A stretch of DNA of 48,060 nt, taken from Acidimicrobiales bacterium (GTDB lineage Bacteria > Actinomycetota > Acidimicrobiia > Acidimicrobiales > SHLQ01). The position numbers and the translations under genes are program-made. Shown here one piece after another: positions 1-48,060 of the stretch. The notes below the pieces were generated by a model that ran no database searches, had not been told where the DNA came from, and worked only from the letters and a program-made list of their open reading frames with translations. Each line of letters begins with the position of its first letter. The stretch's first letter is position 1. The stretch is from assembly GCA_020629635.1 (NCBI GenBank), contig JAHDCX010000022.1, positions 1 through 48,060 on the forward strand, in the 5' to 3' direction.

Positions 1-890
1 TCGCCGACACCTCCACCGGACTCGCCTACTACAACGCCCGCTACTACGACCCCACCATCGGACGATTCGTGTCACCAGACACGATCGTACCTAACATCGG
101 CAACGGCCAAGAGTACAACCGCTATGCCTACGTAACGGGCAACCCCGTCAGGTATCAGGATCCGACTGGAAACTGTCAATCAATAGATGAGAACGGAGGA
201 TGCGTTATTTGGGGTAACGGCTGGAGATATGAGAGTAAGAAGGAGATTGTGAACCGTCGCGGCGATGTTCAGTACGCAGAACTCTTGACGAGACGATCCG
301 GAAAATGGAGTCCACTTCAAGCTCCGACATCCGGACAGGTTGACTGGACGTGTGTTGACTCTGCTTGTGATGATTACGATGTGCTGCCAGATATAAGCAT
401 CATGGAAGAGATGGCCGACGAGATCCTCGGAATGATAGAGGATCAAGAGGTGGTTGGATCTATGGGAGGTTGTCTCGAGGGAGAGTTCAATGCCGTCGGT
501 AGCAGTTGGCAAGGACAAGCCTGTAGTATGACTACGGCCGATGGCGTTCAGTACACAGTAATTGGAGTGGGCAAAGGTGCGTCAGTCGGAGAGAGCTCAA
601 CAGTTGGTTCGGGCGTACTTGTCAGCGGAACACGCCATCCAACCACAGGTGGTTCCGTGAGTGCTTGTATAGATGTGTCTGCGGCATCTGGGGTCGGGGG
701 AGGTGCGGCCTTCTGCACACCTATTCAGCCTCGGACAGTTGCTGGACAAGTTATTGCTGAACCAGATTTCGAGAACTGGTCCATTGAGCTGTTCGCTGCC
801 TTCGGAACTGGTAGATCTGGTAGCGCCTCGATACAGGGAAGCGTGACCTATGTGCATGGTGACAACCCTCTAACTCTTCTCTTCGACTAG
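1..890 (+). CDS. RHS-family polymorphic toxin, C-terminal part (5' end outside window)
   Basis: The reading frame is already open at base 3 and ends at TAG 888-890. The first 55 or so codons encode an RHS core: YYNARYYDPTIGRF, then YAYVTGNPVRYQDPTG. Everything after DPTG (about base 170 on) is the variable tip, about 240 residues. It is Cys-containing and Gly/Ser/Val-rich (VIGVGKGASVGESSTVGSG, ASGVGGGAAFC) and matches no toxin family I recognise. GC content and codon use fall sharply after base about 175, typical of an exchangeable RHS tip. In the family the core forms a shell that encloses the tip, which is released into a target cell. A small membrane protein gene follows with no gap, so the tip may act on membranes, but that is inference. 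Only the 3' end of the gene is visible. Confidence 0.85.
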   Translation, partial: ADTSTGLAYYNARYYDPTIGRFVSPDTIVPNIGNGQEYNRYAYVTGNPVRYQDPTGNCQSIDENGGCVIWGNGWRYESKKEIVNRRGDVQYAELLTRRSGKWSPLQAPTSGQVDWTCVDSACDDYDVLPDISIMEEMADEILGMIEDQEVVGSMGGCLEGEFNAVGSSWQGQACSMTTADGVQYTVIGVGKGASVGESSTVGSGVLVSGTRHPTTGGSVSACIDVSAASGVGGGAAFCTPIQPRTVAGQVIAEPDFENWSIELFAAFGTGRSGSASIQGSVTYVHGDNPLTLLFD

Positions 891-1319
891 ATGCTTAATA
901 CGATCATATTCCTTCCGATGTTTCTGCTCACTGGCAGTATTCTTGCGTGGTTGATCATTGACTTTGGGATGCTTGTTGCGTTCTGGCAATCGAGAGAAAT
1001 TGGAGAGTTCTCACAAAGGGTTCTGGGCTCGACGATCGAAGATCGTAGTTCCGATTCGGTCTACATCCCGCTTGCGATTCAACGGCGCGGGCGCTTTGTA
1101 TCATCCTTTCGTGCGGTTCTCGTGGCGGGCCGCCATGGAAATGCACTCATTTTCGAAGTCAGTCGCGACGATCCAATTCTCGTCGATGCAGTGTCAGTGG
1201 AGTCCACGTCGCCTAGTGGTATAAGTAGGGTCTCTCTCACCGCTGGAGACCGTAAGTATCGTGCACTGGTGCGACCGGAATATTATGATCAACTTTCATC
1301 ATTGGTGATAGGCGACTAG
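891..1319 (+). CDS. putative immunity protein with N-terminal membrane anchor
   Basis: The ATG directly follows the toxin stop (TAG then ATG), so the two are almost surely cotranslated. The 142-residue product begins with a strongly hydrophobic stretch of about 30 residues (IIFLPMFLLTGSILAWLIID, then FGMLVAF). A soluble region with predicted strands follows (PLAIQRRGRFVSSFRAVLVA). Codon use is as low in GC as in the toxin tip, so tip and this gene probably moved together. Position immediately 3' of an RHS tip is the classic place for the cognate immunity gene. I recognise no known immunity family; a membrane anchor would suit a toxin that attacks the membrane or periplasm. A role other than immunity cannot be excluded. 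Confidence 0.7.
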   Translation: MLNTIIFLPMFLLTGSILAWLIIDFGMLVAFWQSREIGEFSQRVLGSTIEDRSSDSVYIPLAIQRRGRFVSSFRAVLVAGRHGNALIFEVSRDDPILVDAVSVESTSPSGISRVSLTAGDRKYRALVRPEYYDQLSSLVIGD

Positions 1320-1374
1320 ATCACGGAATTGGTCAGTCCGTTCGCGGTTGGCGACTAACCTCTTTGTGTAAATG

Positions 1375-1807
1375 GGTGCCTCGGATTCCGGACGGTTTTG
1401 GGGTGAAGAACCGTACCGCTTCCTTCGCACGCTACGCGTAGTCGACCTCACCCTGGGGTTCGCCTGCCCGCAACAGGCCCTGCACCTTGGCCCGTCCGCT
1501 CACGTCCACGCGTTCTTCAGTCATCACTAACAGCTTCCGGCAACGGAACACCGCGTCGTCCTTGTGGCTGCGATGGCCGAGCGTCTCGACATGGCCCCGA
1601 CGACGGCACTCATAAAGGCAACCGTTCGCCAACTTGACGACATGGAACGGGTCTGCGACTTGGCCGGCATAGGCAACGCCGTATCGAACACCGCGTTGTA
1701 CGGGCCCGACAAGCCCATCACTGCCCACCCGACCCGATCCCGCCACTGCGCCTGGTCCATGAAGGAGCGTGTCGGTTCGACACTGCCACGGCCAGAAACG
1801 ATTGAGG
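1375..1807 (-). pseudogene. ISL3-family transposase remnant, interrupted by IS3-family element
   Basis: On the minus strand two frames carry ISL3-type DDE transposase sequence. The first, from base 1807, has VEPTRSFMDQAQWRDRVGWA and LSGPYNAVFDTALP. The second, from about 1671, has YAGQVADPFHVVKLANGCL, ETLGHRSHKDDAVFRCRKLL and KVQGLLRAGEPQGEVDYA. One base appears to be missing near 1676, where the family reads ...ALPYAGQVADPF. A TAG stop at 1432-1434 replaces the usual Trp of YAWRAKEAVR, and the frame continues as RAKEAVRFFT. The zinc-binding N-terminus is absent: homology stops at the left edge of the IS3 element. This is a dead fragment with a frameshift, a nonsense codon and truncation at both ends. 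Confidence 0.8.
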
Positions 1808-1843
1808 TGAGCCCCTGGGGATTGGTCCAGTGCCTGTGTGGTC
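1808..1843 (+). repeat. left terminal inverted repeat of the IS3-family element
   Basis: This stretch shares the exact 11-mer GATTGGTCCAG with the reverse complement of 3029-3063. About 10 of the next 15 positions also match, and both ends begin TGAG. Confidence 0.6.
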
Positions 1844-1885
1844 TGAGCTGCTCCGTCATGGTGGCGGGGTTGAAAGGACCAAGTC

Positions 1886-2218
1886 ATGGCGAAACGTCGT
1901 CGACGTACCCCCGAACAGATCATCACCAAACTCGCTGAGGGCCAGAAACTCCTGGCATCAGGGCTCACGCTCGAGGAGGTCTGCCGCGAGTTCGGGATCG
2001 CCGAGTCCACGTGGGCGCGCTGGTTGTCCCAGTACGGCGGGATGAAAGCTGATGATGCGAAACGACTCAAGGAACTCGAGTCGGAGAACGCTCGGCTGAA
2101 GAAGATCGTCGCTGACCAGGCGCTCGACATCGACATGTTGAAGCATCTCGCCAACGAAAAATGGAGTGACCGGGCGCAAGCGCCTGAACCGTCGACGTCA
2201 AGCCGTGATCGTGCTTGA
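1886..2218 (+). CDS. IS3-family transposase OrfA
   Basis: OrfA is a 110-residue DNA-binding subunit that recognises the IS ends. It starts RRRRTPEQIITKLAEGQKLL and has a helix-turn-helix region (LEEVCREFGIAESTWARWL). A leucine-zipper-like coiled coil follows (LKELESENARLKKIVADQAL), the usual layout for IS3-family OrfA. The ATG lies 10 bases after AAAGGACC, a reasonable ribosome site. The 3' part overlaps orfB by 53 bases. orfB lies in the +1 phase relative to orfA, not the -1 phase usual for the family. Sequence is intact. Confidence 0.9.
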   Translation: MAKRRRRTPEQIITKLAEGQKLLASGLTLEEVCREFGIAESTWARWLSQYGGMKADDAKRLKELESENARLKKIVADQALDIDMLKHLANEKWSDRAQAPEPSTSSRDRA

Positions 2219-3002
2219 GGACGAGTTCGGGGTATCGCAGCGACGTGCCTGCAAAGTCGTCGGCCAGCATCGCTCCACGCAACGCCACCAGCCTGCCCCT
2301 GCGGCTGATGACGACGAGCAGATCCGCGCCGAGCTCCGAGCGTTCGCCAAAGCCAGGCCTCGCTGGGGATGGCGACGAGCCGCCAACCATCTGCGCCGTC
2401 AGGGCTGGAAGATCAACAACAAGCGGGTGCGGCGGCTGTGGCGGGACGAAGGCCTCCGCGTCCCCCAGAAGAGACGAAAGAAACGTCCAACAGGGATCGG
2501 CACCCACGTCGGGGCGATGTGCGCGATCCGTCCCGATGCGATCTGGGCCTTGGATTTCATGTTCGACCGGACCATTGCGGGCCGGCAGGTCAAGATCCTC
2601 AACGTCATCGACGAACACACCCGCGAAGCGTTGGCGTGCGACGTCGGCCATTCGTTCACTGCCGACGATGTCGTCGCAGTGCTCGACCGGATCGTCGCCG
2701 AACGCGGGAGTGCGCCGGCGTTCATCAGGATGGACAACGGCCCCGAACTCACCGCGATCGCCGTCGCAGAGTGGTGTGACGAGACCGCCACGGGTTCGGT
2801 GTTCATCGACCCCGGATCACCATGGCAGAACGCGTGGATCGAGTCGTTCAACGGACGCATGCGCGACGAACTGTTGAACCTGTGGCACTTCGACTCGCTC
2901 CTCGAAGCCCAAGTGATCATCGAGAACTGGCGCATCGACTACAACACCAACCGACCTCACTCCGCCCACCACGGACTCACCCCAACCGAATTCCACCTAT
3001 GA
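2166..3002 (+). CDS. IS3-family transposase OrfB (DDE integrase core)
   Basis: This 278-residue catalytic subunit has an N-terminal HTH_21-like region (FGVSQRRACKVVGQHRST, then RPRWGWRRAANHLRRQGW). An rve integrase core follows with all three acidic residues: D in IWALDFMFDR, D in IRMDNGPELT and E in WQNAWIESFNGR. The C-terminus (YNTNRPHSAHHGLTPTEF) is typical. The only start I can support is GTG at 2166, inside orfA. A -1 slip on the A-run at 2157-2161 would reach TGA at 2167 after two codons, so reinitiation or a +1/-2 event is needed for a fusion. No inactivating change is visible. Confidence 0.9.
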   Translation: MTGRKRLNRRRQAVIVLEDEFGVSQRRACKVVGQHRSTQRHQPAPAADDDEQIRAELRAFAKARPRWGWRRAANHLRRQGWKINNKRVRRLWRDEGLRVPQKRRKKRPTGIGTHVGAMCAIRPDAIWALDFMFDRTIAGRQVKILNVIDEHTREALACDVGHSFTADDVVAVLDRIVAERGSAPAFIRMDNGPELTAIAVAEWCDETATGSVFIDPGSPWQNAWIESFNGRMRDELLNLWHFDSLLEAQVIIENWRIDYNTNRPHSAHHGLTPTEFHL

Positions 3003-3028
3003 TCCATCCACCAACACCAACCACAACC

Positions 3029-3063
3029 CGCATAAGCCCTGGACCAATCAACGGGGCCCCTCA
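3029..3063 (-). repeat. right terminal inverted repeat of the IS3-family element
   Basis: Read on the minus strand from 3063, it begins TGAGGGGCCCCG and then carries GATTGGTCCAG, matching the left end at 1808-1843. It starts 27 bases after the orfB stop. Confidence 0.6.
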
Positions 3064-3116
3064 CGACGTCGAGCAGCTGCCCGCTACGGGCATCAACTTA
3101 AGGGGGACCAGGCTCG

Positions 3117-3131
3117 ATTCGTTGAACGAAT
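3117..3131. promoter_or_regulatory. perfect 15-bp palindrome (operator-like)
   Basis: ATTCGTT-G-AACGAAT is a perfect 7-bp inverted repeat around one central base. It lies in the roughly 290-bp gap between the IS element and the HD-GYP gene. A TATAGG hexamer follows at 3151-3156. The rest of the gap shows only a short GCCCG/CGGGC hairpin near 3079-3091. It could be an operator or a remnant of IS-flanking DNA. Confidence 0.35.
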
Positions 3132-3351
3132 GGGTATCCGGTTCGTCTCTATAGGATCCACCTGAGCGAGACCTGGAATCCCCGGTGGAGTTGGCGGGGT
3201 AACAATCCGAACCAGGTCGGCCGGTTCCAACTGTTGGTGAACGACCCCGCTGATGCGGCAGACGAATGGTCCGTTCGGCGTGTCCAGAATGTTGCGGTTT
3301 TCGCCGATGCTCCGCGGGATGGCCAACGGCCCAACCCGCGGTGCGGGCGAG

Positions 3352-5061
3352 ATGACAACTTCGCAATGGCGCAGGCGCCCCGTCCTGGCCTGGATGATCC
3401 GCGCCTCGATCGTGCTCGTCCCGATCGTCGTTGCGTGGCTCGCCGTTCGTCAGACGGGCCACGTGTACTGGCGGACCGACGGCTGGGTGGGCACCACGGC
3501 GTGGATCGCCCAGGCCGTTGTGGTTGCCACGCTCGTGGCACACGTGGCGGCCGATCTCGCCAAACGGCTGCTGCCGCTGACGGCGCTGTTCAACATGACG
3601 TTGACCTTCCCCGACCATGCGCCATCCCGCTTCGGTCTGGCACTGCGGTCCGGCACGGTGCGCAAGCTTCAGGAATCTGATCTTGCGCTCCACGGGGATC
3701 ATCAAGCGGCCGCGGAGCAGGCCCTCGACCTGATCACGCAGCTCGGGCACCACGAGCGCCTGACGCGGGGTCACACCGAGCGCGTCCGGGCCCACGCCGA
3801 AACCATCGGCCGAGAGATGGGTCTCTCCGAGGAAGAACTGGCCAAGTTGCGTTGGGGCGTCCTGCTCCACGACATCGGCAAGCTCGTCGTGCCGGCCGAG
3901 ATTCTGAACAAGAACGGTCGACCGACCGACGACGAGTGGGAGATCCTCAAACAGCACCCCGCGGCCGGTGGCCGGATCCTCCAACCCCTCGAACCCTGGC
4001 TTGGCGAATGGGTCCGTGCCGCCTCAGAGCATCACGAGCGCTGGGACGGCGGCGGATACCCGAACGGCCTCGCCGGAACGGAGATCGCCCTCGCCGGACG
4101 AATCACCGCCGTCGCCGACGCCTACGACGTCATCACCTCCAAGCGCAGCTACAAGAGCGCCGGCACCGCCGCCGAAGCACGCGAAGAACTGGTGCGATGC
4201 TCGGGCAACCAATTCGACCCCGTCGTCGTCCGAGCGATGCTGCGCGTCGGCCTCGAAGACCGTCGACGTTCGCTCGGCATTTTCGGCTGGGTGTTCGAAC
4301 TTCCGGCGATCCTTCGGGTCGCGGCTACGAACGTCACCGCCGCTCCAGCAGCCGGCGCCGCGAGCGCAGCGGCGGTGTCTGTCGCCACAGTTGCGAGCGG
4401 TGGCTTCATCGGTCCGCCCGCCACCACGGTCGCCCCTCCAGCCGCCATCGCCTTCGATGAGGCTCCAGCACTGCGGATCCCCGACGCGGTCACGCTGCCG
4501 TCCTCGACGTTCGGGCCAACGACGACCGAGCCCGCCACGACCACAGCTCCCGAGACGGCACGAGACACCTCCACCACCACATCGACGACCACCACGACGG
4601 TGGAAACGACCACGACGACCACCACCGCACCGACAACAACGACGACGACACCCGCCACAACGCAGCCGACGACCACGGTCGCTCCGACGACCAGCACCAC
4701 CGACGCCCCAACGACCACAACCACCGCGGCACCGACGACGACCGCCCCAACAACAACACAGGCGCCGGTCGGGCCGACCGCCAACCCGGACAACGCCATC
4801 GTCGAGTCCGGTGTCGACATCAAGATCCACGTGCTCGGCAACGACCGCGCCGGCGACGCTCCACTCGATTCGACCACCGTCCGAATCGTCGGAGCGCCGC
4901 AGAACGCCCAGGACTTCTACGTGCACAACGATCACCTCCACTACGAGTCCGCACCGGGCTTCGCCGGAACCGATTCGATCACCTACGAGGTCTGCGACAC
5001 GTCCGGGCGCTGTGACACCTCGACCGTGACGATTCAGGTGTGGATCGACGACGGTGCGTGA
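3352..5061 (+). CDS. membrane HD-GYP domain protein with Thr-rich stalk and exported Ig-like domain
   Basis: HD-GYP domains usually hydrolyse cyclic-di-GMP. From the start chosen here the product has 569 residues. Two N-terminal hydrophobic segments (MIRASIVLVPIVVAWLAV; IAQAVVVATLVAHVAADLA) precede an HD-GYP domain at about residues 130-300. Its HD pair is at 173-174 (LLHDIGKLVVP) and its GYP at 235-237 (HHERWDGGGYPNG). An Ala/Val-rich hydrophobic stretch at about 335-365 could be a third membrane segment. Then come a Thr/Pro-rich linker (about 387-472) and an Ig/cadherin-like domain (about 478-565; VLGNDRAGD, FAGTDSITYEVCD). The frame is open up to ATG 3253 and ATG 3322; 3352 was chosen because basic residues then directly precede the first membrane helix. 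No start has a clear ribosome site. A cytosolic enzyme tied to an extracellular adhesion-type domain suggests surface sensing. Confidence 0.85.
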   Translation: MTTSQWRRRPVLAWMIRASIVLVPIVVAWLAVRQTGHVYWRTDGWVGTTAWIAQAVVVATLVAHVAADLAKRLLPLTALFNMTLTFPDHAPSRFGLALRSGTVRKLQESDLALHGDHQAAAEQALDLITQLGHHERLTRGHTERVRAHAETIGREMGLSEEELAKLRWGVLLHDIGKLVVPAEILNKNGRPTDDEWEILKQHPAAGGRILQPLEPWLGEWVRAASEHHERWDGGGYPNGLAGTEIALAGRITAVADAYDVITSKRSYKSAGTAAEAREELVRCSGNQFDPVVVRAMLRVGLEDRRRSLGIFGWVFELPAILRVAATNVTAAPAAGAASAAAVSVATVASGGFIGPPATTVAPPAAIAFDEAPALRIPDAVTLPSSTFGPTTTEPATTTAPETARDTSTTTSTTTTTVETTTTTTTAPTTTTTTPATTQPTTTVAPTTSTTDAPTTTTTAAPTTTAPTTTQAPVGPTANPDNAIVESGVDIKIHVLGNDRAGDAPLDSTTVRIVGAPQNAQDFYVHNDHLHYESAPGFAGTDSITYEVCDTSGRCDTSTVTIQVWIDDGA

Positions 5062-5144
5062 CCTGCAACCGTCAGGAGATGCCGACGTGCGAGAATCCTG
5101 CCGGCGGGTTCACACGATGGACTCTCACTGCCGATAGGACCGCC

Positions 5145-6491
5145 ATGTCGCCTTCCGCCCTTCGATCGCGCCCCCACGCTCTCGTCGTCGCGCTCGTCGC
5201 GTCTGCGCTGATCGCTTCGGCGTGCACCAGCACGACCGACAACGGGACGGCCACCGAAACCACGTCGACCACCTCCACCACCGAGGCGATCGTGCCCTCG
5301 ACCCTGCCGATCATCGACGAGGCCCCGTCGGCGCCGGTCAACGTCGTCGTGGTCGACACCTCGGACGGTTCGATCGAGCTCGCCTGGGACGAGGATCGCA
5401 CGGGCGACGTCACCGGCTACGAAATCTCCCGGGTGAGTCCGGCTGGACGCACCGAACGCTTCACCGTCGACACCGCGAGCTGGCTCGACACCGGACTCGA
5501 GGACGGCGATGTCTACACCTACCAGATCGTCGCGATCGGTCCCGGCGGACAATCCGACCGCAGCGATGCCGTCACCGCCCGAGTAGGCGTCGACACCAAC
5601 GCCCCCGCAAAGCCCGGCCGCCCCGCGGTGGTCAGCGATAGCGAGGCCGCCGTCGAGCTCGCATGGGCGCCATCGAGCGACATCTCCGGAATCGACAACT
5701 ACATCCTGACCCGCACCATCGACGGCGAGTCGACCGAAGTCACGGTCAACGAACCGGCCTGGGTCGACGACGTCGCAGCCGGAGTGATCGTCACCTACTC
5801 GGTTCGGGCGATCGACGGCGCCGGGAACGAGAGCGAAGAGTCCCGATCGGTCACCGTGCTCGCCGGCGCCGCAACAGATCAGGTCATCATCGTCGTGTCC
5901 GCCATCGGAGATCCGGCCAGCGATCCCCAGACCGAACGGCTCCGCGGCGCACTGCTCGACGCAGGATTCTCCGTGACATGGTTCGAAGACGACGTCTTCG
6001 ACTCGAATCTGACTCGCTCCGACGACGTCGTGCTCCTCCTCGGCGACGTCGAAGGTGATCCCTTCGATTGGAACCTGTTCGCGACGGACTCGACGATCAT
6101 CGCCCTCAAGTCGATCTTCCTCGAAGCGGCGAAGATCACCGACAACCCGCCCAAACTCGATCGTCTGGCGCAGCTCGACTACCTCCCTGCCGGCGGCGAA
6201 CCCCGCGAAGTCGTGATCACGACGACCGGCCGCCCGCGGCCGTCCGCCTACATCCCGCTCAACGAACAGATCCCCGACCTCGAGGTCTGGGGGCGTCCGG
6301 TGTGGTCCGACGACATCGCCGTCATGGGACTCATTCGGGAAGGTGCACAACTCGCCAACGAGAAGGCGGCGAAGGGATGTCGGGCGTTCTTCCCCGGTTC
6401 GGCGACGAGCCTCGCCGAACAGACCGACGACGCCTGGAGCCTGCTCGTCGAGTTCGTCGGCGAGATCTCCGACGCCTGCCGAGCAAGCTGA
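5145..6491 (+). CDS. secreted lipoprotein with two fibronectin type III domains
   Basis: The 448-residue product has a lipoprotein signal peptide: basic start, LVVALVASALIASAC, lipid Cys at residue 27. A short Thr-rich linker follows, then two fibronectin type III repeats. The first is at about residues 60-152 (SIELAWDEDRTGDVTGYEIS, YTYQIVAIGPGG). The second is at about 153-245 (VELAWAPSSDISGIDNYIL, VTYSVRAIDGAGNES). The remaining 200 residues form an unrecognised domain (VIIVVSAIGDPASDPQTERL, VVLLLGDVEGD) with alternating strands and helices, somewhat like a Rossmann or glutamine-amidotransferase-like fold. The frame is open further upstream to a GTG in the preceding gene, but only ATG 5145 gives a proper signal peptide. 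It likely sits on the outer face of the membrane; its ligand is unknown. Confidence 0.8.
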   Translation: MSPSALRSRPHALVVALVASALIASACTSTTDNGTATETTSTTSTTEAIVPSTLPIIDEAPSAPVNVVVVDTSDGSIELAWDEDRTGDVTGYEISRVSPAGRTERFTVDTASWLDTGLEDGDVYTYQIVAIGPGGQSDRSDAVTARVGVDTNAPAKPGRPAVVSDSEAAVELAWAPSSDISGIDNYILTRTIDGESTEVTVNEPAWVDDVAAGVIVTYSVRAIDGAGNESEESRSVTVLAGAATDQVIIVVSAIGDPASDPQTERLRGALLDAGFSVTWFEDDVFDSNLTRSDDVVLLLGDVEGDPFDWNLFATDSTIIALKSIFLEAAKITDNPPKLDRLAQLDYLPAGGEPREVVITTTGRPRPSAYIPLNEQIPDLEVWGRPVWSDDIAVMGLIREGAQLANEKAAKGCRAFFPGSATSLAEQTDDAWSLLVEFVGEISDACRAS

Positions 6492-6495
6492 GTTC

Positions 6496-6510
6496 GCGCC
6501 CTTCGGGCGC
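6496..6510. terminator. bidirectional hairpin between convergent genes
   Basis: GCGCCC-TTC-GGGCGC forms a perfect 6-bp GC stem with a 3-base loop. It fills the 19-base gap between the stop of the fibronectin lipoprotein (6491) and the stop of the helicase gene on the other strand (6511). There is no clear T-run on either side, as is common in high-GC genomes. Confidence 0.6.
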
Positions 6511-8826
6511 TCATGCGCAGATGCTCGGGTCGTCGAGCGACGATCCGTGGATCACCGAGAGCAGCCGCACCGCGCCCGCCTTGTCGAGCGGCTCGTTGCC
6601 GTTGCCGCACTTCGGTGACTGCACACACGACGGACACCCCGCCTCACAGCCGCAGGCACTGATCAGGTCTCGAGTGCACTCGATGAGGCGCGCCCGCCCG
6701 TCGAAACCGAGCTCGGCCACACCGGAGCCTCCCGGGTGCGCGTCGTACACGAAGATCGCCGGACCTGCGGTCCCCGAGTGCCACGGCGTCGACACGCCAC
6801 CAACATCCCACCGGTCACAGATCGCGAACAGCGGCAACATGCCGATCGCGGCGTGTTCGGCGGCGTGCAACGTTCCGGCCGCGTCCGAAGGCGACACCTC
6901 GGCCTTGTCGAGCAGAGCCGGCGGAATCGACCACCAGAAGGCCCTCGTGCGCAGAGTCGACGGAGGAAGATCAAGGTCGGTGTGGCCGAGAATGCGTCGG
7001 CTCCGGACCTCGCGGCGGGTGTACCCGGTGACCTGAGTCGTCACCTCGACGTCGCCGGTGAACACCTCGATCGCCCCGTGGTCTGCCTGGCGGTCGGCGC
7101 GGACGATGCTGATGTCGACCGATGAACGGGCCTGGGTGTAGTGCTCGCCGTCGCTCTCGCTCACGACGGCCAGGCGGGCGGCGAGGTCGAGTGATTCGAC
7201 CTGCCAGTTGGTCCCACGGTGCAGATAGATCGCCCCCTCGTGAACGACCGACGGCGCCCGAGCGGCGTCCACCGTGCCAACCGGGGTGCCGTCGGCGTCG
7301 ACGATCGAGATCTCGTCCGCGCCACCGCTGCGGAGGCCGATGCTGCGGGCCGGTCGGCCATATCCGTTGGGCACGGCCACCGGCGAGCCGTTGCCAGACG
7401 GCTTGAGGACCAACGACTCGTCGATCACGAGGTCACGGATGCCGTCGTCGAGGGCGTCGCCCCACCACGTGTCGTCGTCATGGGACAACGGCAGCTCGTG
7501 CGCCGCGCAGCGCAGGTGCGGGCCGAGGATGAACGGGTTGTCCGGGTTGATGACCGCCGGCTCCGGATCGCGGGCCAACAGGTCGAGCGGATGGTTCATG
7601 ATCCACTGGTCGAGCTGATCCTCGCCAGCGACGAGCACGGCGAGCGACGGGTCGTCTCCACGGCCCGCTCGGCCGATCTGTTGCCACATCGAGGCGACCG
7701 TGCCCGGAAAGCCGTTGAGTACCGACGCGTCGAGCCCCCCGACATCGATGCCGAGCTCGAGCGCAGACGTGGCCACGACGCCCTGCAATTCGCCGGTGAA
7801 GAGCCGTTGTTCGATCTCGCGGCGTTCTGCAGGAAGATATCCGGCCCGATACGAGGCGATCCGGTCGACGGCATCGGGGACGCGGCGACCGATGTCGGCG
7901 GAGACGAGTTCGGCACCCTTGCGACTCCGGGTGAACACGATCGTGCGGTGCGAGCCCCGGATCAGTTCGGCGGCGACGCTCGCCGACTCGGAGTTGGCCG
8001 ACGCCCGAAGTCCCTGGGCCTCGTCGAGGACCTCGGGATTGACGAGCGCAAGCGTGCGCGGCGCTTGTGGCGAGCCATCGTCGACGACGGGCTCGACAGT
8101 CCGGCCGCACAGTCGACTCGCGAGGACCTCGGGCTGGCCGATCGTCGCCGACGTGAACACGAACGTCGGGTCCGAACCATGGTGAGCACACAGACGGCGA
8201 AGGCGTCGCAACACGTGCGACACGTGGGTGCCGAAGACGCCGCGCAACACGTGGAGCTCGTCGACGACGACGTGTTCGAGGCGCGCGAGAAAGCTCGACC
8301 AGCGAGCGTGGTTCGGGAGGATCCCGTTGTGCAACATCTCCGGGTTGGTGAGCACGACGTTGGCGCGATTTCGGACCCACGTCCGCTGTTCGGGAGTCGA
8401 GTCGCCGTCGAAGGTTCCCGCGACGATCGAATCGAATCCGGTCTGGAGAAAGGAGCGCAGCTGGTCCTGTGCGAGCGCCTTGGTCGGGTAGATCAGCAGC
8501 GCGGTTCCCGGTCGGCCGCGACGCCGCGCCGACGCCTCCGCGATGGGAATCTGATAGCAGCGGGACTTGCCGCTGCCCGTCCCTGTGGCGATGACGACCG
8601 ACTGCTGCTCCCGGATGAGGTCGATCGCCTCGACCTGGTGACTCCAGAGCCGGTCCCCGCCGAAGGCATCGACGACGTCGTCCGGCAACGGTCGGGCGAG
8701 TGTCCCGTGCTTGGCGGCGCGACCCGGAACGTGCTCGGCGTGCACGAGACGACCTGATTCGTCAAGTGCGCGCAGGAGCTCGTCGAAGGCGGCCACGTGA
8801 CCGAGTATCGCAGCGCGCTGTGACAC
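6511..8826 (-). CDS. DEAD/DEAH-box helicase with C-terminal DUF1998 zinc cluster (MrfA-like)
   Basis: This 771-residue superfamily 2 helicase has motif Q/I near residues 62-90 (WSHQVEAIDL; Walker A TGTGSGKSR at 81-89) and motif II DELH (VVVDELHVLRGVFG). Motif III is FTSATIGQP. The second RecA-like domain includes VATSALELGIDVGGLDA and QQIGRAGRGDD. The C-terminal domain ends in a four-Cys cluster (CGCEAGCPSCVQSPKCG), the DUF1998 signature of MrfA-type helicases. B. subtilis MrfA acts in excision of mitomycin adducts. No MrfB-like exonuclease gene is adjacent. The ATG at 8826 sits 41 bases from the divergent STAS gene, so the two share a tiny promoter region. Role in DNA repair is inferred from the family. 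Confidence 0.88.
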   Translation of the reverse strand: MSQRAAILGHVAAFDELLRALDESGRLVHAEHVPGRAAKHGTLARPLPDDVVDAFGGDRLWSHQVEAIDLIREQQSVVIATGTGSGKSRCYQIPIAEASARRRGRPGTALLIYPTKALAQDQLRSFLQTGFDSIVAGTFDGDSTPEQRTWVRNRANVVLTNPEMLHNGILPNHARWSSFLARLEHVVVDELHVLRGVFGTHVSHVLRRLRRLCAHHGSDPTFVFTSATIGQPEVLASRLCGRTVEPVVDDGSPQAPRTLALVNPEVLDEAQGLRASANSESASVAAELIRGSHRTIVFTRSRKGAELVSADIGRRVPDAVDRIASYRAGYLPAERREIEQRLFTGELQGVVATSALELGIDVGGLDASVLNGFPGTVASMWQQIGRAGRGDDPSLAVLVAGEDQLDQWIMNHPLDLLARDPEPAVINPDNPFILGPHLRCAAHELPLSHDDDTWWGDALDDGIRDLVIDESLVLKPSGNGSPVAVPNGYGRPARSIGLRSGGADEISIVDADGTPVGTVDAARAPSVVHEGAIYLHRGTNWQVESLDLAARLAVVSESDGEHYTQARSSVDISIVRADRQADHGAIEVFTGDVEVTTQVTGYTRREVRSRRILGHTDLDLPPSTLRTRAFWWSIPPALLDKAEVSPSDAAGTLHAAEHAAIGMLPLFAICDRWDVGGVSTPWHSGTAGPAIFVYDAHPGGSGVAELGFDGRARLIECTRDLISACGCEAGCPSCVQSPKCGNGNEPLDKAGAVRLLSVIHGSSLDDPSICA

Positions 8827-8867
8827 GAAAGCGCACCCCCGATGGTGTTCACCTAGGGTGGGAATCG

Positions 8868-9206
8868 ATGCTCGTCCGCACCCGCTCCGACCCGACCGGT
8901 GATCGGTGCATCATCAGTTGGGACGGCGCCCTCGACCTCCACACGATCGTGCCGATCCGAAGCGCCATTCATCAGGCGATCGACGACGGCTGGACCGACC
9001 TCACGATCGACTGCGGCGCGTGTTCGCTCATCGATTCTGCCGGGATCGGGGTGCTGATCGGGGCGCGGCGCCGACTCGCCGAGCTCGGTGGACGGGCGAC
9101 GATCCTCGCAAGCGAAACCGTGGCCCGGACCTTGTCGGCCGCCTCCGTCGATTCGCTGTTCATCATCGAACCGGCCGTTGCCGCCGATGGAGTACTCGAT
9201 GGCTGA
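8868..9206 (+). CDS. STAS-domain anti-sigma factor antagonist (RsbV/SpoIIAA-like)
   Basis: This 112-residue single STAS domain has the phospho-acceptor motif CSLIDSAGIGVLIGARR, with Ser57 as the likely regulated site, and the downstream LAELGGRATIL. In partner-switching systems the unphosphorylated antagonist binds the kinase and frees a sigma factor. ATG 8868 is preceded by GGTGGGA at a suitable distance; in-frame codons upstream give only an Arg-rich tail with no domain. The stop overlaps the next gene, which encodes the matching kinase type, so the pair is cotranslated. No sigma factor gene is nearby, so the target is unknown. Confidence 0.85.
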   Translation: MLVRTRSDPTGDRCIISWDGALDLHTIVPIRSAIHQAIDDGWTDLTIDCGACSLIDSAGIGVLIGARRRLAELGGRATILASETVARTLSAASVDSLFIIEPAVAADGVLDG

Positions 9207-9660
9207 CACGATCGTGCTCCGAGTCCCCGCGAAGTCGGACTACGTCGCCGTCGTGCGCGTGATCCTGGCCGCGGCTGCGGCCATCGACCCCGATTCGCGA
9301 GACGACCGGATCGACGACCTTCGGGTTGCCGTGTCCGAGGCCGTCACCAATGCCGTCGAGTCCCACCAGATGAACGGGACCGACAGCCACATCGAAGTGC
9401 GCTGCGTGACCGAGGACCATTCGGTGGAGGTGACGGTGCGCGACCGCGGTCCGGGTTTCGACTCCGACACGGTGCCCGTGATGCCCGCTCCCGAGGATCC
9501 CGCCCGGCTGTTCTGGGAGAGCGGACTCGGCCTTCCGTTGATGCGTCGGCTGGTCGATCGGACCGACATCACCTCCGATGATGACGGCACGCTCGTGCGG
9601 CTCGTGATCGACACGAGTACCGAGCCCGAAGCCCACACCGATACCATCAGCCCTTCATGA
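9199..9660 (+). CDS. anti-sigma regulatory factor, GHKL serine kinase (RsbW/SpoIIAB-like)
   Basis: This 153-residue HATPase_c_2 protein has an N-box VAVSEAVTNAVESH (Glu47, Asn51), a G1-type box VRDRGPGFD and a G2-type box ESGLGLPLMRRLVD. All are expected for an active ATP-binding kinase. It would phosphorylate the STAS protein encoded just upstream and hold a sigma factor or other partner. ATG 9199 overlaps the STAS stop by 8 bases; ATG 9187 four codons upstream is an alternative. Translational coupling fits a fixed kinase/antagonist ratio. The sequence does not show whether it controls a sigma factor. Confidence 0.85.
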   Translation: MADTIVLRVPAKSDYVAVVRVILAAAAAIDPDSRDDRIDDLRVAVSEAVTNAVESHQMNGTDSHIEVRCVTEDHSVEVTVRDRGPGFDSDTVPVMPAPEDPARLFWESGLGLPLMRRLVDRTDITSDDDGTLVRLVIDTSTEPEAHTDTISPS

Positions 9661-9725
9661 TCCTGCCGACGTGCCGATCACGGCACCAGAATCGAGCGGG
9701 TTGAACGACTGAGGAGCGTGAATCG

Positions 9726-12431
9726 GTGACCGCACTGGTGATCGTGGAGAGCCCAGCCAAAGCGAAGAAGATCGGCGAGTACTTGGGCGACGAGTACGTC
9801 GTCGAATCGTCGATCGGCCACATTCGAGATCTGCCTCGCAACGCGGCCGACGTGCCAACGGCGTACAAGGGGGAGTCGTGGAGTCGGATGGGCATCGACG
9901 TCGACAACGACTTCAAACCCCTCTACGTCGTGTCGCCCGACAAGAAGGATCAGATCAAGAAGCTGAAGTCGCTCCTCAAGGACGCCGACGAGCTCTATCT
10001 CGCCACCGATGAAGACCGCGAAGGCGAAGCGATCGCGTGGCATCTGCTCGAGGTCCTCAACCCGCGCGTCCCGGTCAAGCGGATGGTGTTCCACGAGATC
10101 ACCAAGAAGGCGATCGTGAACGCGCTGGAGAACCCCCGCGAGCTCGACCGGCACCTCGTCGACGCCCAGGAAGCACGACGCATGCTCGATCGCCTCTACG
10201 GCTACGAGGTCTCACCCGTGCTGTGGAAGAAGGTCATGCCGCGACTGTCGGCGGGCCGCGTGCAGTCGGTGGCCACTCGGATCGTGGTCGAACGTGAGCG
10301 CGAACGCATGGCGTTCATCACGGCGAGCTACTGGGATCTCGAAGGGACCTTCGCCGCGGCCCAGGGTTCGGAGGACTCCACGTTGACCTTCGGGGCCAAG
10401 CTGCTCGAACTCGACGGCAAGCGCGTCGCGAGCGGGCGCGACTTCGGCGACGACGGCCGCCTCGTCAAAGACGACGTGGTCGTGCTCGACGAAGCCGGCG
10501 CCCAGGGCCTGGTTGCCGCCCTCGACGGTGCGTCGTACACGGTTCGTTCGGTCGAACCGAAGCCCTACCGGCGTCGCCCGTCCGCCCCGTTCATGACCTC
10601 GACCTTCCAGCAGGAGGCGGGCCGCAAGCTCGGCATGAGCTCGGCCATGGCCATGCGTGGCGCCCAGTCCTTGTACGAGAAGGGCCTCATCACCTACATG
10701 AGGACCGACTCGACAACGCTTTCGCAGACCGCGCTCGATGCGGCTCGGTCCGCCGTCGTCTCCGAGTACGGCCAGAAGTTCCTGCCCGACGAGGCACGCG
10801 TCTACTCGACGAAGTCGAAGAACGCCCAGGAGGCGCACGAAGCGATCCGCCCGGCCGGCGAGAGCTTCAAGACACCGGCGGAGGTGGCCAAGGAGGTCAC
10901 GAAGTCCGAAGCCTCGATCTACGAACTCATCTGGAAGCGCACGGTCGCGTCGCAGATGACCGACGCCGTCGGAGAGACCGTCTCGGTCCGCCTCGGTGCG
11001 GGCGCCACCGATGGCCGCGACGCCGTCTTCTCGGCGAGCGGCACGATCATCACTCATCAGGGCTTCCGCCGGGCCTACGTCGAGACCGACGACTCCGACA
11101 CCGACGATGCCGATGGCGGACAGCTGCCGCCGTTGGCGGTCGACGACCAGTTGACGGCCGACGAGCTGACCGCGGACGGTCACGAGACACAACCGCCAGC
11201 CCGCTACACCGAGGCGTCGCTCGTCAAGAAGCTCGCCGAGCTCGAGATCGGGCGCCCGTCGACGTATGCGTCGATCATGGGCACGATCCAGGACCGCGAA
11301 TATGTCTGGAAGAAGGGGTCTGCCCTGATCCCGTCGTTCACGGCTTTCTCGGTCGTGAGCCTGCTCGAGCAACACTTCCCCGACCTGGTCGACTACGACT
11401 ACACGCGTCGTATGGAGAGCGATCTCGACTCGATCGCGGGCGGTTCGGCCGAAGCGATCCCGTGGCTTCGCCGTTTCTACTTCGGCGAAGAGGAGACCGA
11501 AGGCCTCAAGAAGAAGGTCGACGAACGGCTCGGCGAGATCGACGCTCGGGCGATCAATTCGATCCCCCTCGGTGTCACCGAGGACGGCGAGATGGTGGTC
11601 GCTCGCGTCGGCAAGTTCGGACCGTACGTCCAGCGCGGCGAGAGCGACACGGCATCGATCCCCGACGACATCCCGCCCGACGAACTGACCGTCGGTCGCG
11701 CCGTCCAGTACATCGAGGACTCGGCCAAGGGCCCCCAGTCGCTCGGCAAGGACCCCGAAACCGACATGGACGTGTACGTCATGAACGGTCGCTTCGGGGC
11801 CTACGTCCAGCTGGGCGAAATGGTCGACGGCGAAGACAAACCGAAACGGGCGTCGCTGTTTTCGTCGATGAGCGTCGACACGATCTCGCTCGACGAGGCG
11901 CTCAAGTTGCTCGCACTCCCGCGTACGGTCGGCGCCGATCCGGCCGATGGGGTCGAGATCACCGTGCAGAACGGTCGGTACGGTCCGTACCTCAAGAAGG
12001 ACAAGGACTCCCGCTCGCTCGAGACCGAAGAGCAACTGTTCACCATCACGCTCGAGCAGTGTCTGGCGATCCTCGCGCAGCCAAAGCGTCGACGCGGACA
12101 GACCGTCAAGCCGCCGCTGAAGGAGCTCGGAGAGGACTCCGAGTCGGGCAAGCCCATGGTGGTCAAGGACGGGCGGTTCGGCCCGTACGTGACCGACGGC
12201 GAAACCAATGCGTCGTTGCGCAAGGGCGACACGGTCGAGGAGCTCACCGATGAGCGGGCCTCCGAACTGTTGGCGATGCGTCGAGCCAAAGAAGCGGCCA
12301 ACCCCAAGAAGAAGAAGGCCGCCGCAAAGAAGAAGGCGCCCGCCAAGAAGAAGGCCGCCGCAAAGAAGAAGGCCCCGGCCAAGAAGAAGGCGCCCGCCAA
12401 GAAGAAGGCTGCAGCGTCCGACGAGGCCTGA
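9726..12431 (+). CDS. topA: DNA topoisomerase I (type IA)
   Basis: This enzyme relaxes negative supercoils by single-strand passage. The 901-residue product begins with the TOPRIM domain (LVIVESPAKAKKIGEYLGD; acidic DEDREGEAIAWHL). The catalytic core has LSAGRVQSVATR and the active Tyr324 in GLITYMRTDSTTLS. Three or four C-terminal topoisomerase repeats follow, each with GRFGPYV/GRYGPYL-like cores. The last 40 residues are an alternating Lys/Ala/Pro tail (KKKAPAKKKAAAK) typical of actinobacterial topA, which aids DNA binding. GTG 9726 is preceded by GAGGAG at 9711-9716. A clear full-length housekeeping gene; tmk and holB lie 2.4 kb downstream. Confidence 0.97.
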   Translation: MTALVIVESPAKAKKIGEYLGDEYVVESSIGHIRDLPRNAADVPTAYKGESWSRMGIDVDNDFKPLYVVSPDKKDQIKKLKSLLKDADELYLATDEDREGEAIAWHLLEVLNPRVPVKRMVFHEITKKAIVNALENPRELDRHLVDAQEARRMLDRLYGYEVSPVLWKKVMPRLSAGRVQSVATRIVVERERERMAFITASYWDLEGTFAAAQGSEDSTLTFGAKLLELDGKRVASGRDFGDDGRLVKDDVVVLDEAGAQGLVAALDGASYTVRSVEPKPYRRRPSAPFMTSTFQQEAGRKLGMSSAMAMRGAQSLYEKGLITYMRTDSTTLSQTALDAARSAVVSEYGQKFLPDEARVYSTKSKNAQEAHEAIRPAGESFKTPAEVAKEVTKSEASIYELIWKRTVASQMTDAVGETVSVRLGAGATDGRDAVFSASGTIITHQGFRRAYVETDDSDTDDADGGQLPPLAVDDQLTADELTADGHETQPPARYTEASLVKKLAELEIGRPSTYASIMGTIQDREYVWKKGSALIPSFTAFSVVSLLEQHFPDLVDYDYTRRMESDLDSIAGGSAEAIPWLRRFYFGEEETEGLKKKVDERLGEIDARAINSIPLGVTEDGEMVVARVGKFGPYVQRGESDTASIPDDIPPDELTVGRAVQYIEDSAKGPQSLGKDPETDMDVYVMNGRFGAYVQLGEMVDGEDKPKRASLFSSMSVDTISLDEALKLLALPRTVGADPADGVEITVQNGRYGPYLKKDKDSRSLETEEQLFTITLEQCLAILAQPKRRRGQTVKPPLKELGEDSESGKPMVVKDGRFGPYVTDGETNASLRKGDTVEELTDERASELLAMRRAKEAANPKKKKAAAKKKAPAKKKAAAKKKAPAKKKAPAKKKAAASDEA

Positions 12432-12531
12432 GGCTTCCTTCGTCGAAATCCTCACGTCCGGGCCCGCGGCTGCCGATTGACACCGTGGGACTGCGTACCG
12501 CGCGCAGTCGTGTGTGTCCGAGGAGAAGGCG

Positions 12532-13680
12532 ATGGCAGGCGAAGCCGTGTCGGATCAGCGTCCGGGAGCTGCTCTCGACGCCATCCTTGCGCGCCTGCAC
12601 GACCTCGGGCCCGACGACACGCCGTTTGCTCCGACGAGCTGGGTCGACGAGGTCGACACCGCCATCGCTGCGTCGGTCACCGCGCCGGTTGCCGACGACC
12701 CCCACGCCGAGCAGGTCAACGAGCCACTCGACGAGGGCTTGGTCTTCCAGATCGACGACCCGTTCGAGTCTCCCGAAGAGCTCTTCGAGGAGGACGACCC
12801 CGAACGCCGCTTCGAAGTGATTCCGGGTGAGGCGATCATCGAGAGCACCACGGCTGAGGATCGACCAGAGTTGTCCGTCGTCGACGGGGGTACCGATCTC
12901 GATCACTTCACCGGCACCGAGTACGTGTCGGCCGAGCTGTCGGATTCGAAGTACAACGTCCCCGAGCCGCCGCCGGGCGGTCCGGTCGATGACGTCTGGG
13001 ATCTCTCGTCGATTGGGATCTATGGCGGGGACGGAGTTGATTCGGCCGAACCCGAGCCAGAGCCCGATGCCCACCTTGCGTCGTTGACTGGCGAGGATCG
13101 CCGTGAGCTCGAGGACCTCCGGCCCGGTACGGAGGGCGGTTCAACCTCGCCGTCGCTGCCCGACCTGCCACGACCCCGGCTGGCCATCGCCGTGCTCGTC
13201 CTGATGCTCGCCGTTGCCGTCCTGGCGTTCCTGGTCATCAACCGCTCGACGAATCTCGACGCGACGGGTGCACGAAGCGATCTCCCGGTCGTCGTCGACC
13301 GTGCGGACGGCGATTCCCAGAACGACGTCGACGCCGCCGCCCCCGACGCCGACAGCGTGAACGACGCGGACCGGTCACCAGCGGAAGAACTCCGCGACCT
13401 CGAACGAGTCGCCGCCCTTCATGATCGGCTCGACGCAATCGACCGAGCGAAGACGGCGCTCATCGGGTCGGTCGACCGCGCCGAAGCGCTGATCGAGACC
13501 GAACTCGCAGACGAGGATCCGGAGCGCCTGCAATCGCTCGAGGCCGAGATCGCTGACCGTCGCGAGCAGATCCAGACGCTCGACGCCGACGCCGATGCCA
13601 TCCGTGACGAACTCGATGGTGCGGATCGCCCGACCGAGGACGAACTCGAGGCGTTGACGGCTCAGGTCGCCGAGGGCTGA
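12532..13680 (+). CDS. acidic single-pass membrane protein with C-terminal coiled coil, unknown function
   Basis: The 382-residue product is very acidic (Asp/Glu-rich through residues 50-200). It has one membrane helix near residues 221-243 (LAIAVLVLMLAVAVLAFLVI). After a short Asp-rich linker comes a helical region with coiled-coil character (LRDLERVAALHDRLDAIDRA; LQSLEAEIADRREQIQTLDA). ATG 12532 has an excellent ribosome site, GAGGAGAAGG; GTG 12514 six codons upstream would make that site part of the gene. The 3' end overlaps the convergent YbhN-like gene by 19 bases. I recognise no family. The N-terminal part probably faces the cytosol and the coiled coil the outside, but topology is inferred. 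Confidence 0.75.
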   Translation: MAGEAVSDQRPGAALDAILARLHDLGPDDTPFAPTSWVDEVDTAIAASVTAPVADDPHAEQVNEPLDEGLVFQIDDPFESPEELFEEDDPERRFEVIPGEAIIESTTAEDRPELSVVDGGTDLDHFTGTEYVSAELSDSKYNVPEPPPGGPVDDVWDLSSIGIYGGDGVDSAEPEPEPDAHLASLTGEDRRELEDLRPGTEGGSTSPSLPDLPRPRLAIAVLVLMLAVAVLAFLVINRSTNLDATGARSDLPVVVDRADGDSQNDVDAAAPDADSVNDADRSPAEELRDLERVAALHDRLDAIDRAKTALIGSVDRAEALIETELADEDPERLQSLEAEIADRREQIQTLDADADAIRDELDGADRPTEDELEALTAQVAEG

Positions 13681-14753
13681 CCATCTGGCGTGGCCGAACG
13701 GCGCGGGTACCGGCGCCGAAAGGCGAGCCACGCGACCAGTCCACTTGCGATCGGCAGCCACAGCGACATCACGCGATAGGCGAGGACGGCGACCGTGGCC
13801 GAATCTGCAGGGATGCCCGAGAGCACGAGGACCGACGTGAGGCCGACTTCCACGAAGCCAAATCCTCCGGGGGTGATCGGAATCATCGCCAACACCGCTC
13901 CCGACGCATACGCCACCATCACCAGGCTCAGGCGCGGGTCGGCATCGACGGCGTAGAGGGCGAACACGAGCACCAGATAGTCGAACATCCAGTTGAGCGC
14001 CGACGCGGCGGTCACCGACAGCCAGCGTTCACCGAGCAGGTTGGCCAGCCGGTCACGTTCGGCGACCAGGTTGTGCGGGTCGACGGACCACGACTTCCGA
14101 AAGAGCCGACCCACTCGAGACACCAGGCGGTCGAGCCACCGACCGGCGAACACGAGGGGCGCGGTGCGTCGCAGCGCGAGCACCCCGACGAGGATCAACA
14201 GCACGAAGAGCACACCGCTCGCAACCGCAATCGGGGTCAGACCCTCCGGGATCGGCGCGCCGAAGATCGCAATGAGCGTGCCGATCGCGGGGATGGCGAC
14301 AAGCGCTGCGGTCGAGATCAGCGACATCGCAGCGAGTGCGCCGCCAGCCTGGGTCGGGTTGGTGCCGCTGACGGCGAGCATCCGGTAGAGGGTCGCACCG
14401 CCGATCGCCGCACCGCCGCCGGGCACGATCCGGCTGACGGAGTTGGCGGTCAGCTGGCTCGTTGCGGCGACGAACCAGCTGACCTTCGGCAGGAGAAGCC
14501 GGGTCATCCACCAGATGCACGCAAAGCTGGCGAGCTCGGCAAGGAACATCACCGCGAACCAGGCCGGACGGATCGTGAGCAGGCGTGGGGCGTCGCCCAG
14601 GACTTCGAGCAGTTCTCGCAGGAGTCCCGGCGCAACGAAAGACAGTGCGATGACCACGAGCGCGATCAGGACCGCACGCCGAACGGCGCCTCCGATGTAG
14701 TCGAGTTCGCCGACGGCTGGCATGCCGGAGCGGGCACGCTCCTCCATGTCCAC
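13662..14753 (-). CDS. YbhN/MprF-N-type integral membrane flippase-like protein (LPG synthase TM family)
   Basis: This 363-residue multi-pass protein has about 8 hydrophobic segments. It matches the lysylphosphatidylglycerol-synthase transmembrane (UPF0104) family by its RIVPGGGAAIGGATLYRML segment and the late IPITPGGFGFVEVGLTSVL motif. Members without a catalytic domain are thought to move lipids or lipid-linked sugars across membranes. No aminoacyl-transferase domain is attached here. The start at 14753 lies 52 bases from the divergent tmk start. The stop overlaps the convergent upstream neighbour. Substrate cannot be read from the sequence. Confidence 0.82.
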   Translation of the reverse strand: MDMEERARSGMPAVGELDYIGGAVRRAVLIALVVIALSFVAPGLLRELLEVLGDAPRLLTIRPAWFAVMFLAELASFACIWWMTRLLLPKVSWFVAATSQLTANSVSRIVPGGGAAIGGATLYRMLAVSGTNPTQAGGALAAMSLISTAALVAIPAIGTLIAIFGAPIPEGLTPIAVASGVLFVLLILVGVLALRRTAPLVFAGRWLDRLVSRVGRLFRKSWSVDPHNLVAERDRLANLLGERWLSVTAASALNWMFDYLVLVFALYAVDADPRLSLVMVAYASGAVLAMIPITPGGFGFVEVGLTSVLVLSGIPADSATVAVLAYRVMSLWLPIASGLVAWLAFRRRYPRRSATPDGQPSAT

Positions 14754-14805
14754 GAAGCGTATCGGTCAGGTCTTCGCAGAGGGGGTTGGTAGCGTCGGTC
14801 GGCAC

Positions 14806-15432
14806 ATGGGGTCGAATGCACCGCAATCCGAATCGGGCCGCTTCATCGTCTTCGAGGGCGGTGACGGAACCGGCAAGTCGACCCAAGCCGCGCGGTTGGC
14901 GGAACACCTCGACGCCGTGCTCACCCGCGAGCCGGGAGGGACGCCGTTGGGGGCACGCATCCGCTCGATCGTGCTCGACCCCGACCATCCCGAGCTCGAC
15001 GATCGAACCGAGGCGATGCTCATGGCAGCCGACCGCGCCCAACACGTCGCCGAGTTGATCCGGCCAACGTTGGCATCCGGGCGAGATGTCGTCAGTGACC
15101 GACACGTCGCCTCGTCGCTCGCCTATCAAGGCGTCGGCCGGGGACTCGGCGTCGACGCGGTCGCGTCGGTGAATCGATTTGCCGTCGACGAGCTGGTCCC
15201 CGATCTCACGATCCTGCTCGAGTTGCCCGCCGCCGATGCGCACGAGCGGATCGGTGGCTCACCGGATCGGATCGAATCCGCGGGAGTCTCCCTGGCGGAG
15301 CTGGCGGCGGAGGCGTATCGAACGTTCGCCGAACAGTCACCCGGGACGTGGGCGGTGATCGACGCATCGGGGACGATCGACGAGGTCGCCAGCCGCGTCC
15401 GGGCGGCCGTCGATGAACGGCTCGGCCGATGA
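14806..15432 (+). CDS. tmk: thymidylate kinase
   Basis: This enzyme phosphorylates dTMP to dTDP. The 208-residue product has a P-loop FEGGDGTGKST (residues 16-26), the TREPGGTPLG motif that binds the nucleotide, and SDRHVASSLAYQGVGRG in place of the usual DRY/DRF loop. Length is normal for the family. ATG 14806 was chosen because the P-loop then lies at the standard distance; the frame is open 28 codons further upstream. The stop overlaps the ATG of holB (ATGA), the common bacterial tmk-holB pairing. Confidence 0.95.
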   Translation: MGSNAPQSESGRFIVFEGGDGTGKSTQAARLAEHLDAVLTREPGGTPLGARIRSIVLDPDHPELDDRTEAMLMAADRAQHVAELIRPTLASGRDVVSDRHVASSLAYQGVGRGLGVDAVASVNRFAVDELVPDLTILLELPAADAHERIGGSPDRIESAGVSLAELAAEAYRTFAEQSPGTWAVIDASGTIDEVASRVRAAVDERLGR

Positions 15433-16457
15433 CCGACGACCTTCTGGCGTCGCTGATCGGCCAGCCCGAGGCGGTCGAGCGCCTGCGACGTGCGGCCGTC
15501 GACCCGGTACACGCCTATCTGTTTCTCGGTCCTCGCGGTGCCGGGAAGCGCCGTGCGGCTCGAGCGTTCGCCGCCGAGCTCGTCGGAGCAGTCGAGGATC
15601 GTGACCGCGCGCGGCGGCTGTGTTCGGCCGAGACCCACGCAGACCTCGTCGTCTTCGAGCCGGAGGGCACGTCGTTTCGAGCCGAGGAGGCCGACGCCGT
15701 CATCGTCGAGGCGTCTCGATCACCGACCGAGGCAGGCTCGAAGATCATCGTCATCGACCGATTCCACGACGCCACCCCCGAGGCGGCCGCCAAGCTGCTC
15801 AAACCCATCGAGGAACCCCCGTCGAGGACTCGTTTCGTGCTTCTGGCCGAAGACGTGCCGCCCGAACACGTGACCATTGCGTCACGGTCCACGATCATCG
15901 ACTTCCCGGCCGTCCCTCCCTCGGTCATCGAGGCAGCGCTCGTCGCGCAGGGAATCAGCGCAGAGGCTGCTCGCACGGCGGCGGTCGCGTCCGGGGGCGA
16001 CGTCGGGAGGGCGGAGCTGCTCGTTGGTGATGAGGCGTTCGCGGCTCGACGTGACCTGTGGTGGGGAGCACCCGATCGCCTCGATGGATCGGGGTACGCC
16101 GTGTCGGAGCTCGCGCACGAGATTCGCGACGCGATCGCCGCAGCTCAGGGCCCGCTGGAGGTGCGTCATCAACGCGAACTCGAGGCGATGGACGAGACGG
16201 AGTCGCTCACCGGCACACGCGGCAGCGGACGAAAGACGATGGAGGCGCGTCACCGTCGTGAGGCTCGTCTGCAACGAGCGGACGAATGGCGAATGGGTCT
16301 CGCCACGCTCGCGCAGCGTTATCGCGAGCCGTTGGGGGCAGGTGGGGGCACCGCAGAGTTCGAGGTGTTGAACGACGCCGCCCAGGCATTGATTCGCAAT
16401 CCCAACGAAGACGTGTGGTTGCACGCCCTTTTGTTGTCGCTGAGTCCCGGTCGCTGA
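15429..16457 (+). CDS. holB: DNA polymerase III delta' subunit
   Basis: This clamp-loader subunit has 342 residues, with an AAA+ domain carrying GPRGAGK (residues 34-40), the IDRFHDATPEAAAKLLKPIE segment and EPPSRTRFVLLAEDV. The region where many homologues have a four-Cys zinc module keeps only one Cys (RRLCSAETHADLVVF), so zinc binding is probably lost. The C-terminal part is Arg-rich and helical. The ATG overlaps the tmk stop by four bases, implying translational coupling. A hairpin-like repeat follows the stop. Confidence 0.92.
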   Translation: MTDDLLASLIGQPEAVERLRRAAVDPVHAYLFLGPRGAGKRRAARAFAAELVGAVEDRDRARRLCSAETHADLVVFEPEGTSFRAEEADAVIVEASRSPTEAGSKIIVIDRFHDATPEAAAKLLKPIEEPPSRTRFVLLAEDVPPEHVTIASRSTIIDFPAVPPSVIEAALVAQGISAEAARTAAVASGGDVGRAELLVGDEAFAARRDLWWGAPDRLDGSGYAVSELAHEIRDAIAAAQGPLEVRHQRELEAMDETESLTGTRGSGRKTMEARHRREARLQRADEWRMGLATLAQRYREPLGAGGGTAEFEVLNDAAQALIRNPNEDVWLHALLLSLSPGR

Positions 16458-16467
16458 CCGCCCTATT

Positions 16468-16480
16468 GGACGAAACGTCC
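16468..16480. terminator. short inverted repeat after holB
   Basis: GGACG-AAA-CGTCC is a perfect 5-bp inverted repeat 10 bases after the holB stop. It could end the tmk-holB transcript or serve as an operator for the next gene. No T-run follows. Confidence 0.4.
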
Positions 16481-16523
16481 ACGTCAATTTACCGAGCATG
16501 CCGCTGGGCCATTTGGGTCTGTC

Positions 16524-16529
16524 TATACT
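16524..16529 (+). promoter_or_regulatory. candidate -10 element (TATACT) for the 16586 gene
   Basis: TATACT stands about 57 bases upstream of ATG 16586, in the only gene-free stretch before it. No good -35 hexamer was found at the standard spacing, so this is only a candidate. Confidence 0.35.
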
Positions 16530-16585
16530 CGTCTCGACCAGAGGGTCGGCGGGCCACATATTTGGGCGGACGAGGAGAAACTGAC

Positions 16586-16963
16586 ATGGATGCTGATCAC
16601 AAGGCAAAGCTCGCCCAAGGCCGTGCCGATGCTCGAGCCGTGAAGGGATATCTCGAGTTTCTCGAGACGAACAAGCCCAAGCGTGGACGCCGGCGAACCC
16701 CCGAAAGCATCGGCAAGCGACTTGCCGCAATTGCCACCGAAGTCGAGGATGCCTCCGCGCTCGCGCGCCTCAACCTCTTTCAGGAGCGCGCCAACCTCGA
16801 AGCCGAGCTTGCGGCGATGGAAGAGACCGTCGACGGCGACGCATTGCGAGCGGCGTTCATCGAAGCTGCAGGACGCTACGCCGAGTCCAAGGGACTGAAG
16901 CCCGCGGCGTTCAAGCAGATGGGTGTTGATGCGGCGACGCTCAAGGAGGCGGGGATCAGCTGA
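16586..16963 (+). CDS. conserved small helical protein, unknown function
   Basis: The 125-residue protein has a basic patch (NKPKRGRRRTPESIGKRL) followed by helices (DASALARLNLFQERANLEAE) and ends LKPAAFKQMGVDAATLKEAG. I recall similar uncharacterised proteins in actinobacteria, but give no function. The basic stretch and the helical C-terminus would suit a nucleic-acid-associated protein. ATG 16586 has a strong ribosome site, CGAGGAGAAAC, nine bases upstream. The stop overlaps the probable CTG start of the next gene, so the two are cotranslated. Confidence 0.8.
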   Translation: MDADHKAKLAQGRADARAVKGYLEFLETNKPKRGRRRTPESIGKRLAAIATEVEDASALARLNLFQERANLEAELAAMEETVDGDALRAAFIEAAGRYAESKGLKPAAFKQMGVDAATLKEAGIS

Positions 16964-17868
16964 TCTCCGGGCGCCGACTCCAGGCGTTCCCCCTGCGCGT
17001 CACCGTCGTCGGCGCAGTCGCCGTCGCGGTGTCGCTGGCCCTTGCGTCGTGCTCGAATTCGCCGGGCGTCGCAGACGACTCGGCCCCGTCATCCTCGCTG
17101 GTCCGTTACGGCGATGACCCGAGCGAGTTCGGATCGTGGCAGGTCCCGGCAGGAGACGACGTCTCCCATGTCGTCGTTCTCGTCCACGGCGGCTTCTTTC
17201 GAGTCCGAAACGGTGACCTCAACCTGATGTCCGACGTCGAGCGTGATCTCGTCGATCTCGGCTTCGCGGTGTGGAACATCGAGTACGGCCGCGTCGGCGA
17301 GGGCGCCGGAGGCTGGCCTCACACCTACGAACATGTCGGTGGAGCGCTCGATCATGTGGAGCGTTTGGTCGACCCGTACACGTCGGGCGATTCCGATGTT
17401 CACGTTGCGATTATTGGCCATTCGGCCGGTGGTCACTTGGGGGCGTGGGCATCTGGGAGAGGTTCGTTGACCGCTTCCGATGTTGGAGGCTCGGCCGCCG
17501 TGGTCCCTGAGCTTGCGATCGGCCTCGGTGCCATCCACGACATCGCCGCCGCGGCCGCCGATGGGGTCGGTGAGGGCGCGGTTGTCGATCTTCTCGGCGG
17601 GATGCCGTCCGAGCGACCCGACCGGTATCGGGTGGCATCCGTCGCCGGTCCGTGCGTTGTCGCAATCCATGGATCCGAGGACGAGACGGTGCCAATCGAG
17701 CTGGCGTCGCAGCTCCCCGCCGGACCGGTGCACCAGCTCGTCGAGATCGACGGCGTCGGGCACTTCGACGGACTCGACCCCGATTCGGCGACATGGCGCG
17801 CGGTCCGCGATCTGCTCGACCAGTGGCGCTCGGGGACGGCGTGCCTGAACGAGGTGCCCTCAAAATAG
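16960..17868 (+). CDS. lipoprotein alpha/beta hydrolase, probable CTG start
   Basis: The 302-residue alpha/beta hydrolase has an oxyanion-hole motif VVLVHGGFFR, a nucleophile elbow IIGHSAGGHLG (Ser155) and later HGSEDETVP and GVGHFDG. These supply the Asp and His, as in formamidase/esterase-type enzymes. The first ATG/GTG/TTG in frame (GTG 17029) leaves only seven residues before the Cys of LALASC, too few for a signal peptide. The frame stays open upstream and encodes a textbook lipoprotein signal (SGRRLQAFPLRVTVVGAVAV, then AVSLALASC; Cys31). CTG 16960 overlaps the upstream TGA as CTGA and is preceded by AAGGAGG at 16943-16949. I therefore propose CTG as the start. The substrate is unknown; the enzyme would act outside the membrane. 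Confidence 0.75.
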   Translation: MISGRRLQAFPLRVTVVGAVAVAVSLALASCSNSPGVADDSAPSSSLVRYGDDPSEFGSWQVPAGDDVSHVVVLVHGGFFRVRNGDLNLMSDVERDLVDLGFAVWNIEYGRVGEGAGGWPHTYEHVGGALDHVERLVDPYTSGDSDVHVAIIGHSAGGHLGAWASGRGSLTASDVGGSAAVVPELAIGLGAIHDIAAAAADGVGEGAVVDLLGGMPSERPDRYRVASVAGPCVVAIHGSEDETVPIELASQLPAGPVHQLVEIDGVGHFDGLDPDSATWRAVRDLLDQWRSGTACLNEVPSK

Positions 17869-17900
17869 TTACCGGATTACGGAATTACCTGATTACATGA
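17869..17900. repeat. four tandem 8-bp repeats (TTAC octamers), candidate operator
   Basis: Four octamers follow each other with no gap: TTACCGGA, TTACGGAA, TTACCTGA, TTACATGA. The TTAC cores fall at 17869, 17877, 17885 and 17893, an exact 8-bp period. The array starts one base after the hydrolase stop and ends 56 bases before the chosen start of a gene for a ribbon-helix-helix-like protein. Ribbon-helix-helix regulators such as plasmid omega repressors bind tandem 7-bp direct repeats, so an autoregulatory operator is plausible. Confidence 0.6.
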
Positions 17901-17956
17901 ACGTTGTGTACGGCATCATCAACCCGCACACAACCCCATGGAGAGGTGCAACCCAC

Positions 17957-18523
17957 ATGTTTGCTGCACGCGCAGGACACGGTCGGAAACGTCGCCACCA
18001 GAGCGAGGCTCCGCCCATCACCACCGAAGACACTCGTGCCTGGTTCGCCGGGCAGGTTCCCGACGAGTGGTTCATCGAGCCGGTCGACGTTCACCACGAT
18101 CGAGACGAAATCGTCGTCACCGGGACGCTGGCCGCGCCAGCGATCCAAGACGGCGACGACGCCGACGTGGCCGCACACGCTCGTGCGAGCGCCTTCCGCG
18201 AGGAAAGCCGAGAGGCCCGAATCCGGATCGCCGAACGAGCCGAAGCGTCCTTCCGTCGCAAGGTTTCGTGGGTCGTCCGAATCGGCGACCACACGATCGA
18301 GTACACGACGGCAAATGTTCCGGTCATGACCCGCTTGACCATGCCAGATCGACAGGTCCTCGACACGTTGATCGCCGCCGGCATTGCCCGATCGCGCAGC
18401 GAAGCACTCGCCTGGTGCGTCCGTCTCGTTGGCGAGAACGAATCGGAGTGGATCGAACGGCTCCGCACCGCAATGGAAGACCTCGAGTCGGTTCGAGACG
18501 CTGGTCCCGCAAGTCGTTCGTGA
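17957..18523 (+). CDS. protein with C-terminal ribbon-helix-helix-like region
   Basis: The 188-residue product has an N-terminal segment of unknown fold (TRAWFAGQVPDEWFIEPVDV) and a charged middle helix (ASAFREESREARIRIAERAE). The C-terminal region (RLTMPDRQVLDTLIAAGIAR, then SRSEALAWCVRLVG) resembles the strand-helix-helix of ribbon-helix-helix DNA-binding proteins. ATG 17957 is preceded by GGAGAGGTG at a good distance. ATG 17897, inside the fourth TTAC octamer, is in frame but has no ribosome site. The octamer array upstream suggests that the protein controls its own gene. I recall this as a conserved family in actinobacteria without known function. Confidence 0.7.
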   Translation: MFAARAGHGRKRRHQSEAPPITTEDTRAWFAGQVPDEWFIEPVDVHHDRDEIVVTGTLAAPAIQDGDDADVAAHARASAFREESREARIRIAERAEASFRRKVSWVVRIGDHTIEYTTANVPVMTRLTMPDRQVLDTLIAAGIARSRSEALAWCVRLVGENESEWIERLRTAMEDLESVRDAGPASRS

Positions 18524-18559
18524 CCCTTCAGTCGGGCATCGACATGCCGATTGACCACG

Positions 18560-20692
18560 ATGAGCGTCGGTCTGCCAGACGACCGTGAACCAGAAGCGGC
18601 GACGGGCTCCGACCCCGTCGCCGCCTTTTGGGCACGGCTGAGTCCCGGGCATCGCCGAACGCTGATCGATCAGATCGATCTCCTTCCGACCAGTGCGTTC
18701 ATCAAGGACCGCAACTCGGTGTTCATCCACGTGAACAAGGAATTTGTCGACCGGCTCGGCGTCGGACGATCCCCCGTCGGTGGGACCGACGAAGACGTCG
18801 TCGACGACGAGCTCGCCGCCGTGTACCTGGCCGCAGACCTCGAGGTCATGGAGCGGGAGAAGCCACTGGTCGACTTCGTCGACATCCAACAACGAAGCGA
18901 CGGAACGACGACTGCGTTCACGACATCGAAACTCCCCATCCGCGACGACAACGGCGACGTGATCGGCCTGTTGGCGATGACCACCGAAGTGCCCGACCCC
19001 GAGCGCATCGCCGATGAGCTTCGCACGAGCGAGCAGCGGTACGCCCTCGCCGCCCGGGCGTCCCGGGATGGCATCTGGGACTTCGATCTCGCCAAGCGTT
19101 CGCTCACGTTGTCCCCCAGATGCAGCCAACTCTTCGGGCTGCCAGCCATCGCCGGGTCATATCCGTGGGACGTCCTTCGACGACGAATGGGCGACGACGA
19201 GGCGGCCAAGGTGCTCGATGCCCTGAAGCCGCTGCACGATGGGACGGCCGACTCGGTCGAGCACGTCATCCACTTCCGGCGCGTCGACGGGACATCGAGC
19301 TGGCTCGGACTTGTGGCCACCGGCCTGCGGGTCGAGGGGTCGGTCATCCGGCTGGTCGGCTCACTCGCCGACGTCACCGAAGAACGTCAACGGGCGGCCC
19401 ATCTCGAACGCCAGGCCAGTCAGGACGATCTCACCGGCCTCGCCAATCGCCGACGCCTGATGGAACACCTCGAGGCGTGTGCGGCCGACGACACCCTGTG
19501 CTCACTCCTTGCGCTCGATCTCGACCACTTCAAGGTCATCAACGACTCGCTCGGCCATCAGGCAGGCGATCGGATGCTGCTCACGGTTGCCGCACGGCTC
19601 GAACGACTCATCGATGACTCGGAGATGTTGGCGCGACTCGGCGGTGACGAGTTCGCCATCCTGGTGCAGGGTGGCGATCACGCCCGTGCGGAGTGGCTCG
19701 CCGAGGCCGCCGTCGCCGCGCTCGATCGCCCGGTCCGCATCGATGGCCTCGACGTGTACTCGACCGCGTCGGTCGGTGTCGCCCATCGCCGCGGTACCGA
19801 GAGTGCGACAGAGCTGCTTCGAAGCGCCGACATTGCGCTCTACGACGCCAAGGCCGAGGGCAAGGCGTGCGTTCGGGTCTACACCCCGCAGATGGGCGAG
19901 CATGCCGACCACGAACTGGAGCTGCAGATTCGTCTTCGGCGTGCGGTTGCCAACCACGAGTTCCGTCTGCACTACCAACCGATTCATCACAGCAATGGCC
20001 ACGGTGTTGCTGGCGTCGAGGCGCTGCTGCGGTGGTACCCGGAGGGCGGCGATCCCGAACCGCCGGCGACGTTCCTCGCCTATCTCGAACGCACCGGGCT
20101 CATCATCGATGTTGGTCATTGGGTGATCGACGAGGCCTGCCGGCAGCTCGGCGAATGGGTTGCGCAGCATCCGGAGATGCGCGGGACGCACCTGGCGCTC
20201 AACATCTCGCGGGTCCAATTTCGTCGACGCGAGTTGGTGCAAGATCTGCTCATGGCGATCCAACGCAATGGTCTCGATCCCAGCCAGATCATCGTCGAGA
20301 TCACCGAGACCGCGGTCTCCGAGGACGCATCGTTGCTGCTCGATGCGCTCGACGAACTGCGGGCCGCCGGAGTCCGAATCGCCGTCGACGACTTCGGCGT
20401 CGGCCAATCATCGTTGTCGGTGCTCTATGACCTGCCCGTCGATCTGGTGAAGATCGACAAGAGCTTCACCGAGCGGCTCGGCGGTGACGGCGACCTCCTC
20501 GTCGACGCAATCCTGCGGATTGCCGAGACCCTCGAGCTCGAGTGCATTGCCGAGGGGGTCGAGACCGTCGAGCAGGACGCCTGGCTGCGTGCCAACGGCT
20601 GCCGGTACGTGCAGGGTTGGTTGCTGGCCAAGGCGATGCCGCCCGAGCAGGTTCCGTCGCTCTTCCAGGTCGCTCGGCCGCAGGCAGCCTGA
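18560..20692 (+). CDS. PAS-PAS-GGDEF-EAL cyclic-di-GMP signalling protein
   Basis: The 710-residue soluble protein begins with two PAS-type sensor domains (about 30-150, TSAFIKDRNSVFIHVNKEFV; about 155-275, YALAARASRDGIWDFDL). The diguanylate cyclase domain has an intact GGDEF at 361-365 (RLGGDEFAIL). The phosphodiesterase domain has EAL at 487-489 (GVEALLRW), ITETAVSEDASLLL, DDFG at 610-613 and VKIDKSF, so both enzyme halves keep their key residues. There is no RxxD inhibitory site before GGDEF. Whether it makes or breaks cyclic-di-GMP cannot be told. ATG 18560 was preferred to TTG 18551. The stop overlaps the thioesterase ATG by one base. Confidence 0.92.
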   Translation: MSVGLPDDREPEAATGSDPVAAFWARLSPGHRRTLIDQIDLLPTSAFIKDRNSVFIHVNKEFVDRLGVGRSPVGGTDEDVVDDELAAVYLAADLEVMEREKPLVDFVDIQQRSDGTTTAFTTSKLPIRDDNGDVIGLLAMTTEVPDPERIADELRTSEQRYALAARASRDGIWDFDLAKRSLTLSPRCSQLFGLPAIAGSYPWDVLRRRMGDDEAAKVLDALKPLHDGTADSVEHVIHFRRVDGTSSWLGLVATGLRVEGSVIRLVGSLADVTEERQRAAHLERQASQDDLTGLANRRRLMEHLEACAADDTLCSLLALDLDHFKVINDSLGHQAGDRMLLTVAARLERLIDDSEMLARLGGDEFAILVQGGDHARAEWLAEAAVAALDRPVRIDGLDVYSTASVGVAHRRGTESATELLRSADIALYDAKAEGKACVRVYTPQMGEHADHELELQIRLRRAVANHEFRLHYQPIHHSNGHGVAGVEALLRWYPEGGDPEPPATFLAYLERTGLIIDVGHWVIDEACRQLGEWVAQHPEMRGTHLALNISRVQFRRRELVQDLLMAIQRNGLDPSQIIVEITETAVSEDASLLLDALDELRAAGVRIAVDDFGVGQSSLSVLYDLPVDLVKIDKSFTERLGGDGDLLVDAILRIAETLELECIAEGVETVEQDAWLRANGCRYVQGWLLAKAMPPEQVPSLFQVARPQAA

Positions 20693-21141
20693 TGGACCGG
20701 AGCGGGTTCGGCGAGCTCGACGCTGCCCGGCTCGAGACGTGGGGCAGGTTCCCGACGGTGGAGTGGGCGGACGAGCACTTCTTGTCGATCGTCGGACTCG
20801 AAATGGTCGAACTCCGGGACGGTTGGGCGAAGATGCACCTCCCGTTCCGTGCGGCCAACACCCAACCCGCCGGGGTCATCCACGGTGGCGTGATCGCCAC
20901 GATCATCGACAGTGTGGTGGTCCCCATCATCGGGTCGCGTGTGCCGGCCGGGTCGCGCTGGTCGACGATCGAGCTGCACACCCAGTTTCATCGTCCCCTG
21001 GCCGGCGACGCGACGGTCGTGGGTTGGATCGTCAAGCAGGGCCGGTCGATCGTGTTCACCCGCGCCGAGGTGTTCGATGGCGACGACGCACTCGTGGCGT
21101 CAGGGACGGCGACCTACTCGGTGAAGACTCCAGAGGGCTGA
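20692..21141 (+). CDS. PaaI-like hotdog-fold thioesterase
   Basis: This 149-residue hotdog protein has the typical GVIHGGVIATIIDSVVVPI active-site stretch and the later STIELHTQFHRPLAGDATVV, as in PaaI/YigI-type acyl-CoA thioesterases. The ATG shares a base with the stop of the GGDEF-EAL gene (TGATG), so the two are cotranslated, though a functional link is not obvious. The 3' end overlaps the convergent small membrane protein gene by 28 bases. The acyl-CoA substrate is unknown. Confidence 0.88.
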   Translation: MDRSGFGELDAARLETWGRFPTVEWADEHFLSIVGLEMVELRDGWAKMHLPFRAANTQPAGVIHGGVIATIIDSVVVPIIGSRVPAGSRWSTIELHTQFHRPLAGDATVVGWIVKQGRSIVFTRAEVFDGDDALVASGTATYSVKTPEG

Positions 21142-21515
21142 ACAAGGGCGCGAGGGCGCGGCCAATCGACACACGTCCCCGACAGCGCGAGCAGTGCAAA
21201 GGCCCATCCGATGACGATCTCGTGGACCGGTTGATCGGCGGGCGTTTGGAGGAGCCGAGCGATCAACACGATCATGCAAGCCGCACCGAGCGCGCCCGCC
21301 CACGTGGGTCGTCGCCTCGAGAGCACGAGGAGCGAGATGGCCGAGCAAAGCGCCAGACCGGCGAGGAACAGCAACCGAAGACTGCTGTCGCCCTCGGTTG
21401 CCCACCGATAGCCGGTCGCCCCGAGGGCGGTGGAGCTGGCGGCGAGGCCGGCGACGACGAGCGAGCGCCAGATGTCGAGTGCCGAATGTCCACTGGTGAG
21501 CGAGGGCGGGGTCAC
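21114..21515 (-). CDS. small four-helix membrane protein
   Basis: This 133-residue protein has about four hydrophobic segments (LVVAGLAASSTALGATGY; LLFLAGLALCSAISLLVL; AGALGAACMIVLIARLL; IVIGWAFALLALSGTCVDW). Its GTG start overlaps the stop of the MFS gene as GTGA, the usual sign of translational coupling. No family was recognised. It may be a partner of the transporter or an unrelated passenger. Confidence 0.7.
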   Translation of the reverse strand: MTPPSLTSGHSALDIWRSLVVAGLAASSTALGATGYRWATEGDSSLRLLFLAGLALCSAISLLVLSRRRPTWAGALGAACMIVLIARLLQTPADQPVHEIVIGWAFALLALSGTCVDWPRPRALVQPSGVFTE

Positions 21516-22726
21516 CCGGTGTTGATCGGTTGTCGCGGGGGTTGAGTGAAGGATGAACTCGCCCGTGGCGTGATGACGGCCGCAACGCCGAACAGCACTG
21601 CCGAGATCGTCATGGCGGTGGGTACGGACACGAGGTCGGCGACGATCCCGAGGGCGATTCCGCCGAGGATCTCGCCGAAGGCTTCGGCCTGACCGATGAA
21701 GGAGTGCACGGTGGCTCGTGCGCGGTCGGACGCAAACACGTTGGTCCAACTGATGACGAGCGGCTCCATCGCGGAGAACGCGCCGCCCTGGACGATCAGG
21801 CCGAGTGCGGCGACGAGCAGCACGTCGACGTTGGCGAGTACGGCGATGCCGACTGCCGTGGCGACCTGGAGGCTCATGAGCAGACCGACCACCGCGGGAC
21901 CGGTCGCCTTCCGACGCGTCACGAGCAGCATCGCTGCCGCGAGCAACGAATTTATCGACGTGACGATACCGACGAGCACGACGACGTCGAGACGGTCGGG
22001 TACGCCCACATCGACGAGTCGTTGCACGTCGAGCCGATCGATGGCCTCCTTGGCGACACCGCCGATGAAGATCACGGTTGCGAGCACCCGCATCGCACGC
22101 GTCGCCCGCACCTGGGCCCAGCCGTCCACGAGCATGTCTCGAATGCCGTCGAACCCGGATCGGCGCGATGGCTCGAAGGCGGTCTCGGGCATCCGAGCGA
22201 ACAGGAAGACCCCCCACGCGGCGAAGATCGCGGCGATTGCCAGGAGGGCCACCGTGGTCGACGTGATCGCTGCGAGGCCGGCGAACGAGGCGATCCCGAC
22301 CACGCCCGACACCAGCTGGAGGCGCCCGCGCCGCAGGATCAGATCTTCGGCCTGCTGGGCGCCGCCGAGCTCGGCGGTGATCCACGCGGTTTCGGCGCCC
22401 GTCTCGAACGTCTTCCCGAAGCCGATGAGGATCTGGCTGACAACGAGCAGCCAGTACGCCTCGGCGGTCGCGGCGAGGGCCATGGCGATCGCCATCGTCG
22501 CGAAGGAGTAGATGACCGAGAGTCGTCGGCTCTTCAGGTCGGCGACGGCCCCCGTCGGGACCTCGAAGACGAGGATGCTCAGCTCCATGACCGTACCGAG
22601 GAGGACGAGTTGGAGTGGGGAGAGCTCCACTTCGGTCACGAGTCTGACGAAGAAGATCGGCCAGAACCCTCGCATACAGGCTCGTCTGAGCAGCCCGGTG
22701 GCGAGATAGATCGTCGAAGCCCGCAT
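21512..22726 (-). CDS. major facilitator superfamily transporter
   Basis: This 404-residue protein has about 12 hydrophobic segments. The N-terminal half includes VLLGTVMELSILVFEVPTGA, then VADLKSRRLSVIYS, the MFS motif-A-like loop between helices 2 and 3, and IGFGKTFETGAETAWI. It resembles the MFS branch whose members are annotated as putative drug or macrolide exporters. The ATG at 22726 lies about 78 bases from the divergent sulfatase gene. The transported compound cannot be inferred. Confidence 0.85.
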   Translation of the reverse strand: MRASTIYLATGLLRRACMRGFWPIFFVRLVTEVELSPLQLVLLGTVMELSILVFEVPTGAVADLKSRRLSVIYSFATMAIAMALAATAEAYWLLVVSQILIGFGKTFETGAETAWITAELGGAQQAEDLILRRGRLQLVSGVVGIASFAGLAAITSTTVALLAIAAIFAAWGVFLFARMPETAFEPSRRSGFDGIRDMLVDGWAQVRATRAMRVLATVIFIGGVAKEAIDRLDVQRLVDVGVPDRLDVVVLVGIVTSINSLLAAAMLLVTRRKATGPAVVGLLMSLQVATAVGIAVLANVDVLLVAALGLIVQGGAFSAMEPLVISWTNVFASDRARATVHSFIGQAEAFGEILGGIALGIVADLVSVPTAMTISAVLFGVAAVITPRASSSFTQPPRQPINTG

Positions 22727-22804
22727 CGGGTTCCACTCTCGCAGCGAATCGCCGAGATGCGACTGCTACGTTGGAGGCGTCGTGCGGGCCTGTCTGGAGG
22801 TGCC

Positions 22805-24733
22805 GTGAGGCTCCGGTTGATCGCCACATGCGCACTGCTCGTCCCGATGTTGGCGAGCGCCTCTCCGGTTGCCGTTGGCGCCCAGGGGCGACCCGGACTC
22901 GAGCTCTGCCGGCAGCAAGGTCTCGCGGTGTCCGCGTCGTTCATGGGGACGAGTGGAGACGACATCATCATCGGGACTCCCGGGGACGACGTCATCCGAG
23001 GTGGTGGCGGGAACGACGTGCTGTGCGGTCGGGGTGGCAACGACGTGATCCTCGGCGGGTCCGGCGACGATCAGATCGACGGCGGCGCCGGCGACGACCG
23101 ACTGCTCGGAGGGACCGGCGACGATCGCATCGAGGGAAGCGCCGGCCGCGACCGCATCGGCGGCATGGCCGGCGACGACGAACTCCATGGCGGCAACGGA
23201 CCCGATCGACTGATCGGCGGAGCCGATGACGACGCGCTCCACGGCGGCGCCGGACGCGACCGGCTCGACGGCGGTACCGGCCGGGATCGACTCTTCGGTC
23301 TCGGCGGGCCGGACGTCCTGCGCGGCGGCAACGGACCCGATCGACTCGACGGCGGAAGCGGAAGCGATGTGCTCGACGGCGGCGCTGGTGCCGATCGGCT
23401 GACCGCCGACGCCAGCGATTCGTGCGGCGCTGATCCGGCTGATGTGCGGCGTGGATGTCCGGCGCGACACGACGCACCGAACATCGTCATCATCAACCTC
23501 GACGATGCCCGTCCCGAGGTGATGGACGTGCTTCCACTGACGTCGTGGTGGTTTGGGACGGGCGGCACCACGTGGACCAACGCCTTTGTGTCCACACCGT
23601 CGTGTTGTCCGTCACGGGCGACGCTGATGACCGGTCAATACGTGCACAACAACGGGCAGGTCGATCAGACCACTCCGCTCACCAACGAGTGGAACACTGT
23701 GCAGCGCCACCTCGATCAGGCGGGATGGTTCACAGCGCACAGCGGCAAGTACCTGCATTATTACGACGTCGGCGAGCGAGCTCCGCACTGGGATCGTTGG
23801 ACGTACTTCCGAGGCGGCTACACCGACGTGCGTGTCGACATCGACGGGGTCGTGCAACAGGCGGCGGTGCATTCCACGGTGCTGACGTTCGACTCGGCGA
23901 TTCGCTACATCGACGCGTTCGAGGCAGCGGACGACTCGACGCCGTTCTACGTACACGTGGCCCCGGTCGCCCCGCACACCCCCTTCGACCCCGAGCCGCA
24001 GTTCGCGGACGCACCCGTGCCGGACTGGACCCCGCCGCCGTCGGTCGGTGAGGTGGACCGGAGCGACAAGCCACCCGAGATGCGATTTGTCAATCGGTCC
24101 CCCGCGGAAGGGGAGCGGGTGCGGGTCGGTCAGCTTCGCCAGGTGATGTCGGTGGACGCGCAGGTGGATCGACTCTTCAGGACCTTGGATGCCCACGGCG
24201 AGCTCGACAACACCTTGGCGATCTTCACCTCGGACAACGGCTACCTCTGGGGGGAGCACGGCCGGACGAAGAAGTTCGTGCCGTACACCGAGGCGGTCCA
24301 CGTTCCGCTGCTGATCCGTTGGCCGGGACGTGTCGCCGCCGGTGCGTCATCGGACGATCTCGTCAGTCATGTCGACCTTGCGCCGACGATGCTCGCGGCC
24401 GCCGGTGTCGACGCCGAGCACGTGATGGACGGACGGAACCTCCTGGCGCCGGACTTCGTTCGAACGAATGTGCTGACCGAGTACTGGGAGGATCCGGCGA
24501 ACGCGAACTTCATTCCCGACTGGGCGTCGATTCGCAACGAACGACGCGTCTACACCGAGTACTACGGGCCGGGCGGCGGTGTCGTGTTCCGGGAGTTCTA
24601 CGACCTCGCCGCGGATCCTTGGGAGCTGAACAACCTGCTCGCCGACGGCGACCCTCGCAACGATCCGGATCTCACGTGGGTCGAGAACCGTCTCGACGAG
24701 TACCGGAGGTGTCGCGGCAACGCCTGCGGCTGA
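22805..24733 (+). CDS. secreted sulfatase with N-terminal RTX calcium-binding repeats
   Basis: The 642-residue product has a signal peptide (LIATCALLVPMLASASPVAV). About 150 residues of RTX nonapeptides follow (GTSGDDIIIG, GGNGPDRLDG and many GGxGxDxxx units, residues about 47-200). A type I sulfatase domain starts near 226 (NIVIINLDDARPE). Its signature CCPSRATLMTG places the formylglycine Cys at residue 267. Further metal and active-site segments include HSGKYLHYYD and FTSDNGYLWGEHGRTKKF. GTG 22805 follows GGAGG; ATG 22757 is an alternative. RTX repeats normally fold on calcium outside the cell, so this enzyme probably acts on sulfated polysaccharides at or beyond the cell surface. The gene needs a formylglycine-generating enzyme encoded elsewhere. 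Confidence 0.88.
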   Translation: MRLRLIATCALLVPMLASASPVAVGAQGRPGLELCRQQGLAVSASFMGTSGDDIIIGTPGDDVIRGGGGNDVLCGRGGNDVILGGSGDDQIDGGAGDDRLLGGTGDDRIEGSAGRDRIGGMAGDDELHGGNGPDRLIGGADDDALHGGAGRDRLDGGTGRDRLFGLGGPDVLRGGNGPDRLDGGSGSDVLDGGAGADRLTADASDSCGADPADVRRGCPARHDAPNIVIINLDDARPEVMDVLPLTSWWFGTGGTTWTNAFVSTPSCCPSRATLMTGQYVHNNGQVDQTTPLTNEWNTVQRHLDQAGWFTAHSGKYLHYYDVGERAPHWDRWTYFRGGYTDVRVDIDGVVQQAAVHSTVLTFDSAIRYIDAFEAADDSTPFYVHVAPVAPHTPFDPEPQFADAPVPDWTPPPSVGEVDRSDKPPEMRFVNRSPAEGERVRVGQLRQVMSVDAQVDRLFRTLDAHGELDNTLAIFTSDNGYLWGEHGRTKKFVPYTEAVHVPLLIRWPGRVAAGASSDDLVSHVDLAPTMLAAAGVDAEHVMDGRNLLAPDFVRTNVLTEYWEDPANANFIPDWASIRNERRVYTEYYGPGGGVVFREFYDLAADPWELNNLLADGDPRNDPDLTWVENRLDEYRRCRGNACG

Positions 24734-24802
24734 GACACCTCGACATCGGCGCGGGTGGGCCGAACGACTCATCTTCGAGATCGTGAGGCCGACGGGATCG
24801 GC

Positions 24803-25498
24803 ATGAGAACCGTGGTCCTGAGCGTCGTCGCGATGCTCGTCATCTCCAGCTGCAGTTGGACGCCGTCGAGCGGCGATCGTGCTGCCGAGCCGACCACCCC
24901 GACGACCTCGGAGGCGCCGCCGGCGGCGGACGCCGTCGCCACGGTCGAGGTCGAAGGAGAGACCGAAGTCCGTGAGGCGCCTGCGACCGAGGTGCAAGGC
25001 GTCAGCTCTGCTGCGATCGTCGAGCAGTACGAGATCGTCAACGTCCCAGTCGGGCTCAACCTTCGGAGCGGCCCCGGAGTCGGGTTCGACGTCGTGCTCG
25101 GCATCCCGAAGGATCGGGTCGTCGTGGCGCTTGGCGAAGAGCAGGACGGTTGGATGAAGGTGGCCATCGACGGCGAGACCGGCTGGGTTGCCTCGTCGTA
25201 TCTTCAGCCGACGGATCGGGAAGATCCCGGGCCGGCGACCGCGGTACCCCAGACCGCCGGAGACGCTGCCGAAGAGATCACGGTCGGGGTGACGAGCCCG
25301 CAACGGCTCCTCGTCGTCGACGTCGACACCGGGCTCAACCTGCGTTCGGGCCCCGGCGTCGAGCAGACGGTGGTTGGCAGCGCGCTGCTCGGCGACGCCG
25401 TGCAGTCGACGGGACGATTCGTCGACGATTGGATGGAGATCACCGCCGGAGGCGTGACGGGGTGGGCGGCCAGCGCCTACCTCCAGCCGATCGACTGA
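24803..25498 (+). CDS. lipoprotein with two bacterial SH3 domains
   Basis: This 231-residue protein has a lipoprotein signal (VVAMLVISSCSW, Cys17) and a Pro/Thr/Glu-rich linker. Two SH3b domains follow, with the hallmark GLNLRSGPGVGFDVVLG (about 88-150) and GLNLRSGPGVEQTVVG (about 175-230). Both end in a GWVASSYLQP/GWAASAYLQP motif. Such domains bind peptidoglycan or other cell-wall material. ATG 24803 was chosen for the signal peptide; the frame is open 16 codons upstream. Confidence 0.85.
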   Translation: MRTVVLSVVAMLVISSCSWTPSSGDRAAEPTTPTTSEAPPAADAVATVEVEGETEVREAPATEVQGVSSAAIVEQYEIVNVPVGLNLRSGPGVGFDVVLGIPKDRVVVALGEEQDGWMKVAIDGETGWVASSYLQPTDREDPGPATAVPQTAGDAAEEITVGVTSPQRLLVVDVDTGLNLRSGPGVEQTVVGSALLGDAVQSTGRFVDDWMEITAGGVTGWAASAYLQPID

Positions 25499-25518
25499 CG
25501 CCGAAGTAGGGTCCGGCC

Positions 25519-26253
25519 ATGCCGGTCACCGAAACGATCATCGACACGACCACACCAGACGGCGACATCGCCGTCGTTCGAGCCACACCCGAGGACGCAA
25601 ATCTCGTCGGCCGGGTCGTGTTGTTCCAGGACGCACCCGGGATCCGGCCATCGATCCACACATTCGCTCGACGTCTCGCCAACGAGGGCTTCGACGTGGC
25701 GATTCCGGATCTCTGGCATCGCCATGGCCGGTTGATCGGCTACGAACCCGAGGACGCCAAGGCCGACCCCTCGGTGCGCGAGCACATTATGGCGATGCTG
25801 CAAACCTTCGACGATGCGGCGATCCAGATGGACCTCGACGCCGCCCTCGACGTGACGGGGTGGGGCGACGAATCGTTTGCGACGATCGGCTTCTGCATGG
25901 GAGCCCGGGCGGTGCATCACACGATGATCCGGTTCGGGGCGCAGGTCCCGGCCGGTGCAATGTGGCACCCGTCGTTCCTCGCCGACGACGAGGCGGGCTC
26001 ACCGCACTTGACCGCCGCGGATCTGACCGGACGTCTGTTCGTCGGGATCGGGACGGCGGACACGATCCAGTCGATCGAGATGCACCAGCCGTACTTCGAC
26101 GCCGTTGCCGCCATGGACAACGTCTCCGTCGAGATCTTCGACGGTGCCGATCACGGCTACACGTGGCCGATCTCCCCGAACTATCACGAGGTCGCGGCGA
26201 CCCGAAGCTGGGATGCGACCATCCCGATGTTCCGGGCGGCGTTCGACGGCTGA
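25519..26253 (+). CDS. dienelactone hydrolase family protein
   Basis: This 244-residue alpha/beta hydrolase has Cys126 as nucleophile (TIGFCMGARAVHH), an Asp in GIGTADTIQ and His212 in DGADHGYTW, the Cys-Asp-His arrangement of dienelactone hydrolases. Length is normal. It begins 20 bases after the SH3 lipoprotein stop and may share its transcript. The natural substrate may not be a dienelactone, since the family is broad. Confidence 0.88.
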   Translation: MPVTETIIDTTTPDGDIAVVRATPEDANLVGRVVLFQDAPGIRPSIHTFARRLANEGFDVAIPDLWHRHGRLIGYEPEDAKADPSVREHIMAMLQTFDDAAIQMDLDAALDVTGWGDESFATIGFCMGARAVHHTMIRFGAQVPAGAMWHPSFLADDEAGSPHLTAADLTGRLFVGIGTADTIQSIEMHQPYFDAVAAMDNVSVEIFDGADHGYTWPISPNYHEVAATRSWDATIPMFRAAFDG

Positions 26254-26268
26254 ACCGGCCCGCAGAAC

Positions 26269-26283
26269 GCGCCGAACCGGCGC
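26269..26283. terminator. hairpin between convergent genes
   Basis: GCGCCG-AAC-CGGCGC is a perfect 6-bp stem with a 3-base loop. It lies between the stop of the dienelactone hydrolase (26253) and the stop of the opposite gene (26342). No T-run. Confidence 0.55.
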
Positions 26284-26341
26284 AACCATGAGATGGCGGC
26301 GCCGGCCCGGTGGGAGGGGATGGTTGAGGGAGAGGGTCTGA

Positions 26342-26995
26342 TCAGGTCGACAAACCTGCCTCGGCCTGGGCCGGAGCGTCTCCGCCTCGGCCGAAGCCTC
26401 CGCGGAAGCCGTTGCCCCGACGGCCTTCACGCTCACCGGGGTTCTCGAGACGGTTGAGGATGCGATCCTCGAGGCCCTCGAGCTTCTCGTCGGCCTGCTC
26501 CTGGGTGATGTCGCCAGAAGCGACCTTCTCCTCGATCTTGGCCGTCTTCTGCTCGACGAAGTAGTCGACGAGGGCATCGATGTCGTCGCCGGCGAGCTCG
26601 GCGAGGGTCGTGCCCTCTTCGCGGGCGGCCTGGAGGTCTTCGACGGTGATGCCGAGGACGTCGGCGATGCCCTGTGCCTTTTCGGCCCGGCGAGCCTCGC
26701 GCTCGGCCTGGATGGCTTCGCGGACCGCGGCCAGGTCGTTCGCCTGCTCTTCGGTGATCACGCCCTCTTCGACGAGGCGATCGACGGCGGCGGGGCCGAG
26801 ACGGTTGCCACGACGGCCACGGCGGCCCTCGTCGTCAGCGTTGTCTTCGACGGTCTCTTCGGTCTCGGTGGTCTCCGGAGTCTCGAGGGTCGGGTCCTCG
26901 TCCTGTGCTCCGGCGACGCCGGCGGCGCCGAGGACGAGGGCGGCAGCGCCGATCGCTCCGGCGCCTGCGGTTGCGATGGTCTTGGTGGTCTTCAT
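26342..26995 (-). CDS. secreted acidic protein with DUF2680-like repeats
   Basis: The 217-residue product has a signal peptide (TIATAGAGAIGAAALVLGAA, then GVAGAQ) and a Glu/Thr-rich acidic stretch. Two helix-hairpin units follow, of the kind LVEEGVITEEQANDLAAVRE and VASGDITQEQADEKLEGLED, as seen in DUF2680/YckD-type proteins. Between them lies LGITVEDLQAAREEGTTLAE. The C-terminus is Gly/Arg-rich (NGFRGGFGRGGD). ATG 26995 gives a clean signal peptide; ATG 27049 is in frame upstream. No good ribosome site precedes either. Function unknown; the cell envelope is the likely place. Confidence 0.75.
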   Translation of the reverse strand: MKTTKTIATAGAGAIGAAALVLGAAGVAGAQDEDPTLETPETTETEETVEDNADDEGRRGRRGNRLGPAAVDRLVEEGVITEEQANDLAAVREAIQAEREARRAEKAQGIADVLGITVEDLQAAREEGTTLAELAGDDIDALVDYFVEQKTAKIEEKVASGDITQEQADEKLEGLEDRILNRLENPGEREGRRGNGFRGGFGRGGDAPAQAEAGLST

Positions 26996-27227
26996 GGGGG
27001 GAGGGGATTCCTTCGTGTGTGCACCGCCGGCTCTCGGCGATGAAGACATGTTCGGGGACCCGAGTCAAACGAACCTGAGCCGTCCACGAGACGTCGCTGA
27101 GGGTTTCCTGAAGGTCGGGTAAGGCATCGGCACCGACTGGGGAATTCTTCACATTCGGGCGCCGGAAGCGGATTGGATGCCGCGTCCAGATTACGGTGCG
27201 TGGCTGGTCGACAAGGGGCTGGTCGTG

Positions 27228-30200
27228 ATGTCACAGAGAGTCGTTTCCGCGCGGACGGTGCATGTTCTTGCCGGGGTCTCCCGACGGCTTGGCGCCGTTG
27301 GCGTTGGTGTGTTGGGTGTGGTCCTGGCAGCGCTCGGATGGCAGGGCTTGTCGGCCCAGGCCCCCGATGGGTTCGTCGACGTGCCGGTCGTGACCGACAT
27401 CTGGCAGCCGACCCAGCTGGCCATGGCGCCCGATGGTCGACTCCTCGTGATCCGCGACTCGGGCATCGCCGAGATGATCAAGAACGACGTGCGGCTGACG
27501 ACACCGTTTCTTGACATCAGCGACCGGGTCAACACCCAGGGGGATCGAGGCATGTTGTCGATGGCGTTCGACAACGACTTCGCCGTCAACGGATACGTCT
27601 ATGTCGTCTATGTGCACGACGACGTCGCCGGTGACGCCGACCCCGGCAACGTCCGATTGTCGCGATTCACCGCGACGGGGGATGTGGCCCCGTCGAACAC
27701 CGAAGTCGTCATCTTCGACGACTTCCCGGTGGCCGATGTCGAGCTCCACTACGGGGGCGGCGTCGAGCACGGGTCGGACGGCAAGCTCTACGTGACCGTC
27801 GGCGACTATCTGATCGGCCCGAACGCCCAAGACAACACAAACCTGAAGGGCACGGTCCTGCGTCTCAACACGGACGGATCGATTCCGACGGACAACCCGT
27901 TCTACGCCGAGCTGACTGGGGTGAACCGCGCCATTTACGCGAACGGGCTCCGCAACCCGTGGCAAACCCAGGAGCATCCCGTGACCGGTGAGATCTTCAT
28001 CAGTGACGTCGGCGCCAACGTGTGGGAAGAGCTCAACGTGCTCGAGGCCGGCGGCAACTACGGCTGGCGGATCTATGAAGGTCCAGAGCCGACGCCGGAC
28101 CCCGACTTCGTCGATCCGCTGTGGGCATTCCCGCATCTCGATGCCGCGGCGGCGGGCACGCCAATCAAGGGATGCGCGATCGTGGGCGGCGACTTCTACG
28201 AGACGCCGGTCCCGACCTTCCCGGCCGAGCTGCGCGGCAAGTTCTTCACGGCCGACTATTGCACGGGCCAGATCGTCTCGGTCGACACGCAGACCGGTGC
28301 GGCCGAGCCATTCATGACCCTGTTCGATGCGGGCGACGCCGGCGTCTCCGGTCTCGTCGACTTCGCGGTGTCGCCGATCAACGGCGACCTCTACTACCTG
28401 GATCGGGTGTTCAAGGGCGACGGGACGTTCCCGAAGGGTGGCGTCGGCAAGATCTCCTACGTCGGTGACGAAACCGACATCACGATCGGCACCCAGCCGA
28501 GCGACGTGTCGATCGCTGTCGGCGAGGCGGCGTCGTTCTTTGTTGGTGCATCCGCCCCCGGCGACGTCACGTACCAGTGGTATCGAGATGGGGTGGCGAT
28601 CGCCGGCGAGGTCTCGCCCCGGCTGGTCATCGACAACGTGTCGGCCGCCGATGCTGGCGCGTCGTTCACCGTCGTGATCTCGAACGGCGTGGACTCGGTG
28701 ACGTCTGATCCCGCGACGATCACGTTGTCGAACAACACCGTGCCGGTTCCACAGATCACGGTCGAACCGCTGCCCGACGGTTACACCGCGGGTGTGCCGG
28801 TGGCGTTCTCGGGTTCGGCGGTCGACGCCGAGGACGGTGCGATTCCGGACGCGGATCTCCGGTGGGAGATTCGTCTCAATCACGACGACCACGACCATGC
28901 GCTCGCCAACGGCATCGTCGGAGACAGCGGGTCCTTCGCCGTCCCGCCGGCGATCGAGACCGACACGAATGTGTGGTTGACGCTCTATCTGACTGCCACG
29001 GACTCGGACGGCACGTCGTCGACCGTTTCGGCTCGAGTCGATCCGCTGATCACCACCGTCACCTTGGCGACGTCACCTGGCGGTCTCGACGTCACCTTCG
29101 AGGGTCAGACCCTCGACGCGCCGTACAGCTTCGACTCGGTCGCTGGCGTACTGCGGGAGATCTCGGCACCGGCCACCCAGACCGCCGGCGGCACCACCTA
29201 TCTGTTCGATTCGTGGTCGGACGGCCGGGCACGAGACGAGGTGCGCCCGACGGGCGGCACCGACGAGACGTTGACCGCGACTTACACGACGACGCCGCCT
29301 GCGGATGGCTGCACGGTGGAGACCCGCGACGCCGGCGGTGTGCTCGTGCAGTGGGAGAACCTGGCCGGCACAGAGAACCTGCGGTTCGCGTTCGGCAAGA
29401 ACGGCGGCGACGGCTGGGTGGCCACACCGCCCAGCGGCACGACCGAGTACGTCGACCTCGATGGCCATGTCGACTTCGGCTACTACATCCGTCGGAGCGG
29501 TGACATCCCCGACGAGGTGTGCACGCCACTCGACGACGGCCCGGTCGACCCGCCCGGTGACGTGTGTGTGGTCGATGGGCTGGCGGCCGGAGGCGTCGAG
29601 ATCTCCTGGGATGATCTGCCCGGTGACGAGCAGATCCGGTTCCAGACCGGAAACAACGGGGGCGACGGCTGGGTGGCGACTGCGGCACCCGGATCGACGA
29701 GCTACGTCGACGGCGACGGGGACGTCTCGTACGGCTATTACATCCGCCGAAGCGGCGTGAACGAGATCTGTGAGATCGGGGACACGCCGCCGCCAGTCGG
29801 TCCGACCTGCCAGGTGACCGAGAATGCAGGTGGCGGAGTCTTCGTGGACTGGGATGATGTGCCTGGCGAGAACCGCTACGCGTTCCGGGTCAATGGCGGG
29901 TGGATCCAGACCGTGCAGAACGCCTCCGAGCTGGTCTACGGGCCCGGCTCGCTCGCGGACTCGTACGTCATTCGCTACAACGTCGGCAACGGCCCGCAGA
30001 GCATTCCGTGCACGAACATCGGCGAGCCTCCGCCGGTCGAGGTCTGCACGGCCACGGCGATCGCCGGCGGCGTGCGCATCGACTTCGAGAATCGTCCGGG
30101 CACGGAGCAGATCCGATACCAGTTCGGCAACAACGGTGGCGACGGGTGGGTGGCCACCGCCCCAGCGGGATCGACGAGCTACGTCGACTCCGGCGGAGAT

Positions 30201-30254
30201 GTCGCTGACGGCTACTACGTGCGCCGCAGCGGCGTCGACGAAATCTGCGACTGA
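27228..30254 (+). CDS. secreted glucose/sorbosone dehydrogenase-like protein with four C-terminal repeats
   Basis: This 1,008-residue protein has a signal peptide (VGVGVLGVVLAALGWQGLSA). A six-bladed propeller of the glucose/sorbosone dehydrogenase (PQQ-type) family follows (TQLAMAPDGRLLVIRDSG; LHYGGGVEHGSDGKLYVTVG; NGLRNPWQ; EAGGNYGWRIYEG). Then come an Ig-like domain (YQWYRDGVAIAG) and a PKD-like domain (PLPDGYTAGVPVAFSGSAVD). Last are four repeats of about 75-80 residues, each with a core like NNGGDGWVAT and YYIRRSG. ATG 27228 was chosen; ATG 27177 is in frame. The propeller may oxidise sugars outside the cell; whether it keeps all PQQ-binding residues was not checked. The repeats probably bind the envelope or a carbohydrate. 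Confidence 0.82.
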   Translation: MSQRVVSARTVHVLAGVSRRLGAVGVGVLGVVLAALGWQGLSAQAPDGFVDVPVVTDIWQPTQLAMAPDGRLLVIRDSGIAEMIKNDVRLTTPFLDISDRVNTQGDRGMLSMAFDNDFAVNGYVYVVYVHDDVAGDADPGNVRLSRFTATGDVAPSNTEVVIFDDFPVADVELHYGGGVEHGSDGKLYVTVGDYLIGPNAQDNTNLKGTVLRLNTDGSIPTDNPFYAELTGVNRAIYANGLRNPWQTQEHPVTGEIFISDVGANVWEELNVLEAGGNYGWRIYEGPEPTPDPDFVDPLWAFPHLDAAAAGTPIKGCAIVGGDFYETPVPTFPAELRGKFFTADYCTGQIVSVDTQTGAAEPFMTLFDAGDAGVSGLVDFAVSPINGDLYYLDRVFKGDGTFPKGGVGKISYVGDETDITIGTQPSDVSIAVGEAASFFVGASAPGDVTYQWYRDGVAIAGEVSPRLVIDNVSAADAGASFTVVISNGVDSVTSDPATITLSNNTVPVPQITVEPLPDGYTAGVPVAFSGSAVDAEDGAIPDADLRWEIRLNHDDHDHALANGIVGDSGSFAVPPAIETDTNVWLTLYLTATDSDGTSSTVSARVDPLITTVTLATSPGGLDVTFEGQTLDAPYSFDSVAGVLREISAPATQTAGGTTYLFDSWSDGRARDEVRPTGGTDETLTATYTTTPPADGCTVETRDAGGVLVQWENLAGTENLRFAFGKNGGDGWVATPPSGTTEYVDLDGHVDFGYYIRRSGDIPDEVCTPLDDGPVDPPGDVCVVDGLAAGGVEISWDDLPGDEQIRFQTGNNGGDGWVATAAPGSTSYVDGDGDVSYGYYIRRSGVNEICEIGDTPPPVGPTCQVTENAGGGVFVDWDDVPGENRYAFRVNGGWIQTVQNASELVYGPGSLADSYVIRYNVGNGPQSIPCTNIGEPPPVEVCTATAIAGGVRIDFENRPGTEQIRYQFGNNGGDGWVATAPAGSTSYVDSGGDVADGYYVRRSGVDEICD

Positions 30255-30259
30255 GCGCT

Positions 30260-30274
30260 CGGCCTCCGCGGCCG
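30260..30274 (+). terminator. hairpin after the dehydrogenase-like gene
   Basis: CGGCC-TCCGC-GGCCG, a 5-bp stem, begins 6 bases after the TGA at 30254. It is a candidate terminator for the plus-strand gene. Confidence 0.45.
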
Positions 30275-30289
30275 CGCGCGCCGAAGCGC

Positions 30290-30303
30290 CCCGAGATTTC
30301 GGG
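30290..30303 (-). terminator. hairpin after the HNH gene
   Basis: CCCGA-GATT-TCGGG is a perfect 5-bp stem directly beyond the stop of the minus-strand HNH gene at 30305. It is a candidate terminator for that gene. Confidence 0.5.
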
Positions 30304-30304
30304 T

Positions 30305-31660
30305 TCAGAAGAGGGGCTCGACCTGGTGCTGCTCGTAGAGCTGTTGGCGACGCTCGAAGTAGTTGGGTTTGTCGCCGGACTTCGCGTCTCGGCTTCGATG
30401 GCGATGCCGACCGGATCTGAATTTTGGTGGCGGCCCGCCGGGTGGTGCGATCTCTGGGGGGGCGGCGGGCCGGGTCGACCAGTCGCCGTTGTCGTTGCGA
30501 ACCAGGGTGAGGTGCTGGTTGTGGATCCTGCGGTGGCAGGCTTCGCACACGAAGACGAGGTTGTCGATGTCGGTTTCGCCCTTCACCCGGGCTTCCCAGG
30601 GGAGCCGGTGGTGGGCGACGCATCGCTGGTGGTCGGCGTGGCAGAGCACACAGCCGCCGTCGCGTGAGATCAGGCCACGGATCTGGGCGGGGGTGGCGTA
30701 GCGGGTGGCCCGGCCTTGCCAGAGCAGGTCGCCCTTCTGGTTGAAGATCTGACCGATGAAGTCGCCGTGGCAGGCGAGCTCGTCGAGTACCGAGCGGGGG
30801 AGGCGCGTGCCGTCGCAGGAGGTGATCACGGACTGGTCGACGCCGGTCAGTTGGTCGATGGTGACCTTCACGAAGACCGTGGATCGGCGACTGGTTGCGG
30901 CCACACCGCAGGCCTCGCCGTCGTCGGACCCTGACCGAGTTGGTGTCTGGGTGATGAGCGTGTGTGCTGCGTCGAATCGGCGTTGGTCGCGGGTGCGGGG
31001 GTGCCGGTCTCGGGGGACGTCTCGTCCGCCGTCGTTGCGATATTCGTGGTCGGCTTGTTCGTCGATGCGGGTTTCGAGTTGGTCGATGGTGTGGGCATCG
31101 CCGGAGATGATCAGCTGGTGCACGCCGTCGCGGCGCCGCTTGCGGTAGACGGTACGTTGGCGTCGGGCCCGGGCGTGCTCGGTTTCGATCGTGTCGTTGG
31201 TCTTGGTCTTCGTGACGTAGTCGTCGGCCCTTTTCTTGCCCTGTTCTGGAGTGACCGAGGCGACGTCGTCGAGGAGGGTGTCGTCGCAGGCGGCGGCACC
31301 GTCGGTGTCGGCGGCGGCTTCGGCGATGATGTCGGCCTGTTCGGTCGACAGGTTGCCGGTGCGCATGCGGTTGGCGATGTCGGGGTTGGCGTTGACGGCT
31401 TTGGCTCGTGACACACGCTTCTTGGCGTCTCGGCGGGAGGTCTTGCCATCCTTGGTGAGGAGGTCTTCGACCTGTTGGGTTGTGGTGCCGTTCTCGAGTC
31501 GTTGGGCGATGACCGTCGCTTCGGCCGCATCGAGGCGACGACGGCAGAACGCCAGCAGTTGGGTGGCCGTTTCAGCGGGGGCGCTGGCGAGTTGGTGCTC
31601 GATCGCCAGCATGTGATCGCACACCGCTGCCTCGGTTGTTGGTGTGGCGTGTGCGACCAT
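30305..31660 (-). CDS. DUF222/HNH endonuclease domain protein (13E12-repeat type), SOS-controlled
   Basis: This 451-residue protein has an N-terminal DUF222-type helical region (LLAFCRRRLDAAEATVIAQR) and a C-terminal HNH nuclease with paired Cys (GGCVLCHADHQRCVAHHRLP, then NLVFVCEACHRRIH). This layout is that of the actinobacterial 13E12-repeat family, which is often multicopy and behaves like a selfish or mobile gene. A LexA-type box lies between the -35 and -10 elements. The -10 TATACT ends 7 bases before ATG 31660, so the mRNA probably starts at or next to the ATG (leaderless). For this reason I prefer 31660 to the in-frame ATG 31681, which lies upstream of the -10. Target DNA is unknown. 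Confidence 0.88.
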   Translation of the reverse strand: MVAHATPTTEAAVCDHMLAIEHQLASAPAETATQLLAFCRRRLDAAEATVIAQRLENGTTTQQVEDLLTKDGKTSRRDAKKRVSRAKAVNANPDIANRMRTGNLSTEQADIIAEAAADTDGAAACDDTLLDDVASVTPEQGKKRADDYVTKTKTNDTIETEHARARRQRTVYRKRRRDGVHQLIISGDAHTIDQLETRIDEQADHEYRNDGGRDVPRDRHPRTRDQRRFDAAHTLITQTPTRSGSDDGEACGVAATSRRSTVFVKVTIDQLTGVDQSVITSCDGTRLPRSVLDELACHGDFIGQIFNQKGDLLWQGRATRYATPAQIRGLISRDGGCVLCHADHQRCVAHHRLPWEARVKGETDIDNLVFVCEACHRRIHNQHLTLVRNDNGDWSTRPAAPPEIAPPGGPPPKFRSGRHRHRSRDAKSGDKPNYFERRQQLYEQHQVEPLF

Positions 31661-31667
31661 AGGATCA

Positions 31668-31695
31668 AGTATACCGAACAAACGTTCGATCGCAA
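31668..31695 (-). promoter_or_regulatory. sigma-70-type promoter of the HNH gene
   Basis: On the minus strand a -35 TTGCGA (31695-31690) and a -10 TATACT (31673-31668) are separated by 16 bases. Transcription would start near 31661-31660, on the ATG. The LexA box fills the spacer. Confidence 0.6.
31674..31689. promoter_or_regulatory. LexA-binding SOS box
   Basis: CCGAAC-AAAC-GTTCGA matches the actinobacterial LexA consensus TCGAAC-N4-GTTCGA at 11 of 12 defined bases. It sits exactly between the -35 and -10 of the HNH gene, where bound LexA would block RNA polymerase. It is also only 8 bases in from the stop of the GT2 gene upstream. Confidence 0.75.
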
Positions 31696-31696
31696 C

Positions 31697-32410
31697 TCAC
31701 GATCGAGAAATCTCGCAGCGGACGAAGTCGGCAACGAGCCCGGCCAACACCCTCGGAGACGCGCCGGTCTGGTGTCCGGAGTGCCGAGGTCGGTGGTTGA
31801 CCGGTACCTGGTCGATTCGGCCCACCCTGCTAGCGCGCCCGACCGCTTCTGTCGACACGTAGCTGCCGGTCGACCGGAGGCCATCGAGGTCGACTCGGTC
31901 GGTGTCGAAGAGCTTGATGCCCGCATCCGCGTCTTCGAGCGCAACGGACGTGATCCGACGAGCCAGCGCGGTGCCCGCCATACCGAGGACCCGTCGCCAC
32001 GAGGCGTCGGCACGATCGATGCGAGTGCCGATCGCGGCTGCCGCGCCGTCGATCACGTGATGTTGAAGAACGAGCAGGTCGCGCGGATCGTATTGGCCGT
32101 CGCCATCCATCCATCCCACGATCCGAGTGGCCGATCCTTCGAGGCCAGTGGCGATCGCCGCTCCGTAGCCGCGTCGCCTCGGGTGCGTCCGCAGCTCAAC
32201 CCACGGATTCTGCGCGCTGACCCGCTGAACGAGTTCGCTCGTCGCGTCGGTGCTGCCGTCGTCGACACAAACGACTCGAATCGCCCCCGGTTCGAAACAG
32301 TCGAGGAGTTCGTGCAGGACGTGGTTTACGTTCCCGGCTTCGTTGAGCATCGGCACGACGACGGTCAGCTCGGGGGTGCCGGTACGTGAGGATGATTCGG
32401 GGCTTGGCAT
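31697..32410 (-). CDS. family 2 glycosyltransferase (dolichol-phosphate-sugar synthase-like)
   Basis: This 237-residue GT-A fold protein has LTVVVPMLNEAGNVNHVLHE, the nucleotide site VVCVDDGSTDAT and the metal-binding GWMDGDGQYDP. It is like polyprenyl-phosphate sugar synthases that load a lipid carrier. No membrane helices are seen at the C-terminus. It stands divergent to a GT39 mannosyltransferase-like gene, and the two ATG codons overlap. GT2 and GT39 genes often pair (for example ykcC and ykcB of B. subtilis): the GT2 makes the lipid-linked sugar and the GT39 uses it outside. The sugar is unknown. Confidence 0.85.
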   Translation of the reverse strand: MPSPESSSRTGTPELTVVVPMLNEAGNVNHVLHELLDCFEPGAIRVVCVDDGSTDATSELVQRVSAQNPWVELRTHPRRRGYGAAIATGLEGSATRIVGWMDGDGQYDPRDLLVLQHHVIDGAAAAIGTRIDRADASWRRVLGMAGTALARRITSVALEDADAGIKLFDTDRVDLDGLRSTGSYVSTEAVGRASRVGRIDQVPVNHRPRHSGHQTGASPRVLAGLVADFVRCEISRS

Positions 32411-34118
32411 GATCGTGGCGATGGCGAGCGAGATCGCGCAGACGAACGATGACGGTCCGCTCGTTCGGTCACGGTACGCGACGGCCCGGTTTGGCGCGCT
32501 CGTCGTGGTTGGCGGATTGCTGATCGTCTGGTTCGGGTGGGTGGAACGCGGGGGTCTCGGCCATCCGTACTATTCGGCCTCGGCGCGGACGCTTGCGGCG
32601 AATCCGCGTTGGCTTCTTTCTGGAGCGTTCGACCCCGGTGGGTACGTCACGGTCGACAAGCCTCCCGTCGGCCTTTGGATCACCGCGCTCGGCGCGTCGC
32701 TCGGAGGTGCGTCGCCGACCGCGCTCATCCTGCCGAGTGCACTGGCGTCGGCGCTGGCAGCGGGACTGTCGTCGTTGACGGTCGATCGGGATCATCGCCT
32801 CTGGGTCGTTGCCCTTGCGTTGTCGACACCCGGGTTGGGCGTACTTGCACGGTCGTCGTTGCCCGACGCGACGATGCTCGCGCTCGGTTGCGCAGCTGCG
32901 GCACTGGTTCTGTCCGGAGCGCCCACGTGGCGACGCACCGGTGGGTCTGGGCTCTTGATGGGTGTGGCGGTCCTGGCGAAGCCCGGCGCAGTCCTGATGC
33001 TGCCGGCGCTCGTGCTTGCGGTGGTCTGGACAAGGCGGTCGTGGCGCGACGTGATGGGTTTTGTTGCGCCGCTCCTGCTCGTCATCGGGGTGTGGGTCGT
33101 GCTGGCAGAGCTGACCCCCGACCGCCCCTACTTCGGCGGGTCGAAAGCGGACTCGGCCGTAGAGCTCGTCGTCGGGCCTGCGTCCGTGTCGCGTGTGGTC
33201 GATGCGGATCTGACCTCGGGTGATCGGTGGATCGGTCTGGCGTCGGCAGGAGAGCCCGGACTGTTTCGGGTCGTGACTGGCCGAATGGGTCTTCAGGCGG
33301 GCTTTCTCCTGATGTTCGCCCTCGCTGCCGGGGCTGACCTGCTCCGGTCTGATCGCGCCCGCCTGCAGGCGGGGTTCTGGTTGGTGTGGCTCGTCGTGCA
33401 CGCCGTGACGTATTCGTTCCTGCCTGGCATTGCGCATGCGTACTACGCCGCATCGCTCGTGCCCCCGATCGCCTCCCTTGTCGTGCTGTGGTTTGGTAGC
33501 GGTCGCCGCGCCGGTTGGTTGGTGTTGTCGGGTCTGGCGGGCTCGTTGCTCGTCACCGTCGATCTGGCCGACCGCGTGACGTCGGCGGGGCGCGCCGGTG
33601 CCCTGGTGCTGATGGTGGTTGGCGGGATCGTCGCCTTCGCGGCTTCGGCCCGACTGGGGCGCCTCGACCCGGTTGCACTTGCTGGAGTCGCTGCGGTCGC
33701 GTCCGTCATGGTGGTGGGAACGGTCGCGCAGCTCACCTTCGATCGCACCTGGACGTTCGATCCTGCGGCCGGTGATCGCCAGGTGTTCGAGGCGGATGAC
33801 GTGGCGGTCAGGCGTCTGGTCGAACGTTCGGATGCCCCATGGCAGCTGGTCACCGACGATGAGGCCTTGGCGAGTCGTCTCATCGCTGAGCATCAACTGC
33901 GAGTGGCCTTGGTCGGAGGATTCCTTTCCCGGGATCGCATCGTGGACGCGGATGAGCTCGATCGGATGATCGCCGCCGGGGACGTCGGTTTTCTGTATGC
34001 GACGTCTGACGTCAACACGCCTGCAGCTCGCTTGCTGGCGACCGTCGACAGTCGATGTGTCCCGGTCGAGAACGGCGGTGACCTTCTGTCCTGTGAGGCG
34101 GAGGACCCGGGCCCGTGA
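32409..34118 (+). CDS. family 39-type membrane glycosyltransferase (ArnT/YkcB-like)
   Basis: The product is about 569 residues with many hydrophobic helices. The first outer loop has PYYSASARTLAANPRWLLSG and FDPGGYVTVDKPPVGLW, the acidic signature of the ArnT/PMT/YkcB branch that transfers sugars from polyprenyl carriers. The C-terminal soluble part (about the last 110 residues, AGDRQVFEADDVAVRRLVER) faces outward in this family. ATG 32409 overlaps the divergent GT2 start; ATG 32421 is possible. Neither has a ribosome site, so a leaderless transcript is likely. It probably decorates a cell-wall polymer with the sugar loaded by the GT2. Confidence 0.82.
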   Translation: MIVAMASEIAQTNDDGPLVRSRYATARFGALVVVGGLLIVWFGWVERGGLGHPYYSASARTLAANPRWLLSGAFDPGGYVTVDKPPVGLWITALGASLGGASPTALILPSALASALAAGLSSLTVDRDHRLWVVALALSTPGLGVLARSSLPDATMLALGCAAAALVLSGAPTWRRTGGSGLLMGVAVLAKPGAVLMLPALVLAVVWTRRSWRDVMGFVAPLLLVIGVWVVLAELTPDRPYFGGSKADSAVELVVGPASVSRVVDADLTSGDRWIGLASAGEPGLFRVVTGRMGLQAGFLLMFALAAGADLLRSDRARLQAGFWLVWLVVHAVTYSFLPGIAHAYYAASLVPPIASLVVLWFGSGRRAGWLVLSGLAGSLLVTVDLADRVTSAGRAGALVLMVVGGIVAFAASARLGRLDPVALAGVAAVASVMVVGTVAQLTFDRTWTFDPAAGDRQVFEADDVAVRRLVERSDAPWQLVTDDEALASRLIAEHQLRVALVGGFLSRDRIVDADELDRMIAAGDVGFLYATSDVNTPAARLLATVDSRCVPVENGGDLLSCEAEDPGP

Positions 34119-34208
34119 GTCGACAGCTGACGTGGTCCGCGCCCCGCGCGAGGTTCTTGGGCAAATGTTCCCACTTGTCACGGAGGGTGACTACATTGAC
34201 CGAGCGTG

Positions 34209-37200
34209 ATGCATACCAAGGCGGTCCGTTCGGCACTCAAACTCCTGGCGCTCGTACTGGGGCTGATCGCCGCAATACAAGTGTTGACCTGGCGAGGCGC
34301 TGACGCACAGGCGTCGTTCAACGCCTACCAAGAGGCGGTCCTCGCCGATGGTCCCTCCCTTTTTGTGACCTTCGACGAGGGAATCGGCGACGTGGTCGCC
34401 GGACTGCCGACGCAGTTCACCGGCGCCGGCACGCCCATCCTCGACGCCGAGACGCCGCTGCCCTCGGGCCAGTCGCTTGCGGTTTCTTCGACGGGTGACT
34501 TCTTCGGCGCGGCCTTCGAGGTTCCGAACACTCCTGCCACGCGTGCCGCCGTTCAGACCGGTGAGACCACGATCGAAGTGTTCTTCCGTGGATCGGACGA
34601 CACACTCGGGATCGTTGCCACGAATGGCGGAGACTTCTTCTTCAGCGGTAATCCTGGTCTCCGGGCAGTCCAGTACGACCTCGGCGACTTCGAGGCCGGT
34701 GGGTTCGACGGATCTTCGTCGTTCGAAGCGTTCTTCGATACCGCGGTCACGGCTGACGTCTGGTACCACCTCGCCCTCGTCCACGACCAGATCACGACGG
34801 CGGGTCCAGGCGGCACCCCGCTGGTCACCTCTGGCGAGTTGCTGGTCTACGTCGACGGGGTACGTGTTGCGACGCGCACCACCGATGGAACCATCCCCTA
34901 CGACGACACCGTGTCGTCGGTGCTGTCGCTTGCGCTGGGCCAGGACCGAGATGGCGACTACGCGGTCTCGCCCCTCTTTGTCGACGAACTCGCGGTCTAT
35001 CCGCGTGCGCTCACCGAGGCCGAGATCCAGGTGCACGTCGATGCGATCGACGGTGTGGTCGTCGGAAACGATCCGTTGGGAATCGGCGGTTCGACCAGCG
35101 ATCCCGTGCTGCTGTCGCCGTTCGCCGTTTCTGGCACCGAAACCGACGCCGGTCTGACGTTCGATCATTGCGCCGTGAATGTCGAGTCGGCATCGGTCGC
35201 TGCGTGCTTTGCGCTGCAGTCAGACCTTCTCTCCTACCTCGGCTCAGCGGGGCTCCCTTCTGGGGCTGGCCAGGCTGACACGAACGGTTCGTTCGATCTT
35301 CTCGGCGTCCACGACATGAGTACGGGCGGGTCGCTTGCTGCCGTCGGCACGTCCTGCACGAGCGATCTCGATGTGGGTGGCTCGTTCTGGGAGGCGCGAG
35401 TGCTCACCACACTGCATGGCTGCCCGGGCATCGAGTACTTCAGTGGGGCGCCGGGCGACGCTGCCTCGGAGCGCGATTTCTCGAACGGGGTGAGCGAGTT
35501 CGAGACCGTTGGTACGGCGTTCGATGTGGTGACGTTCCGGTACCGGCCGGTGAGTGTCCCGACGCCTGGCGTCGGAACGGATCTGATCCTCACCCCGGCC
35601 ACCCAGACGGTGAGGGTTCAGGACGCGTTGGTTTCGCTTCGAGCCGAGGTGATTGACAGCGAGGCATCGGGGCCCGTCCGCTTCGCGATCGTGTCGGGTC
35701 CGAACCAGGAGGGAACCGGCGTCTGTCAGCCTTCGGAGGGCATCTTCCTCGGCGCTTCGGGACGTGCATGTGACAAGACGTCGGACGGCTTTGCGTTCTG
35801 GGGGTTCTCGAACAGTGGGGCCGGCGCTGGCACGAGCCAGATCATCGCTTGGGAGGACGCAAACGACGACCAGGAACTCGACGACGGCGAGCCCCGTGCT
35901 TTTGCCCAGGTGGTCTGGATCGATGAGCCGCTGTCGGCCGAGCAGCTCGGCAATCGGGCGGATTCTTCGCACGTCAGCGATCCGATCAACACCGCCTCTG
36001 GCAACTTCATGATGCCGGGGCCGTCGATCGGGTTCGGTCCCGAGGTGTACGGCATGGTGTTCTCGTCGACGTACAACAGCCTGGATGGTGGCGTGACCGA
36101 GCTTGGTGTCGGCTGGTCGAGTTCACTCGATGCACAGGTCCGCTTCGTCGACGGCGGAGTGGTCGAAGTCGAATGGGTCGATGGTCGTCTGCTCCGCTTC
36201 GTCGACGACGGGACGGGCACGTTCGCACCGCCGTCCGCATTCAATGGGGAGCTCTTCTTGACCGCAGATGGCGGCTACCGGATCGACTCCTATGGAGGTT
36301 CGAGCCATCTCTTCAACGCGGGCGGGCAGCTCGTGCAGATGTCGAATTGGGATGGGCAGACGGTGACCCGTTCGTACGACGACGCCGGCCGGGTGACGGC
36401 TCAGTCATCCTCGCTGGGGCTGTCGCTGTCGTTCTCCTACGTTGACGGACTGTTGACCACGGTGACGACCTCTGATGGCCGTTCGCTCGACTTCACGCAC
36501 GACGCGGGCCTGGTCACCTCGTGGTCGAATCCCGAGGGGGAGACGACCACGTTCACCTACGGCGACGAGGGCTTCATCGCCACGATGACCGACCCGACGG
36601 GAGTCGTTCAGGTCGACAACACCTTCGATGCGCTTGGGCGGGTCGCGTCGCAGACCGTCGCCAACGGCGAAACATCGACCTTCTCTTACGACAGTGCGTC
36701 GCTCACCACCACGATGACGGTGGTGCCCGGTGATGAGACCTTCACCTATGTCCACGATGCCGAGGGTCGACTCATCCAGGTCATCGATCCCTCCAATCAG
36801 GAGGTCACGACCACGTGGGACGACAACGGCAACGTGGTCGGGGAGACCGATCGCGCCAACGACGAAGGCGACGCCGTCTACGACGACAAGAACAACCTGC
36901 TCGAGTCTGACCATCCTCGGCGGGGCTCGTCGTCGTATGAGTACGACAGCGCGAACCGACTCGTCTCGTACACGGCGCACGGCATGACGACGACGTACAC
37001 CTATGACGGTTCGCTCCGGATCCCGTCGACCGTCTCGATCGACGGTGAGCTGCGGATGAGCCGAGTTCTCTCCGCCGACGGCCTGGTGCTGTCGGCAACC
37101 GATTCCGACGGGGTGACGGTCGACTTCGAGTACAGCCCGTTGCGTCAGGTGACGGCAATCATCGACGGCCTCGGCAACCGGACGGAGTTCGAGTACGACG

Positions 37201-40200
37201 GTGCCGGCAACCGAACGTTGACGCGTTCGCCGTTGGGCAATGTCACTCGCTGGGGTTACGACGCAAACAACCGACTGGTGTCGGCGACAAACGCGTTGGG
37301 GGACACGAGCACGTGGTCCTACGACGATGCGGGGCGCGTCTCGAGCGTCACCGATCGGCGAGGGTTCTCGACCACCTACACCTACGACGACGACGGCTAC
37401 CGGGCGTCGATGACCGATCCTCGCAACAACACGACCAGCTACGGCTACGACTGGGACGAGCGTTCCATGTCGACGATCCGCCCCGGTGGGGCGACCTCGA
37501 TTGTGGATCACGGTCTGATGTGGCGAGTCGAGAGCTACACGGATCCAGAAGGCCGCACGACAACGACATCATACGACTCCTCGGGCCGGCCGATCGCGTC
37601 AGTCGCACCTGATGGCACCGTCAACGGAGTCGTGTACGGGCCGGGTGGTGAGGTGGCGTCCCGGACTGACGCTGCGGGTCGCGACACGTCGTACACGTAC
37701 GACGATTTTGGCCGGGTGGTGCGGATCGATCACCCGGGGGGCGAGTTCGAGCTGATGGAGTACGACGTTCGTTCCCGCGTGGTCGCTGCGACCAGCTCGG
37801 TTCGGGGCCGGACCGAGATGGTGTACTCGAACGCAGACCGGCTCGTGTCGGTGACCAACGCCGAGGGTCTGACGACCACCTACACCTACGACGCGGTGGG
37901 TCGGGTCTCGCAGTCGACGACGCCGGATGGCACCGCGGTGATGGAGTACGACGCGGACTCGCGGCTGACGGCGACGGTGTCGCAATCGGGTGAGCGCGTG
38001 GAGATGACGTACGACGCGGTCGGCCGGATGTTGAGCACGACCGACCCGGACGGCGTCGCGTTGCAAACGACCTACGACGAGTCCGGCCAGATCACGAGTA
38101 TTCGGCGAGGTGCAGATGCGCCAGTCACGCTGACCTACGACGGTGTCGGGCTCGTTTCGGTGACCGACCAGGCCGGCGGTACGACCGCCTACTCCTATGA
38201 CGGTCGGAACAACCGCACGGGTCTCACCGATCAGGCGGGAAACACCTGGACGTTCGGCTACAACCTCGCGGACCAACCGACATCGGTCACCGATCCGCTC
38301 GACCGGACGACCACGTTCACCTACGACGGGAACGGACGGCTCGCAGCCACTGCAGACCCATCGGGTCGTGTGACTGCCAACGTGTACGACGCGCAGACGG
38401 GAGAGCTTGTCGTCATGACGACGGCGGAGACGTCCACGTCGTACACCTACGATGCCGCCGGTCGGGTCGACTCGGTCTCGACGCCAGACGGCAGTGTGGA
38501 ATGGCTCTACAACAGCGATGGTCTCCCAGTGTCGGTGACCGAGCCGGACGGTTCGGTGACGCAATACGAATGGGATGCGGCGGGCAACCGCACTGCGACG
38601 ATCACCCCAAGCGGCGAACGGATCGAGATCGATCGCAACATCTATGGCCAGGCCTCGGCGATCACGTCGTCGGGTGGGACGATCAGCTACGACTACGACG
38701 AAGATCAGCGGCCGGTGTCGGCGACCTTCTCCGACGGCCACGCTCGCAGCTACACCTACGAAGATGGGCGGCTGACGGCCTATGGCGACGGCGCGGACAA
38801 CTGGTCGCTCTCCTATGACGCATCGGCGCGACTGTCGTCGATCGACGGCGCGGATTCGGCGTCGTACGAGTACGGCACGGATGGGACGTTGCTGTCGGCG
38901 ACGGTCAACGGTGCGAGCTTCGGTTACGGGCTCGACAGCGTCGGCAACATCGTGTCGTCGACGACGGATGGTATGGCGCGGTCTTTCGGCCACGACGCAG
39001 CCAATCAGATCACATCGGTGAACGGAGTGGCGACCGCACACGACGCGGCAGGCCGGGTGGTGGAGTGGACCGACGCGGATGGCACCCGTCGCGAGTACGT
39101 CTACGACGACTTCGGCCGGCTCGAGACGGCGACCTACGTGACGGTGACCGAGGGTGATGGGCCGGGTGCGCCGGAGCCGCCGTTGGAGCTGTGTGCAAAC
39201 CCGACGATTGTCGGAACCGACAGTGCGGATCGACTCCGAGGAACCCGAGGCGATGACGTCATCGTGACTGGCGCTGGCGACGATGTTGTGGATGGACGCG
39301 GCGGCAACGACATCGTCTGTGCGCTCTCGGGTAACAACGTGATCCGGACGGGCAACGGCCGCGATGTCGTCATTGCGGGTGCTGGCGACGACACGGTCGT
39401 CTCGGGCAATGGTGTCGACCAGGTCTTCGCTGGGGATGGAACGAACAACGTCTCGTCGGGTAACGGTGATGACCTGGTCGTGACGGGTTCGGGTGCGGAT
39501 TCGATCGAATCTGGCCGCGGGGACGATGTGGTGTTTGGCGGCGCAGGGCCTGACGTGATCGATGCCGATCGCGGCGATGACGTCGTTGATGGTGGTCCAG
39601 GCGCCGACGTGGTGGATGGGGGCCGTGGTGACGATTCGTGTGTGGACGTCGAGGCGGTTACCGATTGTGTGCTGTCTGCGTCGTCGGGGGCAGGGCAGGC
39701 AGTCGAGGTGGTTGAGGTGTGGGGCCGGTCATATACGCCTGATGGGTTGTTGGACACGGTGACGCAGACGTTGCCGGATGGTTCGGTGAATGTGTGGGAG
39801 TTGGTGTGGGACCGCTTGGCGGGCGTGCCGACACCGTTGGAGATCACGGAGAACGGCGTGACTCGCGTGTTCGTGAACGGCGATCGTCCGGAGGGTGTGT
39901 TGTCGGGTGGCGCATTCGAGGTCTTGGATCGGAACGCGTTCGGCGACATCGGTGTTGCGCTCGGTGATCCGTTCGGGTCTGGAGCGGAACGGGGCGTGCG
40001 GCTCGGCTATCGGGGCATGCTTCAGGTGGGCGACGAGTTGTACACGGCGCACCGGGATTTCTCGCCGCTGCTGGGCCGGTTCTTGTCGCCGGACCCGCTG
40101 GGCCATATCGGGGCCGGGACGCCGCGTGTGTCGACGTTGTATGCGTATGCGGCGAATGATCCGGTGAACTTCGTGGATCCGACGGGGTTGTCGCCGTCGG

Positions 40201-41537
40201 ATGCGTCGTTCAACATCTTCGCGGACTGCAATCTTGACGATGTGGCGTGTATCGGGCTGAACGCGGCGCAGATCCCGGTCGAGATCGGGTTGGGGGCGAT
40301 CGATTTCGTTCTGGACGAGGTGTCCGGGTGGTGGGAGACCGCGAAGCTTGCGGTGCGGTACGGCAAGTGCGCGAACCCCGTGGGGGCGGTGACGAACTGT
40401 GGTCCGGAGCTGATCGAGGCTGGGACGCAGGTGAGTGCGTTCATTCGTGAGCACGGTTGGGGTGCGCTCAAGGAGATCGGTGAGGGCTTGTTGCCGGATG
40501 CGTGTCGTGACGCGTACACGCCGCGGTGTCATGGCTACATCTCGGCGGGTATCGGTGTGGAGGTTGGGCTTGGCGTGTTGACGGGTGGCGGGGCGACGGC
40601 GGCGCGGGCGTCAGGCAAGTTCGCTCGGTTGTTCGCGAAGATTCAGGATTACATTCCGTCGCGGGTTGATGACGCGGTTCCGGATCCGCCGCCTCCGGCG
40701 GGGAGCCCGAACGTGCGGTGTAAATCGTTCGGCGCGGACACGCAGGTGTTGATGGCCGACGGGACCACGTCCCGGATCGCGGACATCAACGTGGGCGACT
40801 TCGTGTGGGCCGCAGACCCGGAAGCGAACGTGTTCGGTGGCAGGGCTGTGACGGCGATCTGGCCGCATGAAGACACGTTGGTGGAGTTCGCGATTGGCGA
40901 CGGAACGGTGGTGACAACAGAAGACCACCATTTTTGGAATTCGACCGACCGTGAGTGGCAAGAGTCCCATCATGTTGATCAGGGCGATCTTCTGTTGACT
41001 GCTGAGGGATCGGTTGTCGAGGCTGGGGCGTTGGATTGGTCGACGCTCCACCATGCGGACGCCTATGACCTGACGGTTGCGGGGTTGCATTCGTTCTTCG
41101 TGCAGGCGGACGACCAGTTTGTCCTGGTTCACAACACCGACCTTCCGTGCGGCCCTGGCTGCGATGGCACCTGCGAACCTGCCCCGGTAAGAGTATTCAC
41201 GTCCACGGACCCGCTCGTGGGCGATGTCGCCAACGCGATCGAGGCACGATACCCCGGTCATGTAATTGATGTGAATGTGTCTGTAAGGCGACCTGATGGT
41301 TCCGACCTCACGGACTTCGATATTGAGCTTCCGAACGCCATCATTCAGGTCAAGAGTGGTCGGGGCAAGGGAGCGGCGAGTCAAGCGACGTCGACGATAG
41401 ATGCACCTGCCACTGCGGGCAGACCTGTGATCGTCTATGGACCTGAACTGGGCCTCCACGTTGTGCGTGATATTGAGGCGCGTGGTGGGCTTGTGACACG
41501 AAGCCTCGACGAACTACTGGATGTGATTGGTCCATGA
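34209..41537 (+). CDS. giant RHS/YD-repeat polymorphic toxin with LamG, RTX, Hint and PD-(D/E)XK-like tip
   Basis: The 2,442-residue product starts with a signal peptide (LLALVLGLIAAIQVL). A LamG-type lectin domain follows (about 37-278; TTIEVFFRGS, YVDGVRVATRT), then a region with Ig-like features (about 455-575). A DUF6531-type start (DPINTASGNFMMPGP, about 591) leads into YD/RHS repeats to about 1640. A block of RTX-like GxGxDxxx repeats (about 1662-1820) lies just before the RHS core (DFSPLLGRFLSPDPLG, NDPVNFVDPTGL; about 1933-2003). A Hint autoprotease runs from Cys2171 (CKSFGADTQVLMADG) to H2308-N2309 (VLVHNT). The tip (2310-2442) has D-F-D-I-E (2369-2373) and QVK (2380-2382), as in PD-(D/E)XK nucleases. 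GC falls sharply in the tip. ATG 34209 is preferred to GTG 34206. The Hint domain would free the tip; the immunity gene follows. Confidence 0.9.
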   Translation: MHTKAVRSALKLLALVLGLIAAIQVLTWRGADAQASFNAYQEAVLADGPSLFVTFDEGIGDVVAGLPTQFTGAGTPILDAETPLPSGQSLAVSSTGDFFGAAFEVPNTPATRAAVQTGETTIEVFFRGSDDTLGIVATNGGDFFFSGNPGLRAVQYDLGDFEAGGFDGSSSFEAFFDTAVTADVWYHLALVHDQITTAGPGGTPLVTSGELLVYVDGVRVATRTTDGTIPYDDTVSSVLSLALGQDRDGDYAVSPLFVDELAVYPRALTEAEIQVHVDAIDGVVVGNDPLGIGGSTSDPVLLSPFAVSGTETDAGLTFDHCAVNVESASVAACFALQSDLLSYLGSAGLPSGAGQADTNGSFDLLGVHDMSTGGSLAAVGTSCTSDLDVGGSFWEARVLTTLHGCPGIEYFSGAPGDAASERDFSNGVSEFETVGTAFDVVTFRYRPVSVPTPGVGTDLILTPATQTVRVQDALVSLRAEVIDSEASGPVRFAIVSGPNQEGTGVCQPSEGIFLGASGRACDKTSDGFAFWGFSNSGAGAGTSQIIAWEDANDDQELDDGEPRAFAQVVWIDEPLSAEQLGNRADSSHVSDPINTASGNFMMPGPSIGFGPEVYGMVFSSTYNSLDGGVTELGVGWSSSLDAQVRFVDGGVVEVEWVDGRLLRFVDDGTGTFAPPSAFNGELFLTADGGYRIDSYGGSSHLFNAGGQLVQMSNWDGQTVTRSYDDAGRVTAQSSSLGLSLSFSYVDGLLTTVTTSDGRSLDFTHDAGLVTSWSNPEGETTTFTYGDEGFIATMTDPTGVVQVDNTFDALGRVASQTVANGETSTFSYDSASLTTTMTVVPGDETFTYVHDAEGRLIQVIDPSNQEVTTTWDDNGNVVGETDRANDEGDAVYDDKNNLLESDHPRRGSSSYEYDSANRLVSYTAHGMTTTYTYDGSLRIPSTVSIDGELRMSRVLSADGLVLSATDSDGVTVDFEYSPLRQVTAIIDGLGNRTEFEYDGAGNRTLTRSPLGNVTRWGYDANNRLVSATNALGDTSTWSYDDAGRVSSVTDRRGFSTTYTYDDDGYRASMTDPRNNTTSYGYDWDERSMSTIRPGGATSIVDHGLMWRVESYTDPEGRTTTTSYDSSGRPIASVAPDGTVNGVVYGPGGEVASRTDAAGRDTSYTYDDFGRVVRIDHPGGEFELMEYDVRSRVVAATSSVRGRTEMVYSNADRLVSVTNAEGLTTTYTYDAVGRVSQSTTPDGTAVMEYDADSRLTATVSQSGERVEMTYDAVGRMLSTTDPDGVALQTTYDESGQITSIRRGADAPVTLTYDGVGLVSVTDQAGGTTAYSYDGRNNRTGLTDQAGNTWTFGYNLADQPTSVTDPLDRTTTFTYDGNGRLAATADPSGRVTANVYDAQTGELVVMTTAETSTSYTYDAAGRVDSVSTPDGSVEWLYNSDGLPVSVTEPDGSVTQYEWDAAGNRTATITPSGERIEIDRNIYGQASAITSSGGTISYDYDEDQRPVSATFSDGHARSYTYEDGRLTAYGDGADNWSLSYDASARLSSIDGADSASYEYGTDGTLLSATVNGASFGYGLDSVGNIVSSTTDGMARSFGHDAANQITSVNGVATAHDAAGRVVEWTDADGTRREYVYDDFGRLETATYVTVTEGDGPGAPEPPLELCANPTIVGTDSADRLRGTRGDDVIVTGAGDDVVDGRGGNDIVCALSGNNVIRTGNGRDVVIAGAGDDTVVSGNGVDQVFAGDGTNNVSSGNGDDLVVTGSGADSIESGRGDDVVFGGAGPDVIDADRGDDVVDGGPGADVVDGGRGDDSCVDVEAVTDCVLSASSGAGQAVEVVEVWGRSYTPDGLLDTVTQTLPDGSVNVWELVWDRLAGVPTPLEITENGVTRVFVNGDRPEGVLSGGAFEVLDRNAFGDIGVALGDPFGSGAERGVRLGYRGMLQVGDELYTAHRDFSPLLGRFLSPDPLGHIGAGTPRVSTLYAYAANDPVNFVDPTGLSPSDASFNIFADCNLDDVACIGLNAAQIPVEIGLGAIDFVLDEVSGWWETAKLAVRYGKCANPVGAVTNCGPELIEAGTQVSAFIREHGWGALKEIGEGLLPDACRDAYTPRCHGYISAGIGVEVGLGVLTGGGATAARASGKFARLFAKIQDYIPSRVDDAVPDPPPPAGSPNVRCKSFGADTQVLMADGTTSRIADINVGDFVWAADPEANVFGGRAVTAIWPHEDTLVEFAIGDGTVVTTEDHHFWNSTDREWQESHHVDQGDLLLTAEGSVVEAGALDWSTLHHADAYDLTVAGLHSFFVQADDQFVLVHNTDLPCGPGCDGTCEPAPVRVFTSTDPLVGDVANAIEARYPGHVIDVNVSVRRPDGSDLTDFDIELPNAIIQVKSGRGKGAASQATSTIDAPATAGRPVIVYGPELGLHVVRDIEARGGLVTRSLDELLDVIGP
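39193..39670 (+). repeat. RTX-like nonapeptide-coding repeats inside the RHS gene
   Basis: About sixteen GxGxDxhx units run from GTDSADRLRGTRGDDVIVTG to GGRGDDSCVDVE. They interrupt the RHS frame between the last YD repeats and the core without breaking it. RTX units bind calcium outside cells. Part of the parent gene at 34209-41537. Confidence 0.8.
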
Positions 41538-41920
41538 ACTCAGTAGTAGTCTTCCTGCCGAGGCAGGTCAGCTCTGAGGAGATGGACCAGGTAGTCAAGG
41601 GTGCGTCGACCTGGGTTAGCTGGAGTTCAGGCGGGGGTGATACTGGTTCTGGCCGGGTCTACTGGCATCCGGCACCGGATATCCGTCGGGAGTATGAGGC
41701 CGAACTCTGGGCGGAGATGGATCACCTAGGGGCCGACCCATCGTTTGGCTGGCTATTCGACTACAGCATGGGACTTGTCGCGATCCGCTCCGTTCTGGGG
41801 GAGTTAGCCCGTCAGTGGCCGAGCTGCGTAATCGACCTCGATGTTGGTTCGCCAATCACTGGAACGGGCTATTCAGAACGCGTGGAAGAGTGCCCGGAGT
41901 GGGATTGGTGGGCTGAGTGA
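41534..41920 (+). CDS. putative immunity protein for the RHS tip
   Basis: The 128-residue acidic, Trp-rich protein (STWVSWSSGGGDTGSGRVYW, EEYEAELW-type helix, ECPEWDWWAE at the end) has no signal peptide or membrane helix, as expected for a cytosolic inhibitor of a nuclease. Its ATG overlaps the toxin stop (ATGA), and its codon use is like that of the toxin tip. I recognise no immunity family. It would bind the PD-(D/E)XK-like tip and protect the producer and its kin. Confidence 0.75.
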   Translation: MNSVVVFLPRQVSSEEMDQVVKGASTWVSWSSGGGDTGSGRVYWHPAPDIRREYEAELWAEMDHLGADPSFGWLFDYSMGLVAIRSVLGELARQWPSCVIDLDVGSPITGTGYSERVEECPEWDWWAE

Positions 41921-42189
41921 GCGCCGCCCCAAACAGCCGAGCTGCATCGAACCCAGATCGCGGGCGTTTCGATACTGAACATTTACGGTTCGACGATGCT
42001 CTTGGGAGTCCGGCAGAACCGGCATACGCCGGTGATGTTCGTCTGGGCGCGGCTGGCGTTGCCGCCGCGATCCTGAAAGGGGATTTCTCGTTGCCACCGG
42101 AGTTTGTGCTTCCGAGGTGGCACTTCTCGGATGGAGCGTTCAGCGCAGCCATTGCTTCGGCGTTGGATGGTGAACATGAACAGGAGTAG
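41917..42189 (+). CDS. small protein, possible second immunity or orphan gene
   Basis: The 90-residue product (FRFDTEHLRFDDALG-like N-terminus, ILKGDFSLPPEFVLPRWHFS) starts at a GTG that overlaps the upstream stop as GTGA, so it belongs to the same transcript. There is no membrane helix or recognised domain. Its GC is lower than the genome background, like its neighbours. It may be a helper or a second immunity protein left from an earlier tip exchange. Confidence 0.6.
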   Translation: MSAAPNSRAASNPDRGRFDTEHLRFDDALGSPAEPAYAGDVRLGAAGVAAAILKGDFSLPPEFVLPRWHFSDGAFSAAIASALDGEHEQE

Positions 42190-42371
42190 GCCGTGAACAG
42201 CCACCCGCACGCGGGGTCGGCCGGCATGCTCATGATGGTGAGGGGCAGCTGGTGATTGCGCAGTCGAAGGCTTCGGCCGACCTCCAGCGGTTGGTTCGTT
42301 CTGACTTATTGGCTGATCAGATCGTCGATGCAGATCGAAACGGTGATCGACCTACTCCCTGGGCCTGACTG
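42190..42371 (+). other. gene-poor stretch with a short open frame (remnant?)
   Basis: No full gene was found here. One open frame without a good start (about 42176-42369) encodes GEGQLVIAQSKASADLQRLV, then RSDLLADQIVDADRNG and PTPWA before TGA. It reads like the tail of a real protein. Together with the small genes on both sides it may be debris of older immunity genes. Confidence 0.35.
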
Positions 42372-42767
42372 ATGGGTTCGAGGCGAGAGGGGCGAGATTT
42401 GGTGGAGCTGAAGACACCTGCGTTCGATCCCGAGCTTTGGCGTCGGCATCTCGCCAACCTGCTTGCCGCCCAACGGCGTCCGCCGTCGGAGGAAAGTGTG
42501 CTGGCTCTCGAGGAATATGTTCGGAGCAGGTGTCAGCCTGACTCTCCACTCGAGGCATTCACTGGTGCTGTATGGGATCCTGCGCAGCCGCGATTCGACG
42601 CGGACAAGACGTATTTCCGGGTGATGGCGAGGAGCGGGTTTGAGGCCAGGGTTGCGGCGCTCGACTACTTCGGCCCGGACGTCGCGGTGTCAGTGCGTCC
42701 CGTGAATCCGCTGACTCGTTCGAACGAGGGCGGCGGGCCGATCGGGCCAGGAGCCAGCCGAGGGTGA
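42372..42767 (+). CDS. small hypothetical protein, possible orphan immunity gene
   Basis: The 131-residue product (KTPAFDPELWRRHLANLLAA; EEYVRSRCQPDSPLEAFTGA; ADKTYFRVMARSGFEARVAA) looks like a genuine helical protein to about residue 115 (AVSVRPVNPLTR). The last 15 codons run into the VanZ-like gene on the other strand (209-base tail-to-tail overlap), so the natural stop is probably lost. GTG 42402 is an alternative start. It follows the RHS immunity cluster and may be an orphan immunity gene. No family is recognised. Confidence 0.5.
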   Translation: MGSRREGRDLVELKTPAFDPELWRRHLANLLAAQRRPPSEESVLALEEYVRSRCQPDSPLEAFTGAVWDPAQPRFDADKTYFRVMARSGFEARVAALDYFGPDVAVSVRPVNPLTRSNEGGGPIGPGASRG

Positions 42768-43101
42768 TGCCGGCGATGTTGGCGGTGAGGTCGGCGAGGC
42801 TGACGTCGCGGCCAGGGATCGTGCTCTGACGGATTTCGTCGAACGTCGACACCGCCAGAAACAGTGTCGGCCAGATCGGGACACGTCCGAGTCGGCGGTC
42901 GCCGATGCCGAAGACGGCGACCGCGGTCAGGCCGCCGTAGACGACGAGGTGGCCGACCTTGTCGGCCCCGGGGATCAGGAGAAGGTCGTTGAGGATGCCT
43001 CGGCGCGCGCCACCGAGTGCCGTTCCCCACACGAGCGCTCCTGCGAGCATCCCGAACAGAACCCCAAGACCGAAGCTCGAATCGCGTAGACGCATGTGCA
43101 T
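42559..43101 (-). CDS. VanZ-like family membrane protein, 3' end probably chimeric
   Basis: The first 130 of 180 residues form a VanZ-like domain: hydrophobic segments LGVLFGMLAGALVWGTAL and LVVYGGLTAVAVFGIG. The family motifs ADKVGHLVVYGG and DEIRQSTIPGRDVSLADLTA, then NIAGITLGWLLAR, are present. After about residue 130 the sequence is Arg/Ser/Pro-rich and antisense to the plus-strand gene at 42372-42767, so the natural C-terminus was probably lost at a junction near 42715. The role of VanZ-like proteins is not settled; distant relatives give mild glycopeptide tolerance. Confidence 0.75.
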   Translation of the reverse strand: MHMRLRDSSFGLGVLFGMLAGALVWGTALGGARRGILNDLLLIPGADKVGHLVVYGGLTAVAVFGIGDRRLGRVPIWPTLFLAVSTFDEIRQSTIPGRDVSLADLTANIAGITLGWLLARSARRPRSNESADSRDALTPRRPGRSSRAPQPWPQTRSSPSPGNTSCPRRIAAAQDPIQHQ

Positions 43102-43170
43102 GCGTCGATCACAACGGATCGGACCGAAAGCGGGCAGAAAGGACCCGGCGACGACTGGGCTGTTTCGGGG

Positions 43171-43421
43171 TCAGAGTGCGGCGAGCGGGACCGCCCAGAT
43201 CCTGTCTCCGAGCGGGTAGGTCTCCGTCCCACCCTGTGCTGTCGACCTGGATCAGTGGAAGATCCTCGGGGAACCGCGGTATCGACCGACGCCATCCGGG
43301 CCGCCGAGGTGGTTTCGCCGACCCTTCGAGGACCCTCGAGGACCACGATGGCGAACGCCTTCAGCGCCTCGCTCATCCGTCGATCGATGATTCGCGGAAG
43401 GTCGCTACTCGAGGCCGCCAT
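43171..43421 (-). pseudogene. remnant of a DUF4143-type AAA ATPase gene (internal deletion)
   Basis: From ATG 43421 the minus strand encodes SDLPRIIDRRMSEALKAFAI, then VVLEGPRRVGETTSAAR, the N-terminus of an AAA/DUF4143 ATPase. In the P-loop the catalytic Lys of GKT is now Glu (GET). After about 50 residues the frame breaks, and a shifted frame encodes ETYPLGDRIWAVPLAAL and a stop (43171-43173), which resembles the C-terminal end of the same family. The whole middle (several hundred residues) is gone. An 18-bp palindrome stands 7 bases upstream of the start. Confidence 0.65.
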
Positions 43422-43467
43422 TCGGTCATTGCAGACAAGTTTGCAAAAACGGCCACTCACTAGCTGC
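43417..43467 (+). repeat. 51-bp direct repeat, copy 1 (left of vapBC)
   Basis: It matches 44242-44292 at 46 of 51 bases. It contains the ATPase remnant's start codon and an operator-like palindrome (43429-43446: TTGCAGAC-AA-GTTTGCAA). Confidence 0.85.
43429..43446. promoter_or_regulatory. operator-like 18-bp palindrome, copy 1
   Basis: TTGCAGAC-AA-GTTTGCAA is an inverted repeat with one mismatch, 7 bases upstream of the ATPase remnant's ATG. The same element recurs at 44254-44271. Confidence 0.5.
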
Positions 43468-43569
43468 TCTCGATGAAGAAGTTGATCTAGAGAACCGCCA
43501 GCACCCGGGATTCGATGGCGGCGAGGACCGCCCGTGACCGCGTCACAGCCGGGCTCTATCCTTGGAGCC

Positions 43570-43797
43570 ATGTCTACGATCGAGTTGCCCGACGATGTCG
43601 CTGCCGCGTTGGCGGCTGCCGCGGCTGATCGTGGGATCACCGAGGCCGAGCTGGTCGCGGAGCTGGTCGCGGCTGCCAAGCCTGAGCCGGCGGGCCTTGA
43701 CGGGTTCTTGGGTTGCATGGACTCCGGTGACCCACACTGGGCTGGAACCGACACGAAGGTGTTGCGCAAGGCCGCGGACGCCCGGCGAAGCGCCTGA
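43570..43797 (+). CDS. vapB: VapB-like antitoxin
   Basis: This 75-residue antitoxin has a ribbon-helix-helix-type N-terminus (MSTIELPDDVAAALAAAAAD, then RGITEAELVAELVAAAK). The toxin-binding tail contains DGFLGCMDSGDPHW. ATG 43570 has TTGGAG just upstream. The gene lies 6 bases before the PIN-toxin gene, the classic antitoxin-first order. The protein would neutralise VapC and repress the operon. The module is enclosed by 51-bp direct repeats. Confidence 0.82.
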   Translation: MSTIELPDDVAAALAAAAADRGITEAELVAELVAAAKPEPAGLDGFLGCMDSGDPHWAGTDTKVLRKAADARRSA

Positions 43798-43803
43798 ACG
43801 CCG

Positions 43804-44223
43804 GTGCTGCTGGTTGACACCAACGTCTGGCTCGCGGCTGCGGATCGACGCTCCCGGCACCACAGTGCTTGTCTGCAGGTGATCAACGACCATCGCGGCG
43901 ACCTGGCCTCGACCGCGCCAGTGATCGCTGAAACCGCCTGGTTGTTGTTGGACCGCGATGGCCCCAACGCTCAGCAACGCTTCATCGGATCGATCCTGAC
44001 CGGCGACATCGGCGTCATTGACCTCACCGCCGGAGACTGGACCCGGGTTCACGAACTCGTCACCGTCTACGCCGATGCCAGCCTCGACATCATCGACGCG
44101 TCCACCATCGCCGCAGCCGAACGCCTCAACCAGACCGTTATCGCGACGCTTGACGAACGCGATTTCCGGATCGTGCGCCCCGCCCACATCGACGCGTTCG
44201 ACCTGCTCCCCGGACCCGACTGA
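43804..44223 (+). CDS. vapC: VapC-like PIN-domain toxin ribonuclease
   Basis: This 139-residue PIN-domain protein has the acidic metal-binding residues Asp5 (LLVDTNVWL), Glu43 (IAETAWLL), Asp95/Asp98 (LDIIDASTIAAAERL) and the late TLDERDFR. All four positions are kept, so the nuclease should be active. It starts with GTG 6 bases after the vapB stop. PIN toxins cut tRNA or rRNA when the antitoxin is lost. Confidence 0.88.
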   Translation: MLLVDTNVWLAAADRRSRHHSACLQVINDHRGDLASTAPVIAETAWLLLDRDGPNAQQRFIGSILTGDIGVIDLTAGDWTRVHELVTVYADASLDIIDASTIAAAERLNQTVIATLDERDFRIVRPAHIDAFDLLPGPD

Positions 44224-44241
44224 CCCCACTCGGTCGAGACT

Positions 44242-44292
44242 GCCATTCGATCGTTGTAGACAAGTCTGCAAAAACGGCTACTCACTAGCTGC
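44242..44292 (+). repeat. 51-bp direct repeat, copy 2 (right of vapBC)
   Basis: It matches 43417-43467 at 46 of 51 bases, in the same orientation, starting 19 bases after the vapC stop. The ATPase reading frame is cut off about four codons after its start here. Confidence 0.85.
44254..44271. promoter_or_regulatory. operator-like 18-bp palindrome, copy 2
   Basis: TTGTAGAC-AA-GTCTGCAA is the same element as at 43429-43446, with its single mismatch in the other arm. Confidence 0.5.
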
Positions 44293-44556
44293 AAAAGCAG
44301 CCATCGGCTAACGGATTTCGCGATGCGTCGAGCGACCGCAGCAGAAGTGCGCCGCAGAGTTGGTGGATCTGCCCAGTGCAGGTAGGTTTTACCGCTTGTG
44401 AGTTTGACGTCCCTCCGGGGACAGCCAAACGACTGAGTCTCTCAGCACAGAAATCGACGTCCGGTCAGGCCTTCGGGAACCAACCGGCACAACCGAACCA
44501 CGCTCCGCTGGGCCCTGTCTGCCCATGCGGAGCGTTCGCGTGAAGGAACGGAAACC
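44293..44556 (+). other. upstream region of the ribosomal operon
   Basis: These 264 bases hold no gene that I can support. They contain a GTCCC/GGGAC hairpin near 44412-44424 and the strong hairpin at 44501-44534. No convincing -35/-10 pair was seen; TTGGTG-17-TAGGTT near 44360-44388 is a weak candidate. Confidence 0.5.
44501..44534 (+). promoter_or_regulatory. leader hairpin before rplC
   Basis: CGCTCCGC (44501-44508) and GCGGAGCG (44527-44534) are perfect complements. Inside them GGGC (44510-44513) pairs with GCCC (44521-44524), giving a 12-bp stem with small bulges and a 7-base loop. It ends 22 bases before the rplC ATG and just upstream of the ribosome site (GAAGGAACGG). Ribosomal operons are often autoregulated by such leader structures. 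Confidence 0.5.
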
Positions 44557-45207
44557 ATGGCCAGCAAAGCCATCGTGGGCGAAAAAGTGGGAATGACGCA
44601 GGTCTGGCGCGACGACAAGATCGTCCCCGTGACCGTGCTCAAGGTCACCCCATGTCGCGTCGTCCAGGTCAAGCGCCCCGAGACCGACGGATACTCGGCT
44701 CTCCAGGTCGCCATCGGCACTCAGAAGGAACATCGCGTCACCAAGCCGCAGATGGGCGCGTACGAGAAGGCCGGCGTCGAACCCGGCCGCAAGCTCGTCG
44801 AGCTCCGCATGGACGACGTCTCCTCGTACGAGGTCGGCCAGGAGATCGCCGCCGACCTGCTCGCCGAGGGCGACCTCGTCGATGCCACCGCCGTCTCGAA
44901 GGGCCAGGGCTTCACCGGTGTGATGAAGCGCCACAACTTCGCCGGCCAGCGTGCCAGCCACGGTGCCCACCGCGTGCACCGCATGCCCGGCTCGGTCGGC
45001 CAGTGCGCCACCCCCGCCCGCATCTTCAAGGGCAAGAAGATGGCCGGTCGCAGCGGCGGCCAGAAGACGACGACGCAGAACCTGACGATCGTCGAAGCGA
45101 ACGTCGAGGACAACCTGATCCTCGTCAAGGGCAACGTGCCGGGCCCCAAGGGCGGCACGGTCCTGCTGCGCAATGCAGCGAAGAAGAACGTTGAGGGAGG
45201 CGAGTGA
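44557..45207 (+). CDS. rplC: 50S ribosomal protein L3
   Basis: The 216-residue protein starts KAIVGEKVGMTQVWRDDKIV and contains the family segment GQRASHGAHRVHRMPGSVGQ followed by CATPARIFKGKKMAGR. It helps assemble the peptidyl transferase centre. It is the first gene of the cluster here; the usual preceding gene, rpsJ (S10), is missing. Its stop overlaps the rplD ATG by one base. Confidence 0.98.
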   Translation: MASKAIVGEKVGMTQVWRDDKIVPVTVLKVTPCRVVQVKRPETDGYSALQVAIGTQKEHRVTKPQMGAYEKAGVEPGRKLVELRMDDVSSYEVGQEIAADLLAEGDLVDATAVSKGQGFTGVMKRHNFAGQRASHGAHRVHRMPGSVGQCATPARIFKGKKMAGRSGGQKTTTQNLTIVEANVEDNLILVKGNVPGPKGGTVLLRNAAKKNVEGGE

Positions 45208-45893
45208 TGGCATCGGTCGACGTGACCACCGCAGCTGGCAAGAAGGCCGGCACGGCAGACCTCGATGACGACATCTTCGGCATCGAGCCCAACATTCCCG
45301 TGATGCACCAGGTCGTCACCGCCCAGCTGGCGGCCCGACGTGCCGGCACCCACTCCACCAAGACCCGCGCCGAACGGCGTGGCGGTGGCGCCAAGCCGTG
45401 GCGTCAGAAGGGCACCGGCCGAGCCCGTCAGGGTTCGATCCGCTCGCCGCAGTGGCGTGGCGGCGGTATCGCCCACGGCCCGAAGCCTCGCGACTACAGC
45501 CAGAAGACGCCCAAGAAGATGATCAAGTTGGCGCTTCGCTCGGCCCTGTCGGACCGTGCCGCAGACGGCAAGGTCGTCGTCGTCGACAGCTTCGGCTTCG
45601 ACGCCCCCAAGACCAAAGACGCCGCCAAGGCACTTGCGGCGATCGGCGCCGAGGGCCGCGTGCTCGTCGTGCTCACCGAAGACGACGCCAATGCCGCACT
45701 GAGCTTCCGCAACCTCGATCGGGTGCACGTGCTCCCCACGGGCGAGCTCAACGCCTACGACGTGCTCGTGAGCGACACGGTCGTGTTCACCAAAGACGCC
45801 CTGCCCACGATGCCCGTGCAGGACGCACCGGCCGAGACCAGCGCCGACGAAGTTCCCGCCGCAGCGGCGAGCGCAGCTGGTGAGGAGGAGTAA
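45207..45893 (+). CDS. rplD: 50S ribosomal protein L4
   Basis: This 228-residue protein has the L4 extended loop ([20 protein letters not shown]) that lines the exit tunnel. ATG 45207 follows GGGAGGCGAG; GTG 45204 directly before it is less likely. The C-terminus carries an Ala/Glu-rich acidic tail ([20 protein letters not shown]) beyond the normal end. It overlaps rplW by one base. Confidence 0.97.
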
Positions 45894-46186
45894 TGGCCGC
45901 AGATCCCCGCGATGTCCTGATCCAGCCCGTGGTTTCGGAGAAGTCCTACGGACTGCTCGAGGAGAACGTCTACACGTTCGAAGTCGCCTCCGATGCCACC
46001 AAGCCCGAGATCAAGCAGGCGGTCGAGTCGATCTTCGACGTGACCGTCCTCAAGGTGAACACGCTGAACCGCAAGGGAAAGCGCAAGCGCAACCGCCGCA
46101 ATTTCACGTACGGCAAGCGCCCCGACCAGAAGCGAGCGATGGTCACGCTCGCCGATGGCGACGAGATCGACCTGTTCGAGGTGTGA
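45893..46186 (+). CDS. rplW: 50S ribosomal protein L23
   Basis: This 97-residue protein at the tunnel exit has the family start [40 protein letters not shown] and [23 protein letters not shown] overlaps the rplD stop (TAATG). Normal length. Confidence 0.98.
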
Positions 46187-46190
46187 TGTC

Positions 46191-47027
46191 ATGACTCTTC
46201 GCAAGCGCAAGCCCACCAGCCCCGGACGTCGCTTCCAGACGTCCTCCGATTTCTCCGAGATCACCAAGACCACCCCAGAGCGGTCGCTGATCGAGAAGAA
46301 GTCGAGCACCGGTGGCCGCAACAACTACGGCCGCAAGACCTCCCGCCATCGCGGCGGCGGTCACAAGAAGCAGTACCGCCGCGTCGACTTCCGACGCAAC
46401 AAGGACGGCGTGCCGGCCAAGGTCGCCGCCGTCGAGTACGACCCCAACCGGTCGTGCCGCATCCTGCTGCTCCACTATCACGACGGTGAGAAGGCCTACG
46501 TCCTCGCTCCCGAGGGTGTCGGTGTCGGCGAGACCCTGATGAACGGTCAGGGTTCGGAGATCAAGCCCGGCAACGCCCTGCCGCTGCGCTACATCCCCGT
46601 CGGTACCACCGTCCACAACGTCGAACTCCAGCCCGGCGGCGGCGGCAAGCTCGCCCGCTCGGCCGGGTCGAGCGTGCAGCTCGTCGCCAAGGACGGCCCC
46701 TACGCCATCCTTCGCCTGCCGAGCACCGAGATGCGTCGTGTTCCGATCGACTGCCGCGGCACGGTCGGCGTCGTCGGCAACTCCGAGCACGAGCTGATCA
46801 AGATCGGCAAGGCCGGCCGTAACCGCTGGAAGGGCGTTCGCCCCCAGACCCGCGGCGTCGCCATGAACCCGGTCGACCACCCCCACGGTGGTGGCGAGGG
46901 CAAGACCTCGGGTGGCCGCCATCCGGTGTCGCCCTGGGGTCAGCCCGAGAAGCGCACCCGCGCCGACAAGAAGCAGTCCGACAAGATGATCGTTCGCCGG
47001 CGCCGCACGCGCGGCTCCCGGAGGTAA
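46191..47027 (+). CDS. rplB: 50S ribosomal protein L2
   Basis: This 278-residue protein has [20 protein letters not shown] and the peptidyl-transferase-associated loop [23 protein letters not shown] 46191 follows GAGGTG and gives the normal N-terminus ([15 protein letters not shown]). Confidence 0.98.
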
Positions 47028-47032
47028 TTGCC

Positions 47033-47311
47033 ATGCCACGCAGCCTGAAGAAGGGCCCGTTCGTCGACGAGCACCTGCTCAAGAAGGTCGACGCGCTCAA
47101 CGAGAAGGGCGACAAGCAGGTCATCAAGACCTGGTCCCGTCGCTCGACCATCATCCCCGACATGATCGGCCACACCCTGGCCGTCCACGACGGCCGCAAG
47201 CACGTGCCCGTCTACGTCACCGAATCGATGGTCGGTCACAAGCTCGGTGAGTTTGCGCCCACCCGCACCTTCAAGTTCCACGCCGGCCAAGAGCGAGGAG
47301 CACGCCGATGA
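47033..47311 (+). CDS. rpsS: 30S ribosomal protein S19
   Basis: This 92-residue protein starts [20 protein letters not shown] and ends [20 protein letters not shown], a full-length S19. GGAGG lies just before the ATG. The stop overlaps the rplV ATG by four bases (ATGA). Confidence 0.98.
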
Positions 47312-47835
47312 CCGGTCCAAAGACCAACGAGCGTCCCGGCACCCGCGCCTCGGTCAAGCACGTCCGCACCTCGGCCTACAAGGCCCGCGAGGTGCTCGAC
47401 GAGATCCGCGGCCTGCACGTCGCCGACGCCGCCGACTACCTCGATCTCTCCGAGCGAGGCATCAGCGAAGTCATCTCCAAGGTGCTCGACTCGGCCGTCG
47501 CCAACGCCGAGCACAACGACCTCCAGGACCCCGACGAGCTCTTCGTTTCGGCGTGCTACGCAGACGAGGGTCCCACGATGAAGCGCTGGCGCCCCCGTGC
47601 CCGTGGCCGCGCCACCCGCATTCGCAAGCGCACGTGTCACATCACCGTGATCGTCAGCCGTCTCGACGACGACGCCATCGAGCGTCGCCGCGACAAGCAA
47701 CAGCGTCAGGCTGCCGGTCGCGGCAACCGCGCCGACCGAGCTGCTCGTGTCGCCCGGTCACGCGGCGACGAGCCCGCAGAGGCCAGCGCCGACGAAGAAG
47801 TTTCCGATACCACCGCCTCGGGCGAAGAGGAGTAG
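47308..47835 (+). CDS. rplV: 50S ribosomal protein L22 with acidic C-terminal extension
   Basis: The L22 core is clear ([52 protein letters not shown]). At 175 residues it is about 60 longer than a usual L22. The extra part is a basic then acidic tail ending [20 protein letters not shown], resembling the tail on L4 in this operon. Confidence 0.96.
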
Positions 47836-47843
47836 GGCCACTC

Positions 47844-48060
47844 ATGGGTCAGAAGATCAACCCGTACGGGTTCCGCCTCGGCGTCACCACCGACTGGAAG
47901 TCGCGCTGGTTCGCCAACCGCGAGGACTACGCGAACTTCGTCATCGAAGATTCCGAGATTCGCAAGTTCATCATGAAGGATCTGCCGCACGCGGCGATCA
48001 GCCGTATCGAGATCGAGCGCAAGTCCAGCCGTGACAGCCTCCGGGTCGACGTGCACACCG
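47844..48060 (+). CDS. rpsC: 30S ribosomal protein S3, N-terminal part (runs off window)
   Basis: The frame begins MGQKINPYGFRLGVTTDWKS and continues through IRKFIMKDLPHAAISRIEIE, the S3 N-terminus before the KH domain. It starts 8 bases after rplV, as in the standard L22-S3 order, and continues beyond base 48060. Confidence 0.97.
   Translation, partial: MGQKINPYGFRLGVTTDWKSRWFANREDYANFVIEDSEIRKFIMKDLPHAAISRIEIERKSSRDSLRVDVHT

Follow-up and report, generated by a model that had tools for sequence, protein, structure and literature searches.

The octamer array and its surroundings

Which protein, if any, reads four phased copies of a tetranucleotide that fill the start of a short intergenic region? 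The question is raised by a locus in a stretch of 48,060 nucleotides of an Acidimicrobiales genome (hereafter the window), where TTAC occurs at 17869, 17877, 17885 and 17893, with an exact 8-bp spacing. The array (17869-17900) reads TTACCGGA-TTACGGAA-TTACCTGA-TTACATGA, its units, to which no strand was assigned, covering 17869-17876, 17877-17884, 17885-17892 and 17893-17900. The upstream gene (17029-17868, plus strand), which encodes a BD-FAE-like alpha/beta hydrolase (Pfam PF20434, E 4.9e-12), ends with the TAG at 17866-17868 and the array therefore begins at the next base. The end of the array is separated by 56 bases (17901-17956) from the ATG at 17957 of a gene for a 188-residue protein, within a gap of 88 bp between the two genes. 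The positions that the earlier note had given for the four octamers, the preceding stop and the following ATG were thus exact. A GGAGAGG element resembling a ribosome-binding site lies at around 17940-17946, some 10 nt before that ATG. The fourth unit contains an in-frame ATG at 17897, and therefore an alternative start exists that overlaps the array, much like the arrangement in mycobacteria, and would yield a protein of 208 residues. On basis of the sequence and the list of open reading frames, the segment 17897-17956 (plus strand) is either a leader or a 20-residue N-terminal extension; the start codon is ambiguous, with 17957 preferred in view of GGAGAGG.

The three-unit pattern TTACN4TTACN4TTAC was recovered in the window at the array only (0 in 100 shuffles), and the same was true for the complete genome of 4.45 Mb, in which the array is the sole one with three or more phased units. 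The two-unit pattern TTACN4TTAC had four genomic sites, three of which lie inside the array, as compared to 12 for the reversed pattern. Given the TTAC frequency in the window, four phased copies are expected around 3e-7 times per genome. A simple repeat or a chance origin was ruled out by these shuffles, counts, controls and expectation. A consensus promoter was not found in the window, and the array itself matches no sigma-70 promoter.

The downstream gene encodes an AbmR orthologue

The product of the downstream gene (17957-18523, plus strand) matched NCBIfam NF058631 ('ATP-binding transcription factor AbmR') with 216.8 bits (E 1.3e-64, cut-off 160) over positions 2 to 166 of the 167 in the model. 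Judged by this match along the whole model, it is an AbmR orthologue. A search against Pfam gave no match for the product. The earlier note had imagined a chromosomal regulator with a family of its own; such a family, with its own octamer array, indeed emerged, yet it is not a new one but AbmR.

AbmR is Rv1265 of M. tuberculosis, a protein reported to bind both ATP and DNA and to exert control over the divergent sRNA Mcr11 (PMC8628891). The mapped 5' end of Rv1265 coincides with the -35 element of this sRNA (MTS0997/Mcr11; PMC3207917). In the window, Rfam gave no relevant match between 15.0 and 21.0 kb in a search that included no Mcr11 model, and a separate Mcr11-like sRNA gene was considered unlikely, in view of this result and of the gap of 88 bp, which is too small. 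To our knowledge, an Mcr11-type gene beside abmR is known from mycobacteria only. AbmR is further said, in work of Girardin and colleagues from 2018, to lower the activity of its own promoter, to require C-terminal arginines for binding to DNA and to form large assemblies. Directly downstream of abmR in the window lies a gene for a PAS-GGDEF-EAL protein of c-di-GMP turnover (18551-20692).

The AlphaFold2 monomer model of the 188-residue protein had a mean pLDDT of 89. According to the predicted secondary structure, residues around 23-117 (18023-18307, plus strand) form an N-terminal alpha-beta-beta-alpha-alpha-beta-beta domain, which is a possible ligand (ATP) domain. A comparison with VIA-align connected it to small alpha/beta folds (uS3, RbfA, KhpB, CzrB, ApbC and ring-building motifs) at Z scores up to 7.3; the modelled resemblance to KH-type-II/RbfA and similar small alpha/beta folds, with all Z scores below 8, is too weak to name the fold. 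The C-terminal domain (18311-18514, plus strand) comprises a predicted strand VPVMTRLTM, a helix DRQVLDTLIAAG (residues 129-140) and a long helix that starts at 147 with RSRSEALAWCVRLV and is followed by an extension, thus presenting the order of a ribbon-helix-helix (RHH). Invariant residues in this part are T117, P122, R126, L127, L135, D136, S146, R147 and A150. The VPVMTRLTM strand is not formed in the monomer model; the ribbon of RHH proteins forms in the dimer only.

Similarity searches pointed to the same fold, although all matches were weak. With the C-terminal domain alone, the best six Foldseek matches were all ParD-type RHH antitoxins (E 0.5-2.5), and structural comparison with this type gave Z scores up to 5.1. 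The Pfam ParD model reached E 0.0026 in the best AbmR member, which is below the cut-off, and none of the Pfam RHH models reached its cut-off with the AbmR C-terminus. Against an alignment of 30 RHH_1 proteins, in which two rows in a wrong frame (L215 and L228) were kept, hhalign aligned the domain in register with E 0.0012 and a probability of 19%, and above 30 out of 30 column shuffles. Searches by sequence in the PDB recovered no homologue of full-length AbmR and a weak ParD1 match for the C-terminus only, and full-length Foldseek searches gave no significant match, with a viral RHH protein ranking second in the viral library (E 0.02). Because of the strand-helix-helix order, the ParD-type best matches and the in-register profile alignment, the C-terminus of AbmR is likely RHH-like. 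The earlier note had read it so from the sequence, and the pattern, the helix order and the nature of the best matches point the same way, the profile and structure scores themselves being low. Unlike the ParD-type antitoxins, AbmR has no toxin partner in sight and is a much larger protein.

Conservation of the array at abmR loci

For a first set of 60 homologues, drawn from the order and the phylum, an array was defined as at least two tetramers (GTAA or TTAC) with an exact spacing of 8 bp within 300 nt upstream. Such an array was present in 55 of them, as compared to a mean of 0.09 in dinucleotide shuffles and to none in 475 other segments of the same loci, while each of the other periods between 4 and 15 was found in 0 or 1 loci. 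In a held-out set of 44 loci that had been unexamined when the rule was fixed, 38 carried the array. It was likewise present in all six named records from plasmid and phage collections, which include Thermomicrobium roseum (Thermomicrobiota), Nonomuraea, Streptomyces, Nocardia, Tsukamurella as well as a faecal contig with a phage label, and in 79 of 80 named mycobacteria, a collection of fetched loci to which M. tuberculosis itself does not belong. Of 110 diverse abmR loci taken together, 103 had GTAA/TTAC tetramers just upstream that kept strictly to an 8-bp lattice, with 8 as the only period. The array upstream of relatives, for which the earlier note had proposed to look, is therefore present in nearly all of them, and homologues devoid of any array, the outcome named there as speaking against the idea, made up just seven of the 110 diverse loci.

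In the array-less loci that were read, the strand residues MTRLR were unchanged, and therefore loss of the array does not track the DNA-reading surface, a point against an operator read by AbmR; altered DNA-reading residues were rejected as an account of these loci. Two array-less loci (L276 and L277, upstream of abmR in G441 and G350) have in its place a common conserved GACGCAGATAAATRTAC stretch, which may reflect the replacement of a promoter or operator. A divergent second AbmR copy (L287; G041:C16:297329-297823) has an altered strand, VAARLDLDQ, yet a convergent GTAA-N6-TTAC pair is located upstream (L248); the other copy in that genome (L024) has the canonical strand and no array. The faecal contig mentioned above (L197; MT835531.1, human, 40 kb, filed as a bacteriophage) contains the abmR homologue with a GTAA octamer pair at 2240-2977. 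The contig could be an actinobacterial fragment under a wrong label, or the abmR copy could be carried by a phage.

Most arrays consist of two to four units, and their distance to the ATG ranges from 0 to more than 100 nt. The mycobacterial consensus GTAAcggtGTAATcATGtAatcATG extends into the start codon, and there the region also serves the divergent sRNA gene mcr11; in the window, unlike in mycobacteria, the array lies 56 bp before the preferred start and directly after the stop of another gene. That the array reaches the ATG in mycobacteria and many other organisms, at the place where a leaderless -10 would sit, could suggest that the array serves abmR as a core promoter or as part of its start region (an extended -10 or leaderless start) and is no site for a regulator. 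Promoters, however, show no 8-bp repetition and do not function in both orientations, the distance to the ATG varies too widely for such an element, the array in the window fits no sigma-70 promoter, and a promoter motif would not be restricted to one gene per genome. We therefore consider a promoter element very improbable.

A single lattice with units in both orientations

When the 110 loci were pooled, 119 same-orientation pairs of tetramers were 8 bp apart and 25 were 16 bp apart, while no other distance below 16 had more than two. Convergent pairs (GTAA-N6-TTAC) were 10 bp apart in 20 cases and 18 bp in 13. Divergent pairs (TTAC-N2-GTAA) were 6 bp apart in five, a distance with few examples and competing distances. 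If the unit is written as N-GTAA-NNN, then the direct distance of 8, the convergent distance of 10 and the divergent distance of 6 bp all correspond to 8 bp between centres. The pairs thus share a single 8-bp lattice with a symmetric unit, which is what a row of adjoining symmetric dimers would produce. A dimer of this kind, able to occupy the unit in either direction at a constant pitch of 8 bp to its neighbour, would explain the mixed orders. Neighbouring tetramers also occur off the lattice, with divergent distances of 7, 8, 15, 16, 23 and 24 bp, and these speak against reading the array as an operator.

The direct order was the commonest among the arrays and some were convergent or divergent. 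The description as a direct-repeat array in the earlier note holds for the 8-bp phasing, which relatives have kept, but in the family both orientations occur. The unit sequence TTACNNGA that it had proposed to search for has to be replaced: the family consensus is GTAATCAT (= ATGATTAC), to which unit 4 (TTACATGA) is the nearest of the units in the window.

Strong sites are essentially confined to abmR

A three-unit array was found in 21 of the 198 genomes of the order. Twelve of the 46 genomes with AbmR carried one, and in all 12 every copy was located at abmR. The nine genomes without AbmR contained 11 scattered three-unit sites, which is no more than background (19 for the reversed pattern). 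The co-occurrence of three-unit array and AbmR within the order had a hypergeometric P of 4e-4. In 14 genomes of the mycobacteria and a second actinobacterial family, 8 of 10 three-unit sites and every consensus two-unit site were at abmR. Considering this concentration of three-unit and consensus-pair sites, a strong operator occurs essentially nowhere but at the gene of the regulator itself. A wider regulon was rejected, as both scans gave essentially abmR alone.

The distribution also bears on whether a different regulator, one that controls abmR, binds the array. Co-location by itself is no proof of self-binding and the array is missing from a few abmR loci, yet genomes without AbmR show no three-unit arrays above background and the arrays are essentially at abmR alone. 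Moreover, the motif and the AbmR strand are both constant over two phyla, and a foreign single-target regulator that is so widely conserved would be the less simple assumption. A different binder thus appears improbable.

A putative autoregulatory operator

Since nearly all abmR relatives, over two phyla, possess 8-bp-phased repeats at this position and almost nowhere else in the genome, the array is very probably a conserved autoregulatory operator of the downstream abmR, putatively bound by AbmR in a cooperative manner. The earlier note had proposed an octamer operator of the downstream regulator, and the comparative data support that proposal. We infer that AbmR itself is the binder, with one dimer per octamer, cooperativity and repression. 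Each 8-bp unit (N-GTAA-NNN, with TTAC on the plus strand in the window) would take one twofold-symmetric dimer of the RHH-like C-terminal domain; adjacent dimers would touch and bind cooperatively, so that several weak sites act as one strong operator. Coating of the operator would then block transcription of abmR by occlusion, thus providing negative feedback, and a ligand, probably ATP, may tune the binding via the N-terminal domain.

Short phased arrays that tolerate both orientations and lie at the gene of the protein itself are a trait of type Ib partition systems such as omega and ParG, and the abmR loci display it. Omega (ParB of pSM19035) binds WATCACW heptads with one RHH dimer per repeat, in direct or inverted order, with a low affinity for one repeat and a high affinity for two or more, and has its arrays at its own promoter (PMC9499535). 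The likeness of AbmR is deduced from the DNA pattern; omega differs in its 7-bp pitch (8 bp for AbmR), its motif, its role in plasmid partition with a ParA partner and in lacking a folded N-terminal domain like that of AbmR. ParG of TP228 recognizes tetramer boxes with short spacers (parH and the operator), which are coated by RHH dimers with autorepression as a result (PMC7308502). The AbmR array resembles these boxes, again going by the DNA pattern, whereas ParG has a different tetramer, a flexible tail where AbmR has its folded N-terminal domain, and a function in partition.

Type Ib partition is characterized by tandem phased repeats to which an RHH protein binds (PMC9499535), and thus the array could be considered a centromere-like or partition site of the omega/ParG/ParB type. 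Most arrays, however, have only two to four units, and a cognate ParA/ParF gene was not found among the genes flanking abmR (the BD-FAE hydrolase and the PAS-GGDEF-EAL gene). Lacking a ParA partner at the locus, the centromere reading was rejected and its probability is close to negligible. The putative AbmR operator may then work like the operators of omega and ParG do, with no segregation system attached.

A search of the literature for the octamer motif gave nothing relevant, and in the literature covered, to which the primary AbmR papers did not belong, the DNA site of AbmR is not stated. The AbmR family was already named; what is added here comprises the operator code, its conservation over two phyla, the rule of the lattice and the reading of the C-terminus as RHH-like, subject to what the primary AbmR papers may hold. 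AbmR of the window and Rv1265 are orthologous over the whole model, and the same octamer operator lies at the gene in 79 of the 80 named mycobacteria (M. tuberculosis not among them). With a GTAA/TTAC code on an 8-bp lattice that extends from Thermomicrobium to Acidimicrobiia, Streptomyces and mycobacteria, recognition by AbmR, cooperativity and control by ATP can be tested using short oligonucleotides. The distribution suggests that the strong direct DNA target of AbmR is essentially its own promoter, together with the divergent mcr11 in mycobacteria. More speculatively, and in our estimate rather unlikely, AbmR could be the first example of a family of autoregulators, spread over two phyla, that have a single target, with the own promoter as the sole strong genomic site. 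The operator would then meter the protein and the main job would lie elsewhere, perhaps in an action of the KH/RbfA-like N-terminal domain on RNA or ATP (e.g. by stabilizing Mcr11 in mycobacteria).

Two further observations concern other elements. In the window, a long ORF region at 22700-24733 shows, by its translation only, repeats rich in glycine and aspartate (GGxGxD-like) and, after them, a sulfatase-like domain. In many mycobacteria a palindrome of the type GTTCGCCGNNGGTGAAC is located around 30 bp upstream of the array (L119, 2300-2500; L063-L142) as a second conserved site, which may serve mcr11 or another regulator.
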